A stretch of DNA of 64,000 nt from Fervidicoccus fontis Kam940 (GTDB lineage: Archaea; Thermoproteota; Thermoprotei_A; Sulfolobales; Fervidicoccaceae), in assembly GCF_000258425.1 (NCBI RefSeq), contig NC_017461.1, positions 1,022,949 to 1,086,948 of the forward strand. Direction: 5' to 3'. The notes beneath the pieces are model-generated. The model was not told the origin of the DNA. It did not search any database and saw only the letters and a list, made by a program, of their open reading frames with translations. Position 1 is the stretch's first letter. Every line of letters starts with the position of its first letter. Made by a program: the position numbers and the translations under genes. Positions 1 through 64,000 of this stretch are shown in pieces.

Positions 1-41
1 AATTATAAATAACATTATTTTATTTAATAAATGTGGGAAAA

Positions 42-779
42 ATGTCTTTTAAGAACAGAACTTCTATAGTAACTGGGTCTGCAATGGGAATTGGAAAAGG
101 AATAGCACAAAAACTGGCATCATTAGGCTCAAACTTAATTCTTTTTGATATCTCAGATAAGATTTTTGAAACTGCAAAAGAAATTGAACATCTAGAAGTT
201 GAAGTTTTGCCATTTAAAGGAGATGTTACAAACAAAGAAGATGTTGAGAGATCAGTTGAAGAAGGTATTAGTAAGTTTGGAAAAATTGATATATTAGTTA
301 ACAATGCTGGGATATATCCTAGCAAACCCTTCATTGAGATGACAGAATCTGATTGGGATAGGGTATTAAATATAAACTTAAAAAGCATGTTCCTATTTTC
401 AAAAGCAGTTTTGCCGAATATGATGAAAAATTCCTATGGAAGAATTGTAAACATATCTTCAATAGCCGCAATTGTGGGATTTCCAGGTCTAATTCATTAC
501 AGCGCAAGCAAAGGAGGAGTCGTCGGGTTTACAAAAGCATTGGCTTTAGAAGTAGCAAAATTCGGAATAACAGTAAATGCAATTGCACCAGGTCCTATAG
601 AAACCTCTGGAACAAAAGTAGATGAACAGACGGCAGAAATATATAAGAGATTGATTCCAGTAGGGAGAATGGGAAAACCTGAAGATATTGCAAATGCAGT
701 CGCATTCCTTGCTTCCGAAGAATCTCAATTTATTACTGGACATTTGCTAGTAGTCGACGGTGGCTATACTATTCAGTAA
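42..779 (+). CDS. SDR-family NAD(P)-dependent oxidoreductase (FabG-like)
   Basis: A classical short-chain dehydrogenase. The Rossmann nucleotide motif TGSAMGIG is near residue 11, NNAG near residue 90, and the catalytic Y-S-A-S-K pair near residue 157. An aspartate after beta-2 (LILFDIS) suggests NAD(H) preference. The C-terminus ends in the usual ITG...VDGGYT. At 245 residues it is full length for the family. An in-frame GTG lies at 33, but ATG at 42 is the likelier start. The substrate cannot be told from sequence; sugar alcohols, hydroxy-acids or 3-oxoacyl compounds are all possible. No operon partner is visible because the window begins just upstream. Confidence 0.9.
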   Translation: MSFKNRTSIVTGSAMGIGKGIAQKLASLGSNLILFDISDKIFETAKEIEHLEVEVLPFKGDVTNKEDVERSVEEGISKFGKIDILVNNAGIYPSKPFIEMTESDWDRVLNINLKSMFLFSKAVLPNMMKNSYGRIVNISSIAAIVGFPGLIHYSASKGGVVGFTKALALEVAKFGITVNAIAPGPIETSGTKVDEQTAEIYKRLIPVGRMGKPEDIANAVAFLASEESQFITGHLLVVDGGYTIQ

Positions 780-868
780 ATTTTTTATTTTTCAGTACGA
801 ATCGGCCTTTCTTCATTGCAGTTATCTGCTCAAATAAAGACCCGGATTCGCTCATCATCAAAAAATTC

Positions 869-1588
869 TTACATATATGGTTCTTTTCCTGCACGTGAAG
901 CCGCGATTTCTTCAAGCTTCTTTATTTCTTCTTCTATCATTTTTCCTTCCTCTATAAGCTTGGAATTATCAATACTTAAGCTGAACAGCCTGTTTAAGGC
1001 TTCAATAGCTGTTGCAGCAGCTGCAGGATCAGGGGTCTCTGCATTTGCATATGGAAGTAGAACTATCGCAGGCACTTTCAAGAGCTCAGAATACATGAGT
1101 TGCAATGCAAGAGGTCCGATTATTAGCAGACCTTTTTCAAGTTCTTCTGCATCAATGCTTTCACCACGATAATAGGAGTTCTTTAGCCACCTCATTTTTT
1201 CATCTTCTTTGTTTTTAAATTTTTTATCGAGTCCTCCGATTAAAACTAATGGAGAAATTCCATATTTTGCTGCAAATTTTGTTATTTCATATACGTATTC
1301 ATCTCTTATTCTCTCGTCAGGAATTTCCCTAGTGACAAAAACAACAAGCTTATTCTCTTTGCTTGCAAAGATTTCGAACGGATATGCTATACCGTAATCA
1401 TCTCTATAAACATACTCTGGGTGGTACTTTGTCGTTATAATGCCTATTCTTTCCATTTTTAATGAATTTACGAGATGTAATGCGGATATGATACCTACTG
1501 CACCGAACCCTTTAAAGCCAGAAACGCCTCTAAATCCTTTCCCTATTACCCCTCTTTTTATAATATGTAAACCGATTCTGTCAACCAA
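869..1588 (-). CDS. PAC2-family protein (proteasome-assembly-chaperone-like ATP-grasp fold)
   Basis: A 239-residue protein of the archaeal PAC2 family. It carries the recurring GFKGFGAVGIISALHLV segment near the N-terminus, a central ISPLVLIGG segment and the GPLALQLMYSE...VPAIVLLPYA core. The last 40 residues are a charged, probably helical tail (EEGKMIEEEIKKLEEI). Members are cytosolic and often sit beside translation or proteasome genes, but a biochemical role in archaea is not settled. It lies 9 bp downstream of the PUA-protein gene on the same strand, so the two are probably co-transcribed. Confidence 0.8.
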   Translation of the reverse strand: MVDRIGLHIIKRGVIGKGFRGVSGFKGFGAVGIISALHLVNSLKMERIGIITTKYHPEYVYRDDYGIAYPFEIFASKENKLVVFVTREIPDERIRDEYVYEITKFAAKYGISPLVLIGGLDKKFKNKEDEKMRWLKNSYYRGESIDAEELEKGLLIIGPLALQLMYSELLKVPAIVLLPYANAETPDPAAAATAIEALNRLFSLSIDNSKLIEEGKMIEEEIKKLEEIAASRAGKEPYM

Positions 1589-1597
1589 AGCTATATT

Positions 1598-2080
1598 TCA
1601 CCTTTTTCTTTTTATTAAAGCTACTTTTCCCCTCTTTATCTTTTTTATCTCTTCATGACACAAAAGAGCCTTCCCTAAAGCTAAAAGCTCTCCATTTTCA
1701 TTTACAATAAAAACTTCATCGCCATCTCTTATATCATTTGTGCTCCATGCTACAGCAGGAGCTAATAATGTCTTTTTAGTATAATTTTCAAATACCTCTG
1801 TAATAACTGCGATCCTTTTTGTCTCTTTTGGTATGCTTGGAAATATTAGGCTAGCTCCGTACATACTTAAAGAAAATAGCCCTATTTTAGGATTGAAGTA
1901 TAAGGCTTCTTCTCCGTTTATATATACAGTTCTTATTCTTCCGGTAGAATACCTGCTTACTTCAATGCTATTGTTACTTTTGAATATAGACTCTACAGCT
2001 TCTTTACCAAATTGGTATGCTATTACACTTTTTAGTTGAATCAGTTCAAATTTACTTGGCTTTTCTCTTTTTATTCGCAT
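1598..2080 (-). CDS. PUA-domain RNA-binding protein
   Basis: A 160-residue protein with a C-terminal PUA domain from about residue 75. The stretches LLAPAVAWSTNDIRDGDEV and GELLALGKALL give the usual PUA pattern of an 'xxGV/AxxxxxxxxxGDxV' strand followed by a glycine-containing strand. The N-terminal half (IRTVYINGEEALYFNPKIGLFSLS) resembles the pre-PUA module of archaeal Nip7/Tgt-like proteins. It probably binds structured RNA such as tRNA or rRNA, perhaps as part of a modification or ribosome assembly factor. It is the first gene of a pair with the PAC2-family gene. Confidence 0.75.
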   Translation of the reverse strand: MRIKREKPSKFELIQLKSVIAYQFGKEAVESIFKSNNSIEVSRYSTGRIRTVYINGEEALYFNPKIGLFSLSMYGASLIFPSIPKETKRIAVITEVFENYTKKTLLAPAVAWSTNDIRDGDEVFIVNENGELLALGKALLCHEEIKKIKRGKVALIKRKR

Positions 2081-2156
2081 AGATGTTTCCCTTATAAAGT
2101 TATAAATGTTATAAAGTTAATATTTGATATCTTAAACTTAATTGGTGGTATTAAGT

Positions 2157-2201
2157 ATGGGATGTAAAGGAAAGAAGAAGAAAGAAGAGAAAAAGCAATA
2201 A
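2157..2201 (+). CDS. Possible 14-residue basic micro-ORF
   Basis: ATG at 2157 opens the reading frame MGCKGKKKKEEKKQ, closed by TAA. A ribosome site GGTGGT lies at 2144-2149, an ideal distance upstream and matching the 16S 3' end (GGAGGTGATC in the antisense at 45575). An AT-rich TATA-like stretch precedes it. The peptide is almost entirely lysine and glutamate. It is too short to assign to a family, and such purine runs can arise by chance; only the strong ribosome site argues for translation. Confidence 0.3.
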   Translation: MGCKGKKKKEEKKQ

Positions 2202-2502
2202 GCTATCTAATTATTTTATCGAGGAATTTGGAATCGACTTGATATAGGTGATAAAATAGTAATAAAACCCTTAAAACAATTAACCAATTTTTTTAAGTCT
2301 TATGTAATAATGATCACATTTAATCTTCTACGAATATAATTCCCAATCGATCATAGCTACTTATTAGTGTATGCTGCCCATTTGGACTTATCTCATACCT
2401 CTAGTAATAAAAATGTAATAGCTAAATAAAAACTAAACAAAAAACAGCTTTTTAAAAAGATTAATGGGGAAGCAATGAATTAAAGAGCTATAAGGTTTTT
2501 AG
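2202..2502. other. Intergenic region, no gene recognised
   Basis: AT-rich. On the minus strand a 26-codon open stretch (about 2400 down to 2320) reads RYEISPNGQHTLISSY and could be a fragment of a lost gene, but it lacks a start and a partner. Nothing else is supported. Confidence 0.4.
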
Positions 2503-2618
2503 TGGGCCCGCGGGGATTTGAACCCCGGACCACGGGGATATTCGCCAGTGTTCCCCGGTCCCGAGTCGGGTGGCAATAAAGCCATACCCCGCATCCTACC
2601 AAGCTAGACTACGGGCCC
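2503..2618 (-). tRNA. tRNA-Pro(CGG) with two apparent introns
   Basis: The minus strand folds to a 74-nt class I tRNA when two 21-nt segments are removed. The acceptor stem is GGGCCCG/CGGGCCC with discriminator A (2503). The T arm is CGGGG-TTCAAAT-CCCCG, the anticodon stem CGGGG/CCCCG and the anticodon loop CTCGGGA, which gives anticodon CGG. One extra segment (about 2566-2586) separates the 5' anticodon strand from the loop and forms its own hairpin TGGC...GCCA. The other (about 2538-2558) separates the loop from the 3' strand and can form GGGGA...TCCCC. Exact splice points can slide by a few bases. No CCA is encoded. Confidence 0.85.
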
Positions 2619-2641
2619 TATAAAAAAACTTTCTATTTTAA

Positions 2642-2653
2642 GCTTTTATATTT
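2642..2653 (-). promoter_or_regulatory. TATA box of tRNA-Pro
   Basis: The minus strand reads AAATATAAAAGC, centred about 29 nt upstream of the first base of the tRNA acceptor stem, the normal archaeal TATA-to-start spacing for a tRNA gene. Confidence 0.6.
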
Positions 2654-2715
2654 TTTCGACTATTATCTAAAAATATTTTTATTTGTAATATTAAATTATA
2701 TCAGGGGATTTTTAA

Positions 2716-3423
2716 TTGATCTCTGATTTTATAATAGAAAGGATTTCCAAAGAAATTGCTGGCGAAATTGCATGGAGTGAAAATCCTGGAGAAGCAATGA
2801 AGAAATGGAGAAGAATCTTTAATGTGACTCAGCTTGAAATATCAAAGAAAATGGGGGTATTTTCTAGCGTTCTTAGCGATTACGAAAAGGGTAGAAGATC
2901 ACCTGGCAGTAAGTTCATAAGGAAATTTGTGATTTCTCTTCTCGAAATAGATGAAAAAAGGGGATGGATTACGGTCAAAGAGCTTGCGAGAAATTTAAGA
3001 TTACCCGCTACTGCCCTTTTAGATATAAGGGAATTTACTAAGGAAGTCACACTAGAGAAAGTAGTTGAGGCTATAAATGGAGAAGTATTGTATGGAAAAG
3101 ATGAATTGAACAAATATATATATGGCTATACGGTTTTGGATAGCATAGCTACTATAGAAACCCTGTCAGGTTACGAGTTTTTAACAATAATGGGTCTAAC
3201 TACAGAAAGAGCGCTGATCTTTACGAATGTAGGTACGGGGAGGTCCCCAATGGTCGCTGTAAAAGTTTCTTTCTTGAAGCCAAGAGCAGTAGTAGTTCAC
3301 GGTCCAAAAGTTGTAGATCCGCTTACAATTAAACTTGCACAAAGCGATGGGATTCCATTCATTCTTTCAAGAGCTCCTGACGTAAATACTTTGATTAAAA
3401 ACCTTAAAAGCTTACAAGGATAG
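2716..3423 (+). CDS. Archaeal HTH (Xre-type) transcriptional regulator
   Basis: A 235-residue protein with a helix-turn-helix at about residues 28-75 (WRRIFNVTQLEISKKMGVF...SDYEKGRRSPGSKFIRKF), the Cro/Xre arrangement. The C-terminal half holds a predicted alpha/beta sensor-like region (TGRSPMVAVKVSFLKPRAVVVHG) found in archaeal regulators of the COG1709 type. The start is a TTG at 2716 behind GGGGAT. It is a probable DNA-binding regulator with an unknown ligand. It lies just ahead of the mevalonate operon, but a 120-bp AT-rich gap with promoter-like sequence separates them, so a regulatory link is only a suggestion. Confidence 0.8.
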   Translation: MISDFIIERISKEIAGEIAWSENPGEAMKKWRRIFNVTQLEISKKMGVFSSVLSDYEKGRRSPGSKFIRKFVISLLEIDEKRGWITVKELARNLRLPATALLDIREFTKEVTLEKVVEAINGEVLYGKDELNKYIYGYTVLDSIATIETLSGYEFLTIMGLTTERALIFTNVGTGRSPMVAVKVSFLKPRAVVVHGPKVVDPLTIKLAQSDGIPFILSRAPDVNTLIKNLKSLQG

Positions 3424-3545
3424 ACGTTGAGGTTAAATTTGTTATATCTTAAGAAATTGAAAATATATTTATTGTTTTGTTAAAATTTCTTATAGTTAAT
3501 AATAATTTATGGTTTACTGATTTAAAAAGATAAAGGGGGCTAACC

Positions 3546-4847
3546 TTGAAAAATTTAGAACAATTACTTCTCATTAACAAACTTCGCGAAAGCGAAAATA
3601 TAAGAGAATATAATGATAGAGAATACAATGAAGAATTTGAAATACCTCTATTGATAAAGAAAAATCAAGGATCTTCTACTGTTCTATTTAGAGCGTCTCG
3701 AACACCTTTTCCAATAATCTCAAATTTATTTGAAACGAGGGAGAAGTTTTTAAAAGTTTTTGGCTTTAAAAATTTAGAGGATTTCTATAGACTAGTGACT
3801 GATTTGAAGCCTGAAAAAGATCCATATGTAGAGTTTGATTTTGACAAATATTATGAAAAGAGTAATTATGGATTGAGTAAGCTAGGCGCACTGAAATATT
3901 ATGAGAAAGACGGAGGCTTTTATTTCACTTCAACGATTTTCATTGCAAAAACCGAATTGTCATATAATGCAAGTATTCATAGAACGATGGTAATCGATGA
4001 CTACAGCGCAGTTGCTAGGATAGTGCCAAGGCACTTGTATAGAATAATTGAAAATAACAAATCGCTTGGAAAGGATACAAAGGTCACAATATTGCTTGGG
4101 GCTCACCCAATTATTGAGCTGGTTTCATCAATTTCGCCTCCATACAACCAATTCGAATTTGAGCTTATTCCGAATCTTTTAGGAAAGAAACTTCCGATAG
4201 TAAAAAGTCCATTGTGGAATAACCCAGTTCCTCTTGGAACATCGATAATAATTGAAGCTACTATAACTAACGAAATGGTAAATGAGGGGCCTTTTGTCGA
4301 CATAATGGGTACCTATGACAGGATAAGGAAGCAACCTCTAATAAAAATCAATGGAATATACACATTGAAAGAAAAACCGATAGCTGTTCATGCGATACTT
4401 CCAGGAGGGGGAGAGCATCAGCTATTAATGGGGATAACAAAAGAAGCGCAAATATATAAAGCTGTAAGTCTCGTTGTTCCTAAGGTGCATAAAGTTAGGT
4501 TAACTCAAGCTGGAGGAGGATGGCTTCATGCCGCTATATCAATTGATAAAAATCACGATGGAGATGGAAAAAATGCTATACTGGCTGCTTTTGGTGCTCA
4601 TCCAAGCTTGAAACACGTAGTTGTTGTAGATGGCGATGTGGATATAGATGATCCTAACATGATAGAATGGGCTATCGCAACAAGATTTCAAGCAGATAGA
4701 GGATTAATAGTTGTAAAAAATGCCAGAGGTTCAACGCTTGATCCAAGTGCAAATGATGGAATTTCTGCAAAAATGGGAATCGATGCTACAAAGCCTTTAA
4801 ATGGTTCATTTATATTCGAGAGAGCGAAAATTCCAGGTGAAATGTAA
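3546..4847 (+). CDS. UbiD-family decarboxylase, probable anhydromevalonate phosphate decarboxylase
   Basis: A 433-residue UbiD-fold protein. Recognisable family segments are TILLGAHPIIEL near residue 180, the EGPF...GTYD motif near residue 250 that contributes a catalytic glutamate to the prenyl-FMN site, and VVVVDGDVDIDDP near residue 357. It is encoded directly ahead of both aconitase-X subunits. Together they match the archaeal mevalonate branch, in which phosphomevalonate is dehydrated to trans-anhydromevalonate 5-phosphate and then decarboxylated to isopentenyl phosphate. The start is TTG behind AAGGGGGC. The function is inferred from family plus operon; a decarboxylase for an aromatic acid is the alternative. 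Confidence 0.85.
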   Translation: MKNLEQLLLINKLRESENIREYNDREYNEEFEIPLLIKKNQGSSTVLFRASRTPFPIISNLFETREKFLKVFGFKNLEDFYRLVTDLKPEKDPYVEFDFDKYYEKSNYGLSKLGALKYYEKDGGFYFTSTIFIAKTELSYNASIHRTMVIDDYSAVARIVPRHLYRIIENNKSLGKDTKVTILLGAHPIIELVSSISPPYNQFEFELIPNLLGKKLPIVKSPLWNNPVPLGTSIIIEATITNEMVNEGPFVDIMGTYDRIRKQPLIKINGIYTLKEKPIAVHAILPGGGEHQLLMGITKEAQIYKAVSLVVPKVHKVRLTQAGGGWLHAAISIDKNHDGDGKNAILAAFGAHPSLKHVVVVDGDVDIDDPNMIEWAIATRFQADRGLIVVKNARGSTLDPSANDGISAKMGIDATKPLNGSFIFERAKIPGEM

Positions 4848-6050
4848 ATGTTTTTGACTAAAGAGGAAGAAAGCATACTAAATGGCGCGCATGGAGAAAT
4901 AAAAGCTTTGGCTCTAAAGACTATTATAAAAATTGGTGAATCATTGAATGCAGAAAGACTTGTAGATGTCTCCCACGTTCACGCTTCAGGTCTTTCTTAC
5001 TTAACCATAGGAGATGCCGGATTAGTATTTATCGAAAGCGTAGTATCAAAGAATGCAAAGGTCAAGGTCTTTTCTACATTAAACCCCGTGGGAATGGATC
5101 TGGATGATTGGAAAAAAATGGGAATAAGTGAAGATTTCGCAGAAAAGCAAAAAAGAATAGTTGAACTTGTTCTAAAGTTAGGGTTTGACCCTACATTTAC
5201 GTGTACCCCTTATCTTATAAGAAAGCCGTTTCCGGGAGAACATTTGGCATGGGGAGAAAGCTCAGCTGTAGGGATGGCAAATACGTACTATGGTGCTTAT
5301 ACGAATAGAGAAGGAGGTCCAATTACAATACTGAGCGCTATTGTTGGAAAAATTTATGAAGCTGGTTTGCATTTAAAGGAGAACAGGGTTCCAACGGTCG
5401 AAATTATCATAGATGGAGAGATAGATCTAACAGATCCTTCTATTAGTGGGGCTTTAGGAATTATTGTAGGAGAAAAAATAAAGAGCGGTATTCCTTTGTT
5501 TAAGAGAAATAGACTGACTAGTTTTGAAGCTATAAAATCTTATACTGCGGCGGTTGGTGCGAATGGAGATATAGCTATGAGCGTAATAGATGGGATTACA
5601 CCAGAATATAAGGATCTCATTAAAAAGGCTGGAGAATTGGAGAAGGTACACATAGATGCAAATGAATTAAAAGAGATTGTTAAGGACAGTATTGATTATA
5701 TACCTGATGTTGTTTTAATGGGTTGCCCTCACGCAGATCTTGAAGAAATTCTGAATTTTTCTATACAGATAAAGGACTGTAAAAAAATCAATGTACCAGT
5801 GATCATATCGACATCAAGATATGTTTCAAATAAGTTAAACGAGATGGGGCTACTCCAGCAACTTGAAGAAAAAGGAGTTATTTTTATCAAAGATACATGC
5901 CCGGTCGTATCTCCTTTTGTTAGTTTGAAGTTTAAAAATATAGTAACGGTAAGTGGAAAGAGCTTATTCTATCTTCCAAGAATGCATGATGTCAAAGTAG
6001 CAATTGTGCCTTTCAATAAAGTGGGTGAAGTAGTATGCAGGAAAAAGTGA
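4848..6050 (+). CDS. Phosphomevalonate dehydratase large subunit (aconitase X catalytic)
   Basis: A 400-residue aconitase-X (DUF521) protein. Hallmarks are the N-terminal LTKEEESILNG, the substrate/cluster region AVGMANTYYGAYTNREGG near residue 140, and cysteines in VLMGCPHADLEE (about 290) and KDTCPVVSPF (about 345) that would ligate the iron-sulfur cluster. In the archaeal modified mevalonate pathway this subunit dehydrates (R)-5-phosphomevalonate. Its ATG directly follows the TAA of the decarboxylase gene, and its 3' end overlaps the small-subunit gene by 16 bp, indicating tight translational coupling. Confidence 0.9.
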   Translation: MFLTKEEESILNGAHGEIKALALKTIIKIGESLNAERLVDVSHVHASGLSYLTIGDAGLVFIESVVSKNAKVKVFSTLNPVGMDLDDWKKMGISEDFAEKQKRIVELVLKLGFDPTFTCTPYLIRKPFPGEHLAWGESSAVGMANTYYGAYTNREGGPITILSAIVGKIYEAGLHLKENRVPTVEIIIDGEIDLTDPSISGALGIIVGEKIKSGIPLFKRNRLTSFEAIKSYTAAVGANGDIAMSVIDGITPEYKDLIKKAGELEKVHIDANELKEIVKDSIDYIPDVVLMGCPHADLEEILNFSIQIKDCKKINVPVIISTSRYVSNKLNEMGLLQQLEEKGVIFIKDTCPVVSPFVSLKFKNIVTVSGKSLFYLPRMHDVKVAIVPFNKVGEVVCRKK

Positions 6051-6436
6051 GAATAAGAGTTAAAATTCTAAACGAGGGAGACGCTGAAGGAGAAATAGTT
6101 GCATATAACTTTCCGATATCTTTTTTAGGGGAAGTAAACGCGAAAAATGGAGAGATAATTTTTAAAGACAAGAAAATAAGCATTAAAGACAAAATCTTGA
6201 TATTTCCGAATACAAGGGGAAGCACAGTTGGGAGCTATGTTATTTATGCTCTAAAGTATTACAACAACGCACCTAAAGCAATTATAGTTGAAAAAGCTGA
6301 GCCTATACTTATTGCAGGATGCGTATTGTCAGGTATACCTTTGGCTGAGGATTTAGAGGGAAACTTACTAAAAGAAGCAAAAAAGTATAGCAAGGCTAAG
6401 CTAGATAGTAAGGAAGGCATTTTATTTTTATACTAA
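6035..6436 (+). CDS. Phosphomevalonate dehydratase small subunit (aconitase X swivel)
   Basis: A 133-residue DUF126 swivel-domain protein. Typical features are LNEGDAEGEIV at the start, ISFLGEVN, and the conserved FPNTRGSTVGSYVIY loop near residue 65 that closes over the substrate. The C-terminal region AEPILIAGCVLSGIP is also characteristic. It pairs with the large subunit to form the active dehydratase of the archaeal mevalonate route supplying isoprenoid lipids. It overlaps the large-subunit gene, so the two products are probably made in fixed ratio. It is the last gene of the operon. Confidence 0.9.
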   Translation: MQEKVRIRVKILNEGDAEGEIVAYNFPISFLGEVNAKNGEIIFKDKKISIKDKILIFPNTRGSTVGSYVIYALKYYNNAPKAIIVEKAEPILIAGCVLSGIPLAEDLEGNLLKEAKKYSKAKLDSKEGILFLY

Positions 6437-6538
6437 TTTTATTAATTTTTGTTTTTTTTAAATTTTTTATGTAATAAAAAAAAATAAATACCAGTTGGTG
6501 TGAATTTTTTAAGTAGAAGTGTTACCAGGTGTTAAATC

Positions 6539-7183
6539 TTGCATATACCTGACGGATATCTGACTGAAAGTGTATGGATAACATGTTATGTAATATCTCT
6601 TCCAATAATTATTTTTTCTTATATAAGATTGAGATCTAAGCTAAAAAAAGAAGAGCTTTCTACGTCTTTTTTTGCTGTTATTACCGCTGCGGTTTTTGCT
6701 CTTCAAATGGTTAATTATCCTTTAGGACCTGGGGGTACTACTGCACACCTTATAGGAACCCCCCTTCTTTCTATAATCTTCGGACCTGAAGCTGGGATAG
6801 TTGGTCTCTCAATTGTCCTCTTAATTCAAGCATTATTATTTGGAGATGGTGGTATAACTACTTATGGAGCTAATACGCTCAATATGGCAGTTACCGCATC
6901 GGTAGTTTCATTTTTTTCGTATGTCCTTCTAAGAAAGTTATATAAAAACGAGAAAGGAAGAATAGTAGCAGGCGCTATTTCGGGTTGGCTGGGAATAGTT
7001 TCTGCCGCATTTATGTGCGGCTTGGAACTTGGACTGTCTAAGAGCACTTTTGGCTATGGTCTCTCTGTGACTATACCTGTAATGGTGATTTCTCATGCCA
7101 TATTAGGAATAGTTGAGGGGCTTGTGACGGGTTTTGCGATATATGCTATAGGTAAGTATAGACCCGATCTTCTAAAGAGGTGA
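6539..7183 (+). CDS. cbiM: Cobalt/nickel transport protein CbiM-type (substrate-binding S unit)
   Basis: A 214-residue membrane protein beginning with the diagnostic MHIPDGYL, whose histidine and N-terminus bind the metal ion in CbiM/NikM. It has five or six hydrophobic segments and the family loop PLGPGGTTAHLIG near residue 62. The start is a TTG at 6539 behind GGTG at 6529-6532; that start is fixed by the N-terminal motif. It is the specificity component of an energy-coupling-factor transporter for Co2+ or Ni2+, which cannot be told apart from sequence alone. Genes for the other three components follow directly. Confidence 0.9.
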   Translation: MHIPDGYLTESVWITCYVISLPIIIFSYIRLRSKLKKEELSTSFFAVITAAVFALQMVNYPLGPGGTTAHLIGTPLLSIIFGPEAGIVGLSIVLLIQALLFGDGGITTYGANTLNMAVTASVVSFFSYVLLRKLYKNEKGRIVAGAISGWLGIVSAAFMCGLELGLSKSTFGYGLSVTIPVMVISHAILGIVEGLVTGFAIYAIGKYRPDLLKR

Positions 7184-7188
7184 TACAT

Positions 7189-7449
7189 ATGAAAAAAAGC
7201 ACAATAATAATTCTTCTCATATCAATAATAGCAATATTTTTAGGATCAACAATATTTTCTTATTCTTATGAACCTCTTGACAAAGTAGCAGAGGAATTGA
7301 ACCTCACTTCAAAAAGCATCATACAATCACCATTTCCTGAATATACAGTTCCAGGAATATCCGAATGGATCGGAGGCATTATATCGGGCATAGTTGGAAT
7401 GGCAATGATATTTCTTATTCTAATGGTATTATTGAAGCTAGGTAAGTGA
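7189..7449 (+). CDS. PDGLE-type small membrane component (CbiN/NikN analogue)
   Basis: An 86-residue protein with a hydrophobic helix at each end and an external middle region reading EPLDKVAEELNL...SPFPEYTVPGI. This corresponds to the PDGLE domain, in which the namesake motif has degenerated to EPLDK. Such proteins accompany or are fused to CbiM/NikM and stimulate metal uptake. ATG at 7189 is preferred over the GTG at 7180 because AGAGGTGA ends at 7183, six bases before the ATG. It is coupled to cbiM by near contact. Confidence 0.8.
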   Translation: MKKSTIIILLISIIAIFLGSTIFSYSYEPLDKVAEELNLTSKSIIQSPFPEYTVPGISEWIGGIISGIVGMAMIFLILMVLLKLGK

Positions 7450-7452
7450 AAT

Positions 7453-8169
7453 ATGGAAGCACTAAAGAAATTAAGCGAGTTTATTGAAAAAAGTTATTTG
7501 GCGGATTATCACAAAATAAATAGATTTTTTAGCGAAGCAGATGCTGCTCTTATTTCTCTAGTGACACCAATTCTTGTTGTATTGTCCAAAGACATAAGAT
7601 TTTCACTTGTTATAATCTTTTCTTCTTTTCTTGTAGCCTTTTTAATGAAAGAAAGCTTATTGAGGCAACTAAAAAATACGCTGTTTTTCATTCCACTATT
7701 TTCTTTAGCAGTTGCAGTGCCTAGGTATTTTATTGATCCTTCTTTTGGGATATACGGATTACTTGAGTTCTTTTTTAAAGTATGGGCTGCTCTTTCGTTT
7801 CCAACTCTTATGGCGAGATGTTATGGGGTAGAAAGATTGGCATCTGGGTTTGCATCAATTGGCATCCCCTCAGGGTTTTCATCTCTTTTAGCTTTAACTT
7901 CAATTGATGCATTAATATCTACAAGAATGTTATGGAATTCCGTCTTAATGTTACGGTCAAGAGGAGGGTTGAAAGTTTCTCTAAAAGAAATTGGATATTT
8001 TGTCGGATTTCAATTCTTAAGAAGCTTTGAAAGAGGCGAGAGAATCAATTTGGCGTATTTATCAAGAGGAGGAATGGAAATTTCTCTCAGACGTAGTTCT
8101 TTAAGTATTAAGATTGTTCCTTTTATGTTAACAATTTTTATTCTTTTCATTATTTGCACCAAAATTTAA
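7453..8169 (+). CDS. cbiQ: ECF transporter transmembrane component CbiQ/EcfT
   Basis: A 238-residue CbiQ-family integral membrane protein. Its amphipathic N-terminal region (KLSEFIEKSYLADYH) is typical of CbiQ, which begins with residues linking to the S component. Four or five hydrophobic segments follow. The two cytoplasmic coupling-helix motifs appear as RMLWNSVLMLRSRGG near residue 158 and INLAYLSRGG near residue 198, both containing the Ala/Ser-R-G-G core that contacts the ATPase. The gene lies 3 bp after the PDGLE gene. Confidence 0.88.
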   Translation: MEALKKLSEFIEKSYLADYHKINRFFSEADAALISLVTPILVVLSKDIRFSLVIIFSSFLVAFLMKESLLRQLKNTLFFIPLFSLAVAVPRYFIDPSFGIYGLLEFFFKVWAALSFPTLMARCYGVERLASGFASIGIPSGFSSLLALTSIDALISTRMLWNSVLMLRSRGGLKVSLKEIGYFVGFQFLRSFERGERINLAYLSRGGMEISLRRSSLSIKIVPFMLTIFILFIICTKI

Positions 8170-8182
8170 GAGGTAGTAAAAA

Positions 8183-8848
8183 GTGAATTTAATTGCAAAG
8201 CTTTTAAATGTAAGCTATGCTTATCCTGATGGAACCAAAGCTGTAAAAAATGTCAGCTTGGAATTAAGGAGAGGGAATGTAATATGCATAACAGGTCCCA
8301 ACGGTTCAGGTAAAAGTACACTGTTGATGATACTTGCGGCATTGATCTTCCCGCAAGAAGGAGAAGTCTACTTATTTGGAAAAAAAATAGACAAGAAAAA
8401 CGCATCTGAAGTTAGGAAAAAAATAGGTTTTTTATTTCAAAATCCAGATGATATGTTGTTTAATCCCAGCGTGATTGAGGAAATTTCATTTGGGTTGATT
8501 GCGAAAGGGGTAAATAGAGAAATTTCTAACAACTTAGCTTTGGAAGAAATGAAAAAGCTTAAAATAGAAAATCTTGCTTATAAAGTTCCTCATAGGTTAA
8601 GTTTTGGACAAAGAAGGCTCGTTTCGCTTGCATCTATATTGGTGACAGATCCTTCCTTATTATTATTAGATGAGCCTACAAGCAACCTTGATGAAAAAAA
8701 TAGAGAGCTTATTATAGAAAGGTTAATGGAGTTTTTTGGAAATAGAAAAGATGATTGGGGTGCAGCAATAGCAACTCATGACAATGAACTTATTTACATT
8801 TGTAATGAATTTTTCTACATGTCTGAAGGAGAATTATCTCGCATATAG
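8183..8848 (+). CDS. cbiO: ECF transporter ATPase CbiO/EcfA
   Basis: A 221-residue ABC ATPase. It shows Walker A GPNGSGKST near residue 39, the Q-loop FLFQNPDDM near residue 87, the signature LSFGQRR near residue 138, Walker B LLLLDEPTSNLD and the H-loop ATHD near residue 195. The FQNPDDMLF segment is typical of CbiO/EcfA. It starts with GTG at 8183 behind GAGGTAG. Only one ATPase is encoded, so a homodimer would power uptake. It is the last gene of the metal uptake operon. Confidence 0.92.
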   Translation: MNLIAKLLNVSYAYPDGTKAVKNVSLELRRGNVICITGPNGSGKSTLLMILAALIFPQEGEVYLFGKKIDKKNASEVRKKIGFLFQNPDDMLFNPSVIEEISFGLIAKGVNREISNNLALEEMKKLKIENLAYKVPHRLSFGQRRLVSLASILVTDPSLLLLDEPTSNLDEKNRELIIERLMEFFGNRKDDWGAAIATHDNELIYICNEFFYMSEGELSRI

Positions 8849-9039
8849 CTATAAAAATAAGTGAAGCCGAGAATAAGAACAGCAAGTCTTGACATTTATG
8901 GCGGAGTAAACTTTTTATTTTGATGAATTTCTGGCATTCCTATCTTTTCCAAAAATGAAAGATGCATTCATGAAGAAATGCGAATAATTTGTTTCGATTT
9001 TTGACTGAGAGGAAGTTAGTTGATATATTAGGAAATTCT

Positions 9040-9657
9040 TTAAGTATAAGGCAGATACATTTCTTTTGCTTTATTCATTATATCTATAGCGACTTTTACG
9101 ACCTCTTCTTTATTAGTAAAAAATTCTAAGAAGAGGAGCTTATCCTCATAACTTATTCTAACTAAATTCATTCTCCGTTCTATACCAGAGATAAGTTCCA
9201 AGAGTTTGTTTGCATCCTTTCCACATGCATGATATTTTATCCCATTTATTAATATTATTTTACTATTTTCACAGAATTTTTTCTTTCTTTCTATAGCAGA
9301 AGGGGAAATCCTTAAATTTTCATTATACATTGCTTTAAAAATAAACTTATCAGACTTGCTTGTCAGCTTGGAGAATGGGTAGTATATTACGCTGTGTCTG
9401 GGCAGAAGAATTAAAACAGCCTCAGCTTTATTTAAATGATCTCTTTTTAATTCAAAAACAGCTTCAAATCCTACTAATGTTCCTAACATCTTGTATAGTT
9501 GATCTTTTGGATTTAATTTTTCCTGCAACTCTTTTGAAAAAGCCTTCATTTTGCTTATGTTAATTCTCTCTCCTCTGAAATAAAAAAAAGGGGTTACTCC
9601 TCCAAGTATTATTATAACGATTAATGCTAGATCTGTAGAACTCAGTCCTAATATCAT
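9040..9657 (-). CDS. Membrane-anchored hypothetical protein next to ArsA-like ATPase
   Basis: A 205-residue protein with one N-terminal membrane helix (about residues 8-26, IVIIILGGVTPFFYF) followed by a soluble domain of mixed alpha/beta type. The soluble part contains INGIKYHACGKDANKLLELI and two cysteines, but I recognise no family. Its gene lies 5 bp after the ArsA-like ATPase gene, which in turn follows a second small membrane protein, so the three are very likely one transcription unit. The anchored topology suggests it may recruit the ATPase or a client to the membrane. This is inference only. Confidence 0.65.
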   Translation of the reverse strand: MILGLSSTDLALIVIIILGGVTPFFYFRGERINISKMKAFSKELQEKLNPKDQLYKMLGTLVGFEAVFELKRDHLNKAEAVLILLPRHSVIYYPFSKLTSKSDKFIFKAMYNENLRISPSAIERKKKFCENSKIILINGIKYHACGKDANKLLELISGIERRMNLVRISYEDKLLFLEFFTNKEEVVKVAIDIMNKAKEMYLPYT

Positions 9658-9662
9658 TTCGT

Positions 9663-10583
9663 CTAAAGCACCTCTATTTTCTCTATAACCTTCTCAATTT
9701 TTTCAATAGAGATGACCTCATAATTCATTTGAGGAACTAAAATGAGTCTTGCCTCAGGAAATTTTTCCTTCAAATAGTTGATAACACTCAACCCGTTCTC
9801 ATCTTTTTTGTATTTATTTATTACTACTGAACTAATCTTTATTCCTCTATTTTTAAGTGAATTTGAAAGTCTTTCGAGATCAACGATTGGGAGCTTCTCT
9901 GTTGTTGTGACTCCTATAATTTTTGTAAAATCGCTATTCATAAAAAGCTTTTTATTTCTTTCAATTTCTTCTCTCATCTGAATCAATTCTTTTAGTATTT
10001 TGTCATCTATCGTAACTTTTTTCCCTGCTTTTACAGATTCAATTACCTCTTTAAGACCTGCAATTTTCGATCTCAAGTCTATTAAGTTATCTACCCAAAC
10101 TCCCTGAACCCACGGCAACCCTATTAGCCTTGAAGTTATGCTAGTTGCTGGTGTATCGACAATGATATATTTATATTCGTCCACTTTTCTAACAAGAGAC
10201 ACTATATAGTGAAGCATTGCTTCTATTTCTATTCCAGGAGAGTCTTTGAGCGTGTCAAAATACTTATCAAGATTTAAAGCTGTAATATCTTTATAAGAGT
10301 TTTTAAGAAGATTTATTGATTTACTCAGATACTCTCTAATCAGCTCATCAATATCAGCTTCGTTTGCAATCAAATTTTCAGCGATTCTTTTTTCCCTGTG
10401 TTCTAATTTATAGCCTAATACATCTCCAAGGTGATGAGCGGGATCTATAGATGTGACAAAGGTAGGTAATTGCTTACTTGCATAGATCGAAAGTATGGCA
10501 GAAAAAGTAGTCTTGCCAACACCTCCTTTCCCTACAATCATAACTAAGCCTTTTTCTTTAGGTAAAATCTGAGAAAGGGTCAT
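9663..10583 (-). CDS. ArsA/Get3-family ATPase
   Basis: A 306-residue deviant-Walker ATPase. P-loop GKGGVGKTTFS is near residue 18. The switch I region SIDPAHHLGDVLG near residue 47 corresponds to the D-P-A-H-x-L/S signature of ArsA/Get3, and switch II reads IIVDTPAT near residue 143. No CxxC dimer motif and no arsenite-binding cysteine triad are seen, so arsenite transport is unlikely. Get3-like membrane-protein handling is more plausible. ATG at 10583 is preferred over the TTG at 10607 because GAAGGTAG sits six bases upstream of it. It lies between two small membrane-protein genes. Confidence 0.85.
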   Translation of the reverse strand: MTLSQILPKEKGLVMIVGKGGVGKTTFSAILSIYASKQLPTFVTSIDPAHHLGDVLGYKLEHREKRIAENLIANEADIDELIREYLSKSINLLKNSYKDITALNLDKYFDTLKDSPGIEIEAMLHYIVSLVRKVDEYKYIIVDTPATSITSRLIGLPWVQGVWVDNLIDLRSKIAGLKEVIESVKAGKKVTIDDKILKELIQMREEIERNKKLFMNSDFTKIIGVTTTEKLPIVDLERLSNSLKNRGIKISSVVINKYKKDENGLSVINYLKEKFPEARLILVPQMNYEVISIEKIEKVIEKIEVL

Positions 10584-10596
10584 TTTAACTACCTTC

Positions 10597-10890
10597 TTAA
10601 TCCTCAAAATTTATTGCATCTATAATATCACCTAATGTGTCATCCACTCTCCTTCCTTTATTTTGCAAGAACTTGAGCTCATCTAATGCCATTGGGAGTA
10701 TCCTTATAGTTACTGAACTGGGAGGGGAGGGCATTCCTATCATTCCACCAAAAACTAAAAGCAGGAAAACTGAAAGGTATTCACTATACTCCTTTTCAAT
10801 TGATTGAATGGCATTCATTTTTGAATATTCTGGCAAGAAATATTTGATAAAAGAAAAAAAATTTTTAATTTTATTTATTAGCTTTTCCAC
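10597..10890 (-). CDS. Small hypothetical membrane protein upstream of ArsA-like ATPase
   Basis: A 97-residue protein with a basic N-terminus, one clear hydrophobic segment near residues 42-60 (FLLLVFGGMIGMPSPPSS) and an acidic C-terminal tail. No family is recognised. The proline-rich end of the helix and the charged flanks suggest a single-pass protein. It is the first of three closely packed minus-strand genes with the ArsA/Get3-like ATPase, and it follows cstA by 7 bp in the same direction, so it could share the cstA transcript. Confidence 0.6.
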   Translation of the reverse strand: MEKLINKIKNFFSFIKYFLPEYSKMNAIQSIEKEYSEYLSVFLLLVFGGMIGMPSPPSSVTIRILPMALDELKFLQNKGRRVDDTLGDIIDAINFED

Positions 10891-10897
10891 TTATTTG

Positions 10898-12649
10898 TCA
10901 CTTCTTTCTCTTTTTTCTAGTGACATTGATAAACTCTAATATTAATAAAATGTCTAATATTAGCAGTATAGCTACCATAGTGCTCAGAGAAGCACCTAAG
11001 TAAATTGCAGTTCCATTTCCAGTTGCTAACCCTGTTTGTAATTTTGGAATTGCAACTTTAAACTCATACCAGAAAAGTGCAGATGTCACTGTTATCCATA
11101 AGAAGAACGCTGGAACAAATGCTAATAAAGATTGTTTGAGCGACCTTCTTAATTCGTAGTAGACATATGAAGATGTAGTTATAAGCGCTAGAGCCGCTAA
11201 AAGCTGATTAGCACCAGCGAATGCCGGATATACATAATTCAGAGCACCTGTATAAGCTAAGCTACCTCCTATTAACAGAGCGACAAGGGATCCTAGATAT
11301 CTGTTTGAAAGAATCTTATGGGCGGTTGGTGCTCTTATTCTCAATGGTTCTACAATCTCATTCCATGTGAATCGTGCAAGCCTGTTTGTGGTATCTAGAA
11401 CGGCAAAATCAAATGTCGCAAACCACAGTCCTGCAAATAGAGTTCCTATAGCTAATGGTATATCGAATGCTTTATACCAAACAAAGCCGTAACTTCTGAT
11501 AAACGATGGCAAGGTACTTGAAACCACATAATTATAAAGAACTGACTTGTTGGCCAATACTTGGTCTAGCGGTACATTGTTGTAATACGAATACGCAAAG
11601 GGGATCATAGTTGCCACCGATAGCGCAACAGTCATAGCAACAAGTCCCTCAGTAAGCATCCCTCCATATCCTATAGCTCGAGCATCTAGTTCTGAGTTCA
11701 ATTGTCTTGCTGTAGTTCCTGATGCAACTAGGCTGTGAAATCCTGACAATGCACCGCAAGCTATAACTAGAACTATCGTAGGATATACAGGTGATGGTTG
11801 CCCACCAACAACTTTCCACGTAAATGAAGATAGCGCATCCAACTGAATAGGTGTTCTTGCTAATATTAGACCAATAACTCCCAAAATTATTCCTCCCCAC
11901 ATAATGTATACATTGAGGAAATCTCTAGGTTGCAAGAAGTACCATAGTGGTAGCCATCCTGCCATCCATCCGTAGATCAATAAGATCGTTATCCATGCAT
12001 TAAAGTTGTTAATTACCAATGGGAGTTTATAGCCGGCGTACATCGCTAACAATAAGAGAACAACTCCTGTTACTATTGCATATGGTAGCTTGAAATTCAA
12101 CTTGTATATTAAGACACCTACGAATATTGCAATTGGCATAAACCATAATATTGCTGTTGCTGTTGAGGGAGTTGACATAAATACTTGGACATCAAATATT
12201 ACGAATGCTGCTATTATTAGTATTAATGCAAAAAGTATATACCATTGGAAGATATACTGAGTTCTTTTTGATAGAACTTGCCCGCTTACAAACGCAATAG
12301 TCTTTCCTTCGTGCCTTATAGATGCAATTAGGGCAAGATAATCATGTACAGCACCTAAGACAACGTTTGCTATTGCAATCCACAGTATCCCAGGAAGCCA
12401 CCCCCAAGCCATTGCCATAGTTGGTCCTGCTATCGGTCCGGTCCCTGCAATAGCTCCTACATGATGCCCATAAAGGATGTACTTATTTGCAGGAACATAG
12501 TCTATTCCGTCAAAGTATTTATGTGCAGGAGTTATGTTTTCATCTTTTGCCTCAGCAATCCTCTTATGAAAATAACCTCCATAAAACTTATAGAAGAGAA
12601 TATACCAAACTCCCAGTAATAGTAATATTAGCCACGCATATATTGTCAT
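10898..12649 (-). CDS. cstA: Carbon starvation protein CstA (peptide/pyruvate transporter family)
   Basis: A 583-residue polytopic membrane protein of the CstA family. Diagnostic segments are FDGIDYVPANKYILYGHH near residue 47, AGTGPIAGPTMAMAWGW near residue 68, and the SGFHSLVASGTTARQLNSE region near residue 305. About 15 hydrophobic stretches are present. Characterised bacterial members import peptides or pyruvate; this archaeal member lacks the longer C-terminal part of the E. coli protein. Its start overlaps the preceding small membrane gene by 4 bp (ATGA), indicating translational coupling. Confidence 0.92.
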   Translation of the reverse strand: MTIYAWLILLLLGVWYILFYKFYGGYFHKRIAEAKDENITPAHKYFDGIDYVPANKYILYGHHVGAIAGTGPIAGPTMAMAWGWLPGILWIAIANVVLGAVHDYLALIASIRHEGKTIAFVSGQVLSKRTQYIFQWYILFALILIIAAFVIFDVQVFMSTPSTATAILWFMPIAIFVGVLIYKLNFKLPYAIVTGVVLLLLAMYAGYKLPLVINNFNAWITILLIYGWMAGWLPLWYFLQPRDFLNVYIMWGGIILGVIGLILARTPIQLDALSSFTWKVVGGQPSPVYPTIVLVIACGALSGFHSLVASGTTARQLNSELDARAIGYGGMLTEGLVAMTVALSVATMIPFAYSYYNNVPLDQVLANKSVLYNYVVSSTLPSFIRSYGFVWYKAFDIPLAIGTLFAGLWFATFDFAVLDTTNRLARFTWNEIVEPLRIRAPTAHKILSNRYLGSLVALLIGGSLAYTGALNYVYPAFAGANQLLAALALITTSSYVYYELRRSLKQSLLAFVPAFFLWITVTSALFWYEFKVAIPKLQTGLATGNGTAIYLGASLSTMVAILLILDILLILEFINVTRKKRKK

Positions 12650-12897
12650 TTCTTTTCCCCTTCTTCAATTTCTTTCTTGGCACCGAGAATTTCAGTTCTA
12701 ACTCTTGCGGCAACTTCTTTTGGTACCTCTCCTATCCAAAACCCTGGTCCAGCTAGAAGAAGTATTGTTCCTGCTACAAAGGTATATGCATCATCGCCTG
12801 CAATCATTCCGTTTTTCCAGTTTGCTAGGTATGAATAAAACATTAGTATTATTCCCAAAAAAGTCATTATCATTCCAGCTATTTGCTTCAGGTTCAT
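12646..12897 (-). CDS. Small two-helix membrane protein coupled to CstA
   Basis: An 83-residue protein with two hydrophobic segments (IAGMIMTFLGIILMFYSYLA region and TFVAGTILLLAGPGFWIG region) and a charged C-terminal helix (KEVAARVRTEILGAKKEI). The start is taken at the ATG of MNLKQIA, with GAGG about 12 bases upstream; an earlier in-frame start at 12975 would only add an unlikely AT-rich leader. The ATGA overlap with cstA argues for a functional partnership, perhaps a CstA accessory subunit. No family name is known to me. Confidence 0.65.
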   Translation of the reverse strand: MNLKQIAGMIMTFLGIILMFYSYLANWKNGMIAGDDAYTFVAGTILLLAGPGFWIGEVPKEVAARVRTEILGAKKEIEEGEKK

Positions 12898-13386
12898 TTC
12901 TCTAAGAACCTCTTTATTTGTATTTATTTTATATTTAAAAAGTATTTTGTATTTAAAGATATCTAACAAAAACATGTTAAAGTCATTATATTATAAAAGA
13001 ATTATAAGTATATTTTTAAAAATAAAAAACATTTTTTATTATAATATTAATTTATGATATAATAAAAACCTTTTTTCTAAAAATATTCATATAGCTAGAT
13101 GATATTTAACTGTTTAAAAAATGATGTATTAGAATTTGGTTTATTTATACCTATAGGGTAAAAACTTATGGAATATCATTTAATCTTTTTCTTTTAAAAA
13201 AAAGAGAATAACAAGTATAAGTAAAGCAAAAAGTTTATAAACAGAAAAAACGCTCTAACCAATTAGAATTATGATATAATTGATAGATTTTGATTTAAGT
13301 CCTCGTCTTTAATTCTAGAGGATGTTTAGATGCAATATATAGAATTTTAGTTAGCTTTTGCATTATAAGATAAATTGCAAAGATGG
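12898..13386. promoter_or_regulatory. Divergent intergenic region between cstA unit and aCPSF1
   Basis: Nearly 500 bp of very AT-rich DNA carrying outward promoters. A TATA-like AAGTTTATAAACAG lies near 13230 and could serve the plus-strand nuclease gene; several AT runs near 12930-13000 could serve the cstA unit. No conserved ORF or structured RNA is visible. Confidence 0.4.
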
Positions 13387-15339
13387 ATGAAAATGAGTAC
13401 CGGAAAAAACAATATCAAAAGAATCTCATCTATTGCGAAGATAAGAGAATCCATTATCAACTTAGTCCCGCCGCAAGCAATGATGACTTCTATAGAATTT
13501 GAAGGACCGGAAATTGCCATATATGTTAAAAACCCTGGAATCTTAATGGAGCAGATGGGCATAATAAGAGATATAGCTAAGACCATAAGGAAAAGAGTCG
13601 TAATAAGGACGGATCCATCAATAAGAAAGCCGGAAGAGGAGGCTAAAAAAATAATACTGGAAACCGTCCCAAAAGAAGCTGAAATAAAAGCTATAGAGTT
13701 TGATGACGTTCTTGGGGATGTTATAATAAAAGCCGAAAAGCCCGGTCTAGTTATTGGGAAAGGGGGCAATATAAGGAGAGAGCTTTTAGTAAAAACAGGA
13801 TGGAGACCTACTGTTATAAGGGCGCCGCCCACCTCTTCGAAGATACTAGATAGCATATTAGGACAACTAATAGCAGAAAGCAATTACAGAAAAACGTTTC
13901 TTAGAAATATTGGAGAGAGAATACATAGAGACCTGCTTTTTAAAACGAACTCGATAAGAATTATTGCTCTCGGAGGATTTCAAGAAGTAGGAAGGAGCGC
14001 AATACTTGTAGAAACTAATGAAAGCAAAATTCTGCTAGATGCTGGAGTTAATCCCGGCTCTTCTAGCTTTCCATCAATAGCACCGAGATTTGATGTTGAT
14101 GAGTTTAAAATAGAAGAGCTTGATGCCATTGTTATTACACATGCACATTTAGATCATGTAGGTATGTTGCCATTCCTCTTTAAATATGGGTACAATGGAC
14201 CCGTATATATGACTAAAGCTACAAGAGATATAATGGTATTATCGCAACTGGACTTTCTAGATATAATGACGAAAGAAGGAAAAATACCTCCATATACTCA
14301 AAAAGAAGTGAAAAAAGCCGTACTTCATACAATACCTGTTGAATATGGTGATGTTACTGATATTGCACCGGATATCAGGCTAACTTTATATGACGCAGGG
14401 CACATATTGGGTTCGGCAATGGCTCATTTACACATAGGGAACGGTCTGCATAATATCGTGTATACAGGTGATTTTAAATATGCCCATACCAAGTTATTAA
14501 ACAAAGCTACAGATAAGTTTCCGAGATTAGAAACGCTGATCATGGAAAGCACTTATGGTGAGACGAAGCAACCATCAAGAGCAGAGGCCGAAAGCAATCT
14601 CATTAATATAATAAGAAAAACTGTTCAGAGAGGAGGAAAAATATTAGTACCTGTTATGTCAGTTGGAAGAGGACAGGAAATAATGCTGATTCTCTCAGAA
14701 GCTTTTAGTAAAGGACAATTGCAGGACATACCCGTATACATAGAAGGTATGGTAACAGAAGTCACCGCGTTGCACACTCATTATCCAGAGCTTATGTCTC
14801 AATCAGTTGAGAAAGCTATACATCTAGGAGAAAATCCATTTATGAACAAAAACTTCGTGGTTGTTCAGAGCAAAGATAAAAGAAGTGAAGCATTAGAACC
14901 TGGCCCTTGCATTATTTTAGCTACAAGTGGAATGCTTAATGGAGGTCCAAGCGTTGAATATTTGAAAAGCTTGGCTGAGGATCCTAAAAACTCTCTAATA
15001 TTTGTAAGTTATCAAGTTGAAGGAACCCTTGGAAGAAAAATAAAAGATGGTCAAAAAGAATTAACGTTTCTGAATCCTGATGGAAAAATAGAAACTATCA
15101 AAATCAATATGGAAATACATTCGATAGAGGGATTTAGCGGACATAGCGATAAAAATGAACTAATATCTTTCATAGAAAATATTGAGCCAAAACCTAAAAA
15201 TATAATTTTAAACCACGGTGAGCTATCTGCAATAATGTCGCTTTATAATTCTATCGAGAAAAGAAAATATGCGAACAGAGCTTTAAGCGATATAAGGGTT
15301 ATAGCTCCATCCATTCTTGATGCAATCGCTTTAATTTAA
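13387..15339 (+). CDS. aCPSF1, KH-domain beta-CASP ribonuclease (archaeal termination factor)
   Basis: About 650 residues. The N-terminal third holds two KH-type modules, the second with the GKGGNIRREL loop near residue 130. The metallo-beta-lactamase domain follows, with HAHLDHVG near residue 255, and then the beta-CASP domain with MESTYGE, VPVMSVGRGQE, LATSGMLNGGP and the C-terminal HSIEGFSGHSDK and LNHGE metal-binding motifs. Archaeal aCPSF1 cleaves transcripts at U-rich 3' ends and promotes transcription termination genome-wide. Two close starts exist (ATG at 13387 and 13393). Its smaller paralogue aCPSF2 is encoded nearby on the other strand. Confidence 0.95.
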   Translation: MKMSTGKNNIKRISSIAKIRESIINLVPPQAMMTSIEFEGPEIAIYVKNPGILMEQMGIIRDIAKTIRKRVVIRTDPSIRKPEEEAKKIILETVPKEAEIKAIEFDDVLGDVIIKAEKPGLVIGKGGNIRRELLVKTGWRPTVIRAPPTSSKILDSILGQLIAESNYRKTFLRNIGERIHRDLLFKTNSIRIIALGGFQEVGRSAILVETNESKILLDAGVNPGSSSFPSIAPRFDVDEFKIEELDAIVITHAHLDHVGMLPFLFKYGYNGPVYMTKATRDIMVLSQLDFLDIMTKEGKIPPYTQKEVKKAVLHTIPVEYGDVTDIAPDIRLTLYDAGHILGSAMAHLHIGNGLHNIVYTGDFKYAHTKLLNKATDKFPRLETLIMESTYGETKQPSRAEAESNLINIIRKTVQRGGKILVPVMSVGRGQEIMLILSEAFSKGQLQDIPVYIEGMVTEVTALHTHYPELMSQSVEKAIHLGENPFMNKNFVVVQSKDKRSEALEPGPCIILATSGMLNGGPSVEYLKSLAEDPKNSLIFVSYQVEGTLGRKIKDGQKELTFLNPDGKIETIKINMEIHSIEGFSGHSDKNELISFIENIEPKPKNIILNHGELSAIMSLYNSIEKRKYANRALSDIRVIAPSILDAIALI

Positions 15340-15424
15340 AAACTTCTTAAACAATCTACAGCTAATTAATATAAACCTTAAAAATTAATACTACTATTAA
15401 GTTGTCAAAGGAGGTCGTGTCAAA

Positions 15425-15676
15425 GTGCCATACGAAGTTTTATTTAAAAATTTGGATGAAGCTAATGAAAAAGTGAAAAAGTTAGTAAAAGAACCTGACC
15501 TTTGCTTGATAAAAGTTAACAAAGAAAACGTTAAGCTGAAAATTAGAGATAAAAATAAACTTTATACGCTTGTATTTTCCAAAGAGAATGTAGGGGTTAG
15601 TTCTGTAGAGGAGCTGAAAAAAGTAGCTACAGATATAGCGACAAAAATTTCTTGCAAAGAAACTAAAGAACTCTAA
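15425..15676 (+). CDS. Ribosomal protein eL38-like
   Basis: An 83-residue basic protein. The central part KENVKLKIRDKNKLYTLVF matches the eL38 core, in which a V-K-x-K-x-R strand is followed by L-Y-T-L. The C-terminal basic helix fits as well, although the protein is slightly longer than most archaeal eL38. The start is GTG at 15425 behind a very strong ribosome site, GGAGGT at 15410-15415. Its 3' end overlaps the convergent aCPSF2 gene by 4 bp. The assignment rests on the short core, so confidence is moderate. Confidence 0.7.
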   Translation: MPYEVLFKNLDEANEKVKKLVKEPDLCLIKVNKENVKLKIRDKNKLYTLVFSKENVGVSSVEELKKVATDIATKISCKETKEL

Positions 15677-16941
15677 TGTTTTTTACTGAAAGAGATAACT
15701 TCTCCTGTGTTAGGAATGACAGGGACGATTCCCGTTTGCTGTTTTATCTCATCAGCAAGTACATTCTGAGACTCAGGCTCGCCGTGAACTAGTATTATTT
15801 TTTCTAAATTCCTTATAGATTTGATAATCTCAATTAATCCATTTTTTCCTGCATGACTTGAAAAATCCATCCATTCGACCCTGGCCTTTACAGGCTTACC
15901 TCCATCTTCATATATTCCTCTTTCAATTATACTTCTACCTGGAGTGTTTTTTCCTTGAAAGCTGACAAGAAAAACGGCATTTTTTTCATCATCTGCAATT
16001 TTTCTCAAATAGTATCTTGAAGGGCCTCCCTTCAACATTCCTGAACTTGATACAATAACGCATGGTTTTTTCCACACTTTCCTTCTATCTTGCCATCCTT
16101 TTAGGAATATCTGTTCGGAATATGCCTTCTCTAATAGCTCGCTATTTTTTAAAAACACTTTATTTTCCAACATGATTTCAGTTGCTTGCTTAACCATCCC
16201 ATCTATATAAACAGGAGAGACATCATTTTCAGCTAGTATTGTCATTATCTCCTGCCCTCTTCCTACACTGAAAACTGGTATAAGTACAGTACCACCCTTT
16301 TCTAAGACCTCGTTTACTGATTCTGTAAGTCTCTTTTCTACATCCTTTCTTTCTGGATGGTTCGCATTTCCGTATGTGCTTTCTATTATTAACACATCCG
16401 CTTCTGCACCGTCAATCTTTGCTGATTCTACAAGCTTTGTATCTATAGAATTAATATCTGCAGTATATATTAAGGAGCCATCGGGCGTTGATACCTTTAC
16501 AGAGAGACTTCCGGGGATATGTCCCGAATGGTAGAAATCTAAGGAGAAAAATTCACTCAATTTAACAAAATCTCCCGCTTTAACGTCTTGAATCGATGAT
16601 AGCAAGCTATTAACTTCATTTATTTCAAAGTCAAGATAATAGCCAGAAAGCTTGAGAAAATCCTCAAGCATTAATCTAGCTAAGTGTCTTGTGACCCTGG
16701 TAGAAAAAGCTTTCGGTTTGACTGACGAATATAATAGTGGAGCGGCGCCTATGTGATCTAGGTGAACATGAGAAAGCACTACACCATCTAATTTTATCGG
16801 CGATATATGGAGCGGCATAACTGGGTTATCATTTTCATCGAAATTTACCCCATAGTCAAGAAGAACCGATCTATTGTTATATTCTACAGAAATCGCAGCT
16901 CTTCCAACTTCTTTTCCGCTACCTAAAATTTTAATTTGCAT
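15673..16941 (-). CDS. aCPSF2, beta-CASP ribonuclease
   Basis: A 422-residue metallo-beta-lactamase/beta-CASP nuclease without KH domains. Motifs are SHVHLDHIGAAP near residue 55, IYTADINS, IESTYGNANH, IPVFSVGRGQE, SSSGMLKGGPS, the DFSSHAGKNG motif and LVHGEPE near the C-terminus. Archaeal aCPSF2 acts as a 5'-3' exo- and endoribonuclease in RNA decay. ATG at 16941 (MQIKILGSG) is preferred to the GTG at 16959 because the family starts at the first beta strand. It is convergent with eL38. Confidence 0.92.
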   Translation of the reverse strand: MQIKILGSGKEVGRAAISVEYNNRSVLLDYGVNFDENDNPVMPLHISPIKLDGVVLSHVHLDHIGAAPLLYSSVKPKAFSTRVTRHLARLMLEDFLKLSGYYLDFEINEVNSLLSSIQDVKAGDFVKLSEFFSLDFYHSGHIPGSLSVKVSTPDGSLIYTADINSIDTKLVESAKIDGAEADVLIIESTYGNANHPERKDVEKRLTESVNEVLEKGGTVLIPVFSVGRGQEIMTILAENDVSPVYIDGMVKQATEIMLENKVFLKNSELLEKAYSEQIFLKGWQDRRKVWKKPCVIVSSSGMLKGGPSRYYLRKIADDEKNAVFLVSFQGKNTPGRSIIERGIYEDGGKPVKARVEWMDFSSHAGKNGLIEIIKSIRNLEKIILVHGEPESQNVLADEIKQQTGIVPVIPNTGEVISFSKKH

Positions 16942-17092
16942 TTTTTCACGCTCTTTCACTAGCCTTTTTTGCTATATAGAATAATTTTTTCTAACGCTAT
17001 AATCAACATATTACAATATTTTTATTTGTTAAACTTATTTATTTTCTTTGTATAAAACTAATTGATAGTGAAAGAAGTAGAGGTAGTAAAAT

Positions 17093-17467
17093 ATGTTTAA
17101 AATGAATCCTAGTGATATGAAAAAAATGATGAAAAGAATGGGAATAAATGTAGATGTTGAAGAAGTTAAAGATGCAGAAAGAGTGCTGATCGAAACTTCA
17201 GGGGATAAAAACTTCGTCGTTGAGCAACCCTCTGTGACTTTTTTAAAAATGAAGGGGCAGACGATCATTTATGTTATAGGAAGCTTGAAAGAAATTGAAA
17301 AAGAAGAAACTACTCATCAAAAAAGGGAGTTAGAAATTTTAGAAGATGACGTTCAGCTTGTAGCCGCAGAAGCAGGTGTATCATTGGAAGAAGCAAGGAA
17401 GGCTCTTGAAATTACAAATGGAGATATAGCACAAGCCATAATGCTTTTAAGTGCAAAAAAAGGATAA
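17093..17467 (+). CDS. nac: Nascent polypeptide-associated complex protein (archaeal NAC)
   Basis: A 124-residue archaeal NAC. The N-terminal half (MNPSDMKKMMKRMGINVDVE then the NAC beta-barrel with VVEQPSVTFLKMKGQTIIYVIG) is followed by a C-terminal UBA domain from about residue 85 (QLVAAEAGVSLEEARKAL...NGDIAQAIMLL). It binds at the ribosomal exit tunnel as a homodimer and shields nascent chains. The start is ATG behind GAGGTAG. Confidence 0.95.
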   Translation: MFKMNPSDMKKMMKRMGINVDVEEVKDAERVLIETSGDKNFVVEQPSVTFLKMKGQTIIYVIGSLKEIEKEETTHQKRELEILEDDVQLVAAEAGVSLEEARKALEITNGDIAQAIMLLSAKKG

Positions 17468-17694
17468 ACCGATTTCTCTTTTAATTCGCAAAATTATATA
17501 CAGGATTTTATAACTGAAACGGGTATTTATGATAGAGCTGAATGTTTTAATATCTTTTGTTTAAAACTCCATCAACACTTGATGTCAAAAGAATAAAGGA
17601 CATGTTCACGAATATGTGGTGGTAACAGATGAATAACATTGATCGAATTTCTCAATTCATGCGGCGGAATTGAGTTTGATATGAAGATAATTTA

Positions 17695-18939
17695 TCAGTC
17701 AGAATTTTCTAGTTTGAAATCAAAAATTGTAATATTCCCTATATACAATCCTTTGATTTCTTTTTCATAACTTGTTTTTATCAGAAATCCATATTCGTTG
17801 ATATCAGTTAAAAATCCTATATCTATATGTTCGCCCTTATCATTTAAAACTGAAACGATTTTCCCTTTTAGGTTATTTGTATTTATAACATAGAAATCTT
17901 TGAAATTGTTTCTTTTCAACCTTTCTACAATAACTACAGTTTTTTCGTCGTAATCTTCTCCATAAAGCACTTTATCACCTATTTTATTAGAAAGTTCAGT
18001 TAATTCATTATAACTTAATGGATTTCCGAACCCAATAGTAATTTCCCCAAGTGTAAAAAAAGAGCCATAAGTCAAAAGTCTGCTTTTTTTGCTCTCAATT
18101 AGCGATAACACCTTATCTCCTCTTATCATCTTCCTTTCTATCTTGCTTCTCGAAGCCTTGTTTGGAGGGGTGTTTAAAGTTATAATCTTGGTGATAGGAA
18201 AAATAGATTTTACAAATAGATCGATTTTTTGCCCACTTCTGATTATAACAGTATAGTCGGGTTTTATTTTTTGTATCATCCTGAATTTATAATTCAATGA
18301 TAAAGGATCTCCGAACCAACCATCGGTATCTATTATTATGATACCCTTTTCTATTCCAGCGATTAGTTCCTCTGTTGCCTGGATTACGTCAGATTCTTTA
18401 CCAACGGGAGAAAGCTTTCCTATAAAGATAAACTTATCGGATTTACTTGCTGTTGACCAAAAGAGCTTTCCACTATTTTTAGAGATCGTAACACTTCCAG
18501 GATATCCGAAAGTTTTTTGTCCTAAGTCAGTATCCACATAATATGTTTCCATTCCTTTTAAATATGCAGTGTTAGCAATCATACTTGAAAAAGTAGTTTT
18601 CCCGCTATCCACTTTCCCTAATACAATTACCTTACATGTTTTTTCTTTATTAGCGCATTCTTCAACGATCAGAGAAGAATATTTTTTCCAATCAGTGTAA
18701 ACTTCTATTTCTTCATTTATTGCATCTCGAATACAAAAGTCATTTTCCCCTATAACGGAGATCTTTGAATTTTTCTCAATTCTCAAAATATAGCTCCTAG
18801 ACTTATGAATAACAACGCTTTCCCCTTTGTCGAATAAGATACCGTTTATTTCAACCTTTCCTCGTAAAACGTTAATTTTTGCTGGACCCTTAATAAAATA
18901 AAACTTTTCTATCTCATTAGTTTCAAGTATTTTTTCCAT
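17695..18939 (-). CDS. Clp1/Grc3-family polynucleotide 5'-hydroxyl kinase
   Basis: A 414-residue protein with the Clp1/Grc3 layout: an N-terminal beta-sandwich (AKINVLRGKVEINGILFDKGE), a central P-loop kinase domain with GKVDSGKTTFSSM near residue 109, a DTDLGQKTFGYPG segment near residue 135 and IIIDTDGWFGD near residue 200, then a C-terminal barrel. Family members phosphorylate RNA 5'-OH ends during tRNA splicing or rRNA processing. That is apt here, since the window holds intron-bearing tRNA and rRNA genes. Its start overlaps the upstream RNase H-fold gene by 17 bp. Confidence 0.88.
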   Translation of the reverse strand: MEKILETNEIEKFYFIKGPAKINVLRGKVEINGILFDKGESVVIHKSRSYILRIEKNSKISVIGENDFCIRDAINEEIEVYTDWKKYSSLIVEECANKEKTCKVIVLGKVDSGKTTFSSMIANTAYLKGMETYYVDTDLGQKTFGYPGSVTISKNSGKLFWSTASKSDKFIFIGKLSPVGKESDVIQATEELIAGIEKGIIIIDTDGWFGDPLSLNYKFRMIQKIKPDYTVIIRSGQKIDLFVKSIFPITKIITLNTPPNKASRSKIERKMIRGDKVLSLIESKKSRLLTYGSFFTLGEITIGFGNPLSYNELTELSNKIGDKVLYGEDYDEKTVVIVERLKRNNFKDFYVINTNNLKGKIVSVLNDKGEHIDIGFLTDINEYGFLIKTSYEKEIKGLYIGNITIFDFKLENSD

Positions 18940-19540
18940 GCTTCCTCAACTTAATCGTTCCGGATCTGTTAGCAATAATATATGCAGCTTTTACATCAGG
19001 ATCTTTTTCTTCTAATTGTTTTCTCTTGATTTTAGATGTCTTATATTCATCTACAAGTTCTAGCTCAGCACTAACATTTTCCAAAATCGTTGATGTCAAA
19101 TTCCAAAGCCTATTGTTATCATTATAATCGCCTATCTTGACAATCATATTGTCATGAGGCACATTTTCATATTTTTTAAGAACCGAGATTATTTCATCTT
19201 GAATGACTTTACCTTTGCCTATAATTTTTCCATCTGCCAAGACTACATAGCCGATCTCTCTTCCAACATCAATCCCGACGATTATCTCTTTGTATTTTTC
19301 CTTGCCATCAATCATAAAAGGTATAAGAGAAAGAAAAACTTCATCTGTAAATTTTTCAATTTTAAACTTCCTGCAAGTTCCGATTATTTCTTTGCACCCT
19401 TTTTTGTCACAAATAACAACATCATCTTCACTGCACTTAAATGGTAAGTAACTTGGAGATTTGAAATCTATAGACTCTTCTCTAAGATTTTTAACAAATA
19501 AATAATAATCTTTAGAGCTTACAATAGATAACAGGAGCAT
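18923..19540 (-). CDS. RNase H-fold (RuvC/YqgF-like) hypothetical protein
   Basis: A 205-residue protein. Near residue 85 it carries EIIVGIDVGREIGYVVLADGKIIGKGKV, that is, beta-1 of an RNase H fold with an aspartate in IDVGREIG as in RuvC and YqgF; only part of the remaining acidic set is obvious (IGDYNDNNRLW, EKDPDVKAAYI). Four cysteines in CSEDDVVICDKKGCKEIIGTC could bind zinc ahead of the fold. The gene overlaps the Clp1-type kinase gene, so an RNA or DNA end-processing role is plausible. No precise family is named. Confidence 0.65.
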   Translation of the reverse strand: MLLLSIVSSKDYYLFVKNLREESIDFKSPSYLPFKCSEDDVVICDKKGCKEIIGTCRKFKIEKFTDEVFLSLIPFMIDGKEKYKEIIVGIDVGREIGYVVLADGKIIGKGKVIQDEIISVLKKYENVPHDNMIVKIGDYNDNNRLWNLTSTILENVSAELELVDEYKTSKIKRKQLEEKDPDVKAAYIIANRSGTIKLRKHGKNT

Positions 19541-19628
19541 TATTTCACTCTTGTTGACCTTACAAAATATTTTTTATAGAAGGACTAAATAAGCATTTAT
19601 ATACTATAAAAAATGTAGTGAATAGTTG

Positions 19629-20231
19629 ATGAAAAAAGGGAAGGATTGTTGGAATGCTTTTGCTTCGGTGTTTTTTCCCAATAAAAAAGGATATGTTACT
19701 ATATATGGCGAGGCTGGTTCAGGCAAGACAACTTTTTGCTTAACTTTTATAAAGAACTTGTTCAATAAGGCTATATACATTAATACCGAAGGCTCTGTTA
19801 ATAAAGAAAGGCTCTTGCAAATTTTAGGCGAGAATTTTGACATTATGTTTATAGACGTGTTTAGCGAATGGGAGTTGCTACAAGCGGTTCTCCGTTCCCT
19901 CTATAAAGATGTGCTCATTGTGGTTGATAGCATTAATTATCTATACAGGCTTTCCTTTTCTCAAAATGAGGATATCTCGTCAAAACTGTTTATGCTTATT
20001 AATTCCTTATTAAAGGAGAATTCAAAGCTAAGTCCAGTACTTTCGACAGCACAGGTTTATCTCGAGGGAGATATTCCAAGCGGGTACAACATCCTTTCGC
20101 ATTACAGCACTCTGCTGAGACTCTCTAAAGGCTCGTCCAGATCTGAGGGAGAGGTTCTATTAGATGATATAATTGTAGGAAGATACACAATTAAAAATGA
20201 GGGATTTGAATGGATATATTGCGAATATTAA
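19629..20231 (+). CDS. RadA/RecA-superfamily ATPase paralogue (RadB-like)
   Basis: About 200 residues forming only a RecA ATPase core. Walker A is GEAGSGKTTFC near residue 26 and Walker B reads VLIVVDSINYLYR near residue 98; a TEGSV segment follows beta-2. No N-terminal helix-hairpin-helix domain is present. This is the architecture of archaeal RadA paralogues that assist homologous recombination. ATG at 19629 is chosen over TTG at 19626. A TATA box TTTATATAC near 19597 lies about 30 bp upstream, so the transcript should have almost no leader. It overlaps carS by 22 bp. Confidence 0.8.
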   Translation: MKKGKDCWNAFASVFFPNKKGYVTIYGEAGSGKTTFCLTFIKNLFNKAIYINTEGSVNKERLLQILGENFDIMFIDVFSEWELLQAVLRSLYKDVLIVVDSINYLYRLSFSQNEDISSKLFMLINSLLKENSKLSPVLSTAQVYLEGDIPSGYNILSHYSTLLRLSKGSSRSEGEVLLDDIIVGRYTIKNEGFEWIYCEY

Positions 20232-20731
20232 TAGATTTTTTGAAAATATACATTCCCCCAATGGTCGCTAATGGTATACCAGTTGTCGTTTCGAAGTTTA
20301 TCAAAGGAAGACCACTGGACAGAGGAAAGTACTTGAGCGACGGAAAAAGAATATTAGGCGATGGAAAGACAGTCGAGGGCACAACATTTGCAATTCTAAC
20401 TGGTACTTTAATGGGAGCGATTATAGGTATACTAAATTACTACTCACTGCAGTATTGCTTTACGGGATTTTTAGGCTCTTTAGGAGGAATTTTAGGAGAT
20501 ATAACTAAGTCATTCTTTAAAAGGAGAATTGGGATTGAAAGAGGGGGGATGCTCCCCTTAGTAGACCAGCTGGATTTCTATTTAGGATCAACTTTATTCA
20601 TTTATCTTTGTCCAATCTGCGCGCATCCATCATTGGATGTTTTCCTATTTGGTATCATTATAATACCATTGCTTCACTTATCTACTAATTATATTGCATT
20701 CAAGCTTCATTTAAAGTCCGTTCCTTGGTAA
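20210..20731 (+). CDS. carS: CDP-archaeol synthase
   Basis: A 173-residue membrane enzyme. The catalytic signature reads LSDGKRILGDGKTVEGTTF near residue 43, with further conserved GGILGDITKSFFKRRIGI and LPLVDQLDFYLGS segments. Four or five hydrophobic helices are visible. It transfers CMP from CTP to unsaturated archaetidic acid, giving the activated intermediate for archaeal phospholipids. It overlaps the upstream RecA paralogue, and its 3' end runs 32 bp into the convergent nop10 gene. Together with the mevalonate operon and the UbiA-type prenyltransferase at the window end it covers several ether-lipid steps. Confidence 0.95.
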   Translation: MDILRILIDFLKIYIPPMVANGIPVVVSKFIKGRPLDRGKYLSDGKRILGDGKTVEGTTFAILTGTLMGAIIGILNYYSLQYCFTGFLGSLGGILGDITKSFFKRRIGIERGGMLPLVDQLDFYLGSTLFIYLCPICAHPSLDVFLFGIIIIPLLHLSTNYIAFKLHLKSVPW

Positions 20732-20882
20732 GTTTTATTGCTATTCTATATTTAGCATATTTATCTTCTGGAGAAAACCTATGAGGATGCGGAACAAATA
20801 GTTCTCCACCACAATAAGGACATCTTCCAGTTTCTAACGTATATCTTTTGCACTTGGAACATTTTCTCATTAGCCATTTCAT
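20700..20882 (-). CDS. nop10: H/ACA RNP component Nop10
   Basis: A 60-residue protein with the zinc ribbon CSKC...CPYC near residues 5-20, followed by the conserved PHPHRFSPEDKYAKYR linker and a short C-terminal helix. It is part of the archaeal H/ACA pseudouridylation complex. The start is set at the ATG of MKWLMRKC; two more in-frame ATGs lie up to 12 bases upstream. It directly follows the aIF2-alpha gene, the order usual in Crenarchaeota. Confidence 0.95.
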   Translation of the reverse strand: MKWLMRKCSKCKRYTLETGRCPYCGGELFVPHPHRFSPEDKYAKYRIAIKLTKERTLNEA

Positions 20883-20890
20883 TTTTATCA

Positions 20891-21685
20891 TCATTCTTTT
20901 TCTTTAACTACTTCAAAATTGACCTTCAACTTTTGGGCGTCTTTTTCCGCTTTTTCCAATATGCTGTTGATTATCCTTTCAGCAGATTTGTAATCCTCTG
21001 ATATAACTTCTATTTTATATTTTGGTGCTCCAATCGTATATATATTAACTGAAGAATTATCCTCTGAAATGTTCTTCATATTTAGCAAGACGCTTCTTAT
21101 ATCTTCGATCCCACTTGGAGAAGTGCTCCATAAGTTTATTATTCTTGTAACTTTGACTTGTTTAATTTTTATATGTTTGTTAGCTTCTTCGTATACAGGC
21201 ATTATCCACTCTTCTTTTGCATTAGGAACTCTTAAGGTATCAGGTCCTAACATTACAGCAGTTTCCAATGCTGTATATAAATCACTATAGTGATCCAATA
21301 AAGGCCATCCGATATCGTTATATGCATCATCTAAAGTTTTTCCAAGTTTTTGTGCAGCTAGTTCAAGAATTTTTTCAGCTCTTTGATTTCTTTTATACCA
21401 GTGCATTTTCTTTTTCTTTTCACTATCATATACCCTTTTTAAGCTAACGTCTACTTGCTTTTTCTGCTTATTAACTCTAATAACCTTAACAACTATTTTT
21501 TCATTTTCCTTCAAAACTTCTTTTATGTTTTTAACCCACTTTGTTGCAACCTCGCTCCATGGTAAAAATGCCCTCATTCCATTATATTCATCTAGCTCAA
21601 CATATGCTCCATAATCAAAAATCTCTTTAACTGTAGCGATGACTAATTCATTAGCGTCAGGAAGCTCTTTTCTGGCTCTAACCAA
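20891..21685 (-). CDS. eif2a: Translation initiation factor aIF2 subunit alpha
   Basis: A 264-residue aIF2-alpha. Residues 10-85 form an S1 domain (IATVKEIFDYGAYVELDEY, FLPWSEVATKWVKNI), then a helical domain (GWPLLDHYSDLYTALE) and a C-terminal alpha/beta domain (PKYKIEVISEDYKSAERI). It forms the initiator-tRNA-carrying aIF2 heterotrimer with beta and gamma, which are not in this window. The start is TTG at 21685 with GGTGAAAT upstream. It sits in the conserved block eL42-eS27-aIF2a-nop10. Confidence 0.95.
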   Translation of the reverse strand: MVRARKELPDANELVIATVKEIFDYGAYVELDEYNGMRAFLPWSEVATKWVKNIKEVLKENEKIVVKVIRVNKQKKQVDVSLKRVYDSEKKKKMHWYKRNQRAEKILELAAQKLGKTLDDAYNDIGWPLLDHYSDLYTALETAVMLGPDTLRVPNAKEEWIMPVYEEANKHIKIKQVKVTRIINLWSTSPSGIEDIRSVLLNMKNISEDNSSVNIYTIGAPKYKIEVISEDYKSAERIINSILEKAEKDAQKLKVNFEVVKEKE

Positions 21686-21827
21686 ATGATTTCACCTGTT
21701 AATTACTTAATAGCTATTACAAAATAGGTTTTGCCGAGATTATATATTATTTTTTAAGTAAAAATATCGTTCTTCCAAAATAGATGGTATGATGCAAAGA
21801 AATTTGTGATTTAACTAGTAATAAAAT

Positions 21828-22028
21828 CTACCCAACTACTTTTATGAACTGTGCTTGTAGTCTTGCTCTTCCACCTGTTGGTTTTACAAGTTGAGACCCG
21901 CATATAAGGCATCTTACTGGAAAAGTTGCATGAGAAAAGATGACTTGTTCGTTTCCACATGCAGGACATCTTACTAAAATGAATTTTGTTCTTGGCTCTG
22001 GGATAGGAAGGCTTCTCCTCTTTGTCAT
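21828..22028 (-). CDS. rps27e: Ribosomal protein eS27
   Basis: A 66-residue zinc-ribbon protein of the small subunit. The C-x2-C pairs CPACGNEQ and CLICGSQL lie near residues 21 and 40, and the C-terminus has the typical TGGRARLQ. It is encoded 2 bp after eL42 and ahead of aIF2-alpha, an order conserved in crenarchaea. Confidence 0.96.
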   Translation of the reverse strand: MTKRRSLPIPEPRTKFILVRCPACGNEQVIFSHATFPVRCLICGSQLVKPTGGRARLQAQFIKVVG

Positions 22029-22030
22029 GC

Positions 22031-22315
22031 TTAAGCCACCTCTGTGAGCTCAAGCTTCTTTAATCTTAGTCCTTTTCTATGCTGTATATACCCGCATTCA
22101 CTGCATTTTAGCTTAATTACTTGCTTTTTGGTAGTTTTTGCATATCTTTTTTGTTCAGGTTTTCTTTTTGAACCATAACCTTCCTGTTTTCTGACGTATC
22201 TTCTCTGCCCTATAGACAATGCTCTTCTTTTTCCAGCTTTATAAATCATTACTGTTTGCACTGTATGTTTTTTACACCTTGGGCAATAGGCTCTAATTTT
22301 TTTAGGAATTTTCAA
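22031..22315 (-). CDS. rpl44e: Ribosomal protein eL42 (L44e)
   Basis: A 94-residue large-subunit protein. It has the zinc-binding pairs YCPRCKKHT near residue 10 and LKCSECGYIQ near residue 72 with a basic linker (GYGSKRKPEQKRYAKTTKK). It contacts the E site of the ribosome. The start is TTG behind GTGAGC. It is followed after 2 bp by eS27. Confidence 0.96.
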   Translation of the reverse strand: MKIPKKIRAYCPRCKKHTVQTVMIYKAGKRRALSIGQRRYVRKQEGYGSKRKPEQKRYAKTTKKQVIKLKCSECGYIQHRKGLRLKKLELTEVA

Positions 22316-22370
22316 TGCCGGCTCACTCCGTTTATTTTTTTATTGCAAAACTTATTTCACATACTAGTCT

Positions 22371-22820
22371 TTATTTAAAATCAGGGTTTAAATAATTGAT
22401 TCTCAGTTCTTTCGCAAAAGATAAATCTTTAAGTGCTTTTGCTTCTTTTACGCTTAAAATCGAAAAGCAAAAATCTTCATTTCTACACTCTTTAAAAATC
22501 CCTGGATCATCATTTTCAACAAACACATAAAAATCTTCATCTTTTTTAAATGATGTTGCAAAAAAAGAAAGAAAACCAGATTTTTCTAGCGGACTGTCAT
22601 CTAAATTCTTAGAAATTATTTTTGAGATTAGCTTAGAAATACTTTCTGTTTCTTTTATTGTTTTCTTGCAAAGTTCTACATTGTTTACAAAGCTTTGAGC
22701 ACTTCCTCTTTGATAACATACATTTGATATCATGTTCAAAAATCTCATTTTTAAATCGTTATAGTTTACTTCTTTTTTAATTGATATTCTATTGAGTACA
22801 AACTCAATTGATTCGCTCAT
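22371..22820 (-). CDS. Probable GINS subunit (Gins23-like)
   Basis: A 149-residue protein assigned by place and by weak motif. It lies between priS and eL42, exactly where Crenarchaeota such as Sulfolobus carry gins23. The N-terminal two thirds is helical, as in GINS A domains. The last 45 residues (VENDDPGIFKECRNEDFCFS...EAKALKDLSFAKEL) follow the B-domain pattern in which a P-x-F/G loop, an acidic turn and an L-P-x-x-x-A-x-x-L stretch precede a final strand. If right, it joins MCM and Cdc45/RecJ in the replicative helicase. Sequence divergence keeps confidence moderate. Confidence 0.55.
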   Translation of the reverse strand: MSESIEFVLNRISIKKEVNYNDLKMRFLNMISNVCYQRGSAQSFVNNVELCKKTIKETESISKLISKIISKNLDDSPLEKSGFLSFFATSFKKDEDFYVFVENDDPGIFKECRNEDFCFSILSVKEAKALKDLSFAKELRINYLNPDFK

Positions 22821-22885
22821 TTTTCACGACCAAAAGTTTTAGTATATCGCCATTACTTAATTTTTTGATATCTTGTAATAAAAAT

Positions 22886-24079
22886 TTAGGCGGGATCTGC
22901 TATACCTTTTGAGATGAATAAAAAGGCGAGGCAGCCAGGGATTTTTATAATATCCCCCTTTAAGCTATTTATCTTTATCCCTAAAATTTCCTTATTTTGC
23001 ATTGAAACATTCATTTTAACATCCTCATCTTCCTTAAACGGAGAATATGAACAATTTATGGAAAAACTTTCAAGCTCACTTTCTCCTATTTCAAATACAG
23101 GCAGACCCAGCTTACCATTTATTGAACCAGGGATCCTTATTAATCTATGAACATCGACTGTAACCTTTTCATCTATACTTATAGATGCCATTTTCATGAT
23201 ATCGTTCAAATTAATTTTTTCTCCGAGTAGTACCTCAGCTTCTCCGAACGTAATCTTTTTTTCATCATTTAAGTTCATCTTTTTATACAAGATTTCTCCT
23301 AATCTCCCTCTCCATCCAGGTTCCTTAGGATTTGGAATATACATATTTTTTCCTTTTATTGATTCTCCCAATCCGATTATTCTTTCAATATTCACTCCAC
23401 TTCCTGTTATATACTTAATTATCATGCTTCTTTCTTCACTCGTTAGCTTCAACCATTCATCATCGCATTTTGGATGAACGTGAAAACCCCTATTGCCAGA
23501 AAAATATATCTTGATTTTTTCAAAACCGAAGTCTTTTCTTAAAACTTTTATTAACTTTTTTGCTTCAATTCCGGCTTTTAAGATGCATTCTTTAGGAATT
23601 GGTTCGACCTCAATAACATTCTGGCTACCGCATTTCGTACATTTTTTTATCGACTTACCATAAAGAAGCGATCCGCAGTTTAGGCAAGCGTGTAGTTGCT
23701 CAATAGATTCGCATCCAGGAACTTCATCGGCATCAATATCAAAGATTATTTCTGAACCTATCATTCCTTTTTTTTCCATATCATCTATCTCAGGGAAGGT
23801 GTAAATCGCAGATGAGTAATAAAGGTGCATAGGTGGATTTTTTAATAAAAAGCTTCTAAGCTCATCTTCACTTTTAAAGGATAAATGTCTAACATAACCT
23901 TTATAGTCTATAGGCTGGACGGCAAATTCCCTGCTATTTATATCGTCAGGTAGCTCAAGTTTAGCTTTCTCGTAGTATGCTGAAAGCTTTTGAAAAAGCC
24001 ATTCTTTTCTATCTATCGACCTTTTACGCTTCTCTTGGTGCGATGTAAGAGACAAGCCTTGCACCCTGCGGAAATTCAA
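22886..24079 (-). CDS. priS: DNA primase small (catalytic) subunit PriS
   Basis: A protein of up to 397 residues. Catalytic aspartates sit in EIIFDIDADE near residue 110, the zinc motif is CLNCGSLLYGKSIKKCTKCG near residue 133, the SGNRGFHVHP motif lies near residue 195, and the third catalytic region is VDVHRLIRIPGSINGK near residue 310. It synthesises RNA/DNA primers with PriL. The start is uncertain: the frame opens with ATG at 24079 inside pcna, and no standard start occurs between the pcna stop and the conserved RKEW region, so a 56-bp overlap or a non-standard ATA start must be assumed. Confidence 0.93.
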   Translation of the reverse strand: MNFRRVQGLSLTSHQEKRKRSIDRKEWLFQKLSAYYEKAKLELPDDINSREFAVQPIDYKGYVRHLSFKSEDELRSFLLKNPPMHLYYSSAIYTFPEIDDMEKKGMIGSEIIFDIDADEVPGCESIEQLHACLNCGSLLYGKSIKKCTKCGSQNVIEVEPIPKECILKAGIEAKKLIKVLRKDFGFEKIKIYFSGNRGFHVHPKCDDEWLKLTSEERSMIIKYITGSGVNIERIIGLGESIKGKNMYIPNPKEPGWRGRLGEILYKKMNLNDEKKITFGEAEVLLGEKINLNDIMKMASISIDEKVTVDVHRLIRIPGSINGKLGLPVFEIGESELESFSINCSYSPFKEDEDVKMNVSMQNKEILGIKINSLKGDIIKIPGCLAFLFISKGIADPA

Positions 24080-24758
24080 AAGTTATCTTTGTAGGAATTC
24101 CGCTTGAGAACTGTATTGAAACAATATCCGCAACCTCTGCAGAATATAAGAGTGACTCTAAATATTCTAAACCATAGAGAGATTTTTGTTCCCCTTCGCA
24201 CACTAAAGAGATTATGTTACCTGAATCCTTATCGAGCTCAACTATAGCCTTTCCAATTTCACTCTCATTTAATATAGTAAATTTACTTTCATTTGCAATA
24301 AAATAGATATTGTCGCCTAAAAATTCTACATCTTCAATAGAATCTTTAAATATTTGAGCAGAAAGTCTTATATCTGCCTTAAACTCCAAGTTAATATCTG
24401 GTAATTCCTGGTAAGGGACGTCGACAGTACTTTCAGTAAATATTCTACTAAATTTGCCGATAAATTTGAGCTGGAATTTGTTACCCTCAGTGACTATTTC
24501 AAGCTTATCTCCCTTTTTTGCCCTTTTCAGCATATCGCTTAAATTTTCTAGGTTAATACCTATAATTTCAGAATTAGCTTCATAACTTTCAAATGAAGAG
24601 CTTGGAAAGAAAAGATCAATAAGCATCACATGGCTAGGATCCATCGCCCTTAATCTGATTCCATCTTTATCTGCTTTTATTGCAACCTCTTCCAATATTT
24701 TGCTAATACCCAATATAGTATACTTCCAAAGAGATGCGTTACTAAACGTTATTTTCAT
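24024..24758 (-). CDS. pcn: DNA polymerase sliding clamp PCNA
   Basis: A 244-residue PCNA with two repeated domains. Family segments are KADKDGIRLRAMDPSHVMLIDL near residue 28, a central interdomain region with VPYQELPDI, and the C-terminal PTKITFEFPQGARLVSYIAPRE, which carries the P-I-P acceptor strand. Crenarchaeota usually have three PCNA paralogues forming a heterotrimer; only this one is in the window. It lies directly upstream of priS and overlaps its open frame. Confidence 0.95.
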   Translation of the reverse strand: MKITFSNASLWKYTILGISKILEEVAIKADKDGIRLRAMDPSHVMLIDLFFPSSSFESYEANSEIIGINLENLSDMLKRAKKGDKLEIVTEGNKFQLKFIGKFSRIFTESTVDVPYQELPDINLEFKADIRLSAQIFKDSIEDVEFLGDNIYFIANESKFTILNESEIGKAIVELDKDSGNIISLVCEGEQKSLYGLEYLESLLYSAEVADIVSIQFSSGIPTKITFEFPQGARLVSYIAPREA

Positions 24759-24913
24759 ATACGATACACCATTATTCTTACCAAGAATTAAACTCGCTTA
24801 ATATTTTAATGTATCATCTGTTAAATAATGATATATATTTTTTGAAAATTTTAGATTTTCTAATCATATCATAAGGATCCTTATATTGAGTTTTGTTAGA
24901 ATATTTACAACCG

Positions 24914-24946
24914 AAAGCCTCGCCCTTTAGGGCAGGAGAAGACCAG
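24914..24946 (+). mobile_element. Solitary IS605/TnpB-type right-end hairpin
   Basis: A short imperfect palindrome with arms CCTCGCCC and GGGCAGG around TTTA, followed by AGAAGACCAG. It matches in layout the end of the decayed tnpB element at 30457-30500 on the other strand (CCTCGCTC-TTTA-GAGCG...GGTCAG). No tnpB remains next to it, so it is a stray end or the relic of a small non-autonomous copy, 155 bp downstream of nothing but upstream of pcna on the opposite strand. Confidence 0.5.
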
Positions 24947-25082
24947 AATAGTTGAAATTTTCGCTATTTATAGCATGAAAGAAAGGTTCGTATGAAACCT
25001 CTTTAAGCAAATCTGTACTGTTTGTAATGCTTGACAGCGAAGAATTTTTTTATCTTAACTTTTCGCATAAAAGTTAGCAGAT

Positions 25083-25208
25083 ATGAACATAAAGAAAATC
25101 TTAGAAAGGACTAGGGAACAAACTTTTACTCTTCACGAATGTCTACCCAACGAAAGATCTATTTCTAAATTGATTCAAAGTAACTATGAACCGACCAGAA
25201 AACTATGA
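25083..25208 (+). CDS. Possible 41-residue ORF
   Basis: ATG at 25083 opens 41 codons (MNIKKILERTREQTFTLHE...SKLIQSNYEPTRKL) ending 5 bp before the convergent TFS gene. Composition is protein-like, but no ribosome site or family is evident and it lies in the same gap as the stray IS hairpin. It may be a fragment of element cargo. Confidence 0.25.
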   Translation: MNIKKILERTREQTFTLHECLPNERSISKLIQSNYEPTRKL

Positions 25209-25213
25209 AAAGA

Positions 25214-25558
25214 TCACTCATATTCTCTCCAGACGTATCCGCATTTAGTGCATTTATAGAATCTCGTTGGAGGCTCGTCTGCAGCTCTTGTTTGCATAGT
25301 CCAATAATAGACTTCATTATTGCCGCATTTCGGACAATATACTACGTCTTTTAATTTTGGTAAAGTTTCGGGAATTTTATTTTCATCAACTATGATAAGC
25401 TTGTCCTTTTCTCCATGCTTTATCTTGTTAACAATTTTGTACTCATTTTTCTTCGGTTCAACTTCTTCTGTATATCCGCATTTTGGACAAACATATACAT
25501 CTTTGCCATCAATTTTCTTCGGCTTCATTAGAGTTCCACACTTTGGACAGAACTTCAC
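25214..25558 (-). CDS. tfs: Transcription elongation/cleavage factor TFS
   Basis: A 114-residue two-ribbon protein. The N-terminal Rpb9-like zinc ribbon has CPKCGTLM and CPKCGYTEE. The C-terminal TFIIS ribbon has CPKCGNNE, the acidic catalytic tip RAADEPPTRFYKC near residue 95, and CGYVW. The invariant D-E pair that enters the RNA polymerase active site is present, so this is a cleavage-competent TFS rather than an inactive paralogue. The start is GTG behind GGTGA. Confidence 0.95.
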   Translation of the reverse strand: MKFCPKCGTLMKPKKIDGKDVYVCPKCGYTEEVEPKKNEYKIVNKIKHGEKDKLIIVDENKIPETLPKLKDVVYCPKCGNNEVYYWTMQTRAADEPPTRFYKCTKCGYVWREYE

Positions 25559-25856
25559 AGTTTTTCACCTCTTTTAGACCATTTACTATAGATTCGTATA
25601 GCTCTTTATAAACTAATTCTTTTTTTATGTTTGCTTTTAAAGCTTTTACCAATATTTCTTCGTTCTTACCACCGATATTCATTACATCAATAAATCTTAC
25701 TTCTTTTATAAAAGACCTCTTTTCAAGCCTATTTAAAAAATTCTCATCGTTTTTTTCAATTATCAGATGTTCTAAAATTTTATTTCTAAGAACTCCCCCT
25801 ACTACTAAGTCTTCTTTTATAAAAAGTTCCAGAATCCTCTTTTCATCGTTTTTCAT
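25509..25856 (-). CDS. Hypothetical protein between Rpb11 and TFS
   Basis: A 115-residue mostly helical, charged protein with no recognised family. It starts 4 bp after the Rpb11 stop and its 3' end overlaps the TFS start by 50 bp. If it were not a gene, almost 300 bp of a tightly packed operon would be blank, which supports reality. The middle (SFIKEVRFIDVMNIGGKNEE) has an alternating hydrophobic pattern. A role with RNA polymerase is only suggested by position. Confidence 0.55.
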   Translation of the reverse strand: MKNDEKRILELFIKEDLVVGGVLRNKILEHLIIEKNDENFLNRLEKRSFIKEVRFIDVMNIGGKNEEILVKALKANIKKELVYKELYESIVNGLKEVKNCEVLSKVWNSNEAEEN

Positions 25857-25859
25857 AGT

Positions 25860-26156
25860 TCAAACTTGTACCTCTTTTATTTTAGTTTCCAGCTCTCGTA
25901 TTTCATCTTTTAGTAAGCCTATGCCTTTTTTAAGCGCTTCTACAGGTTTTATAGATCCATCGGTTTTCAAATAGAGTACCATTTCGTTTTTAAGTGGGTG
26001 ATCTATTCTATAATAAGACATAACCACTCCGTCGATCTTCATTAAGGTTTTTGCCATAAGATTTCCAAAAGTGTGATCTTCATCATATAGTACAATTTCT
26101 AGTTCTTTTTCATTCATCTGTTTTATGCTATATTTCATTTTTCTGTTCATCTCCAC
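25860..26156 (-). CDS. rpoL: RNA polymerase subunit Rpo11 (RpoL)
   Basis: About 94-98 residues of the Rpb11/RpoL type. The DEDHTFGNLMAKTL segment near residue 26 and the HPLKNEMVLYLKT strand near residue 52 are diagnostic, and a C-terminal helix follows (LKKGIGLLKDEIRELE). It dimerises with Rpo3 to start polymerase assembly. Three in-frame starts (GTG 26156, ATG 26150, ATG 26138) surround GGTGGAG; the ATG at 26138 has the best spacing and also matches the usual length. Confidence 0.93.
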   Translation of the reverse strand: MEMNRKMKYSIKQMNEKELEIVLYDEDHTFGNLMAKTLMKIDGVVMSYYRIDHPLKNEMVLYLKTDGSIKPVEALKKGIGLLKDEIRELETKIKEVQV

Positions 26157-26188
26157 CTAGCTACACTTTTACTTTTCAGCTTTATAGC

Positions 26189-26830
26189 TTAATATTCGTT
26201 TTTCTTTTTTAAGGCTTCTATAATAGTATTCAATGCTTTATCTTTATCGGCCTTCAACATGTACATATCTTCGATTTTTTCAAAAACTCCTTCTTCCTCT
26301 CCTATTGATGCAATTTCCATGGGAGAAAGGCCAGAATATACAGATAATACCGCGATAATTTCTGCACCTATACCTCTAGCAATTTCTCTCGCTGACTTGT
26401 AGGAATCAAATAAGTCTTTTGCTAACGACTTTAACTCTTCGAGATCATCATAGATTACAAGCAAATCTTCTTTTTCGTCGTACGAGAAATCGATATTCTC
26501 TAACTCTAATAATCTTTTAAAACCTTCTAGAGGGACTGGGACTTCAAGTGACTTCGCTAACATAGAGCCAAATACTGTTATACCTCTTCCCTCTTTCGGG
26601 TAACCCATTTTTATTGCAAAATCTTCCACTGCACTTCTAATCCTGTGAATGCTATTCTCTACGCTTACTGGGTCCCCAATAATTCTAATCTCGACAGAAT
26701 TTCCTTTTATCCTATACATTACCTGTGTGGCTATCGTGCTTCCCATTATAGCATCTAAGAAACGCTCAACATCAGCATTTTTTGGGATCCTAAGAACTAA
26801 TTTCTTCTTAATTAGCTTCAAGACGCTCAC
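26189..26830 (-). CDS. DUF2067-like archaeal conserved protein
   Basis: A 213-residue protein resembling the crenarchaeal DUF2067 family. The first 90 residues look like a KH-like or ferredoxin-like alpha/beta module (VERFLDAIMGSTIATQVMYRIKGN, VEIRIIGDPVSVENSIHRI). The second half is helical, with a final helix-turn-helix-like piece (GLSPMEIASIGEEEGVFEKI). Function is unknown. Position between exosome/Csl4 and RNA polymerase genes suggests RNA metabolism. It starts with GTG. Confidence 0.65.
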   Translation of the reverse strand: MSVLKLIKKKLVLRIPKNADVERFLDAIMGSTIATQVMYRIKGNSVEIRIIGDPVSVENSIHRIRSAVEDFAIKMGYPKEGRGITVFGSMLAKSLEVPVPLEGFKRLLELENIDFSYDEKEDLLVIYDDLEELKSLAKDLFDSYKSAREIARGIGAEIIAVLSVYSGLSPMEIASIGEEEGVFEKIEDMYMLKADKDKALNTIIEALKKKNEY

Positions 26831-26875
26831 CAGAATTAGTATGACTTGTGAAATTTTTGCTACTGGTTGGTTTAT

Positions 26876-27451
26876 TTATCCACTATGATCCTTCAAGTTT
26901 ATATAATCACTAGAAAGTTTCCTATTTTCTATGTTTCCACATTTAGGGCACTTAAGCTTCCCATTTTCCAGCTTTTGCATAATTGCGCCACATTTAGAAC
27001 ATGATGCCAAAATTACTCCAAGGGAAGAGTGCTTAAAAGAAAGCTGAAACGGGTTCTCAGAGGATATTATTTTTGCTTTAACTAAATCTCCAGGAAGAAC
27101 ATAATCGCTAATATTTTTGCCCTCTTCATCTACTTGCGAAACATGCAAAAAGCCTGCTAGTGGTGCTGAGATAGGCTTTAGGTTTCCATCATATAAAATC
27201 GTTATTAAAGCTATATCGCTTTTTACCGAGTTTACATACCCAATTACTACAGATTTTAGTCGCGGAAAGTCATACTTCTTTTTAAATGGAATTACTTTTA
27301 GATTCTTGTTAATAATATCTTTAACTACTTTTCCAATTAAAGTAGATCTCAGCTTGCCGTTTTCGTCGCTATAAACTCCTGAAACAGGGATAAACTCTTC
27401 TAGAATTGCGAGCTCGTCTCCAGGAAATGCCAAATTTTCTTCTTTCATCAT
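26876..27451 (-). CDS. csl4: Exosome RNA-binding subunit Csl4
   Basis: A 191-residue Csl4. It shows the N-terminal FPGDELAILEEFIPVSGVY segment, a central S1 domain (VIGYVNSVKSDIALITIL to PGDLVKAKII), and a C-terminal zinc ribbon with CSKCGAIM and CPKCGNIE. It forms part of the cap of the archaeal exosome and recruits substrates and DnaG. It overlaps the following (upstream-encoded) methyltransferase gene by 4 bp, in one operon with Dph2. Confidence 0.93.
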   Translation of the reverse strand: MMKEENLAFPGDELAILEEFIPVSGVYSDENGKLRSTLIGKVVKDIINKNLKVIPFKKKYDFPRLKSVVIGYVNSVKSDIALITILYDGNLKPISAPLAGFLHVSQVDEEGKNISDYVLPGDLVKAKIISSENPFQLSFKHSSLGVILASCSKCGAIMQKLENGKLKCPKCGNIENRKLSSDYINLKDHSG

Positions 27452-28089
27452 TTTTTCTCTCCTTTAATAATAAAGAGTAGCATGACTGGTATTTTCTTTT
27501 TTCTAGACACATGATATTCAAATATTTGTTTTAATTCCATATTATAAACTTTGAGTATTTCTATTTTGTACCCAAATTCTCCGACCTTTTTGAAGAAAAA
27601 ATCTTTGCTTTTTTCGCTGTACATATGAAAGGACAAAACTGCCCTTGTCACTCGTAAGGCTTCTTTTAAAAACTTCCAATCTATTCCTCTTTTTACGCTC
27701 CCAAATGGTGGGTTCATTAAAGTCACGTCTAAACTGCTATCTCTCAACGGAACAGATGCTCCGTCAGCTTTTATTATTTCAACTTTGCACTCTATACCAA
27801 GTTTTTTTGCATATTTAATCTGTTCTTCAATTTCCTCATCATCAATTTCTATTGAAACGCACTCATTTGCTCCTGCTATTAAAGAGCCGAGACACAGCCT
27901 GCCAGTTCCTGAACCAATATCTAATATTTTCTTGTTTATAATTAGTCCATGTTGTAGTGCGAACCATATAGTTTCAGATGCTATATTCGAAGGTGTCATG
28001 TGTTGCTCCAACTGAGGCTTAGGATTTTTCGGTCCCTTAATTTTTTCAATAGTAATTTCGAGCATTTTTTTATTGAACGAAGTCATCAC
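27448..28089 (-). CDS. METTL5-like N6-adenine RNA methyltransferase
   Basis: A 213-residue class I methyltransferase. LEQHMTPSNIASE near residue 27 corresponds to the L-E-Q-Y-x-T-x-x-x-x-A signature of METTL5. The SAM site is ILDIGSGTGRLCLG near residue 54 and the catalytic motif is LMNPPFGS near residue 118, which fits an exocyclic adenine N6 target. Eukaryotic METTL5 modifies one adenine of 18S rRNA, so 16S rRNA is the likely substrate. It is sandwiched between Dph2 and Csl4 with 4-bp overlaps on both sides. Confidence 0.82.
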   Translation of the reverse strand: MMTSFNKKMLEITIEKIKGPKNPKPQLEQHMTPSNIASETIWFALQHGLIINKKILDIGSGTGRLCLGSLIAGANECVSIEIDDEEIEEQIKYAKKLGIECKVEIIKADGASVPLRDSSLDVTLMNPPFGSVKRGIDWKFLKEALRVTRAVLSFHMYSEKSKDFFFKKVGEFGYKIEILKVYNMELKQIFEYHVSRKKKIPVMLLFIIKGEKK

Positions 28090-29114
28090 AACAACCTGTA
28101 CCTCTCCAATTCTCCTTTTAGTACCATAAATGCTTCTCCTGGAGTAAGCACGGGCTTTTCAAACTCCTTCTCACTTATGTCATCTATAGGGATTCTTGGG
28201 CATGAAGTTACAACATATGCATCAATTTTAGGCTGATCAATGTTTCTTAGCTCATTTATTGTTAAACTTTTAGAAAAAAAGAGATAGTACTTCTTCCCTT
28301 TGTTTTTTATCAGAGATTCAAGTGCCCTTATAGTTATAGGCCTATATTGACCAGTTCTAGTTCCAATTATTATTCCCCACACTTCTGCGCTTTTAGATCT
28401 CTCCATTGTGGCATATCTTTTTTTAAGAATTTTTTTAACATTCTCGGTAACATTCTCAACCTTATCTGTATAAGGGTCAATTTTTATAGTAGGCTTCATT
28501 GTCATGAGACCGGCACCAAAAGCGTGAAAATATCCTCCTGAAACCACTACCACAGAATCATAGTTTTTCTCATTAATAAGCGGTGAATAGTCACAACCAA
28601 CAATTTGCCCTTCTTCCATAAGCGGAGACTTTGGTATAGTAGCACTTATCCCTCTTTCATTCAGAAAATCTCTTATTTGCTTTAGCGCATCCACATGTTG
28701 TATGGTAGAAACAAGCGCGGGTTTTGAAGCTCCTATTTTATTTAATTCAAATAGCAAAGATATTAGAGAGCTTTTGCTAAGCTCTTTTTTAAACTTTCCT
28801 GGAACATAAATTACTGGTACTTTTTCCAAAATTGATTTATATTCAGCCAATGAATAGGGAGTATGGCCAAAATGAACTATAAGCTCAGCACCAAGCATTT
28901 TTGCCTCCTCAATAGCTATATCGCAACCTCCCCACGTACTTTCGGCAGAAATGTATATTTTAACATCTTTTAAATAATTTTTTAAATAGTCAGCTATAGC
29001 TATAGAAAATAATTTAAACCCGTCAGGAAACTGAAGAATTATTGATTTTGGGTTTAAATTCGAAATCTTCGAAACCAAGTCCGGAAGATTAAAATCATAG
29101 TCGAGAGTTTCCAA
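28086..29114 (-). CDS. dph2: Diphthamide synthesis enzyme Dph2
   Basis: A 342-residue archaeal Dph2, a non-canonical radical-SAM enzyme that transfers a 3-amino-3-carboxypropyl group to a histidine of elongation factor 2. The three cluster cysteines are in ESTWGGCDIA (about 64), QIVGCDYSP (about 170) and VVTSCPRIP (about 286). The N-terminus SIILQFPDGF is typical. The start is TTG behind GGTGAAAT. It is the first gene of the dph2-METTL5-csl4 run. Confidence 0.95.
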   Translation of the reverse strand: METLDYDFNLPDLVSKISNLNPKSIILQFPDGFKLFSIAIADYLKNYLKDVKIYISAESTWGGCDIAIEEAKMLGAELIVHFGHTPYSLAEYKSILEKVPVIYVPGKFKKELSKSSLISLLFELNKIGASKPALVSTIQHVDALKQIRDFLNERGISATIPKSPLMEEGQIVGCDYSPLINEKNYDSVVVVSGGYFHAFGAGLMTMKPTIKIDPYTDKVENVTENVKKILKKRYATMERSKSAEVWGIIIGTRTGQYRPITIRALESLIKNKGKKYYLFFSKSLTINELRNIDQPKIDAYVVTSCPRIPIDDISEKEFEKPVLTPGEAFMVLKGELERYRLL

Positions 29115-29190
29115 GTCATTTCACCATATTTATCATATAATTGTTTGGGACATAAGTATTGCAAAAATACTTAAGCTAAAGTGAAGAGAG

Positions 29191-30477
29191 TTGGTCACCC
29201 ATACGCTTATAGCATGGGCAATACTCATCCTCTTGGTATTCTTTCTAATTTTTAGGTCTAAGTATCCTAATATACCTGTTTGGTCTTTTATGTCTTTTTT
29301 AGCCTTTTTGTCTGTTGCAGGAGGATTAGTGAATATCGAAGAGATTCCTTCAGCTATAGATTTAAATGTTATTTTCTTCCTAATAGGAATGTTCAGCATT
29401 ATCGCTTTAGCCGAAAGCTCAGGTTTGCTTGACCTTCTTTCTCATTACGTGATTAGTAAGTTCAAATCGACATATGCTGCAATTATAGGTACTTTTGCCT
29501 TTTTTGGCCTTCTAACATCAGTAGCTGTTAACGATACAATGGCAGTGATGGCTCCTCCGATAGTTTATTTCATCTCGAAACACCTAAAAATACCATACAG
29601 GCAATTGCTCATTCTTCTCGCTTTTTCAATAACAATCGGTTCTGTTATGACTCCGATGGGAAATCCGCAGAACGTGCTTATAGCCATCGGCTCTGGAATG
29701 AGCGCTCCTTTTATTTATTTTATAGAATATCTTTTTTTGCCCACAATTATAAATCTAGTGATTACTTCATTTTTGGTTATAAAGATTTACAAAATTCCTA
29801 ATAATTCTATTGACATCGGAACAATACCTGAAGAAAAAATAAAAAATAAAAAAGATGCAATCCTTGCAGCAATAGGAATTTTTTCAGTAATAGTCGCAAT
29901 GATAGTTAATGATATCTTACGAGTTATGGGAAAACCTAGTATAGAGCAGATAGGGTTCATACCGTTCATTATTGCATCCTCTTTATATTTTTTCGTGAGT
30001 GAGCCTAGGTCGCTTATAAAAGAGGTGGACTGGGGAACAATCATCTTTTTTATCACAATGTTTATAGCAATGGACGGTGTATGGAAGAGCGGAGTAGCTT
30101 CTGAGCTTTTAAGGGTATTCATTCCATCAAAGCCAAGTGATACAATAGCTCCAGTGCTGATATCTATTATTTCTATAATATTGAGCCAGCTTTTCAGCAA
30201 TGTTCCATTTGTAAAGCTATTTATGGATTATATGCGAGAATTAGGATATACGGCAAATAATATAGTGCCCTGGATCTCGCTTGCTATGTCTTCGACAATT
30301 GCAGGTAACTTAACCCTTTTCGGCGCTGCTTCTAATATTATAATACTAGAAATCTCAGAAAGCAGGTATAAAGAGACGATCCCATTTTCAGAGTTCTTTA
30401 AGATAGGCTTTCCTGTTACTTTACTGAATTTGACTATATACCTGTTTTATATATATCTGACCTCCTATTCGCTCTAA
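29191..30477 (+). CDS. SLC13/ArsB-NhaD type permease
   Basis: A 428-residue, highly hydrophobic transporter of the ArsB/CitMHS superfamily. The family hallmarks are two inverted repeats with the loops SVAVNDTMAVMAPPI near residue 110 and MTPMGNPQNVLIA near residue 155 in the first half, and FSNVPFVKLF plus NLTLFGAASNI in the second. These place it among anion or Na+/H+ exchangers; the substrate is not predictable. The start is TTG at 29191. The C-terminus ends abruptly in S-Y-S-L, with its last codons and stop lying inside an IS-end hairpin (30470-30483). Confidence 0.85.
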   Translation: MVTHTLIAWAILILLVFFLIFRSKYPNIPVWSFMSFLAFLSVAGGLVNIEEIPSAIDLNVIFFLIGMFSIIALAESSGLLDLLSHYVISKFKSTYAAIIGTFAFFGLLTSVAVNDTMAVMAPPIVYFISKHLKIPYRQLLILLAFSITIGSVMTPMGNPQNVLIAIGSGMSAPFIYFIEYLFLPTIINLVITSFLVIKIYKIPNNSIDIGTIPEEKIKNKKDAILAAIGIFSVIVAMIVNDILRVMGKPSIEQIGFIPFIIASSLYFFVSEPRSLIKEVDWGTIIFFITMFIAMDGVWKSGVASELLRVFIPSKPSDTIAPVLISIISIILSQLFSNVPFVKLFMDYMRELGYTANNIVPWISLAMSSTIAGNLTLFGAASNIIILEISESRYKETIPFSEFFKIGFPVTLLNLTIYLFYIYLTSYSL

Positions 30478-30500
30478 AGAGCGAGGGTTCCCCTTAGGGA
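30457..30500 (-). mobile_element. Right-end hairpin of decayed IS605-type element
   Basis: On the minus strand a palindrome CGCTC-TTTA-GAGCG is preceded by GAACCCT and followed by AATAGGAGGTCAG, the layout of IS605-family right ends and of the 3' scaffold of TnpB-associated guide RNAs. It lies at the 3' side of the tnpB remnant, as expected, and spans the stop codon of the plus-strand permease (30475-30477). Confidence 0.6.
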
Positions 30501-30900
30501 ATTCATCTGTTCCCCGCATCTATTCGTGAATACATCTTTCATCTGCAGGGCAGTCGAGGGGATCAGAGTTCTGTTCATCTAAAGCTTTCTCTAGGCTATC
30601 GAACTGTTTCCCGTCCTATATCGCTATAGGTTTGCCTATGGCGGGTTGTGCCTCAAATCCATGATTCACCGTGGCCACTAGTCACTCTACGTGGGGGTCA
30701 TGGGCACCCTTCGAGCCCAAAGGCACGGGGCTCATACCTAAGAGGTACTTTTTGACTATGTTTATTGTTCCTATTACGTCCCTGTCGTGTTTAAAACCAC
30801 ACTTGTAATACCTCATAAATCTAGGCTCCAACCTCTCCTCTGGGAATTACCCGTCATAGGAAAGAGCTTAGAGCCACTCCAGAGGCCTAGGTCAACAGAA
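30480..30900 (-). pseudogene. tnpB: Decayed tnpB (IS605-family RNA-guided nuclease), C-terminal remnant
   Basis: The minus strand from about 30870 to 30500 translates, in one frame with at least three internal stops, into the C-terminal part of TnpB. The segment MRYYKCGFKHDRDVIGTINI keeps the end of the zinc ribbon and the third RuvC aspartate (D in HDRD). It is followed by a conserved tail (SPVPLGSKGAHDPHVE, stop, then VATVNHGFEAQPAIGKP). The first half of the gene, with the first two RuvC acidic residues, is missing or unrecognisable, so no active nuclease can be made. A right-end hairpin follows at 30457-30500. Confidence 0.85.
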
Positions 30901-31140
30901 AAAGACCCACAAAAACCTAAATAAACATTTATACACAAAACTGTTGAAAACCCTCATCTAGTGATCGGGAGCAACCCCTCATTCTTGATAAGACTTTCTC
31001 GATGCTTGTCATCAAAGAATAAAAAGCATAGGAGCTAATTAAATCTTCATACCAACCATGAATGGCGAGGCTTTAGTTGTATCTAAAAAATAATAAGCAA
31101 GTAATAATTTGATTTTAAATTTACTATATAAAGAAAAGGA
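30901..31140. other. Intergenic remains of the IS element
   Basis: No gene. On the minus strand at 31058-31078 the sequence GCCTCGCCATTCATGG resembles the IS-end hairpins at 24914 and 30457, so this may be the opposite end or a nested second relic. A TATA-like ATAAATGTTTATTTAGG lies around 30920. Fragments such as SIEKVLSRMRGCSRSL in one frame are not assignable. Confidence 0.35.
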
Positions 31141-31653
31141 TCAATTATTCTTTGCGGGTTCGATTTTTATCATTGTTGGAAAAGGAATCTTAGAAGAGCA
31201 AACTTTCAAAGCTTTTTTTGCATGCTCTAGATGTTCCTTCTTAACCTTTACTACCAAGACGTCATAACCTTTGTATACTCTAACTGCTGTCCCAATAGGT
31301 TTTCCGAAGGAAAGCCTCATTCCATCCTGAAGTCTGTCTGCTCCAGCGAAGGCCATCATCTTATTTTCTCTCAGCACATGATGAGGATATCTGGTAACCT
31401 TCAGGTAGTAGTTTCCTTCGCCTACATTGGCAGTTAAATACTTATGAGCTGCAACTCTCATAGCTTCTAAAGCATTATGCCTAATTTGTCCATCTTCTAA
31501 AACTATTAGGGATAAAATGTAGTCCGCATCAAGCTTCGGATTTCCCATTTCGAATTTTGTAATTTTTGGCTGAGGTACTCCTGGTATATACTCCTTTCTT
31601 GTATATGGTGGAGAGCTGAAGTGTGTATAGCATCTAGCAGGTCGGATCGGCAT
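31141..31653 (-). CDS. rpl10e: Ribosomal protein uL16 (L10e)
   Basis: A 170-residue archaeal uL16. It starts [22 protein letters not shown] and keeps [20 protein letters not shown] near residue 100. ATG at 31653 is preferred because GGTG lies about eight bases upstream; the track of in-frame codons before it adds only three residues. It sits in the large subunit near the A site. No ribosomal protein neighbours flank it, so it is a single-gene unit with the IS relic downstream. Confidence 0.96.
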
Positions 31654-31722
31654 TATAAACACCTTCTTTAAGAGTTATTGAAAAAAGAGGTTATTAAAAT
31701 ATTTGCTATTAAATTTAAAAAT

Positions 31723-32931
31723 TCAGAAGCCTAGAAGTTCAGCTATGCTTGATATACCTTTTTCAATCTTTTCCGGTGGAACCATAGAGAAATTCAGCCT
31801 TATTACTTCTTTACCGCTATCGTCAGTATAGAAAGCTGCCGCCGGCACTACCGCTACTCCCTTCTTCTCCAAAAGCTCTTCAGCAAATGCATATCCATCC
31901 ATACCCTTCTTCAACCATACCAAAATGAACATTCCAGCAATAGGCTTTGTGAATTTCAATCCTTTGAGCTTCTCTTCTATGCTTTTTATCATTATATCTC
32001 TTTTCATTTTATAATTTTCTAGTGCCTTCTTTTTCGCATCTTCAAAAATTCCCCTTCTTAATGATTCGATGACCAAGTATTGCATTGGCGTGGAAGCACA
32101 CATATCAGTCGGTCCCTTGACCATTTTAATCAGGTCCATAACTTCGCTAGGACCCTCTAGCCATCCAATCCTTAAACCGGTTCCCAATATCTTGCTAAAC
32201 GTACCGCTATAAATTACTCTGCCTTCTTTATCCATGCTTCTCAATGTCTTTGGCGGCTGTCCTTCGTATAAAAGATGGTTATATGCAGTATCCTCAACTA
32301 ATATAAGGTCATATTGTGATGCTATTTCAAGAAGATGCTTCCTCCTTTCTTCTATCATTGTAACTCCGCTTGGATTCTGACCGGTCGGAATTGTATATAC
32401 CAACTTTACTCTTTTTCTCTCTCCCTTTAGCTTTTTCACAGTTTTTTCCAGCTCGTCTGTAATCATTCCACTGTCATCAACAGGCACTCCAACAATTCTT
32501 GCTCCATACTGCTTCCAGTCAATGAGCGTATTTACATATGAAGGGCTTTCAGAAATAGCTATATCTCCTGCATCTAGAAAAATCCTCCCAAGCAAATCTA
32601 ATGCTTGGCTTCCACCTATAGTAACGACTATTTTGTTAGGATCCGTCTTTACATCGTCATATTTTTTCATAAACTTAGCGATTTCTTCTCTGAGCTCAAA
32701 TGCACCGTCTGCAGGAGTGTAATTTCCAACTAGCTCGACTTTTTCAAATACTTCCTTCATCAATTCTCCGAAGATCTTTCTTGGAAGAACCGAAGGATCT
32801 GGCTCTCCTGCTGCAAACGATATAACCTCTCTCTTTCTTGATAGGTCGCTGATTTTTGACATAATGGTTCTTATTGGTGATGGTTCGAAGAAATTAATTC
32901 TACTTGAGTATTTTGTATCATAATTTTGCAT
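31723..32931 (-). CDS. Class I/II PLP-dependent aminotransferase (LysN/aromatic type)
   Basis: A 402-residue fold-type I aminotransferase. It has the N-terminal ISFAAGEPDPSVLPR, the YTPADGAFELREEI loop, the YTIPTGQNPSGVTM motif near residue 193, an EDTAYNHLLY aspartate region, and the PLP lysine in YSGTFSKILGTGLRIGW near residue 243. The closest functional types are 2-aminoadipate/multi-substrate aminotransferases of thermophiles and kynurenine/aromatic aminotransferases. It could act in lysine, leucine or aromatic amino acid metabolism. It is transcribed alone, divergent from a class III aminotransferase. Confidence 0.9.
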   Translation of the reverse strand: MQNYDTKYSSRINFFEPSPIRTIMSKISDLSRKREVISFAAGEPDPSVLPRKIFGELMKEVFEKVELVGNYTPADGAFELREEIAKFMKKYDDVKTDPNKIVVTIGGSQALDLLGRIFLDAGDIAISESPSYVNTLIDWKQYGARIVGVPVDDSGMITDELEKTVKKLKGERKRVKLVYTIPTGQNPSGVTMIEERRKHLLEIASQYDLILVEDTAYNHLLYEGQPPKTLRSMDKEGRVIYSGTFSKILGTGLRIGWLEGPSEVMDLIKMVKGPTDMCASTPMQYLVIESLRRGIFEDAKKKALENYKMKRDIMIKSIEEKLKGLKFTKPIAGMFILVWLKKGMDGYAFAEELLEKKGVAVVPAAAFYTDDSGKEVIRLNFSMVPPEKIEKGISSIAELLGF

Positions 32932-33249
32932 AAACTCACACCAAATTTTTCTATATTAATGATAATTATTAAAACTTTTCTTTAATTTATAATAAAGGTG
33001 CTGTATTATACTATTTTGAAAAATTTATCAATGTATTTTCATATCTTTTCTTTATCAAAATGGTTATATAGTATGCTTTTATCAGAATACCATTTTCTCT
33101 AGGTATACCTTCAATAAATATTTTGAATGGGACAGTTGAGTTTATAAAAATTATGTGAACGATAATGGGAATATAAAACACACATTTTGATAAGTATTAA
33201 AACTTAAATATTAATTAAAAAATAATTAAATAAAAAAGTAGTGGGGAAT
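32932..33249. promoter_or_regulatory. Divergent promoter region between two aminotransferase genes
   Basis: AT-rich, about 320 bp. TATA-like sequences occur at 33060-33075 (GGTTATATAGTATG) and 33145-33155 (TTTATAAAAATT). No ORF or structured element is supported. Confidence 0.35.
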
Positions 33250-34611
33250 ATGGAACAGGAAAAAAGAATTCTAAACGAAGAATTAATTGAAAAATATTGG
33301 AAGTATATAGGAGTAGGAATATCTTTCAAATATTTTCCAATAGTAATTAAAAAATCAAAAGGATGCAGAATTTGGGATATCGAAGGAAGGGAATACATAG
33401 ATTTCTTGACTAGCGCTGCATCATTTAATATAGGACATACCAATGATGAGGTTGTAAAAGCTATAAAGCAGGCCATTGATGACATGATTGATTACGATCA
33501 ATACTTGTATCATGAACCATCTATAAGGCTAGCAGAAATGCTAGTGAATATAGTGCCTGGTAGCTATGAGAAAAAAGTTTTATATGAGCTCAGTGGTGGA
33601 GCAGCAAACGACATGGCTTTAAAAGTTGCTCTTGCCTTTACAGGAAGAAAGTATATAGGCTCCTTTGAGGATTCTTATCATGGAACGCACTATCTTGTTC
33701 TTTCTAGCTCAGGCTCATTTAAACCAGAAACAAGGTACAAATATAACGCATACCCCTATGTATACTTCTTCAAGTATCCAGATACGTTCAGGAGACCGAG
33801 AGGTATTGAGCCTGAGGAGTATGGAGAGATACTCCTTGGAGAGATCGAGAGGACCCTCCAGGTGGATGCATATGGGAAGGGGTTCGCTGCTATAATATTT
33901 GAGCCTATACAGGGGGATGGGGGAGTCCTCGTGCCTCCTAAAAGCTTCATAGTAGGCCTCAGGAAGATCGCTGATGAGTATGGGATAGTACTAATAGATG
34001 ATGAGATTCAGACAGGCTTCGGTAGGACGGGTAAGATGTTCGCAATTGAGCACTTTGGTATCGAACCAGATGTCGTAACTTTAGGAAAAAATCTCGGTGC
34101 TGGTTTTCCCATGTCAGCAGTTGTCGGGAGAAAGGAAATAATTGATTCAGGTCCTCCAAATACGTTAGGATCCAATGCGTCAGGTCATTACCTTGGAAGT
34201 ATTGCAGCTATGGCTGGCATAGAATATATAATAAAGAACAGGCTTCATGATAGGGCTGAGCTCATGGGAGAGTACTTGATGAAGAGGCTGAATGAGCTCA
34301 AGGATGGGCACGAGATCGTTGGAGATGTCAGAGGGAAGGGGCTCATGATAGGGGTTGAGATCGTTGATGATAAGGATAGCTTGAAGCCTTCGAGCAAGAA
34401 GGCGCAGAAGATCATATGGAGGGCATATGAAAATGGCCTGATAATGATGACCTTCGGGAAGTACGGGAATGTATTGAGGATAGCCCCTCCCCTCACGATC
34501 GAGAGAGAGGAGATCGATAAGGCAGTAGAGATTATGGAAAAAGCTATATCGGATGTGGAGAAGGGAAAGGTCGGAGATGAAGTTCTGAGCAAGATGGTCG
34601 CTTGGCAGTAA
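33250..34611 (+). CDS. Class III PLP-dependent aminotransferase (GabT-like)
   Basis: A 453-residue class III aminotransferase. It has the IGHTNDEVVKA start region, YELSGGAANDMALK near residue 117, FEPIQGDGGVLVPP near residue 217, LIDDEIQTGFGRTGKMFA near residue 253, and the PLP lysine in VVTLGKNLGAGFPMSAV near residue 279. The family includes 4-aminobutyrate and other omega-aminotransferases; the sequence does not decide between them. ATG at 33250 is chosen over GTG at 33241, with GTGGGG as ribosome site. Base composition is mosaic: about 50-57% GC in 33781-33960 and about 50% in 34261-34500, against roughly 20-45% elsewhere in the first third. Confidence 0.9.
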   Translation: MEQEKRILNEELIEKYWKYIGVGISFKYFPIVIKKSKGCRIWDIEGREYIDFLTSAASFNIGHTNDEVVKAIKQAIDDMIDYDQYLYHEPSIRLAEMLVNIVPGSYEKKVLYELSGGAANDMALKVALAFTGRKYIGSFEDSYHGTHYLVLSSSGSFKPETRYKYNAYPYVYFFKYPDTFRRPRGIEPEEYGEILLGEIERTLQVDAYGKGFAAIIFEPIQGDGGVLVPPKSFIVGLRKIADEYGIVLIDDEIQTGFGRTGKMFAIEHFGIEPDVVTLGKNLGAGFPMSAVVGRKEIIDSGPPNTLGSNASGHYLGSIAAMAGIEYIIKNRLHDRAELMGEYLMKRLNELKDGHEIVGDVRGKGLMIGVEIVDDKDSLKPSSKKAQKIIWRAYENGLIMMTFGKYGNVLRIAPPLTIEREEIDKAVEIMEKAISDVEKGKVGDEVLSKMVAWQ

Positions 34612-34805
34612 TACAAATGATCAAACACAAAATGCTTTAATCTTTACTTTTTAATAAAATGCTGTTTGTTTTTAAATAAACTCGTTATGAAAGATTTATA
34701 ATCTCAATTTATTTTATTCTTTTAGTGATTTGCCTATTTGGAAGGGAAAATATTTTTAGCAAAAATTTGTCACATTTAAAATGATTTTAAGGAGGATGTG
34801 TAAAA

Positions 34806-35111
34806 TTGGTTAAAGCACCTAAAGGCTACAGGCACAGGACGAGAAAGCTCTTTAAAAAGGACATCAGAGAAAGAGGAGGAGTGCCATCTCTCAGCCTTCT
34901 TATGATAAAATATAATGTAGGAGATAAGGTAATGATATATATTAATCCATCAATACATAAAGGAATGCCGCATAGAAGGTTTCATGGAAGGACCGGCGTA
35001 ATTGTTGGTAGAAGGGGAAGGGCATATATAGTAGAACTTTATGAGGGTAGTGTAAAGAGAACGCTTTTTGTTAGACCAGAACATATAAGACCGCTTACAG
35101 TAGCGGCTTAA
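34806..35111 (+). CDS. rpl21e: Ribosomal protein eL21
   Basis: A 101-residue eL21. The start VKAPKGYRHRTRKLF, the central YINPSIHKGMPHRRFHGRTG and GRRGRAYIVE are diagnostic. It starts with TTG at 34806 behind GGAGGATG. It heads the operon eL21-Rpo4-DUF655-KsgA-HemK-TrmJ that is conserved in many archaea. Confidence 0.97.
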   Translation: MVKAPKGYRHRTRKLFKKDIRERGGVPSLSLLMIKYNVGDKVMIYINPSIHKGMPHRRFHGRTGVIVGRRGRAYIVELYEGSVKRTLFVRPEHIRPLTVAA

Positions 35112-35143
35112 TTTTAATTAAAACTTTATAGAGGATGTAAAAT

Positions 35144-35470
35144 TTGCCAAGGATTATTGTAAGCAAAGAATACCTATCCAATTCTCAGCTTGAGGAGCTT
35201 TTGAAATCATCAAGCTTTGATAAAGATTCCATAATAATAAAGAAAGTAGAAGAGTATCTTAGTGCTGTAAGGAAATGCAAAGCTGAGAACATTAAAGAAA
35301 TTTTGGAAGAACTAAAAAAACTGTCAATACCTGAAGAACTCGCAGTGATGATAATAAACGTACTTCCAACAGAAAGCGCAGAATTAAGAGCATTATTGCC
35401 ACAGCAGTATCAGTCATTGCCTTCTGAAACTGTGGAAAAGGCTGTAGAGATAGTAAGTAAGTGCTTTTGA
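35144..35470 (+). CDS. rpoF: RNA polymerase subunit Rpo4 (RpoF)
   Basis: A 108-residue Rpb4/RpoF homologue. The N-terminal part is the tip-associated strand (RIIVSKEYLSNSQLEELL) and the rest is the HRDC-like helical domain (KAENIKEILEELKKLSIPEELAVMI, NVLPTESAELRALLPQ). It forms the polymerase stalk with Rpo7. It starts with TTG behind GAGGATG, 33 bp after eL21. Confidence 0.93.
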   Translation: MPRIIVSKEYLSNSQLEELLKSSSFDKDSIIIKKVEEYLSAVRKCKAENIKEILEELKKLSIPEELAVMIINVLPTESAELRALLPQQYQSLPSETVEKAVEIVSKCF

Positions 35471-35566
35471 ACTTTATGGTATTCAAATTGTGTATAACAT
35501 TAATACTAATATACTTAATTTTCTAATATATTTTATAACGCAAAACAATTATGGAAGTGATGATGT

Positions 35567-36250
35567 TTGTCAAATGAAAGAGAAGGTGACAGATACTTTT
35601 ATGGCGAAGCAAAAAAGAAAAGAGAGATACCTGATGATGTTGCTGTCGTCTTAGATTTTCTCCCTCACGGAAATCCGTTTGACAAACATGTTGAACATAG
35701 AAGAGTACCGCTGGCACAGGTAGTTGGCTATAAATATTTCACCCTATTTGAGCTAGTAGTCCCTGAGGGAGAAAATTTTGAAGTGGGTGAAAAGATATAT
35801 GCGGGTCCAGACTATGTTGGAAAAGGTCCAATCAAGTCGATTTTCGGTCCTATATCTTATGAGGACTTAACAACTGTAGCTAAAGAAAATCTCGTGTCAG
35901 TACTTTCACAGATAATTAAAGAAAATGAGAAATACTTCTTGAAGTTTTTTAATAATGCTGGATCAATAACACTGAGAATGCACATGCTTGAATTGTTGCC
36001 TGGAATAGGAAAGAGGACTTTAAATGTTATGCTAGATGAGAGGAAGAGAAAGCCGTTCGAATCATTCGAGGATATCGTTCAAAGACTTACTATAAGAGGC
36101 GTTAAGATTCACAACATTGAAAAGGTTATTGCCGAGAGGATTGTAAAAGAGCTTATTGGAGGGGAGAGGTATTATCTTTTTATAAGACCAAGTCCTAATG
36201 AATCCCAGGCTGTATATTTAAGAATTTTAGACGAAATTTATAGGGAATGA
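35567..36250 (+). CDS. DUF655 helix-hairpin-helix nucleic-acid-binding protein
   Basis: A 227-residue DUF655 (COG1491) protein. Its N-terminal beta-rich domain (DDVAVVLDFLPHGNP, LFELVVPEGENFEVGEKIY) is followed by a helix-hairpin-helix region (LELLPGIGKRTLNVMLDERK, IVQRLTIRGV). The family is universally placed between rpoF and ksgA in archaea and is thought to bind RNA, perhaps in ribosome biogenesis. It starts with TTG at 35567. Confidence 0.9.
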   Translation: MSNEREGDRYFYGEAKKKREIPDDVAVVLDFLPHGNPFDKHVEHRRVPLAQVVGYKYFTLFELVVPEGENFEVGEKIYAGPDYVGKGPIKSIFGPISYEDLTTVAKENLVSVLSQIIKENEKYFLKFFNNAGSITLRMHMLELLPGIGKRTLNVMLDERKRKPFESFEDIVQRLTIRGVKIHNIEKVIAERIVKELIGGERYYLFIRPSPNESQAVYLRILDEIYRE

Positions 36251-36257
36251 ATTTATA

Positions 36258-37124
36258 ATGGAAAGAACCAATGAACATAAGGTTTTTTTCTTCTCCCCAA
36301 TTGAATTAAAAAATTGGACGATACATTTCATAAAGGAAGCAGGGATTAAGCCTAAAAAAAAGCTAAGCCAGAATTTTACAATTGATCCTAACTACATTGA
36401 GACTTTCATAAAAGAGCTCTCTCTAATAGATAACCTTGAATGGATGGTCGAAATAGGGACTGGGATAGGGACTTTAACCAAAGCTGTGTCTTATGCTTTT
36501 TCATCATCAAATATAATCACGATCGAAAAGGATGCAAGCTTATTTTCGATAATTTCAAGTATAATAGAGGAGAGAAACGTTTATCTGATTTTGGCAGATG
36601 CATTGGGCATAGTTCCGAGCATAAAAACAAGCGTAGTTTTTTCAAGCACTCCATTTTCAATAACTTCTCCCATTATCATAAAAGCTTGCAGAAATAATAA
36701 TATAAAAAACATGATTTTAGGAATGCAAAAAGAAGTTGCTGAAAGGCTTGTCGCTGCAACTGGAAGTAAAAGCTATGGAAGGCTCTCCATTTTAGCTCAG
36801 CTGTTATTTGAAATTAGGATAGTTAGAAGCTTCACTCCCAAGAGCTTTTTTCCCGAGCCAAAAGTCTCTGTGAGCATTGTTTCTTTAAAAAGGAAGAAGA
36901 ACTATGATACCAAGGTTCATTTTTTACTTGAAAAGTTAACTTCATGCGTATTTTCGCAGAGAAATAAAAATTCCAGAAAAGTATTTAAGCAATGCTTAGA
37001 AACCTTAAAGTTAAATTGCATCGATTATATAGAAAAGTTACTTGAAAATAAAAGGGTGAGGGAGCTATCTCCATGGGAAATGGAAGAAATTTCGAGGAGA
37101 TGTGCAGAAGTAACAGAAAGGTAA
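36258..37124 (+). CDS. ksgA: 16S rRNA dimethyladenosine transferase KsgA/RsmA
   Basis: A 288-residue KsgA-type enzyme that dimethylates two adjacent adenines in the 3' hairpin of 16S rRNA. Family motifs: KPKKKLSQNFTIDPN near residue 32, the SAM site MVEIGTGIGTLTKA near residue 62, and FTPKSFFPEPKVSVSIV near residue 193. The catalytic motif IV, usually N-L-P-Y, reads STPF near residue 128, with the asparagine replaced by serine. The start is ATG. It overlaps the next methylase gene. Confidence 0.88.
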   Translation: MERTNEHKVFFFSPIELKNWTIHFIKEAGIKPKKKLSQNFTIDPNYIETFIKELSLIDNLEWMVEIGTGIGTLTKAVSYAFSSSNIITIEKDASLFSIISSIIEERNVYLILADALGIVPSIKTSVVFSSTPFSITSPIIIKACRNNNIKNMILGMQKEVAERLVAATGSKSYGRLSILAQLLFEIRIVRSFTPKSFFPEPKVSVSIVSLKRKKNYDTKVHFLLEKLTSCVFSQRNKNSRKVFKQCLETLKLNCIDYIEKLLENKRVRELSPWEMEEISRRCAEVTER

Positions 37125-37735
37125 GATGGGGATATTTCCTCTGCATTCCAGAAGGGGTTTATGATCCAAGCGACGACACATATATGATATTGGAGTATTT
37201 AAGCTCTCACCCTGAGATTGTTAAAAATAAAAAAGTTTTAGATATAGGAACAGGTAGCGGGATCATTGCCCTTCATTCCTTAGTGCTTGGAGCGAGCGAT
37301 GTCGTTGCTACTGATGTGAATTGTTTAGCTTCATATTCGACATGCTTGAATTTAAGCAGCTTTGATAAGCAGCAAGAAAGGTTCAGCGTAGTTATTGGTA
37401 ACAAGGTGACTTTTTTGAGGTCGAGATCTGGCTTCGATACAATCATAATAAACCCACCTTATCTACCAATTGAGCCTAAAAATGCTAACGATCCCTTTGA
37501 GCTACAATGGGCTGGAGGAAAAGAAGGAATAGATTTTTCTCTTTCTATATTAGACGAGATACCAGAAATTTTAAGCAGCGGCGGAACGCTTTTGTTAGTT
37601 TCTTCATCTCTAGGTAATTTAGAGATTCTGTATAGGAAAATGAGCGAAATAGATATGAAGTTTGGCATCGTTTCGAGCAAGAGCTTCTTCTTCGAAGACT
37701 TGTACTTAATAAAAGGGGAGAAAAATGGATATTAG
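37073..37735 (+). CDS. HemK/PrmC-type methyltransferase (Mtq2-like)
   Basis: A 220-residue class I methyltransferase. It contains PEGVYDPSDDTYMILEYL, the SAM site VLDIGTGSGIIALHSL near residue 55, and the glutamine-amide motif INPPYLPIEP near residue 120. The archaeal family methylates the GGQ glutamine of release factor aRF1 with Trm112 help. Two starts are possible (ATG 37073 or 37100). A second paralogue of the same type lies at 53433-54056. It overlaps ksgA at the 5' end and TrmJ at the 3' end. Confidence 0.87.
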   Translation: MGNGRNFEEMCRSNRKVRWGYFLCIPEGVYDPSDDTYMILEYLSSHPEIVKNKKVLDIGTGSGIIALHSLVLGASDVVATDVNCLASYSTCLNLSSFDKQQERFSVVIGNKVTFLRSRSGFDTIIINPPYLPIEPKNANDPFELQWAGGKEGIDFSLSILDEIPEILSSGGTLLLVSSSLGNLEILYRKMSEIDMKFGIVSSKSFFFEDLYLIKGEKNGY

Positions 37736-38435
37736 ACTTGTGCTTGTAGGTATCGAAGGTGGAGCAAACTTAGGAATGATAATGAGGCTGGCTGAAAACT
37801 TCGAGGTAGACGATGTCGTTCTCGTTTATCCAAGAGAGCTCGATATGGATGAGGCCAGAAGATTTTCAGCAAAAGCGGTAGGCAGATTAGACAATCTAGT
37901 AGTTTATAAAAACCTGGATGAAGCTCTCTCTCCATGTGATGTCAGAGTATGCACTACAGCTAAGTTCAGCCTGGATGGTGATATTTTAAGAAGCACGATC
38001 CCCTCCTATGATCTGCCCTCTTTTCTTGAAAGATATAAAAAGCCGTGTATCGTATTTGGAAGAGAAAGCTCAGGTCTCACTAGAGATGAGCTTTCGAAGT
38101 GCGATTTTGTGTCAACAATTCCTTCGTCTTCAGAGTACTCAGCTCTGAATTTGGCAAATTCGGTATCAATATATCTTTATGAGATATACAAGTCCAAAAG
38201 AAAAAGGGATCTGGTAAATTTAGCCGAGAGAGAAGAACTTGAGCAAGCCGTAAGCATATTCGGCGATATAGCTTCAATGGCATTAGGAGATGAAACAAAA
38301 ATAATGAGGGCAAGAACAGCCATGAGGCATGTGCTATTTAGGTCATCTCCATCAAAGCCAGAAGTTAGAATATTGACGCATGTCCTCAGAAGAGTTAAAA
38401 GGAGGATCGAGGGAAGCTCTACCAAACAACCTTGA
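37725..38435 (+). CDS. TrmJ-type SPOUT tRNA methyltransferase
   Basis: A 236-residue SpoU-family enzyme. Residues 1-160 form the trefoil-knot SPOUT domain, with RLVLVGIEGGANLGMIMRL, KPCIVFGRESSGLTRDEL near residue 105 and ALNLANSVSIYLYE near residue 144. A helical C-terminal extension (about residues 175-236) resembles the tRNA-binding part of archaeal TrmJ, which makes 2'-O-methylcytidine at tRNA position 32. Its 3' end overlaps the convergent pus10 gene by 17 bp. Confidence 0.87.
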   Translation: MDIRLVLVGIEGGANLGMIMRLAENFEVDDVVLVYPRELDMDEARRFSAKAVGRLDNLVVYKNLDEALSPCDVRVCTTAKFSLDGDILRSTIPSYDLPSFLERYKKPCIVFGRESSGLTRDELSKCDFVSTIPSSSEYSALNLANSVSIYLYEIYKSKRKRDLVNLAEREELEQAVSIFGDIASMALGDETKIMRARTAMRHVLFRSSPSKPEVRILTHVLRRVKRRIEGSSTKQP

Positions 38436-39687
38436 CCACATCAAGCTCGATACATTGCACACTCTTTCCGAGTATTTCAGAGAAGTTCGGCTTAGTTCTT
38501 CCATTATCACCAGAAATCAGCTCTTTTATATAAAGCCCCCCGTCCGTCTCTATCAACCCAATCAATACCCCGGAAAAAGCGTGCAAGCTTATATCGTATA
38601 CTTTTTTCCTCCTTGCAACATCTTTTCTCCTCACAAGAACTCTTGTAGGGGTTCTCTGCTCAATTACCTTTCCCTTCAGCTCTCTTACTATCGTATCAGC
38701 ATCTTTCTCATTGAGGGGTACATCGCCTGCTACAACTATTCTGTAAATCTTTCTTTTCTTTGAGTCAAGCTCTTTTATCTCTCTCACATCCTTCCTTTTC
38801 CCCTTTTCTTCAAGTATGAAAATTCCGTATGGATTTTTATTTACTAGCCAGCTGATGTAGCTAAGCGGCACTCTCCTGGTTCTTGGATCTTTTATCTCAA
38901 CTACCATAGGCCTTCCCCAACCGAGCATCCTCACATCAACGTCCTCTCTTCCAGAGGCATGAAGTAAAACCTCCCCCCCATAAAACTCACTGAGAACGGA
39001 AAGCATTCCTTTAACAGAAAGTTGTTGTTTTTTGTCATCATCGAACCACTCTACTTGGCTTATGTTCCTCCCAGCTTTGATATATCTTCCTTTAATGAAC
39101 AGAGGCATCACTTTTACTCTCAGATTCTCACTTTTCAAATCAATGTAAATAACTGCGCCTGGATCTGTGAAACCTGCATCTATACCAGTAGAGCTGGTAA
39201 TCAGCTTTCCAACTTCTCTCCTCAGCTCAGACTTTATGGATTCAGCTGTGTCTATTGAAAACTCTCTGAGAAGCTCATCCTCTTTGGTTTCTATTTCTTT
39301 TGAACCTGTAATTCCAACGACAAAGGACTCTACAGATTTTTTCTTTAATATGGGCACAGCTTCTTTATACAGGCTCACCCATTTCTTTAATTTGCCACCG
39401 CATAAATAGCATTCACCAGTCCTGCGTTTAATATTAACCTCTTCGAGCGTCTTATCAAACTCCGGACCTAAAGATTGAGAGATGGCTTCCAGCTTTTTTC
39501 CCGCCTCCTCTTCACCACTCTTAAGTTTTTTTATTAGCTCCATCGCAATTGCTATTTTTATTGCCTTTCCTCTTTCTTCATTAGTAAACCCCTTTAGAAA
39601 GGAGGAGAACATCCTTCCCAAACATGAGTCGCATAAAGGATATTTTTCCATTATGCTTATCGCTTTGCTTAATACTTCGTTCTCCAA
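38419..39687 (-). CDS. pus10: tRNA pseudouridine synthase Pus10
   Basis: A 422-residue Pus10. The N-terminal THUMP-containing accessory domain has a zinc site formed by CDSCLGRM and CYLCGGKL. The catalytic domain has LLHASGREDVDVRMLGWGRP near residue 240, where the aspartate of REDVDVRML is the nucleophile, and the C-terminal ISLHAFSGVLIGLIETDGGLYIKE. It makes pseudouridine 54 and 55 of archaeal tRNA. The start is TTG with GAGGAGGAAT upstream. It lies 4 bp after srp54. Confidence 0.95.
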   Translation of the reverse strand: MENEVLSKAISIMEKYPLCDSCLGRMFSSFLKGFTNEERGKAIKIAIAMELIKKLKSGEEEAGKKLEAISQSLGPEFDKTLEEVNIKRRTGECYLCGGKLKKWVSLYKEAVPILKKKSVESFVVGITGSKEIETKEDELLREFSIDTAESIKSELRREVGKLITSSTGIDAGFTDPGAVIYIDLKSENLRVKVMPLFIKGRYIKAGRNISQVEWFDDDKKQQLSVKGMLSVLSEFYGGEVLLHASGREDVDVRMLGWGRPMVVEIKDPRTRRVPLSYISWLVNKNPYGIFILEEKGKRKDVREIKELDSKKRKIYRIVVAGDVPLNEKDADTIVRELKGKVIEQRTPTRVLVRRKDVARRKKVYDISLHAFSGVLIGLIETDGGLYIKELISGDNGRTKPNFSEILGKSVQCIELDVVKVVW

Positions 39688-39691
39688 ACTT

Positions 39692-41053
39692 CTATTCCTC
39701 CTCTAAGAATTCATCTGCTCCTCCAAATTTTTTAAGAAGAGACTTCCTTCTTTTCAACTGCTTTAAGAGCTTTTTTATGTAGTTGTAATAATTCAAAAGC
39801 TCTCTAACGTCTTCCTGTGCCACTCCAGCACCTATTGCGATCCTTCTTATCCTTGACTTCTCTCTTTCAAGAAGCTCAGGTTTTTCCATTTCTTCATATG
39901 TCATGCTGTTAATTATATTAAGCCACATGTCCATTTTCTTTTCGCTCACTTTTAGAGCGCCCTCGTCTTCTGGTAATGACATGCTCAATCCAGGTATCAT
40001 TCTAAGTATTTTTCCGATCGGCCCCATGCTCCTGATCTGCTTTATTTGCTTATAAATCAGCTTCATATTGAGGTTACCGCTCATTAAAGAATCCGCCATT
40101 TCTTCAAGCTCGTTTTGGCTCATGGTTGAATATACTCTTTCCAATATTGCCTCTATGTCGCCCATTCCCAGGATCCTTGAAGCAAAGTTTTTAGGTCTAA
40201 AAGGCTCAATTTCATCGACCTTTTCTCCAGTTCCCACAAATTTTACTTTCGCGCCTGTGGCTGCAATCGCTGATATTGCGCCTCCGCCTTTCGCAGTGCC
40301 GTCCAGCTTTGTAATTATTATTGAACCTATAGGTGTGGCTTCATGGAACTTCTTCGCAAGATCATAAGCCTTTTGACCGATTGACGCATCCAATACTAAG
40401 ATGACTTCGTCAGGCTTTACAGCATCTGCTATTGCCTTCATCTCGTCAATAAGTTTGCTTTCCTCACCGTACCCATGTCTTCCAGCAGTATCAATAATTA
40501 TTATTTCTGCCTTTTTTGATAGATGGTACTCTAGTCCCTTTCTGCTTATCTCTGCGGGATCGTTCAACCCCTTATCTCCCCAAAACTCAACCCCAACTTT
40601 TTCTGCCAGTTGCTTCAGCTGCTCATATGCTCCAGCCCTGAATGTGTCTGCAGCTATCAGCCCTACTCTATATCCTCTATTTTTATAGTACCAGGCTAGC
40701 TTTGCCGCAGTAGTAGTCTTCCCGCTCCCCTGGACTCCTACAAGCATTATCACATAAGGCTTTTTTTTCGGCAACACGTTAAGCTCTTCTTCTCCTCCTA
40801 AGAGCGATATGAGCTCTTCATATACAATTTTAATGAACCAGTCTCTTCTGCTCACTCCTTGCGGTGGCTTTTCCTCTAGAGCCCTCTTCCTTATTTTGCT
40901 CGTAAATTCAAAAACCACCTTTACATTTACATCAGATTTAATTAAGATCCTCTGGAGCTCTCTTATAAACTCCTCTACGCTCTGCTCATATGGAGAAGTA
41001 GATGAAAGAAACTTTTTAATTGCTTCCTTTATTCCCGAAAAAATGTTGCTCAA
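39692..41053 (-). CDS. srp54: Signal recognition particle protein SRP54
   Basis: A 453-residue SRP54. The N domain leads to the G domain with GVQGSGKTTTAAKL near residue 107, DTFRAGAYEQL, the DTAGRHGYGEE motif and TKLDGTAKGGGA. The methionine-rich M domain occupies the last 150 residues (MGPIGKILRMIPGLSMSL, IRRIAIGAGVAQEDV). It binds 7S RNA and signal sequences for co-translational export. The start is TTG. It is the middle gene of aIF5A-srp54-pus10. Confidence 0.97.
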   Translation of the reverse strand: MSNIFSGIKEAIKKFLSSTSPYEQSVEEFIRELQRILIKSDVNVKVVFEFTSKIRKRALEEKPPQGVSRRDWFIKIVYEELISLLGGEEELNVLPKKKPYVIMLVGVQGSGKTTTAAKLAWYYKNRGYRVGLIAADTFRAGAYEQLKQLAEKVGVEFWGDKGLNDPAEISRKGLEYHLSKKAEIIIIDTAGRHGYGEESKLIDEMKAIADAVKPDEVILVLDASIGQKAYDLAKKFHEATPIGSIIITKLDGTAKGGGAISAIAATGAKVKFVGTGEKVDEIEPFRPKNFASRILGMGDIEAILERVYSTMSQNELEEMADSLMSGNLNMKLIYKQIKQIRSMGPIGKILRMIPGLSMSLPEDEGALKVSEKKMDMWLNIINSMTYEEMEKPELLEREKSRIRRIAIGAGVAQEDVRELLNYYNYIKKLLKQLKRRKSLLKKFGGADEFLEEE

Positions 41054-41064
41054 ATCTGTTACCC

Positions 41065-41463
41065 TTATCCTCTCATCCTAACAATTATCCTCTGTCCCAT
41101 GACCTCCCAATATTCTACTTCTTTTCCAGGAGCTATTTTGCTCAGCAGTTCTGGGTCATTTGGCTTTTGAACCTCGAAGGTTTCATAGCTTTCCATATCC
41201 ATAAGTTGATAGGAATTTCCAAGGTCTGCAATGACTTGAGCAACTTTCTTCTCAATTATTGGTTGCTCTACTCTCTGATCCACCGGCGCTGTCAAAGTCC
41301 TTTTATTTCCAGTGAAAAGTCCTATGGCGACAACATGAGCCTTAGCGCTCCCGTGCTTCCCCGTTTTAGCTTTTGTTATCTCCACAACCCTGCAAGGCTC
41401 ATTTTCTATGATGATGTATGTTCCTATTTTCACATCTCCGAGGGATATGTAGTTTATACTCAT
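41065..41463 (-). CDS. eif5a: Translation factor aIF5A
   Basis: A 132-residue aIF5A. The N-terminal SH3-like domain carries [15 protein letters not shown], in which Lys36 is the residue converted to (deoxy)hypusine. The C-terminal OB domain follows ([15 protein letters not shown]). It stimulates peptide bond formation at difficult sequences. GGTGG lies seven bases before the ATG. Spermidine, the donor for hypusine, can be made by the spermidine synthase encoded at 47.5-48.4 kb. Confidence 0.97.
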
Positions 41464-41593
41464 ATGAAACCACCTAAAATATTTAAGACATTTTTCAATT
41501 AATAAATAAAAACTATAGCTAAAAAAGACTTATAAATACCTACTTTTCATTTTTAAATTGTTTTCTCCACAGACGAAAGCTCTTCAAAAGGCG

Positions 41594-42064
41594 ATGTCTT
41601 TGGAGAGTATATATATATTTTCAATAAGACCTGAATATGCAGAAGCAATTTTCTCTGGAAGAAAGAAGTTCGAGCTCAGAAGAGGAAAAGGAAAGGATCT
41701 GATCAAGGGAGGTCTTGCTATAGTATATGTCAGCGGGAGGGTCAAAGCAATCTCAGGTGAATTTACGATCGGACGAATTATAAGAGGTCCTCCAGAGAAA
41801 ATATGGAGATATGTGAGGAAGAAAAATGAAAAGGGTATATCTCCTGAGTCGTGGAAGTTTATAGCAGGAGCAAAAACTGCAATTGCCATTGAAGTATTAT
41901 CGCCAAAGCTATATGAAAAGCCAGTCAGTTTAAGGGAAATCAGGGAAGTACTACCTACATGGACTCCCCCCATGGGTTACTCAAAAATCAATAAAAATGA
42001 ACCAATTTATCAGATATTTCTCTCAAAACTCCTAACTTCTAAAGAAGTTAAAACTGAGAATTAA
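41594..42064 (+). CDS. ASCH/PUA-like domain protein
   Basis: A 156-residue ASCH-superfamily protein. The N-terminal IRPEYAEAIFSGRKKFELRRG matches the typical I-x-P-x-x-A-x-x-I-x-x-G-x-K-x-x-E-x-R motif of ASCH/EVE-type RNA-binding domains, and LAIVYVSGRVKAISGEFTIGRI is the following barrel. It may bind RNA or modified nucleotides; no substrate is known. ATG at 41594 is chosen, with a TATA box TTATAAATA near 41530. It ends just 6 bp before the 23S processing stem. Confidence 0.75.
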   Translation: MSLESIYIFSIRPEYAEAIFSGRKKFELRRGKGKDLIKGGLAIVYVSGRVKAISGEFTIGRIIRGPPEKIWRYVRKKNEKGISPESWKFIAGAKTAIAIEVLSPKLYEKPVSLREIREVLPTWTPPMGYSKINKNEPIYQIFLSKLLTSKEVKTEN

Positions 42065-42069
42065 ATTCT

Positions 42070-42091
42070 GTGCCGAGTATAGGAGTCCCAG
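42070..42091 (+). repeat. 23S rRNA processing stem, 3' arm
   Basis: A 22-nt arm (GTGCCGAGTATAGG...) that is the exact reverse complement of 45396-45417. The two arms enclose the 23S gene and pair in the transcript, forming the helix in which the bulge-helix-bulge cut by the splicing endonuclease is normally found. Confidence 0.85.
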
Positions 42092-42149
42092 GCTTAACCC
42101 TGAGCGAATCCTGAAAAGCTGCGCGCTTTTTGTGATATGCGCAGCTTTA

Positions 42150-45374
<3,225 letters not shown>

Positions 45375-45395
45375 AGGATCCGCCCATTAAGGCGT

Positions 45396-45417
45396 CTGGG
45401 ACTCCTATACTCGGCAC
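45396..45417 (+). repeat. 23S rRNA processing stem, 5' arm
   Basis: The reverse complement of 42070-42091, located between 16S and 23S. Together they form the long precursor helix around 23S. The 16S-23S spacer contains no tRNA gene, which fits Crenarchaeota. Confidence 0.85.
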
Positions 45418-45489
45418 TCATCGGTGAATGCACGTCTCATTCACCTGTGCCACTTCACCTCGGACTTTCGTCCGAAGTTGCATTGTAGC

Positions 45490-45540
45490 GATAGGTCATA
45501 TCATTCCCCTTTCGAGAGCAACTTTTCACTCTCCTTGTGC
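45490..45540 (+). repeat. 16S rRNA processing stem, 3' arm
   Basis: Two blocks, GATAGGTCATATCATTCCCC (45490-45509) and TCTCCTTGTGC (45530-45540), are exact reverse complements of blocks at 47142-47161 and 47101-47111. They pair across the 16S gene with an internal loop between the blocks, the usual precursor stem for endonuclease release of 16S. Confidence 0.88.
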
Positions 45541-45571
45541 ATGCGGTTTGCCCTCCAACCTCCCGGTGCCA

Positions 45572-47075
<1,504 letters not shown>

Positions 47076-47100
47076 TCGGCCGCAAGGTCGGAGGGCATAC

Positions 47101-47161
47101 GCACAAGGAGATTGGTGCGTTGCTCCCGAACCTTGCATATCGGGGAATGATATGACCTATC
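47101..47161 (+). repeat. 16S rRNA processing stem, 5' arm
   Basis: Contains GCACAAGGAGA (47101-47111) and GGGGAATGATATGACCTATC (47142-47161), exact reverse complements of the two blocks at 45490-45540. The internal loop differs on the two sides. Confidence 0.88.
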
Positions 47162-47254
47162 TCAGACCCGAGTTCTCCATGAGGGAAAGAGCCCTCCCTC
47201 CATGGTATCCTCAGGCCGTCATTATAAGTGTAGCAAAATAATTTCTTCAAAATA

Positions 47255-47270
47255 GGTTTTTATATTTTTG
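47255..47270 (-). promoter_or_regulatory. Likely main rRNA promoter (TATA/BRE)
   Basis: The minus strand reads CAAAAATATAAAAACC. A start about 25 nt downstream (near 47230) would give a 150-nt leader before 16S. The box directly abuts the 3' end of the GC-rich RNA element at 47270-47405. Confidence 0.6.
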
Positions 47271-47405
47271 TCTCCCCGGTCTACGCTCAGGGAGAAATAT
47301 ACCCGCAACCGGAGGCAGCGATTTCATTCTCGGAGCTTTTGCTCCGTGTCCGCGTGCGCCGCCGGGCGATTGGCCGCGGGCTTGAAGCCCTGAGCTCCCG
47401 GAGAC
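47270..47405 (-). ncRNA. Unassigned structured RNA with a kink-turn, upstream of 16S
   Basis: A 136-nt GC-rich island in AT-rich DNA. In minus-strand sense GTCTCCGG at the 5' end pairs with CCGG-GG-AGAC at the 3' end, closing the molecule. Next comes a kink-turn: strand CCGG-GA-GCTCAGGG faces strand CCCTGAGC-GTA-GA-CCGG, giving an 8-bp C stem, a three-base bulge GTA, tandem G.A pairs and the NC stem, as bound by L7Ae. Inside, CCCGCGGCC/GGTTGCGGG, GGCGGCG/CGCTGCC and the hairpin CGGAGC-AAAA-GCTCCG stack up. The complementary strand would not form the G.A pairs, so the minus strand is the RNA strand. 5S, SRP, RNase P and box C/D signatures are absent. Confidence 0.7.
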
Positions 47406-47429
47406 ATCAAATAATATTAGTGTTAAAAA

Positions 47430-47447
47430 GGTTTTATATAGATTTTG
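47430..47447 (-). promoter_or_regulatory. TATA box of the structured RNA
   Basis: The minus strand reads CAAAATCTATATAAAACC, with the TATA core at 47432-47440. Its distance of about 27-30 bases to the first paired base of the RNA (47405) is the normal archaeal spacing. It lies between the speE stop codon (47493) and the RNA. Confidence 0.6.
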
Positions 47448-47492
47448 CCGCAATTTTGAGGTTTTCAGATTATAAATCCCCAATTTTCCATT

Positions 47493-48434
47493 TTAAATTT
47501 CTAGGTATTTTGGTTTCTCGTCTGTTGAGATATCAGTGTATTTTTTCAGCGCCTGTTTTAAGTTCTTAGGAATTTTGAACATGCCTATATGGGCATCCCC
47601 GTCATAATATCTCAGATCTTCTGGATTCACTAAAAGCTCCCTTATTCTCCTTTCCACCTCACTTTCATTGAGCTGCAGAGGGTCTTTCTCTTCTGATCCG
47701 AAGACAAAGCCCCAGAGCCCGTTATAGCTCCTCATGTAGACCGCATAGGGTCTTGCGATTTTGAAGACGCTCTTTATTGTTGAATGTATCGTGGCAAACA
47801 TCTCCTGGTAGAGTACAGGACTGGTTGCTTGCGTTACCATAACGCCACCTTCTTTGAGCGCTCCCTTGACCAGCTGATAGAACTCGCGCGTATAAAGCTT
47901 TACTGCAGGGCTTCCTGCCAGAGGGTCAACTAAATCAATCACTATTGCATCGAACTTTTCATCGCTTTTTCCGGCATTTTCCAGATACTTCCTGCCGTCT
48001 TCTATTACAACCTCCGCCCTTTTATCAAAGAAGGAGTTGTGATGCCACTCCTGCAGATATTTCTTAGAAAATTCCACCACCTTCTCATCGATGTCGACCA
48101 TGACTGCTTTTTTAACGGTTTTATACCTTAATACCTCTCTGAGCGTTGCTCCTTCTCCTCCCCCCAAAATTAAAACTCTTTCAGGGTTTCCGTGAGCCAG
48201 CAATGGAGGGTGAACCAATGACTCATGATATACAAACTCGTCAAAAAGCGTCGACTGTACCTTTCCGTCAATGATTAAAGCCTTTCCAAGGGTCAATAGA
48301 TTTACTACAAAAACCTCTTGATACGGCGTCTTTTCCATAGCATATAGCTGATTAGCTGCTTTGAAAGAAGCATCGCCATCATCTATCCATTCTACATACC
48401 AACTTGTCCAGGGAGTAAGCTTTTTCATACCCAT
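47493..48434 (-). CDS. speE: Spermidine synthase / polyamine aminopropyltransferase
   Basis: A 313-residue SpeE. It has the N-terminal YQEVFVV...TLGKALIIDGKVQST, the SAM-fold motif VLILGGGEGATLREVL near residue 87, the gate-keeping DEFVYHESL, and IVIDLVDPLAGSPAVKLYTREFY near residue 166. It transfers aminopropyl groups to putrescine, agmatine or longer amines; thermophilic archaea use it for long or branched polyamines. The start is ATG with GGTGG seven bases upstream. It lies just upstream of the structured RNA and rRNA operon in the same direction. Confidence 0.94.
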   Translation of the reverse strand: MGMKKLTPWTSWYVEWIDDGDASFKAANQLYAMEKTPYQEVFVVNLLTLGKALIIDGKVQSTLFDEFVYHESLVHPPLLAHGNPERVLILGGGEGATLREVLRYKTVKKAVMVDIDEKVVEFSKKYLQEWHHNSFFDKRAEVVIEDGRKYLENAGKSDEKFDAIVIDLVDPLAGSPAVKLYTREFYQLVKGALKEGGVMVTQATSPVLYQEMFATIHSTIKSVFKIARPYAVYMRSYNGLWGFVFGSEEKDPLQLNESEVERRIRELLVNPEDLRYYDGDAHIGMFKIPKNLKQALKKYTDISTDEKPKYLEI

Positions 48435-48818
48435 ATTTAACCACCCATAATGTTATCATGTTTTATAAAATATTAAATTATCTTCGCTTCTAGTTAATGC
48501 TTTTATGCTTTATAAACCATTTTTAATTTGAAGCATATAAACTAGAAAGCTTTTAAAAAATTAAGGCAAGTGAGAATGATTGGTATATAAACGGTTGATG
48601 TTAAGTCGCAACAGCTATTGTTAATGTTAAAGAGAGAACCTCGTTTTAGGGGCAATCACCTATTTTTCATTTCTCGAATTTATGTTCAATTTCAAAGATA
48701 GATAATGGTAACTAATTGCTCTATGAAGATCTCGAATGTGGATAGACGCTTGAGTCATCTAATTGTTTGCAACTGAAATCAGTTTATATATTAAAACTCA
48801 ACTGAAAACTCAAAAAAA
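48435..48818. other. Intergenic region between speE and tRNA-Gly
   Basis: About 380 bp without a recognisable gene. A plus-strand TATA-like GGTATATAAACGG lies near 48580, but only short frames follow it. I see no box C/D or H/ACA pattern strong enough to call. Confidence 0.35.
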
Positions 48819-48894
48819 TGCGGCGGCCGGGATTTGAACCCGGGATTTCCGACGTGGCAGGCCGGCGTCCTGATCCAGGCTAGACGACCGCCGC
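48819..48894 (-). tRNA. tRNA-Gly(GCC)
   Basis: A 76-nt cloverleaf on the minus strand: acceptor GCGGCGG/CCGCCGC with discriminator A, D arm GTCTAGCC...GGAC, anticodon stem CCGGC/GTCGG with loop CTGCCAC (anticodon GCC), and T arm CCGGG-TTCAAAT-CCCGG. No intron and no encoded CCA. Confidence 0.95.
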
Positions 48895-48992
48895 TCTACT
48901 TTTCTTTTTTCTTTAATCCCCTTTAAAAGTTTCACTCTAAACTTAAAATAAATTAAATGAATAAAGCTAATCCAAGATTTTTAAAAGTACAG

Positions 48993-49805
48993 TCATTTTA
49001 GAAAGGCCTTTTTCAGGCTTGAAATAACACCGCCATCAACCAGTATGTCGGTTCCATTTATGTATGAGCTCTTCTCGCTAACGAGGAATTCTATCACGTT
49101 TGCTATTTCTTCAGGTCTGCCCATCCTAGAGAGGGGTGTCATTTGAAGAAGTTGCCTCATTGCAGGTTGCATTTCCAGCTCCCTCCTGCCCATTGTAGTA
49201 TCAATTATTCCAGGAGAGATTGAGACGAGCCTAGCTCCTTTTTTAGCCCATGCTTCAGCCTGATCTTCAACTAAAAGAATTACGCCAAGCTTAGAAAGGC
49301 TGTAAGCCATGCCTGGATCGCTTTTTGCAATCACAGAGAGCTTTTCAGAAAAACCCTGAGATAAAGGATCCTTGAGTAGATTGGAAACGTTAGTATCCCT
49401 GGGTACCATGTATGCGGACATTGATGCTATCATAACTCCTACGCTACCGCTAGTAGCTATATTGTGAAAATGTTTCAAAACATATGCAGTTCCTACAAGA
49501 TTCACATCAAAGATTCTTTTAGCGTCTGCCATTGTAGGTGAGATCCCTGCAGTGTGAACAATTGCCCCAAGGTCGCCGAGCTCCGAAGCTTTTTTTGCGA
49601 GCTCTTTGACATCTCTCTCATTGCTTACATCGGTGACCATAGTTTCAATGCTTCCGTTTACTTCGCCTTTAAGCTCAGACTCGACCTTTTTTAAAGCCTC
49701 AGGCACAATATCAGCAAGTAGCAGGCTCCCCTTTTTCGCTAAAAGCTTTGCAGTTGCCTTTCCTATACCTCCCCCTCCCCCCGTAATTACGTATACTTTT
49801 GTCAT
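48993..49805 (-). CDS. SDR-family oxidoreductase
   Basis: A 270-residue short-chain dehydrogenase. The nucleotide motif ITGGGGGIGKATAK is near residue 7, LLADIVPEA suggests NAD, HTAGISP replaces the NNAG motif near residue 85, SMSAY lies near residue 130, and the catalytic AYSLSKLG pair near residue 167. An insertion of about 25 residues between the serine and tyrosine (TNVSNLLKDPLSQGFSEK) is typical of 3-alpha-hydroxysteroid-type SDRs. ATG at 49805 is preferred with GGGGAT upstream. The substrate is unknown. Confidence 0.88.
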   Translation of the reverse strand: MTKVYVITGGGGGIGKATAKLLAKKGSLLLADIVPEALKKVESELKGEVNGSIETMVTDVSNERDVKELAKKASELGDLGAIVHTAGISPTMADAKRIFDVNLVGTAYVLKHFHNIATSGSVGVMIASMSAYMVPRDTNVSNLLKDPLSQGFSEKLSVIAKSDPGMAYSLSKLGVILLVEDQAEAWAKKGARLVSISPGIIDTTMGRRELEMQPAMRQLLQMTPLSRMGRPEEIANVIEFLVSEKSSYINGTDILVDGGVISSLKKAFLK

Positions 49806-49964
49806 TACAATAATCCCCATTATAATATTTTCACTTCAAAAATATAAAAATCTTAATAATTCGCACAAAAATATAAATAAGCTTTTTAAAAGCTCAATAG
49901 TTGTAGGAAAACAGTTTAATTTTTAAGCAATTTTTGAGAGAGAAAATAAAGGAGTGAATTCACG

Positions 49965-50633
49965 ATGTTCAAAGTCAACGTCATAGATCATCCGTACGTG
50001 CAAGCAGTTTTGACGACTCTTAGGGACAAAAATACCAGTCAAATAGAATTCAGAAAATCTCTGGTAAAGCTTGGGAGAGCTTTAGGAATAGAGATAACAA
50101 GGGAGATGGAGAAGGAAGAAGTAGAAGTTGAAACTCCTCTCGGAGCTAAGGCTAAAGGATTGAAGTTCAGGGATATGGATAAAGTCATAATAATTACTGT
50201 CCTTAGGGCAGGAACCCCTCTCACTGAAGGACTTATAAAGATATTCTACAATGCGAAGCAGGGAGTAGTATCAGCACGAAGGATGGATGAATTGGGGATG
50301 GGCTCGGGAAAAAATTTTGAGATAGAAGTTAATTATATAAGATTGCCAAAAATATCTGGAGAAAACATAGTAATTATTTCCGATCCAATGCTTGCAACAG
50401 GATCTACCATTAGCAAAGTGACAAATATCGTATTGGAGAGAGCTAGGCCAAAGAAAATAATCATCGTTGGAGCTATAGCTACGAAAGTTGCAATAGAAAA
50501 AATTAGGGAGATAGAAAGGAATTCAGAAGTAGATGTGAGCGTATACATAGCTTCAATCGACCCGGAGATAAACAGCAGGGGATACATTGTTCCTGGGCTA
50601 GGAGACGCGGGTGACAGAGCTTTCGGTGATTGA
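49965..50633 (+). CDS. upp: Uracil phosphoribosyltransferase
   Basis: A 222-residue UPRTase. The N-terminal IDHPYVQAVLTTLRDKNT, the central ITVLRAGTPLTEG, the PRPP loop VIISDPMLATGSTISK near residue 140, and the C-terminal uracil-binding YIVPGLGDAGDRAFGD are all present. It salvages uracil to UMP; the archaeal enzyme is typically GTP-activated and CTP-inhibited. The start is ATG behind AGGAGTGA. The HAD phosphatase gene follows within 2 bp. Confidence 0.97.
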   Translation: MFKVNVIDHPYVQAVLTTLRDKNTSQIEFRKSLVKLGRALGIEITREMEKEEVEVETPLGAKAKGLKFRDMDKVIIITVLRAGTPLTEGLIKIFYNAKQGVVSARRMDELGMGSGKNFEIEVNYIRLPKISGENIVIISDPMLATGSTISKVTNIVLERARPKKIIIVGAIATKVAIEKIREIERNSEVDVSVYIASIDPEINSRGYIVPGLGDAGDRAFGD

Positions 50634-50634
50634 T

Positions 50635-51339
50635 ATGGATAGAGAAGAGGTTGAGGCGTTAGTATTTGATTACGATGGGACTTTAAGCCCTATAGGTTCT
50701 GAGGCCGGAGTTTCAAGAGAGCTTTTGGATATTCTCAATCTGCTAAAGAATATGTATAAACTGATAGTTGCCTCGACTAGGGACTGCAGATTTCTTATGG
50801 AGAAAATAGGTTTTTTCGATGCCTTCGTTTGCTCAAATGGGTTAGAAGCTATAATAGGAGATGTGGTTGTACATAAAAAGGGTGTACTTCAAATCGAAAG
50901 GACTAAAAAGCTTGAAGAACTTAAAAAGATGGCTGACGAAGAGTGCTTAAAGGTCGAGGAAAAGATGTCTTTGGACGGAAAGCTGATAGGTCTGGGGATC
51001 AGTTGGAGGAGGTGCGGAGAAAAGCCAAACTGCATTGATGAAATTATAAGAGAGGCAATAAGAGGAGAGCTGGTAATAGAATGGTACCAGAGACCATTTG
51101 TTGAGGTATATGTTGACAAGGCGGGAAAAATGGAAGGTCTGAAAATTGCGAATGCGATCTTAAATATAGAGAGGTTTGCATACTTTGGAGATTCAGAAAG
51201 TGACCTTGAGAGCTTGAAAAATGCAAGCATATCAGTTTTTGTAAGGAATAGCTATAACTCTCATCTAAATCCTCCAACTACCTACACAGTGAACGAAGGA
51301 GAGCTTAGCTCGTTTTTAGCAAAAAAATTTGCTAGATGA
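50635..51339 (+). CDS. HAD-superfamily hydrolase (sugar phosphatase-like)
   Basis: A 234-residue HAD hydrolase with a Cof/trehalose-phosphatase-like C2 cap. Motif I is LVFDYDGTLSPI near residue 9, motif II the threonine of VASTRD near residue 46, a lysine follows in the DKAGKMEGL region, and motif IV is FGDSESDLESLK near residue 190. The substrate could be a sugar phosphate such as trehalose- or mannosylglycerate-phosphate. ATG at 50635 is chosen with GGTGAT upstream, inside the end of upp; the pair looks co-transcribed. Confidence 0.82.
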   Translation: MDREEVEALVFDYDGTLSPIGSEAGVSRELLDILNLLKNMYKLIVASTRDCRFLMEKIGFFDAFVCSNGLEAIIGDVVVHKKGVLQIERTKKLEELKKMADEECLKVEEKMSLDGKLIGLGISWRRCGEKPNCIDEIIREAIRGELVIEWYQRPFVEVYVDKAGKMEGLKIANAILNIERFAYFGDSESDLESLKNASISVFVRNSYNSHLNPPTTYTVNEGELSSFLAKKFAR

Positions 51340-51712
51340 TTGCGATATAAATGATATTAAAGATGTTAAATTCTTTTGAGTTCACTTTTTGTTATGAGGT
51401 ATATACTTATTGAATTGTAAGGGTATTATATTTGATAAAAATCTAAATTACAATCGATTTTTAATTTGAGTTTTTAAATAATACAGGAAAAATTACAAGG
51501 CATTATTTTCTTTTATTTATAAGGAAGCGTTGTATATGAGTGCAAAGACAGAACTATTTCAATGTTTGACTTGACTACTCCATCCCTCGCTATGTGGGGG
51601 GAGGGGGGGACGAATAAGGTTTTCGACAAGGGACTAATCAGCTTAGGAAAAGACAAAAAGCGATAATTAAAGCATAGCGCTGAAAAGTTTTGATAAAAGC
51701 ACGAAATGGAAG
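51340..51712. other. Intergenic region with a GC-rich hairpin relic
   Basis: AT-rich except for 51582-51612, where ATCCCTCGC-TATGT-GGGGGGAGG forms a palindrome like the IS605-type ends elsewhere in the window, though more degenerate. No gene is visible. Confidence 0.4.
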
Positions 51713-52456
51713 TTAGATGAGGTTATTTTTCCTATATATTACTTTAGAAATCCTTTTGTTCTTTTGATTTACTGTACCAGGAAGCCTTAAAATTCTAGCT
51801 AGGTCTTTACTTTTTTCATCCCCTCCAAGTAGTTCAACGACGTTTTCTTCTAGACTTAATATCTTTAGTGCACTCTCTTCTTTGTTTAACTCAAAATAAA
51901 GATGATAACCGTTGCCGGAATCAACAACAATATCCGGCAATCTAAACGATTTAGCAGCTTTTTCAAGTATTTCTGCAAGAGCAGGTCTTTTAACAACGTA
52001 CCAAGAATATTTGTTTTTTCTATATGTGCAGAAAAGACCATAGTTATCCTTTTCCTCGCAATAATAATCCTTGAATTTCAGCTTTTCTTTAAGATTGTCA
52101 TCTAATTCGACATCAAGCACCTCCTCTTTAAAATCAAGATCGCACCAAAGCCACTTAGAAATCTTCACTTCATTTTTTGTGCCTCTTCCCTTTTCTGGCT
52201 TTCTCCATAAAGGAAGAACTTGGTAATATATGTCATATCCTTCCATAGCTAAGTTGCTTAAATTTTGCCTTAGCCATTCATATATTTTTGAAAAAAGATC
52301 CTTACCATAGATTTGCTTGCAAAAATGAATATAGCCTAAATCCCTTTGGTTATCTTTCTTGATCCATACAAGAGAGAAACAATTTGCAAGCTCACTTTGG
52401 TAATTCCAAATTTTCTTCAAAAAATAAACTGCTTCGCTTATTAAAATATTGTCCAT
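51713..52456 (-). CDS. Stand-alone archaeo-eukaryotic primase-like protein
   Basis: A 247-residue protein that carries the three motifs of the AEP superfamily: SKWLWCDLDFKEE near residue 120 (metal-binding DxD), IVVDSGNGYHLYFEL near residue 188 (the S-G-x-G-x-H motif) and DLARILRLPGTVNQKN near residue 222 (the R-x-P-G-T-x-N-K motif). It has no helicase or zinc domain. Such proteins occur in plasmid replication (RepA/PrimPol), viruses and repair or defence loci. It is not PriS, which is encoded elsewhere in the window. ATG at 52456 is chosen with GGTGTAAAC upstream. It follows the FAH gene by 20 bp. Confidence 0.72.
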   Translation of the reverse strand: MDNILISEAVYFLKKIWNYQSELANCFSLVWIKKDNQRDLGYIHFCKQIYGKDLFSKIYEWLRQNLSNLAMEGYDIYYQVLPLWRKPEKGRGTKNEVKISKWLWCDLDFKEEVLDVELDDNLKEKLKFKDYYCEEKDNYGLFCTYRKNKYSWYVVKRPALAEILEKAAKSFRLPDIVVDSGNGYHLYFELNKEESALKILSLEENVVELLGGDEKSKDLARILRLPGTVNQKNKRISKVIYRKNNLI

Positions 52457-52475
52457 GTTTACACCGTAAAATCCA

Positions 52476-53390
52476 TTACAGCTCTTCAACAACGAAGTTT
52501 CTGAGAATGCCTATTTTCTCAACTTCTGCCTCGACTTCATCTCCTCCTTTAAGGTACTTATTCTTGCTGTGTCCAACACCAGAAGGTGTGCCAGTAGAAA
52601 TTATATCTCCAGGTCTAAGCGTAATTCCTTTAGAGGACCATTCTATTAGCTCTTCTACATTGAAAATTAGGTCATTTGTGCTACCGTTTTGTTCAATAGA
52701 TCCATTGACCCTCAGGTATAGCTTCAAATTGTTTGGATTATCTATTTCATCTTTTGTAACTATGTATGGACCGACAGGTGTAGATAGATCCATGGTCTTT
52801 CCGCCGATCCAGTCCAGCCCGAGAGAGCCTAGTGGCGGAAACTGCCAATCTCTCATCGTAATGTCATTTACTATTGTATATCCAAAAATGTGCTCATCGG
52901 CGTCGTCTTTCTTAATATATTTTCCAGCTTTTCCGATAACAACTCCAAGCTCAACTTCCCAATCAACCTTCTCTGAAACTTTTGGCTTAAGAATATTATC
53001 CTCATGCCCTACTAGCGAAGTTGGAAACTTCGGAAAGAAATAGGGTCGAGAAGGAGGTTTTAGCCCGCTCTCCTGACCATGCTGCTTGTAATTTACTGCT
53101 ACACACAAGAATTTTTCACTATCTAGAACTGGAGGTTCCCATTTGAACTCTCCTTTTTTGAGATATATATTACCCTCAAGATCTAAATCTAAACTCTTTG
53201 CTTCTATTTCTTCTATGAGCTTTTTGGCTTCTTTTTCCATAAGTATTAGCTTCTTCATTGAGTAAAAAAAGTCGGGAGCATAGTTGCTTTTATACACTTT
53301 CTTAAATGCCTGAGGAAGATCTAATACTCCCTTCTCAGTAAGAAGGCCAACTTTCTTCTCTCCTTTAATTGAAAAAGTTAAGAGCTTCAA
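52476..53390 (-). CDS. Fumarylacetoacetate hydrolase-family protein
   Basis: About 304 residues of the FAH superfamily. The catalytic domain starts near residue 95 (KFLCVAVNYKQHGQE) and includes the metal-binding acids in DWEVELGVVIGK near residue 147 and IVNDITMRDWQ, followed by LRPGDIISTGTPSGVG near residue 260. It could be a 2-keto-3-deoxy sugar-acid dehydratase, an acylpyruvase or an oxaloacetate decarboxylase; motif data do not choose. TTG at 53390 fits best behind GGTGATC, with GTG at 53399 as an alternative. Confidence 0.85.
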   Translation of the reverse strand: MKLLTFSIKGEKKVGLLTEKGVLDLPQAFKKVYKSNYAPDFFYSMKKLILMEKEAKKLIEEIEAKSLDLDLEGNIYLKKGEFKWEPPVLDSEKFLCVAVNYKQHGQESGLKPPSRPYFFPKFPTSLVGHEDNILKPKVSEKVDWEVELGVVIGKAGKYIKKDDADEHIFGYTIVNDITMRDWQFPPLGSLGLDWIGGKTMDLSTPVGPYIVTKDEIDNPNNLKLYLRVNGSIEQNGSTNDLIFNVEELIEWSSKGITLRPGDIISTGTPSGVGHSKNKYLKGGDEVEAEVEKIGILRNFVVEEL

Positions 53391-53432
53391 ACAGATCACC
53401 GTCTTTTAAATACTAATAAGAGGCGCATTTAT

Positions 53433-54056
53433 TTAAATTTGAAGTTTAAGATGATAAAGGAAAACTAAATCAAAAGGAGAAACTCTTCTTTTTATTCCTA
53501 CCATAAAAAATCCTTGTTTCTTAAGAAAATCATCTAAAAGAGTCAAATCAGTTAGTGAGGATAACGTTATTATCATCTCTCCCTTTTTTCTGAGAGCTTT
53601 TCTTCCCAACAATATTGCCTCTTTTAGTAAATTTAAATCTCTGCCGCCGCACCAATTTAAGTCTAAAGAGTCTATAGGTTCAAGAGGAAGGTAGGGAGGA
53701 TTTGTTATTACTAAATCAAAACTAGCAACATACCTAAGTTTCTCCGTTTTCAAAACCTCAATATTTTTCTCTACGCCATTAATTTTTGAATTTATTTTTG
53801 CAGTAGCAAGCGCTACTTCGCTTATATCTGTGCAATAACTTTTGAGACCAAATTTCTTTGCAATATATATGGAAATGGCTCCAGTTCCACACCCAATTTC
53901 TAGGACTTTTCCTTTAGGTTTAAATTCGTTAAGATAATCTATTATGAGGCTTGTAGATAATGTGAAAGTTGGATTAAAAACGCCTTCTGGGATGTAAACA
54001 TATAGCCCTTTGTATTTGAAGAGCTTGGTTATTCTGCTTAAAAGGACATGAGTCAA
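53433..54056 (-). CDS. HemK/Mtq2-like methyltransferase, second paralogue
   Basis: A 207-residue class I methyltransferase very similar in layout to the one at 37073-37735: IPEGVFNPTFTLSTSLI, SAM site VLEIGCGTGAISIYIA near residue 52, and ITNPPYLPLEP near residue 118. One copy presumably methylates release factor aRF1. The other may modify a different glutamine or an RNA or small molecule. Here the segment that is PSDDTYMI in the first copy reads PTFTLSTS, so the D-D-T region is altered. It stands alone between FAH and an MFS exporter. Confidence 0.82.
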   Translation of the reverse strand: MTHVLLSRITKLFKYKGLYVYIPEGVFNPTFTLSTSLIIDYLNEFKPKGKVLEIGCGTGAISIYIAKKFGLKSYCTDISEVALATAKINSKINGVEKNIEVLKTEKLRYVASFDLVITNPPYLPLEPIDSLDLNWCGGRDLNLLKEAILLGRKALRKKGEMIITLSSLTDLTLLDDFLKKQGFFMVGIKRRVSPFDLVFLYHLKLQI

Positions 54057-54148
54057 TCTAAGAGTATACCTTGAACTTTCAGAAAAAATTTTTCCAATTA
54101 TAAGTTTACCACCTTTTCTTTCGCCTTCAATTTTTGATTGCTTATTAT

Positions 54149-55588
54149 TTAATTACTTTTTTTGTTCATTTCAACTTTTTTCATTCTGCTTATGCTGAAT
54201 GGAATTGCTAGAGCCATAATAAGAGCCTGCACCAGAAATGAATGTTTGATCGCTTCTCCAAGCTCGGTTAGCTCAATTGTAAGCGAGCTATCGCTGGGAA
54301 GTATGCCACCCAAAACTATCAGATGAGATGCTAGTGTATAAGGAATTTTTTGAGTCATAGTGAGAATTGCTATGTTCAAGCTAATTGCAAAGCCTACATT
54401 AAACGATACTGTCCTAATTGAAGATGCGACCCCTCTTCTGTCCGGAGGGACTGAAGTCATAATTGAACTCGTATTTGGGGAGACAAACAAACCTGTACCT
54501 ACACCGAGTATAACTTCCGCAAATATTATCATTGGTATGGATCCTGCTAACGAAAGTAAAAAAAGAGATATAGAACCCACTGCTAAACCGGCAACGGTAA
54601 CCGGTGCGAATCCAAGGATATCGGAAAGTCTTCCACCTATAATACCGAAAACCAAAAAGCTTGCCTCGTATGGGACTAAAAGTATTCCTGTTTCGCTCGG
54701 TGAATACCCTAGAACGCTCTGCATATATATTGCTAGCAATGTCAACGACGCTCCAAAGCCTATAGAGTAGAGTAGCTGTGAAATTATACCGCCTGAAAAC
54801 TGCCATATTTTAAAAAGACGCAAATCCAAGGCAGGATGAGTTGTCTTTAGCTCCGAATAAACAAATATTGCGAGAAATGCAACAGATAATGCAAGTAATA
54901 TATATGAATAGTCCCTATAGCCATAGCCAACCATAGTTAGTCCTATAAGGGAAAGTGTTAATGATAGTGTAAAGAAAGTGAAGCCTTTTATGTCAATAAA
55001 AATGTTTTCTTTTGGCTTATAGACTTCTTTGAGCCTTATTCGAGTCCAAAAGAGTACTATTACTCCTATAGGAACTTGTATTAGAAATATCCAATGCCAG
55101 CTAAGAAGATCTATTATAAATCCGCTCAACGTTAAGCCCAGTAATGCACCAATCCTCCATGCAACTTGGTTTACTCCAAGCCATGTGCCAAGCCTAGAAG
55201 GCGGAACATTGTCTGTGAGAATTGTAATGGAGATGCTCATTAGAAAGGCTCCTCCAATGCCCTGTACCGTCCTCGAGATTATAAGAAAGGCTGGATTACT
55301 GCTCAATCCGGAAAGTAGAGCTCCAATTGTAAAGATTCCTATACCTATTGTGAAGAGCCTTACCCTTCCGTATAAGTCTGTTAGCCTTCCTATTATGAGC
55401 TGGAATATTGTTGAGCCTAACATAAATCCCTGTATAATCCATATCATGCTCCAAACGTCTGCCCCTATTTCCCCAGCTATCGTAGGGAGACCTACTACTG
55501 CAAGCCTCGCATTGAATCCTGCAATAAAGCTTGCTAATGTAGTTACTGAGAGAACTTCGAGAATTCTTCTATTGTCGCTAGTCTTCAC
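54149..55588 (-). CDS. MFS transporter, DHA2-like 14-helix family
   Basis: A 479-residue major facilitator protein. The N-terminal half has NARLAVVGLPTIAGE, WIIQGFMLGS and motif A as GRLTDLYGRVRLF near residue 70; the second half holds LSDILGFAPV and PPDRRGVASSI. Its length and about 14 hydrophobic segments point to the drug:H+ antiporter-2 type, commonly multidrug exporters. GTG at 55588 is chosen because GGTGATTA lies just upstream; the frame opens further up at 55615. Confidence 0.88.
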   Translation of the reverse strand: MKTSDNRRILEVLSVTTLASFIAGFNARLAVVGLPTIAGEIGADVWSMIWIIQGFMLGSTIFQLIIGRLTDLYGRVRLFTIGIGIFTIGALLSGLSSNPAFLIISRTVQGIGGAFLMSISITILTDNVPPSRLGTWLGVNQVAWRIGALLGLTLSGFIIDLLSWHWIFLIQVPIGVIVLFWTRIRLKEVYKPKENIFIDIKGFTFFTLSLTLSLIGLTMVGYGYRDYSYILLALSVAFLAIFVYSELKTTHPALDLRLFKIWQFSGGIISQLLYSIGFGASLTLLAIYMQSVLGYSPSETGILLVPYEASFLVFGIIGGRLSDILGFAPVTVAGLAVGSISLFLLSLAGSIPMIIFAEVILGVGTGLFVSPNTSSIMTSVPPDRRGVASSIRTVSFNVGFAISLNIAILTMTQKIPYTLASHLIVLGGILPSDSSLTIELTELGEAIKHSFLVQALIMALAIPFSISRMKKVEMNKKSN

Positions 55589-55686
55589 ATTAATCACCGT
55601 ACGATAAAAAACCATAAATTAGAAATAAAAGCAAAAAGCTCTTTTAAAGTTTTAATATATAATCTAAAGGTATAATTTTCTTGCTT

Positions 55687-55830
55687 AGTAGTTATCTAAA
55701 AACTTTTTTATTTCTGATTTGAGATAGAAAACATGCTCCTCGAATACTGTGCGCGTGAAAGCTCCAAAGCCACATGCAGAACCAAGAAGGGATGCAGAGG
55801 AATAGAAATGATGGGATGATATTGATCTAT
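55687..55830 (-). pseudogene. C-terminal fragment of a decayed gene, MetE-like
   Basis: On the minus strand the frame ending in TAA at about 55687 reads SLLGSACGFGAFTRTVFEE then HVFYLKSEIKKFLDNY. The G-x-x-C-G-F-G-x-F pattern followed by a long helix is the end of MetE/UROD-fold methyltransferases (vitamin B12-independent methionine synthase type), where the cysteine binds zinc. Upstream, the frame is broken by stops and apparent shifts (YKFIDQYH in another frame), so only a relic remains. The assignment is tentative. Confidence 0.4.
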
Positions 55831-56137
55831 GAACTTATATGAGATCTGAACCCCTGCTATTCAGCCGTATATAACATCATAAATTTTGTGAAATCAAATG
55901 TAGGCCTATATGTATCTTTATTTACTAAGAAAAATATTAAGGGAGAAGCTTTTACAACTGAAACTCTCACTATTAATTGCGGGAGGAGTTCAGTTTCGCT
56001 GCTATCTGGAAGTCAAAAATATATTCTCGAATAGATGTAGAACTCAATGAATGTAAAAAAGCAAGTCTAAAGCAGGTTTGCTGAAGTGTTTGGAAAAGCT
56101 TATAAATTTTCGATTACTGAAAAAATAATAAGCTTTT
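55831..56137. other. Intergenic region before tRNA-Ser
   Basis: Mostly decayed sequence without an open frame. A TATA box GCTTATAAATTT at about 56097-56108 lies 30-40 bp ahead of the tRNA and is its likely promoter. Confidence 0.45.
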
Positions 56138-56221
56138 GCCGGGGTCGCCCAGCCTGGTAGGGCGCCGGCCTGCTAAGCCGGTGGGGGAAACCCCGCGCGG
56201 GTTCAAATCCCGCCCCCGGCG
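56138..56221 (+). tRNA. tRNA-Ser(GCT)
   Basis: An 84-nt class II tRNA: acceptor GCCGGGG/CCCCGGC with discriminator G, D arm GCCCAGCC...GGGC, anticodon loop CTGCTAA (anticodon GCT), a long variable arm GGGGGAAACCCC typical of serine tRNAs, and T arm GCGGG-TTCAAAT-CCCGC. No intron and no CCA. Confidence 0.95.
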
Positions 56222-56343
56222 CTTTCATAAACGATTAGTGCTGAAAGCTCATCTCTTTTATATTAAATCAGACAAAAACGGTTATTAACTTATTATTCAA
56301 AAAAGAACATCAAGTGCTGTTTTCAGGAATGGTGTGCATAGAA

Positions 56344-57021
56344 ATGAGCAAGTCAATGTACTATTACATGGCAAGAGTTTGGAAGAGGCCGTATTCTGGA
56401 GACCACTTGCAACTAATGAGGGCTAGAATGATAAGATGGAGAAGAGAGCCCGCTGTTGTGAGGATAAATAAGCCTACAAGACTGAATAAGGCAAGAATGC
56501 TTGGATATAAAGCAAAACAGGGTATAATTGTAGTAAGAGTCAGAATAAGGAAAGGAGGACAGAGAAGGCAGAGGCCAAATAAAGGAAGAAGACCAAAGAG
56601 GATGGGCGTTTACGGCTATGCACCGGCGAAAAGCATCAGATTGATTGCTGAAGAGAGAGCTGCAAGGAAATATCCTAACCTTGAGGTCTTGAACAGTTAC
56701 TATGTCGGAGAGGATGGTGTGCATGAATGGTACGAGGTAATAATGGTCGATCCACATCATCCTGCAATCTTAAGCGATCCGGAATTAAAGTGGATAGCAG
56801 AGCCTCAGAATAGAGGGAGAGTATTCAGAGGGCTGACTTCGGCAGGAAAGAAAATGAGAGGGCTTAAAGCTAGCAGAGGTTTGAGAGGAACGATGAATTA
56901 CAAGTTTAAGAAAAAACAAAAAGAAAGAGAGCAAAAGAGGAGACATGAAGCTAGTAGAGGCGCAAGGCTTATAGCTCCAGCAGAAATTCTCGAAAAAGTT
57001 CACAAAGGAGACATAAAGTAG
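56344..57021 (+). CDS. rpl15e: Ribosomal protein eL15
   Basis: A 225-residue eL15. It begins [16 protein letters not shown] and keeps [35 protein letters not shown] near residue 95, the [14 protein letters not shown] segment, and [17 protein letters not shown]. It binds 23S rRNA in the large subunit core. ATG at 56344 is chosen; an upstream in-frame start at 56314 would add ten residues not found in the family, and GGTG lies about ten bases before the ATG. It heads the eL15-COG1325-rnp3-rnp2 operon. Confidence 0.96.
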
Positions 57022-57125
57022 CTTGATAATTTGAAGAATATTTCATTTACTTTTATCTAGAAGTAACAATTAATATATAATATATAGCTTTCTTGATATA
57101 TTTTTAATAAAGTAGTGAAATTGAT

Positions 57126-57563
57126 ATGAGCATAAAGCAAATAGAGTTGAGAGTAATACAGCATATGACTGAGGAAGAGGATCGAGTTTTGAGATCCCTT
57201 TTAAATGCCCTACCTGAAGATTTAAGAGAAAAAGTCAAGCCGGTGGCAGTAAGTTCAAAGGGTCATTATGGCGATACGATCATTTTTTATAAGGTTGTTC
57301 TTGAAAAGGAAGATGCCGAAAAAGCTGCAGAGTTTATAATAAGGTCATTTGACAAATGTTCTGTTTTTGAAATTAAAAATACTTTCTATAATAGGTTTTC
57401 TGACAATTCCTTTCACCTAAGGCTTGATAAATTTAAGCTTCTTGAAAACAAATTCATAATTTCAAACTCTGATGATGTAGTGAAAATAGTAATAAAAGAG
57501 AGTAAAAAAGGATCGATTAAAGAAATATTTGAAAGGGCAGGGATATCTATAGAAGAACAGTGA
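57126..57563 (+). CDS. Predicted exosome-associated RNA-binding protein (COG1325)
   Basis: A 145-residue protein of the archaeal COG1325 type, which is regularly encoded next to eL15 and RNase P protein genes. It has an N-terminal VIQHMTEEEDRVLRSLLNALP segment and a central SSKGHYGDTIIFYKVVLEK strand pair, resembling the uL11/uL5-like RNA-binding fold. In the literature it is predicted as an exosome or ribosome-linked subunit; no activity is proven. Context and motifs agree well. Confidence 0.82.
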   Translation: MSIKQIELRVIQHMTEEEDRVLRSLLNALPEDLREKVKPVAVSSKGHYGDTIIFYKVVLEKEDAEKAAEFIIRSFDKCSVFEIKNTFYNRFSDNSFHLRLDKFKLLENKFIISNSDDVVKIVIKESKKGSIKEIFERAGISIEEQ

Positions 57564-57596
57564 AATTGTCGTATTATTCGAAGGTGTGAAGACAAG

Positions 57597-58211
57597 TTGA
57601 AGGCTCTCTTTGCGGACTACTATATTTTTCCAAAAGACGAGGAAGAGCTTAAAAAAATTGTGAAGGTTGCTCAAAGCCTAAATTATAGTCTTATTGGAAT
57701 AGATGAAAAATACAGCACTAAAATTTCTAGCTTAGCCTCAGAGCAATTAAAGGTATTGACATCAAGACGAGTCGAGGCATTTGATGAAAGGGAGGCAAAA
57801 AATAAGTTGCATGCTGCCGGAAAAAAAGTTTCTATAACCATAGGAGTTGCAAAGGGTGCAAGCGCATTGAGATTCTTCAGTAAAAATAAATCGGTAGACA
57901 TAATTGAAATTTCTCCAAAACTGCATAGGGTTATGGACAAAAACCAAGCAGACCTTATGAAGCAAGGAAAAACATCCATTGGTATTAACTTGGGAGAAAT
58001 TGTAAGGAAACTTGAGCTCATTCCATTCGCTGAATTCCTTATAAAGTATGCATTAAAATATGATATTAAGATCGCATTTTATAGCGGAGCTGAAAAATAT
58101 AGTGAGCTTTGGCATCCTAGAAGCGTTTTTCATTTGTTAAAAACGTTTGGAATTACTGAAAGGGTTGCTAAATCGATAGTTTTAGATATGAGGATAAAGA
58201 ATTTAGCTTAG
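57597..58211 (+). CDS. rnp3: RNase P protein component 3 (Rpp30)
   Basis: A 204-residue TIM-barrel protein of the Rpp30 family. It carries YSLIGIDEKYS near residue 30, VDIIEISPKLHRVMDKNQADLMKQG near residue 100, and SLAKYALKYDIKIAFYSGAE-type strands near residue 155, ending in the VFHLLKTFGITERVAKSIV helix. With Pop5 it activates the catalytic domain of RNase P RNA to trim tRNA 5' leaders. It starts with TTG and is followed after 17 bp by the Pop5 gene. Confidence 0.92.
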   Translation: MKALFADYYIFPKDEEELKKIVKVAQSLNYSLIGIDEKYSTKISSLASEQLKVLTSRRVEAFDEREAKNKLHAAGKKVSITIGVAKGASALRFFSKNKSVDIIEISPKLHRVMDKNQADLMKQGKTSIGINLGEIVRKLELIPFAEFLIKYALKYDIKIAFYSGAEKYSELWHPRSVFHLLKTFGITERVAKSIVLDMRIKNLA

Positions 58212-58228
58212 AGTTAGAGGAGGTAATA

Positions 58229-58735
58229 ATGGGTTCATTTGAGTATCTAGCTATTGCAGAAGCGGTTGCAATATTATTATTGTCTTTAGGCATCTTCATT
58301 ATTTATATTAGATTTAAAAAGATCGAAAGGGGACTCACAACCTTAAATAAAAAATTCAGTTTAATTTCTTCTTTGGAAAATTGGAATAAAGAAGAAATGG
58401 TAAAAAAAGAAGCAAAAGTTAAAAGGAAAAAAAGATACATAGTTTTTTCTATAACATCGGACGCGGACATTGATTATAGCGAGATTGCAGATTCAATTCT
58501 TACAGCACTCGGTAAAATTTACGGGGAGCCATTTATATCGAAATCAGGCTATCACTTCATCGTCTATTATTCAGATATAAAAAAAGGAATAGTCAGAGTA
58601 TATAGAGAATATGCGGACAACATAATTGCAATATTTCCATTTGCTAGGAGATATGCAAAAAAAGATTTTATGATTGTGCCTGTAAAAGTATGCGGAACAG
58701 TTAAAAAAGCCAAGAAGTTTTTGAATAAATTATAG
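58229..58735 (+). CDS. rnp2: RNase P protein component 2 (Pop5) with N-terminal membrane helix
   Basis: A 168-residue protein. Residues 1-30 hold one strongly hydrophobic segment (AIAEAVAILLLSLGIFII), then come a charged linker (about 32-68) and a Pop5 domain from about residue 68 (KKRYIVFSITSDADIDYSEI, KKGIVRVYREYADNIIAIF, VKVCGTVKKAKKFL). Pop5 pairs with Rpp30 on RNase P RNA. The usual archaeal Pop5 has about 100-120 residues, so the first 65 are an addition that would anchor RNase P at the membrane. GAGGTAAT gives a good ribosome site for the ATG at 58229, so the extension is likely translated. Confidence 0.85.
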   Translation: MGSFEYLAIAEAVAILLLSLGIFIIYIRFKKIERGLTTLNKKFSLISSLENWNKEEMVKKEAKVKRKKRYIVFSITSDADIDYSEIADSILTALGKIYGEPFISKSGYHFIVYYSDIKKGIVRVYREYADNIIAIFPFARRYAKKDFMIVPVKVCGTVKKAKKFLNKL

Positions 58736-60016
58736 CTATAGCATTTTTAGGAATGATAAGACGGTCTTTAATAAGTTCTTTCCCTCGCTTATAAGCCCAA
58801 AGCTTCCACTCTTGCATTCTACTTCATCAAATCTCTTAATTCGGTCTCCATCGCTAAAGTTTTTACTATAAAGCAGGAACGGAACAGGAGAATCGCTATG
58901 AGCTTTCTTTTCACAAGGTGTAGCGTGATCTGAGGTCACTAAAATGGCTATATCTTCTTTTTCCAAATATTTGACAATGGATCCTAGGTAGTACTTATCT
59001 ATATCTTCTATGATTTTTGTTTTTAATTTTAAGTTTCCTTCATGTCCAGGCTCGTCCGGCCCTTTTAAGTGGACATATACTACATCGGAGACGGAGAGAG
59101 CTTCAATAGTTTTCAAAGCCCACTGTTCATAAACATGCTTTCTCTCTCCAGAAATGCTTGATACATCTATCATTTTCATTCCTGCAGCTTTTGCTATGCC
59201 TTTCTCAACCGGCATTTCAGTCAGCGCTGAAAACTTCAGATTAGAATACATCGCTGATATATCCTTCATCTTAGCCTTGCCAGTTCCAGCATCCCTGAGC
59301 AAAATTGCGTTGGCCGGAAGCATGCCATTTTTTAATCTGCTTTCATTTACCTTTGATGAACTGAGAATTTTTATTGCTCTTTCAGTAAACTCATTTACAA
59401 GTTCACATGTAATTCTATTCTTCTCATCCTGATTAAGCGGAATGCACGGTTTAATTGTAGCATCAAAATTTTCCAAAGCAACAGAGACTTTTCCCCTTCT
59501 CTCATACGCTGGATCTGTATTGGAAACCTCATCGCCCAACTGCTTCTCTTTATGACCTAAAACTACAACTACTCTGTGTCCTACGGTAGCTTTTACTTTA
59601 GCATAGCCTTTTCCATTTAAAAGCTGAATTCCGTCAATTAATGAGGCAAGCTCGTTTGCTTCCTCTTTGTTGATACCTCTGCCTGCCCTCCTATCTATGA
59701 TCTTTTTAGTTAATGGATCTACAGTTGCAAAGTTTCCCCTAAATGCAACTTCTTTTTCCTCCTTTAATTCTATATCCACACCAAGTGCTTCAATAGGTCC
59801 TCTTCCAGGATGCTCATTAATTGGGTCATATCCAAGTAGAGCTAAAACAGCAGCGTCGCTCTCTGGAGCGATGCCTTTTCCTATTACATACATTAGCCCG
59901 CATTTGCTTTTGTAAGCTAAACTGTCAAGATTCGGCTTATCTGCTATCATATATGCTGTCTTTCCTAAATTTGGGTCTCCTGCCGCTCCATCTAATACAA
60001 GATAAACTAGCTTCAA
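58736..60016 (-). CDS. apgM: Cofactor-independent phosphoglycerate mutase (archaeal ApgM)
   Basis: A 426-residue archaeal-type 2,3-bisphosphoglycerate-independent mutase of the alkaline phosphatase superfamily. The N-terminal DGAAGDPNLGKTAY, the catalytic serine in GIAPESDAAVLALLGYDP near residue 52, HPGRGPIEALG, and the C-terminal metal site ILVTSDHATPCEKKAHSD near residue 362 are present. It interconverts 3- and 2-phosphoglycerate in glycolysis and gluconeogenesis. It starts with TTG. It follows the nnr gene by 15 bp and converges on rnp2. Confidence 0.94.
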   Translation of the reverse strand: MKLVYLVLDGAAGDPNLGKTAYMIADKPNLDSLAYKSKCGLMYVIGKGIAPESDAAVLALLGYDPINEHPGRGPIEALGVDIELKEEKEVAFRGNFATVDPLTKKIIDRRAGRGINKEEANELASLIDGIQLLNGKGYAKVKATVGHRVVVVLGHKEKQLGDEVSNTDPAYERRGKVSVALENFDATIKPCIPLNQDEKNRITCELVNEFTERAIKILSSSKVNESRLKNGMLPANAILLRDAGTGKAKMKDISAMYSNLKFSALTEMPVEKGIAKAAGMKMIDVSSISGERKHVYEQWALKTIEALSVSDVVYVHLKGPDEPGHEGNLKLKTKIIEDIDKYYLGSIVKYLEKEDIAILVTSDHATPCEKKAHSDSPVPFLLYSKNFSDGDRIKRFDEVECKSGSFGLISEGKNLLKTVLSFLKML

Positions 60017-60031
60017 GCCTGATCATCCTTT

Positions 60032-61579
60032 CTATTTCTTCTTATTAAAAAGATCTCTCAGTACTGTCGAAATGCAGTTCAAAACATCTTCTGAAGTATA
60101 GAACTCATTGTAGTTATTTAACAGGTAATCTCCAGCTAAGCTGTTCACAAAAGACGCAATGCAGGAAGCATAAAACAGAGAACCTGTTCTCTTATAAAAA
60201 GCCGCTATAAGTCCAGTGAGTATATCTCCTGTTCCTCCAATGCTCATTCCTGGGTTTCCGCACCTCTTCTCTCTGCATCCATATTTAGCACTGCATATAT
60301 AGTCAATTGGTCCCTTTGAGACTACAATTGCGCCGCCGAGTTTATTTGAGAGATTCAATGAGTTCTTTTCTCTATCATTATCTCCAGTTATGTCGTAAGA
60401 CCTCAATAGAAGATCTAACTCTCCCCTATGTGGAGTTAAAACAAAGTTTTCATTAAGGGTTTTTTTATTCTTGGCAATGCACTTAAGAGCATCTGCATCA
60501 ACTATAACCTTAGCATCAGGATATTTACTTTTTAAATGATCTATAAGTTCTGAAACAAAATTGCAGGTAGTTTCATTAAAGCCGAGCCCTGGACCCACTA
60601 CAACAGAATCTGAGCGAGAAATATACTTGTCAATAGATGAAATCTCTTCAGGACTGTGGTAGTCATTTTCTGTTCCTATAACTATTAGTGATGGGGTAAA
60701 TGATGAAACAATTTGCTTTATTTTTTCAGGAACTATAAGGTAAACCAGGTCCGCGCCCGCTCTTAGTACTGCTAAAGCACTCAAAGTAGGGGCGCCGTAA
60801 TATTCTTTAGAACCTCCAATCACAGTGACAATACCTCCATCTCCTTTTTTTGCATCCTTAGGCTTAAGCTTCAAAAAGTTCCTCACATCCCCAGGTCCGA
60901 CTATCTTTTCAGCAGCAGGAGTTATGCCCACATCGCAAATTACCTGCTTTCCTGCAAACTCGCCTCTATTTTCCAGCCCTTTTTTTCTGTAGTGCATAAC
61001 CACTGTAGTGTTCGCTTTTACAGCGATCTTCTCATCTCTATATGAAGCTAGCTCTCCTGTGTCGGGATCTATTCCGCTTGGTATATCTACAGCTACTACA
61101 TATGACCCAGAGCTATTTATTGCCTCAATTGCTTGAGGAATTGGATATCTGAGCTCTCCCCTTACTCCTGTTCCTAAAATGGCATCGATTATTATATCGT
61201 AGTTTTTTAGAAAACTATGAGGACTGATTTCATCCCAATGAAAAATATTAATTTGAAAATCCTTTAAAAGATAATCAAGGTTTGTCCTCGCATCATTATG
61301 ATTTATCAGCTCTTTCTGATAGAGAAGAAGGACGTCAACGCTTACTCCCATCGCTCTCAGATGCCTAGCCGCTACAAACCCGTCTCCGGCATTTCCGCCC
61401 CTACCAGCTACAACAACTACTTTGCCATTTTCCTTTCCTAAAGTTTCTAATGCTTTATAAGATTCTTCTGCAACACATTTTCCAGCGTTCTCCATAAGCA
61501 GGAGAGTCGGAATGCCAAGATATGTCATGTTCTCTTCAATAGCTCGTATTCTCTTAGAACTTAAACAATCTCCTAACAA
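60032..61579 (-). CDS. nnr: Bifunctional NAD(P)H-hydrate repair enzyme (epimerase + dehydratase)
   Basis: A 515-residue fusion. Residues 1-215 are the YjeF-N epimerase (IPTLLLMENAGKCVAEES, VVAGRGGNAGDGFVAARHL, AILGTGVRGELR, AVDIPSGIDPDTGE). Residues 225-515 are the ADP-dependent (S)-NAD(P)HX dehydratase (GIVTVIGGSKEYYGAP, VVVGPGLGFNE, LTPHRGELDLLL, GNPGMSIGGTGDILTGLIAAF). Together they repair heat-damaged hydrated NAD(P)H, a sensible need for a thermophile. It starts with TTG. Confidence 0.95.
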   Translation of the reverse strand: MLGDCLSSKRIRAIEENMTYLGIPTLLLMENAGKCVAEESYKALETLGKENGKVVVVAGRGGNAGDGFVAARHLRAMGVSVDVLLLYQKELINHNDARTNLDYLLKDFQINIFHWDEISPHSFLKNYDIIIDAILGTGVRGELRYPIPQAIEAINSSGSYVVAVDIPSGIDPDTGELASYRDEKIAVKANTTVVMHYRKKGLENRGEFAGKQVICDVGITPAAEKIVGPGDVRNFLKLKPKDAKKGDGGIVTVIGGSKEYYGAPTLSALAVLRAGADLVYLIVPEKIKQIVSSFTPSLIVIGTENDYHSPEEISSIDKYISRSDSVVVGPGLGFNETTCNFVSELIDHLKSKYPDAKVIVDADALKCIAKNKKTLNENFVLTPHRGELDLLLRSYDITGDNDREKNSLNLSNKLGGAIVVSKGPIDYICSAKYGCREKRCGNPGMSIGGTGDILTGLIAAFYKRTGSLFYASCIASFVNSLAGDYLLNNYNEFYTSEDVLNCISTVLRDLFNKKK

Positions 61580-61690
61580 GATAATCTTCCTCCTTATTAA
61601 ACAAAATGTTATTTGATAGCAAAATTATATATTGTTATTTCTATAAGTTCTACAGAGAAATAGAACGAATTATAATTTCAAAATGAAGAG

Positions 61691-63268
61691 CTACTCGGTT
61701 TCTATCCTTAGGTCATATCCCATTTTCTGTGCAATCCTTTTGAGCCTCTTCGCTCTCTTCATTATAAGCCTAGAGTTCTCTCCAGAAAGCTTTACAGTTG
61801 CAGTTTTTCCCAAAATTTCTACCTCTGCTCCAGGGACAAGTGTTTCGATCTGTCTAATTATTCTTTCTTCTCCTGCCCCTACCTTCTTTCCTCTTTTAAT
61901 GGGCACAACTACCGTCTGCTCTCCAAATGTATAAATCTCATACTCTAGTTCGCTCGTTAAAAAGTCTTTTACTTCAATTACAGGCCTCGCGAGATCGACT
62001 TCCTTTAAGCCTGTAGGAAGCTTGACAGTTATAGTTATCTCGTATACTTTTGATATCTGTCCCCTATCTATGAATATGACGGTATCAATAATGCTAGGAA
62101 TAACGCCGAGCTCAACTCTGTTAATAAACCTCTGTATTGCGTCAATCGGGCTCGTTGCGTGGAGTACTCCCACCATTCCAATTCCAGCCAGCCTTAAATC
62201 GACATACAACTTAAAGTCATCATCTCCTCTCAATTCATCGAAAAATGTGTAGTCAGGTCTGCTTAACAATAAGATGTCATGTATCTCGTCCTTCTCGGCG
62301 AAGTGCTTGCTGTATTGAACTATTTGAGGAGACAGCCTCATGTCTCTAGGCGATTCTATCGTCGTGACAATTTTCCCTTCTTTTTGATAGAATTCTGCTA
62401 GAGCCTGCGCAAAAGTTGTCTTCCCCATTCCAGGGGCGCCTGCTATCAGAATACCTTCAGCCCTCTTCTTAAACCTCTCGAGAAGCTTTTCTGGCAACAT
62501 ATAATCTTCAAGAGAGAGCTTTACAAGCGGCTTTACTGCAGTTATCATCCATTTGCTACCGAGAGGAGGTCTAACAATAACTATCCTGTATGCTCCGAGC
62601 TGAACTATTGTGCTTCCAGATCTGTCTATTTCTATGAAAGAATCCTCCCTCGACTTTGCAGTTTCCACAATTTCATCAAAAATGCTCTGGATCTCAGCCC
62701 TAGTTATGGGCTTATCAGACAATTGGACAAATGACCAGGATCCCGGTCTTCCCTTCTTTGCTATAGGCGGGACATCCTCTATTAAGTGCACGCTCATCGT
62801 TTCATTATCAAAGAAATCCTCAAGCTTAAGCCTTTTAGATGCTGACGCTGGAACGTAGAGGGTCTTTATTCCCGTTGCTTGAGCAATCTGTGATGCTATC
62901 TTGTCGCTTGTTATCAGGACGCTTTCAGTAGATATTGCAAGCTCTCTTACAATTCTAGAAAGCTCCAATATATCTACTTGAGAAAAAACTCTTTGAGAAT
63001 CTCCTACAATTTCCACTTCTATATTCCTTTCTTTTGCAAGCTCCCTTATTCTTTGGAGTTCTTCTATTCCTGCTAATCCGACGGCTTTCCCCTCAAAAGC
63101 CTCTTTCTCAATAAAAGAAACTAGCGTTTTATGTATGTATATCTTAGAAAGCTCTGGTATTTCATTTGATAATATTAGCTTCGTTACAATTCCTCCGATG
63201 AGTGAAGAATGGTCTGGGACAAAATTATCTGGAAATTTTTTATTTTCTGCAAAGAAACGGCTTTCCAT
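61691..63268 (-). CDS. PIN-ATPase-KH protein (PINA-type)
   Basis: A 525-residue archaeal protein with an N-terminal PIN-like domain (about 15-165: VPDHSSLIGGIVTKLI, VDILELSRIVRELA), a central PilT/VirB11-type ATPase with Walker A GAPGMGKTTFAQAL near residue 277, an Asp box (RPDYTFFDELRGDDDF) and the HATSPIDAIQRF histidine region, and a C-terminal KH domain (TATVKLSGENSRLIMKRA). The Sulfolobus homologue PINA is a hexameric ATPase that drives Holliday-junction branch migration with Hjc and Hjm. It stands as a single gene here. Confidence 0.9.
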   Translation of the reverse strand: MESRFFAENKKFPDNFVPDHSSLIGGIVTKLILSNEIPELSKIYIHKTLVSFIEKEAFEGKAVGLAGIEELQRIRELAKERNIEVEIVGDSQRVFSQVDILELSRIVRELAISTESVLITSDKIASQIAQATGIKTLYVPASASKRLKLEDFFDNETMSVHLIEDVPPIAKKGRPGSWSFVQLSDKPITRAEIQSIFDEIVETAKSREDSFIEIDRSGSTIVQLGAYRIVIVRPPLGSKWMITAVKPLVKLSLEDYMLPEKLLERFKKRAEGILIAGAPGMGKTTFAQALAEFYQKEGKIVTTIESPRDMRLSPQIVQYSKHFAEKDEIHDILLLSRPDYTFFDELRGDDDFKLYVDLRLAGIGMVGVLHATSPIDAIQRFINRVELGVIPSIIDTVIFIDRGQISKVYEITITVKLPTGLKEVDLARPVIEVKDFLTSELEYEIYTFGEQTVVVPIKRGKKVGAGEERIIRQIETLVPGAEVEILGKTATVKLSGENSRLIMKRAKRLKRIAQKMGYDLRIETE

Positions 63269-63634
63269 GCTTTATTAAGCCCTCTTAAATTATGGTGTAT
63301 CACTAATTCTTAATTATTCCTAATTATATAAGAAAAGCCTTAATAATACTTCAGGTAATAAAATTTCTCTTGCGAGTATTTATATTTGCTTATTAGCCAA
63401 TTTACTAAAATAAATAAATTCAAAATGTATAATCAATTAATTAAGCAACAGTTATTTACGGCCGACTGAAACTTTCACTCTTTAAAATAGAGTAAGGTCA
63501 AAAGAATAAATTTGAAAACAAATTGTATTGCAAGAATACAATTTCAGCTATATGTTATAAATGCAATAAGCCCGCATCTCCCCGCCTTGAAAGATGAGGG
63601 CTCTCTACCCTGCCCATTGAAGGGGCGATGCTTC
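63269..63634. other. Intergenic region with tandem GC-rich hairpins
   Basis: AT-rich from 63269 to 63565 without a gene. From 63569 to 63634 the DNA is GC-rich: GCCCGCATCT...AGATGAGGGC forms a 9-bp hairpin, followed by GCCCATTGAAGGGGC, both reminiscent in minus-strand sense of the IS605-type ends elsewhere (CGCCCCTTCAATGGGCAGGG). The second palindrome touches the start of the UbiA-family gene. Confidence 0.45.
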
Positions 63635-64000
63635 ATGATAGAAAAGGTGAAAAATACGAAGGTAAATAGAAAAGAAAAAATAAAAGCATACATAGAAATA
63701 ATAAGAATTCCCAATTCCTTTATGATGGGTTTAGCCGTTTTGGTCGGAGTTCTTATAGCAAATCATGAGTACTTTTTAAATTTTAGAAACTATTTGACTA
63801 TATTGTCCGGCTTTGCAACAGGCTTCTTTCTAACAGCATCATCTATGGTCTTCAATGACTACAATGATAGAGAGATAGACCTTATAAATCAGCCTTCTAG
63901 ACCAATTCCAAGCAAAAGAATCGGAGAAAGGGAAGCGCTTTCTTATGGGATCCTTCTGTCTTTAATAGGAATTATTTCCTCTTTGTATACAGGTCTTTAT
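63635..64000 (+). CDS. UbiA-family prenyltransferase, probable digeranylgeranylglyceryl phosphate synthase (partial)
   Basis: The first 122 residues of a gene that runs off the window. ATG at 63635 opens MIEKVKNTKVN; a GTG twelve bases on is an alternative start. AYIEIIRIPNSFMMGLAV is the usual first helix region. The allylic-diphosphate motif VFNDYNDREIDLINQPSRP near residue 82 (N-D-x-x-D-x-x-x-D) and the IPSKRIGEREAL segment match DGGGP synthase rather than quinone-pathway UbiA. The enzyme adds the second geranylgeranyl chain to form archaeal ether lipid, linking with carS and the mevalonate operon in this window. Confidence 0.85.
   Translation, partial: MIEKVKNTKVNRKEKIKAYIEIIRIPNSFMMGLAVLVGVLIANHEYFLNFRNYLTILSGFATGFFLTASSMVFNDYNDREIDLINQPSRPIPSKRIGEREALSYGILLSLIGIISSLYTGLY

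Follow-up and report, generated by a model that had tools for sequence, protein, structure and literature searches.

Upstream of the 16S rRNA gene of Fervidicoccus fontis Kam940 (minus strand, 45574..47075; Rfam RF01959, 1508 bits) lies a GC-rich block of 136 nt at 47270-47405, and the question it raises is which RNA, if any, it encodes. All coordinates refer to the 64,000-nt stretch of DNA that was analysed, hereafter the window. A preliminary description had placed a structured RNA on the minus strand, and folding of 47265-47412 on that strand gave -70.7 kcal/mol against a shuffle mean of -52.5 (z -4.55), a value equalled by none of 200 dinucleotide shuffles. With a weaker fold on the plus strand (z -2.80), the sequence, coordinates and orientation of the block were borne out. 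We consider it highly probable (roughly 0.88) that the block is the gene for a Pab19-type guide RNA, an archaeal H/ACA RNA with a single hairpin, located directly upstream of 16S.

At gathering scores, Rfam returned only rRNA and tRNA across the 64-kb window, with no match at the guide RNA locus. Covariance models for 5S, SRP and RNase P RNA found nothing across the window at gathering, and nothing at the locus with the cutoff relaxed to E 10; boxes C, D, C' and D' around guides of 10-12 nt were not seen in the sequence, nor was there an Rfam C/D match. These four classes, of which the preliminary description had likewise found no signature, were rejected. Low-scoring matches to H19_1, Fibrobacter-1 and rliG at the locus were set aside as chance.

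The hairpin and its kink-turns

Twenty homologous cores were aligned (alignment A1), and a covariance model built from 20 homologues, R1, scored the F. fontis locus at 73.0 bits. The core runs from the lower stem to the ANA box at 47298..47381 on the minus strand, as do all elements described here. In A1, a 10-pair lower stem is followed by a left guide strand ending in CGGCGGC, an upper stem, and a kink-turn with a capped C stem, and the 3' half consists of the right guide CUC(C), the closing strand and the ANA box. The two strands of the F. fontis lower stem were placed by A1 at 47372..47381 (GCCCGCGGCC, 5') and, with pair counting, at 47301..47310 (GGUUGCGGGU, 3'); H/ACA hairpins are expected to have about 7-9 bp or more here, and eight of the ten pairs show two-sided changes, with 98.9% of cells paired. 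The left guide strand AAUCGCCCGGCGGC occupies 47358..47371, including the invariant CGGCGGC at 47358-47364, and the right guide strand CUCC lies at 47311..47314. AUA takes the place of ACA in the box (47298..47300), which stands 14 nt past the upper stem, where the class has 14-16 nt; ANA was found in 75 of the 76 order homologues. The kink-turn of the upper stem, with GA opposite NNU-GA and a covarying C stem, has the form of an H/ACA kink-turn or K-loop. A1 places its 5' GA at 47349..47350 and AAUGA (bulge AAU plus GA) at 47324..47328, UGA being nearly invariant. The upper stem itself is the weakest part of the core (~70% paired), and the F. fontis copy is imperfect, with a bulge and probably stacked G.A pairs; that of Pab19 has been described in much the same terms (PMC4652768). 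By analogy with its class, the guide RNA is probably bound by L7Ae.

Pair counting in A1 revealed two-sided changes in 22 of 25 pairs, with 88.5% of cells paired. The covariation score was 0.467 against 0.172 in shuffles, none of 500 being as good, and fell to 0.05-0.10 when the alignment was slid. An alignment across the phylum with 74 distinct rows gave 0.587 against 0.200 (again 0/500), a value biased towards the model to which these rows had been fitted. The interior of the block at 47298-47381 is a standard archaeal H/ACA hairpin with an AUA box, and the earlier statement that normal H/ACA signatures were missing was wrong. The kink-turn in the upper stem had been overlooked by the earlier reader.

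Attention had instead been drawn to the base of the block, which was said to contain an exact kink-turn with a C stem, a GUA bulge, tandem G.A pairs and CCGG/CCGG. The sequence does contain it, as CCGG-GA-GCUCAGGG / CCCUGAGC-GUA-GA-CCGG, within an outer stem whose 5' arm lies at 47388..47405 (GA at 47396-47397) and whose 3' arm lies at 47270..47292 (GUA at 47282-47284, GA at 47280-47281). Of the five family members examined, four (G000, G003, G004 and G001) have outer arms that pair through the CCGG helix with an asymmetric loop, and the outer stem is absent from G002. The C stem beside the loop shows partial compensation, from GCUCAGGG/CCCUGAGC to GCUCAGAGGC/GCCUCUGGGC, and no C stem follows the loop in G004. 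The tandem G.A is canonical only in F. fontis; the first pair is U.A in G003 and both are A.A in G001. As judged from these alignments, the outer stem is a terminal stem at the level of the family. The base kink-turn was rejected as the key element, since the stem recurs in four of five members yet the G.A pairs are not kept; it is the kink-turn of the H/ACA upper stem that matters. L7Ae binding at the base in F. fontis is possible, unsupported by conservation. Were the base kink-turn the core of a new L7Ae-bound RNA class or of a regulatory domain in the rRNA leader, the exact motif in F. fontis and the CCGG-flanked asymmetric loop of G003 and G001 would be accounted for. We regard this as highly improbable, however, given the loss of the tandem G.A in the latter two genomes, the missing C stem in G004 and the missing stem in G002, whereas the element that is conserved is the H/ACA core.

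Relation to Pab19 and placement beside 16S

The proposal of an unassigned RNA or new class did not hold, and the RNA belongs with the H/ACA guides, closest to Pab19 (RF02794). An end-to-end alignment of the Rfam Pab19 model to 47298-47396(-) scores 23.1 bits (E 0.11), and the model matches only this locus in the F. fontis genome. Because this score is below the gathering score of 55 bits, we do not file the guide under RF02794 as curated. Among 59 order relatives the same model matched 24, mostly once per genome and nearly always directly upstream of 16S, with a best score of 51.9 bits; in total, 18 of the 32 genera searched gave matches, a few of them weak chance matches, and those in G026 and G014 were excluded as false. 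In every genome tried the model scored below the gathering threshold, and the Rfam threshold misses the guide in every order genome tried. A scan of contigs with a 16-base Pab19 pattern gave GC-rich chance matches only, and no Thermococci. Both guide strands, GGCGGC and CCUCC, align to the consensus of Pab19, and the homology, as argued from sequence, is based on shared guides, shared place and a chain of intermediates.

Pab19 of Pyrococcus (RF02794; target 16S U1017) is likewise a single hairpin with an ANA box, a right guide CCUCC, a left guide strand of ~12 nt containing GGCGGC, and an upper stem with a bulge and a kink-turn; its target in P. abyssi 16S, Pab19-S1017, has been tested (PMC4652768). 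The F. fontis guide differs in the change of the target U to C and in its extra enclosing outer stem. In Thermococcus kodakarensis, the snoRNA Tko-19 lies immediately upstream of 16S and is likely part of the leader, transcribed together with 16S (PMC4247193). Going by its name, Tko-19 is probably a Pab19 homologue, and the Thermococcus guide is probably likewise placed beside or inside the 16S leader; it shares with ours the place immediately upstream of the 16S gene but is euryarchaeal, whereas in F. fontis an rRNA-type TATA box parts the guide from 16S. The H/ACA-like guides of Pyrobaculum share with the F. fontis RNA the phylum, the H/ACA class and the upper-stem kink-turn. They mostly lack the full lower stem and the ACA box, in contrast to the F. 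fontis RNA, whose lower stem of 10 bp covaries and is followed by an ANA box.

R1 matched 75 of 144 order genomes, with one copy in each except G054, and 78 of 200 genomes of the phylum. In 112 of the 116 loci checked, a 16S gene followed on the same strand 72-848 nt downstream; together with the 22 covarying pairs of 25, this provides the covarying homologues upstream of 16S in related species that the preliminary description had named as a test. Within the order the count was 72 of 76 loci (109-848 nt, median 198), and outside it 40 of 40 (72-146 nt). The four exceptions comprised G136 (a run of N), G139 (a contig end), G128, with no 16S within the 900 nt examined, and G064. In this last, complete genome (L176, C1:1441785-1441875), the guide strand is opposite and divergent to the nearby 16S, the one clear break in the conserved gene arrangement. 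Both copies in G054 (L183, C10:78745-78827; L217, C2:404639-404715) lie upstream of 16S sequence. Order families f7 and f11 (e.g. L164, L167, L170, L177) gave no guide match upstream of 16S, an apparent lineage-specific loss; the helix-34 target U is present in them though the guide match is absent. The neighbour on the other side, speE, is shared only inside the family. One H/ACA guide gene appears to be fixed upstream of 16S across Thermoproteota and, going by the published position of Tko-19, in Thermococcus as well. Both the RNA class and its arrangement beside 16S have precedents, and what is new is the extension over Thermoproteota, the separately promoted form and retention after target loss; the open-licence papers searched held no description of the guide in Thermoproteota.

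A TATA box had been noted upstream of the RNA, and a consensus match was indeed present at about 47432..47441(-). A second TATA-like box, AAATATAAAAACC, also assigned from consensus, lies between guide and 16S at about 47252..47269(-), with counterparts at the same place in G003 and G004; by its sequence and position it is probably the rRNA promoter, which puts the guide RNA upstream of that promoter. Of the 63 loci with a guide-16S gap of <160 nt, 34 had a strict TATA motif upstream of the guide, where shuffles predict 11.2, and only one had such a motif between the two genes (1.3 expected); the guide would therefore lie within the 16S leader. At gaps of >=160 nt, motifs stood between the two in 26 of 44 loci (3.2 expected). 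F. fontis is of this second type, with a TATA box on both sides of the guide. Judging promoters by TATA consensus, the guide would be inside the 16S leader in many genomes, an arrangement that links its synthesis to that of its target.

Guide pocket and predicted target

The pocket is nearly invariant. Among order homologues GGCGG(C/U) was present in 76/76 and CUCC in 72/76, and outside the order CUCC was present in 40/40. The predicted target is 16S helix 34, GGAGGUGCACGGCCGUCG (16S 1008-1025; 46051..46068, minus strand), where the usual target U is a C at 46059. In 10 aligned pairs of 16S and 23S genes, GGAG and GCCGUC occurred together at helix 34, GGAGGUGCAUGGCCGUCG, in all ten. We favour helix 34 as the target, with rather better than even confidence. 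The pairing is non-canonical, with 6 to 7 nt in place of 2 between the paired parts; moreover, shuffled guides of the same composition found a conserved rRNA site in 124 of 300 trials. With shuffled guides performing equally well in about 40% of trials, sequence alone gives the helix-34 target weak statistical support and does not prove it. In five genomes, a strict canonical target pattern, GGRGTNGYYGYYG, gave no more than chance-level matches.

The earliest model of S1017 had a 3' guide of 7 nt and a target spacer of 3 nt (PMC4652768). In our reconstruction, this description fits the pairing of GGAGG(U)GC-AUG-GCCGCCGUC with GCCCUCC and GACGGCGGC. In the same reconstruction, S1017 would be the U of GCAUGG. 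This equation with the GCAU uridine was helped by a stretch of Pyrococcus 16S, which we take as a lead only.

The true target might instead be another RNA or rRNA site, such as GCCGCCG in the 530 loop, with which CGGCGGC pairs perfectly, or GGGGGUGCGGGCCGCC in 23S, which matches both guide strands in 10/10 genomes when G.U is allowed. We judge this unlikely: in the 530 loop, GGUG leaves the right guide unpaired, the U-N spacing is absent at both sites, and helix 34 fits the target reported for Pab19.

Retention of the guide without its predicted target uridine

F. fontis (C1017), G003 and G056 have C where the target U normally stands. U occupies this position in the other 40 of the 43 order genomes that carry the pattern; G002, from the family of F. 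fontis, likewise has U. Of the 116 phylum genomes with a match, only G000 and G003 lack it. The guide persists in each of the three target-less genomes (F. fontis, 73.0 bits; G003, 69.8; G056, 63.1), and the only near uridine in F. fontis is U1013. Because the guide is kept while the target U is C, the F. fontis RNA would either modify another uridine or act without modifying. These natural cases offer a handle on whether H/ACA particles act on 16S without modification.

Decay of the guide in the F. fontis lineage after loss of the target U would agree with the C at that position and with the imperfect upper stem, but a relic is improbable for a locus with a 73-bit model score, an intact pocket and box, and its own TATA box; G003, of another genus, also keeps the guide, with a covarying upper stem. 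A more tenable alternative, though still somewhat unlikely, is that the H/ACA RNA mainly serves as a chaperone of helix-34 folding or processing on nascent 16S, in the manner of snR30/U17 at another place in the 18S rRNA of eukaryotes. Since the guide persists with an intact pocket after the change from U to C, pseudouridylation would then be secondary. The phylum-wide guide would have been selected for helix-34 binding and folding or processing, making it a conceivable, if doubtful, archaeal functional counterpart of snR30/U17. The intact pocket of the three genomes, the non-canonical spacing of the two pairings and the fixed place at or within the 16S leader are consistent with such a role. 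Against it, modification at Pab19-S1017 was tested and reported to be productive (PMC4652768), target-less genomes number just three so far, two of which belong to one family, and U1013 could be the base modified in these genomes. The likeness to snR30/U17 of eukaryotes is by analogy only (an H/ACA particle, the small-subunit rRNA precursor, non-canonical pairing); snR30/U17 is a two-hairpin RNA with another target region, and there is no evidence of common descent.

Returning to the Pab19-type guide, our working model builds on directly computed homology, structure, synteny, pocket invariance, TATA placement and the U-to-C change, and adds protein binding, target pairing, modification and processing as inferred steps. 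L7Ae would bind the upper-stem kink-turn, and Cbf5, with Nop10 and Gar1, the lower stem and ANA box, as in other members of the class. GGCGGC and (C/U)CUCC would pair with GCCGUCG and GGAGG flanking GCAUG in 16S helix 34. The U in GCAUGG would be isomerised under the direction of the guide in most relatives, in line with what has been reported for P. abyssi Pab19-S1017, while in F. fontis the RNP may either modify U1013 or bind helix 34 without modifying it, aiding folding of the 16S precursor. Many relatives would make the guide together with its target from the 16S leader; in F. fontis the guide has a TATA box of its own, and an rRNA-type one comes after it.

Irregularities were also seen within the rRNA genes themselves. 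Near base 5091 of L229 (G002) and in L014 (G018), 16S departs from the conserved sequence right after GUCGCCAG in helix 34, and these departures beside the predicted guide target are probable 16S introns. In the F. fontis 23S rRNA gene, a 139-nt AT-rich insertion at 43152-43290 (-) is absent from nine aligned relatives. Its ends resemble a bulge-helix-bulge, CGGGAG-UAU-CUCGCC ... GGCGGGAG-CUC-CCGGGAG, within UCUUAA/GGUAGCC, and it is a probable archaeal rRNA intron.
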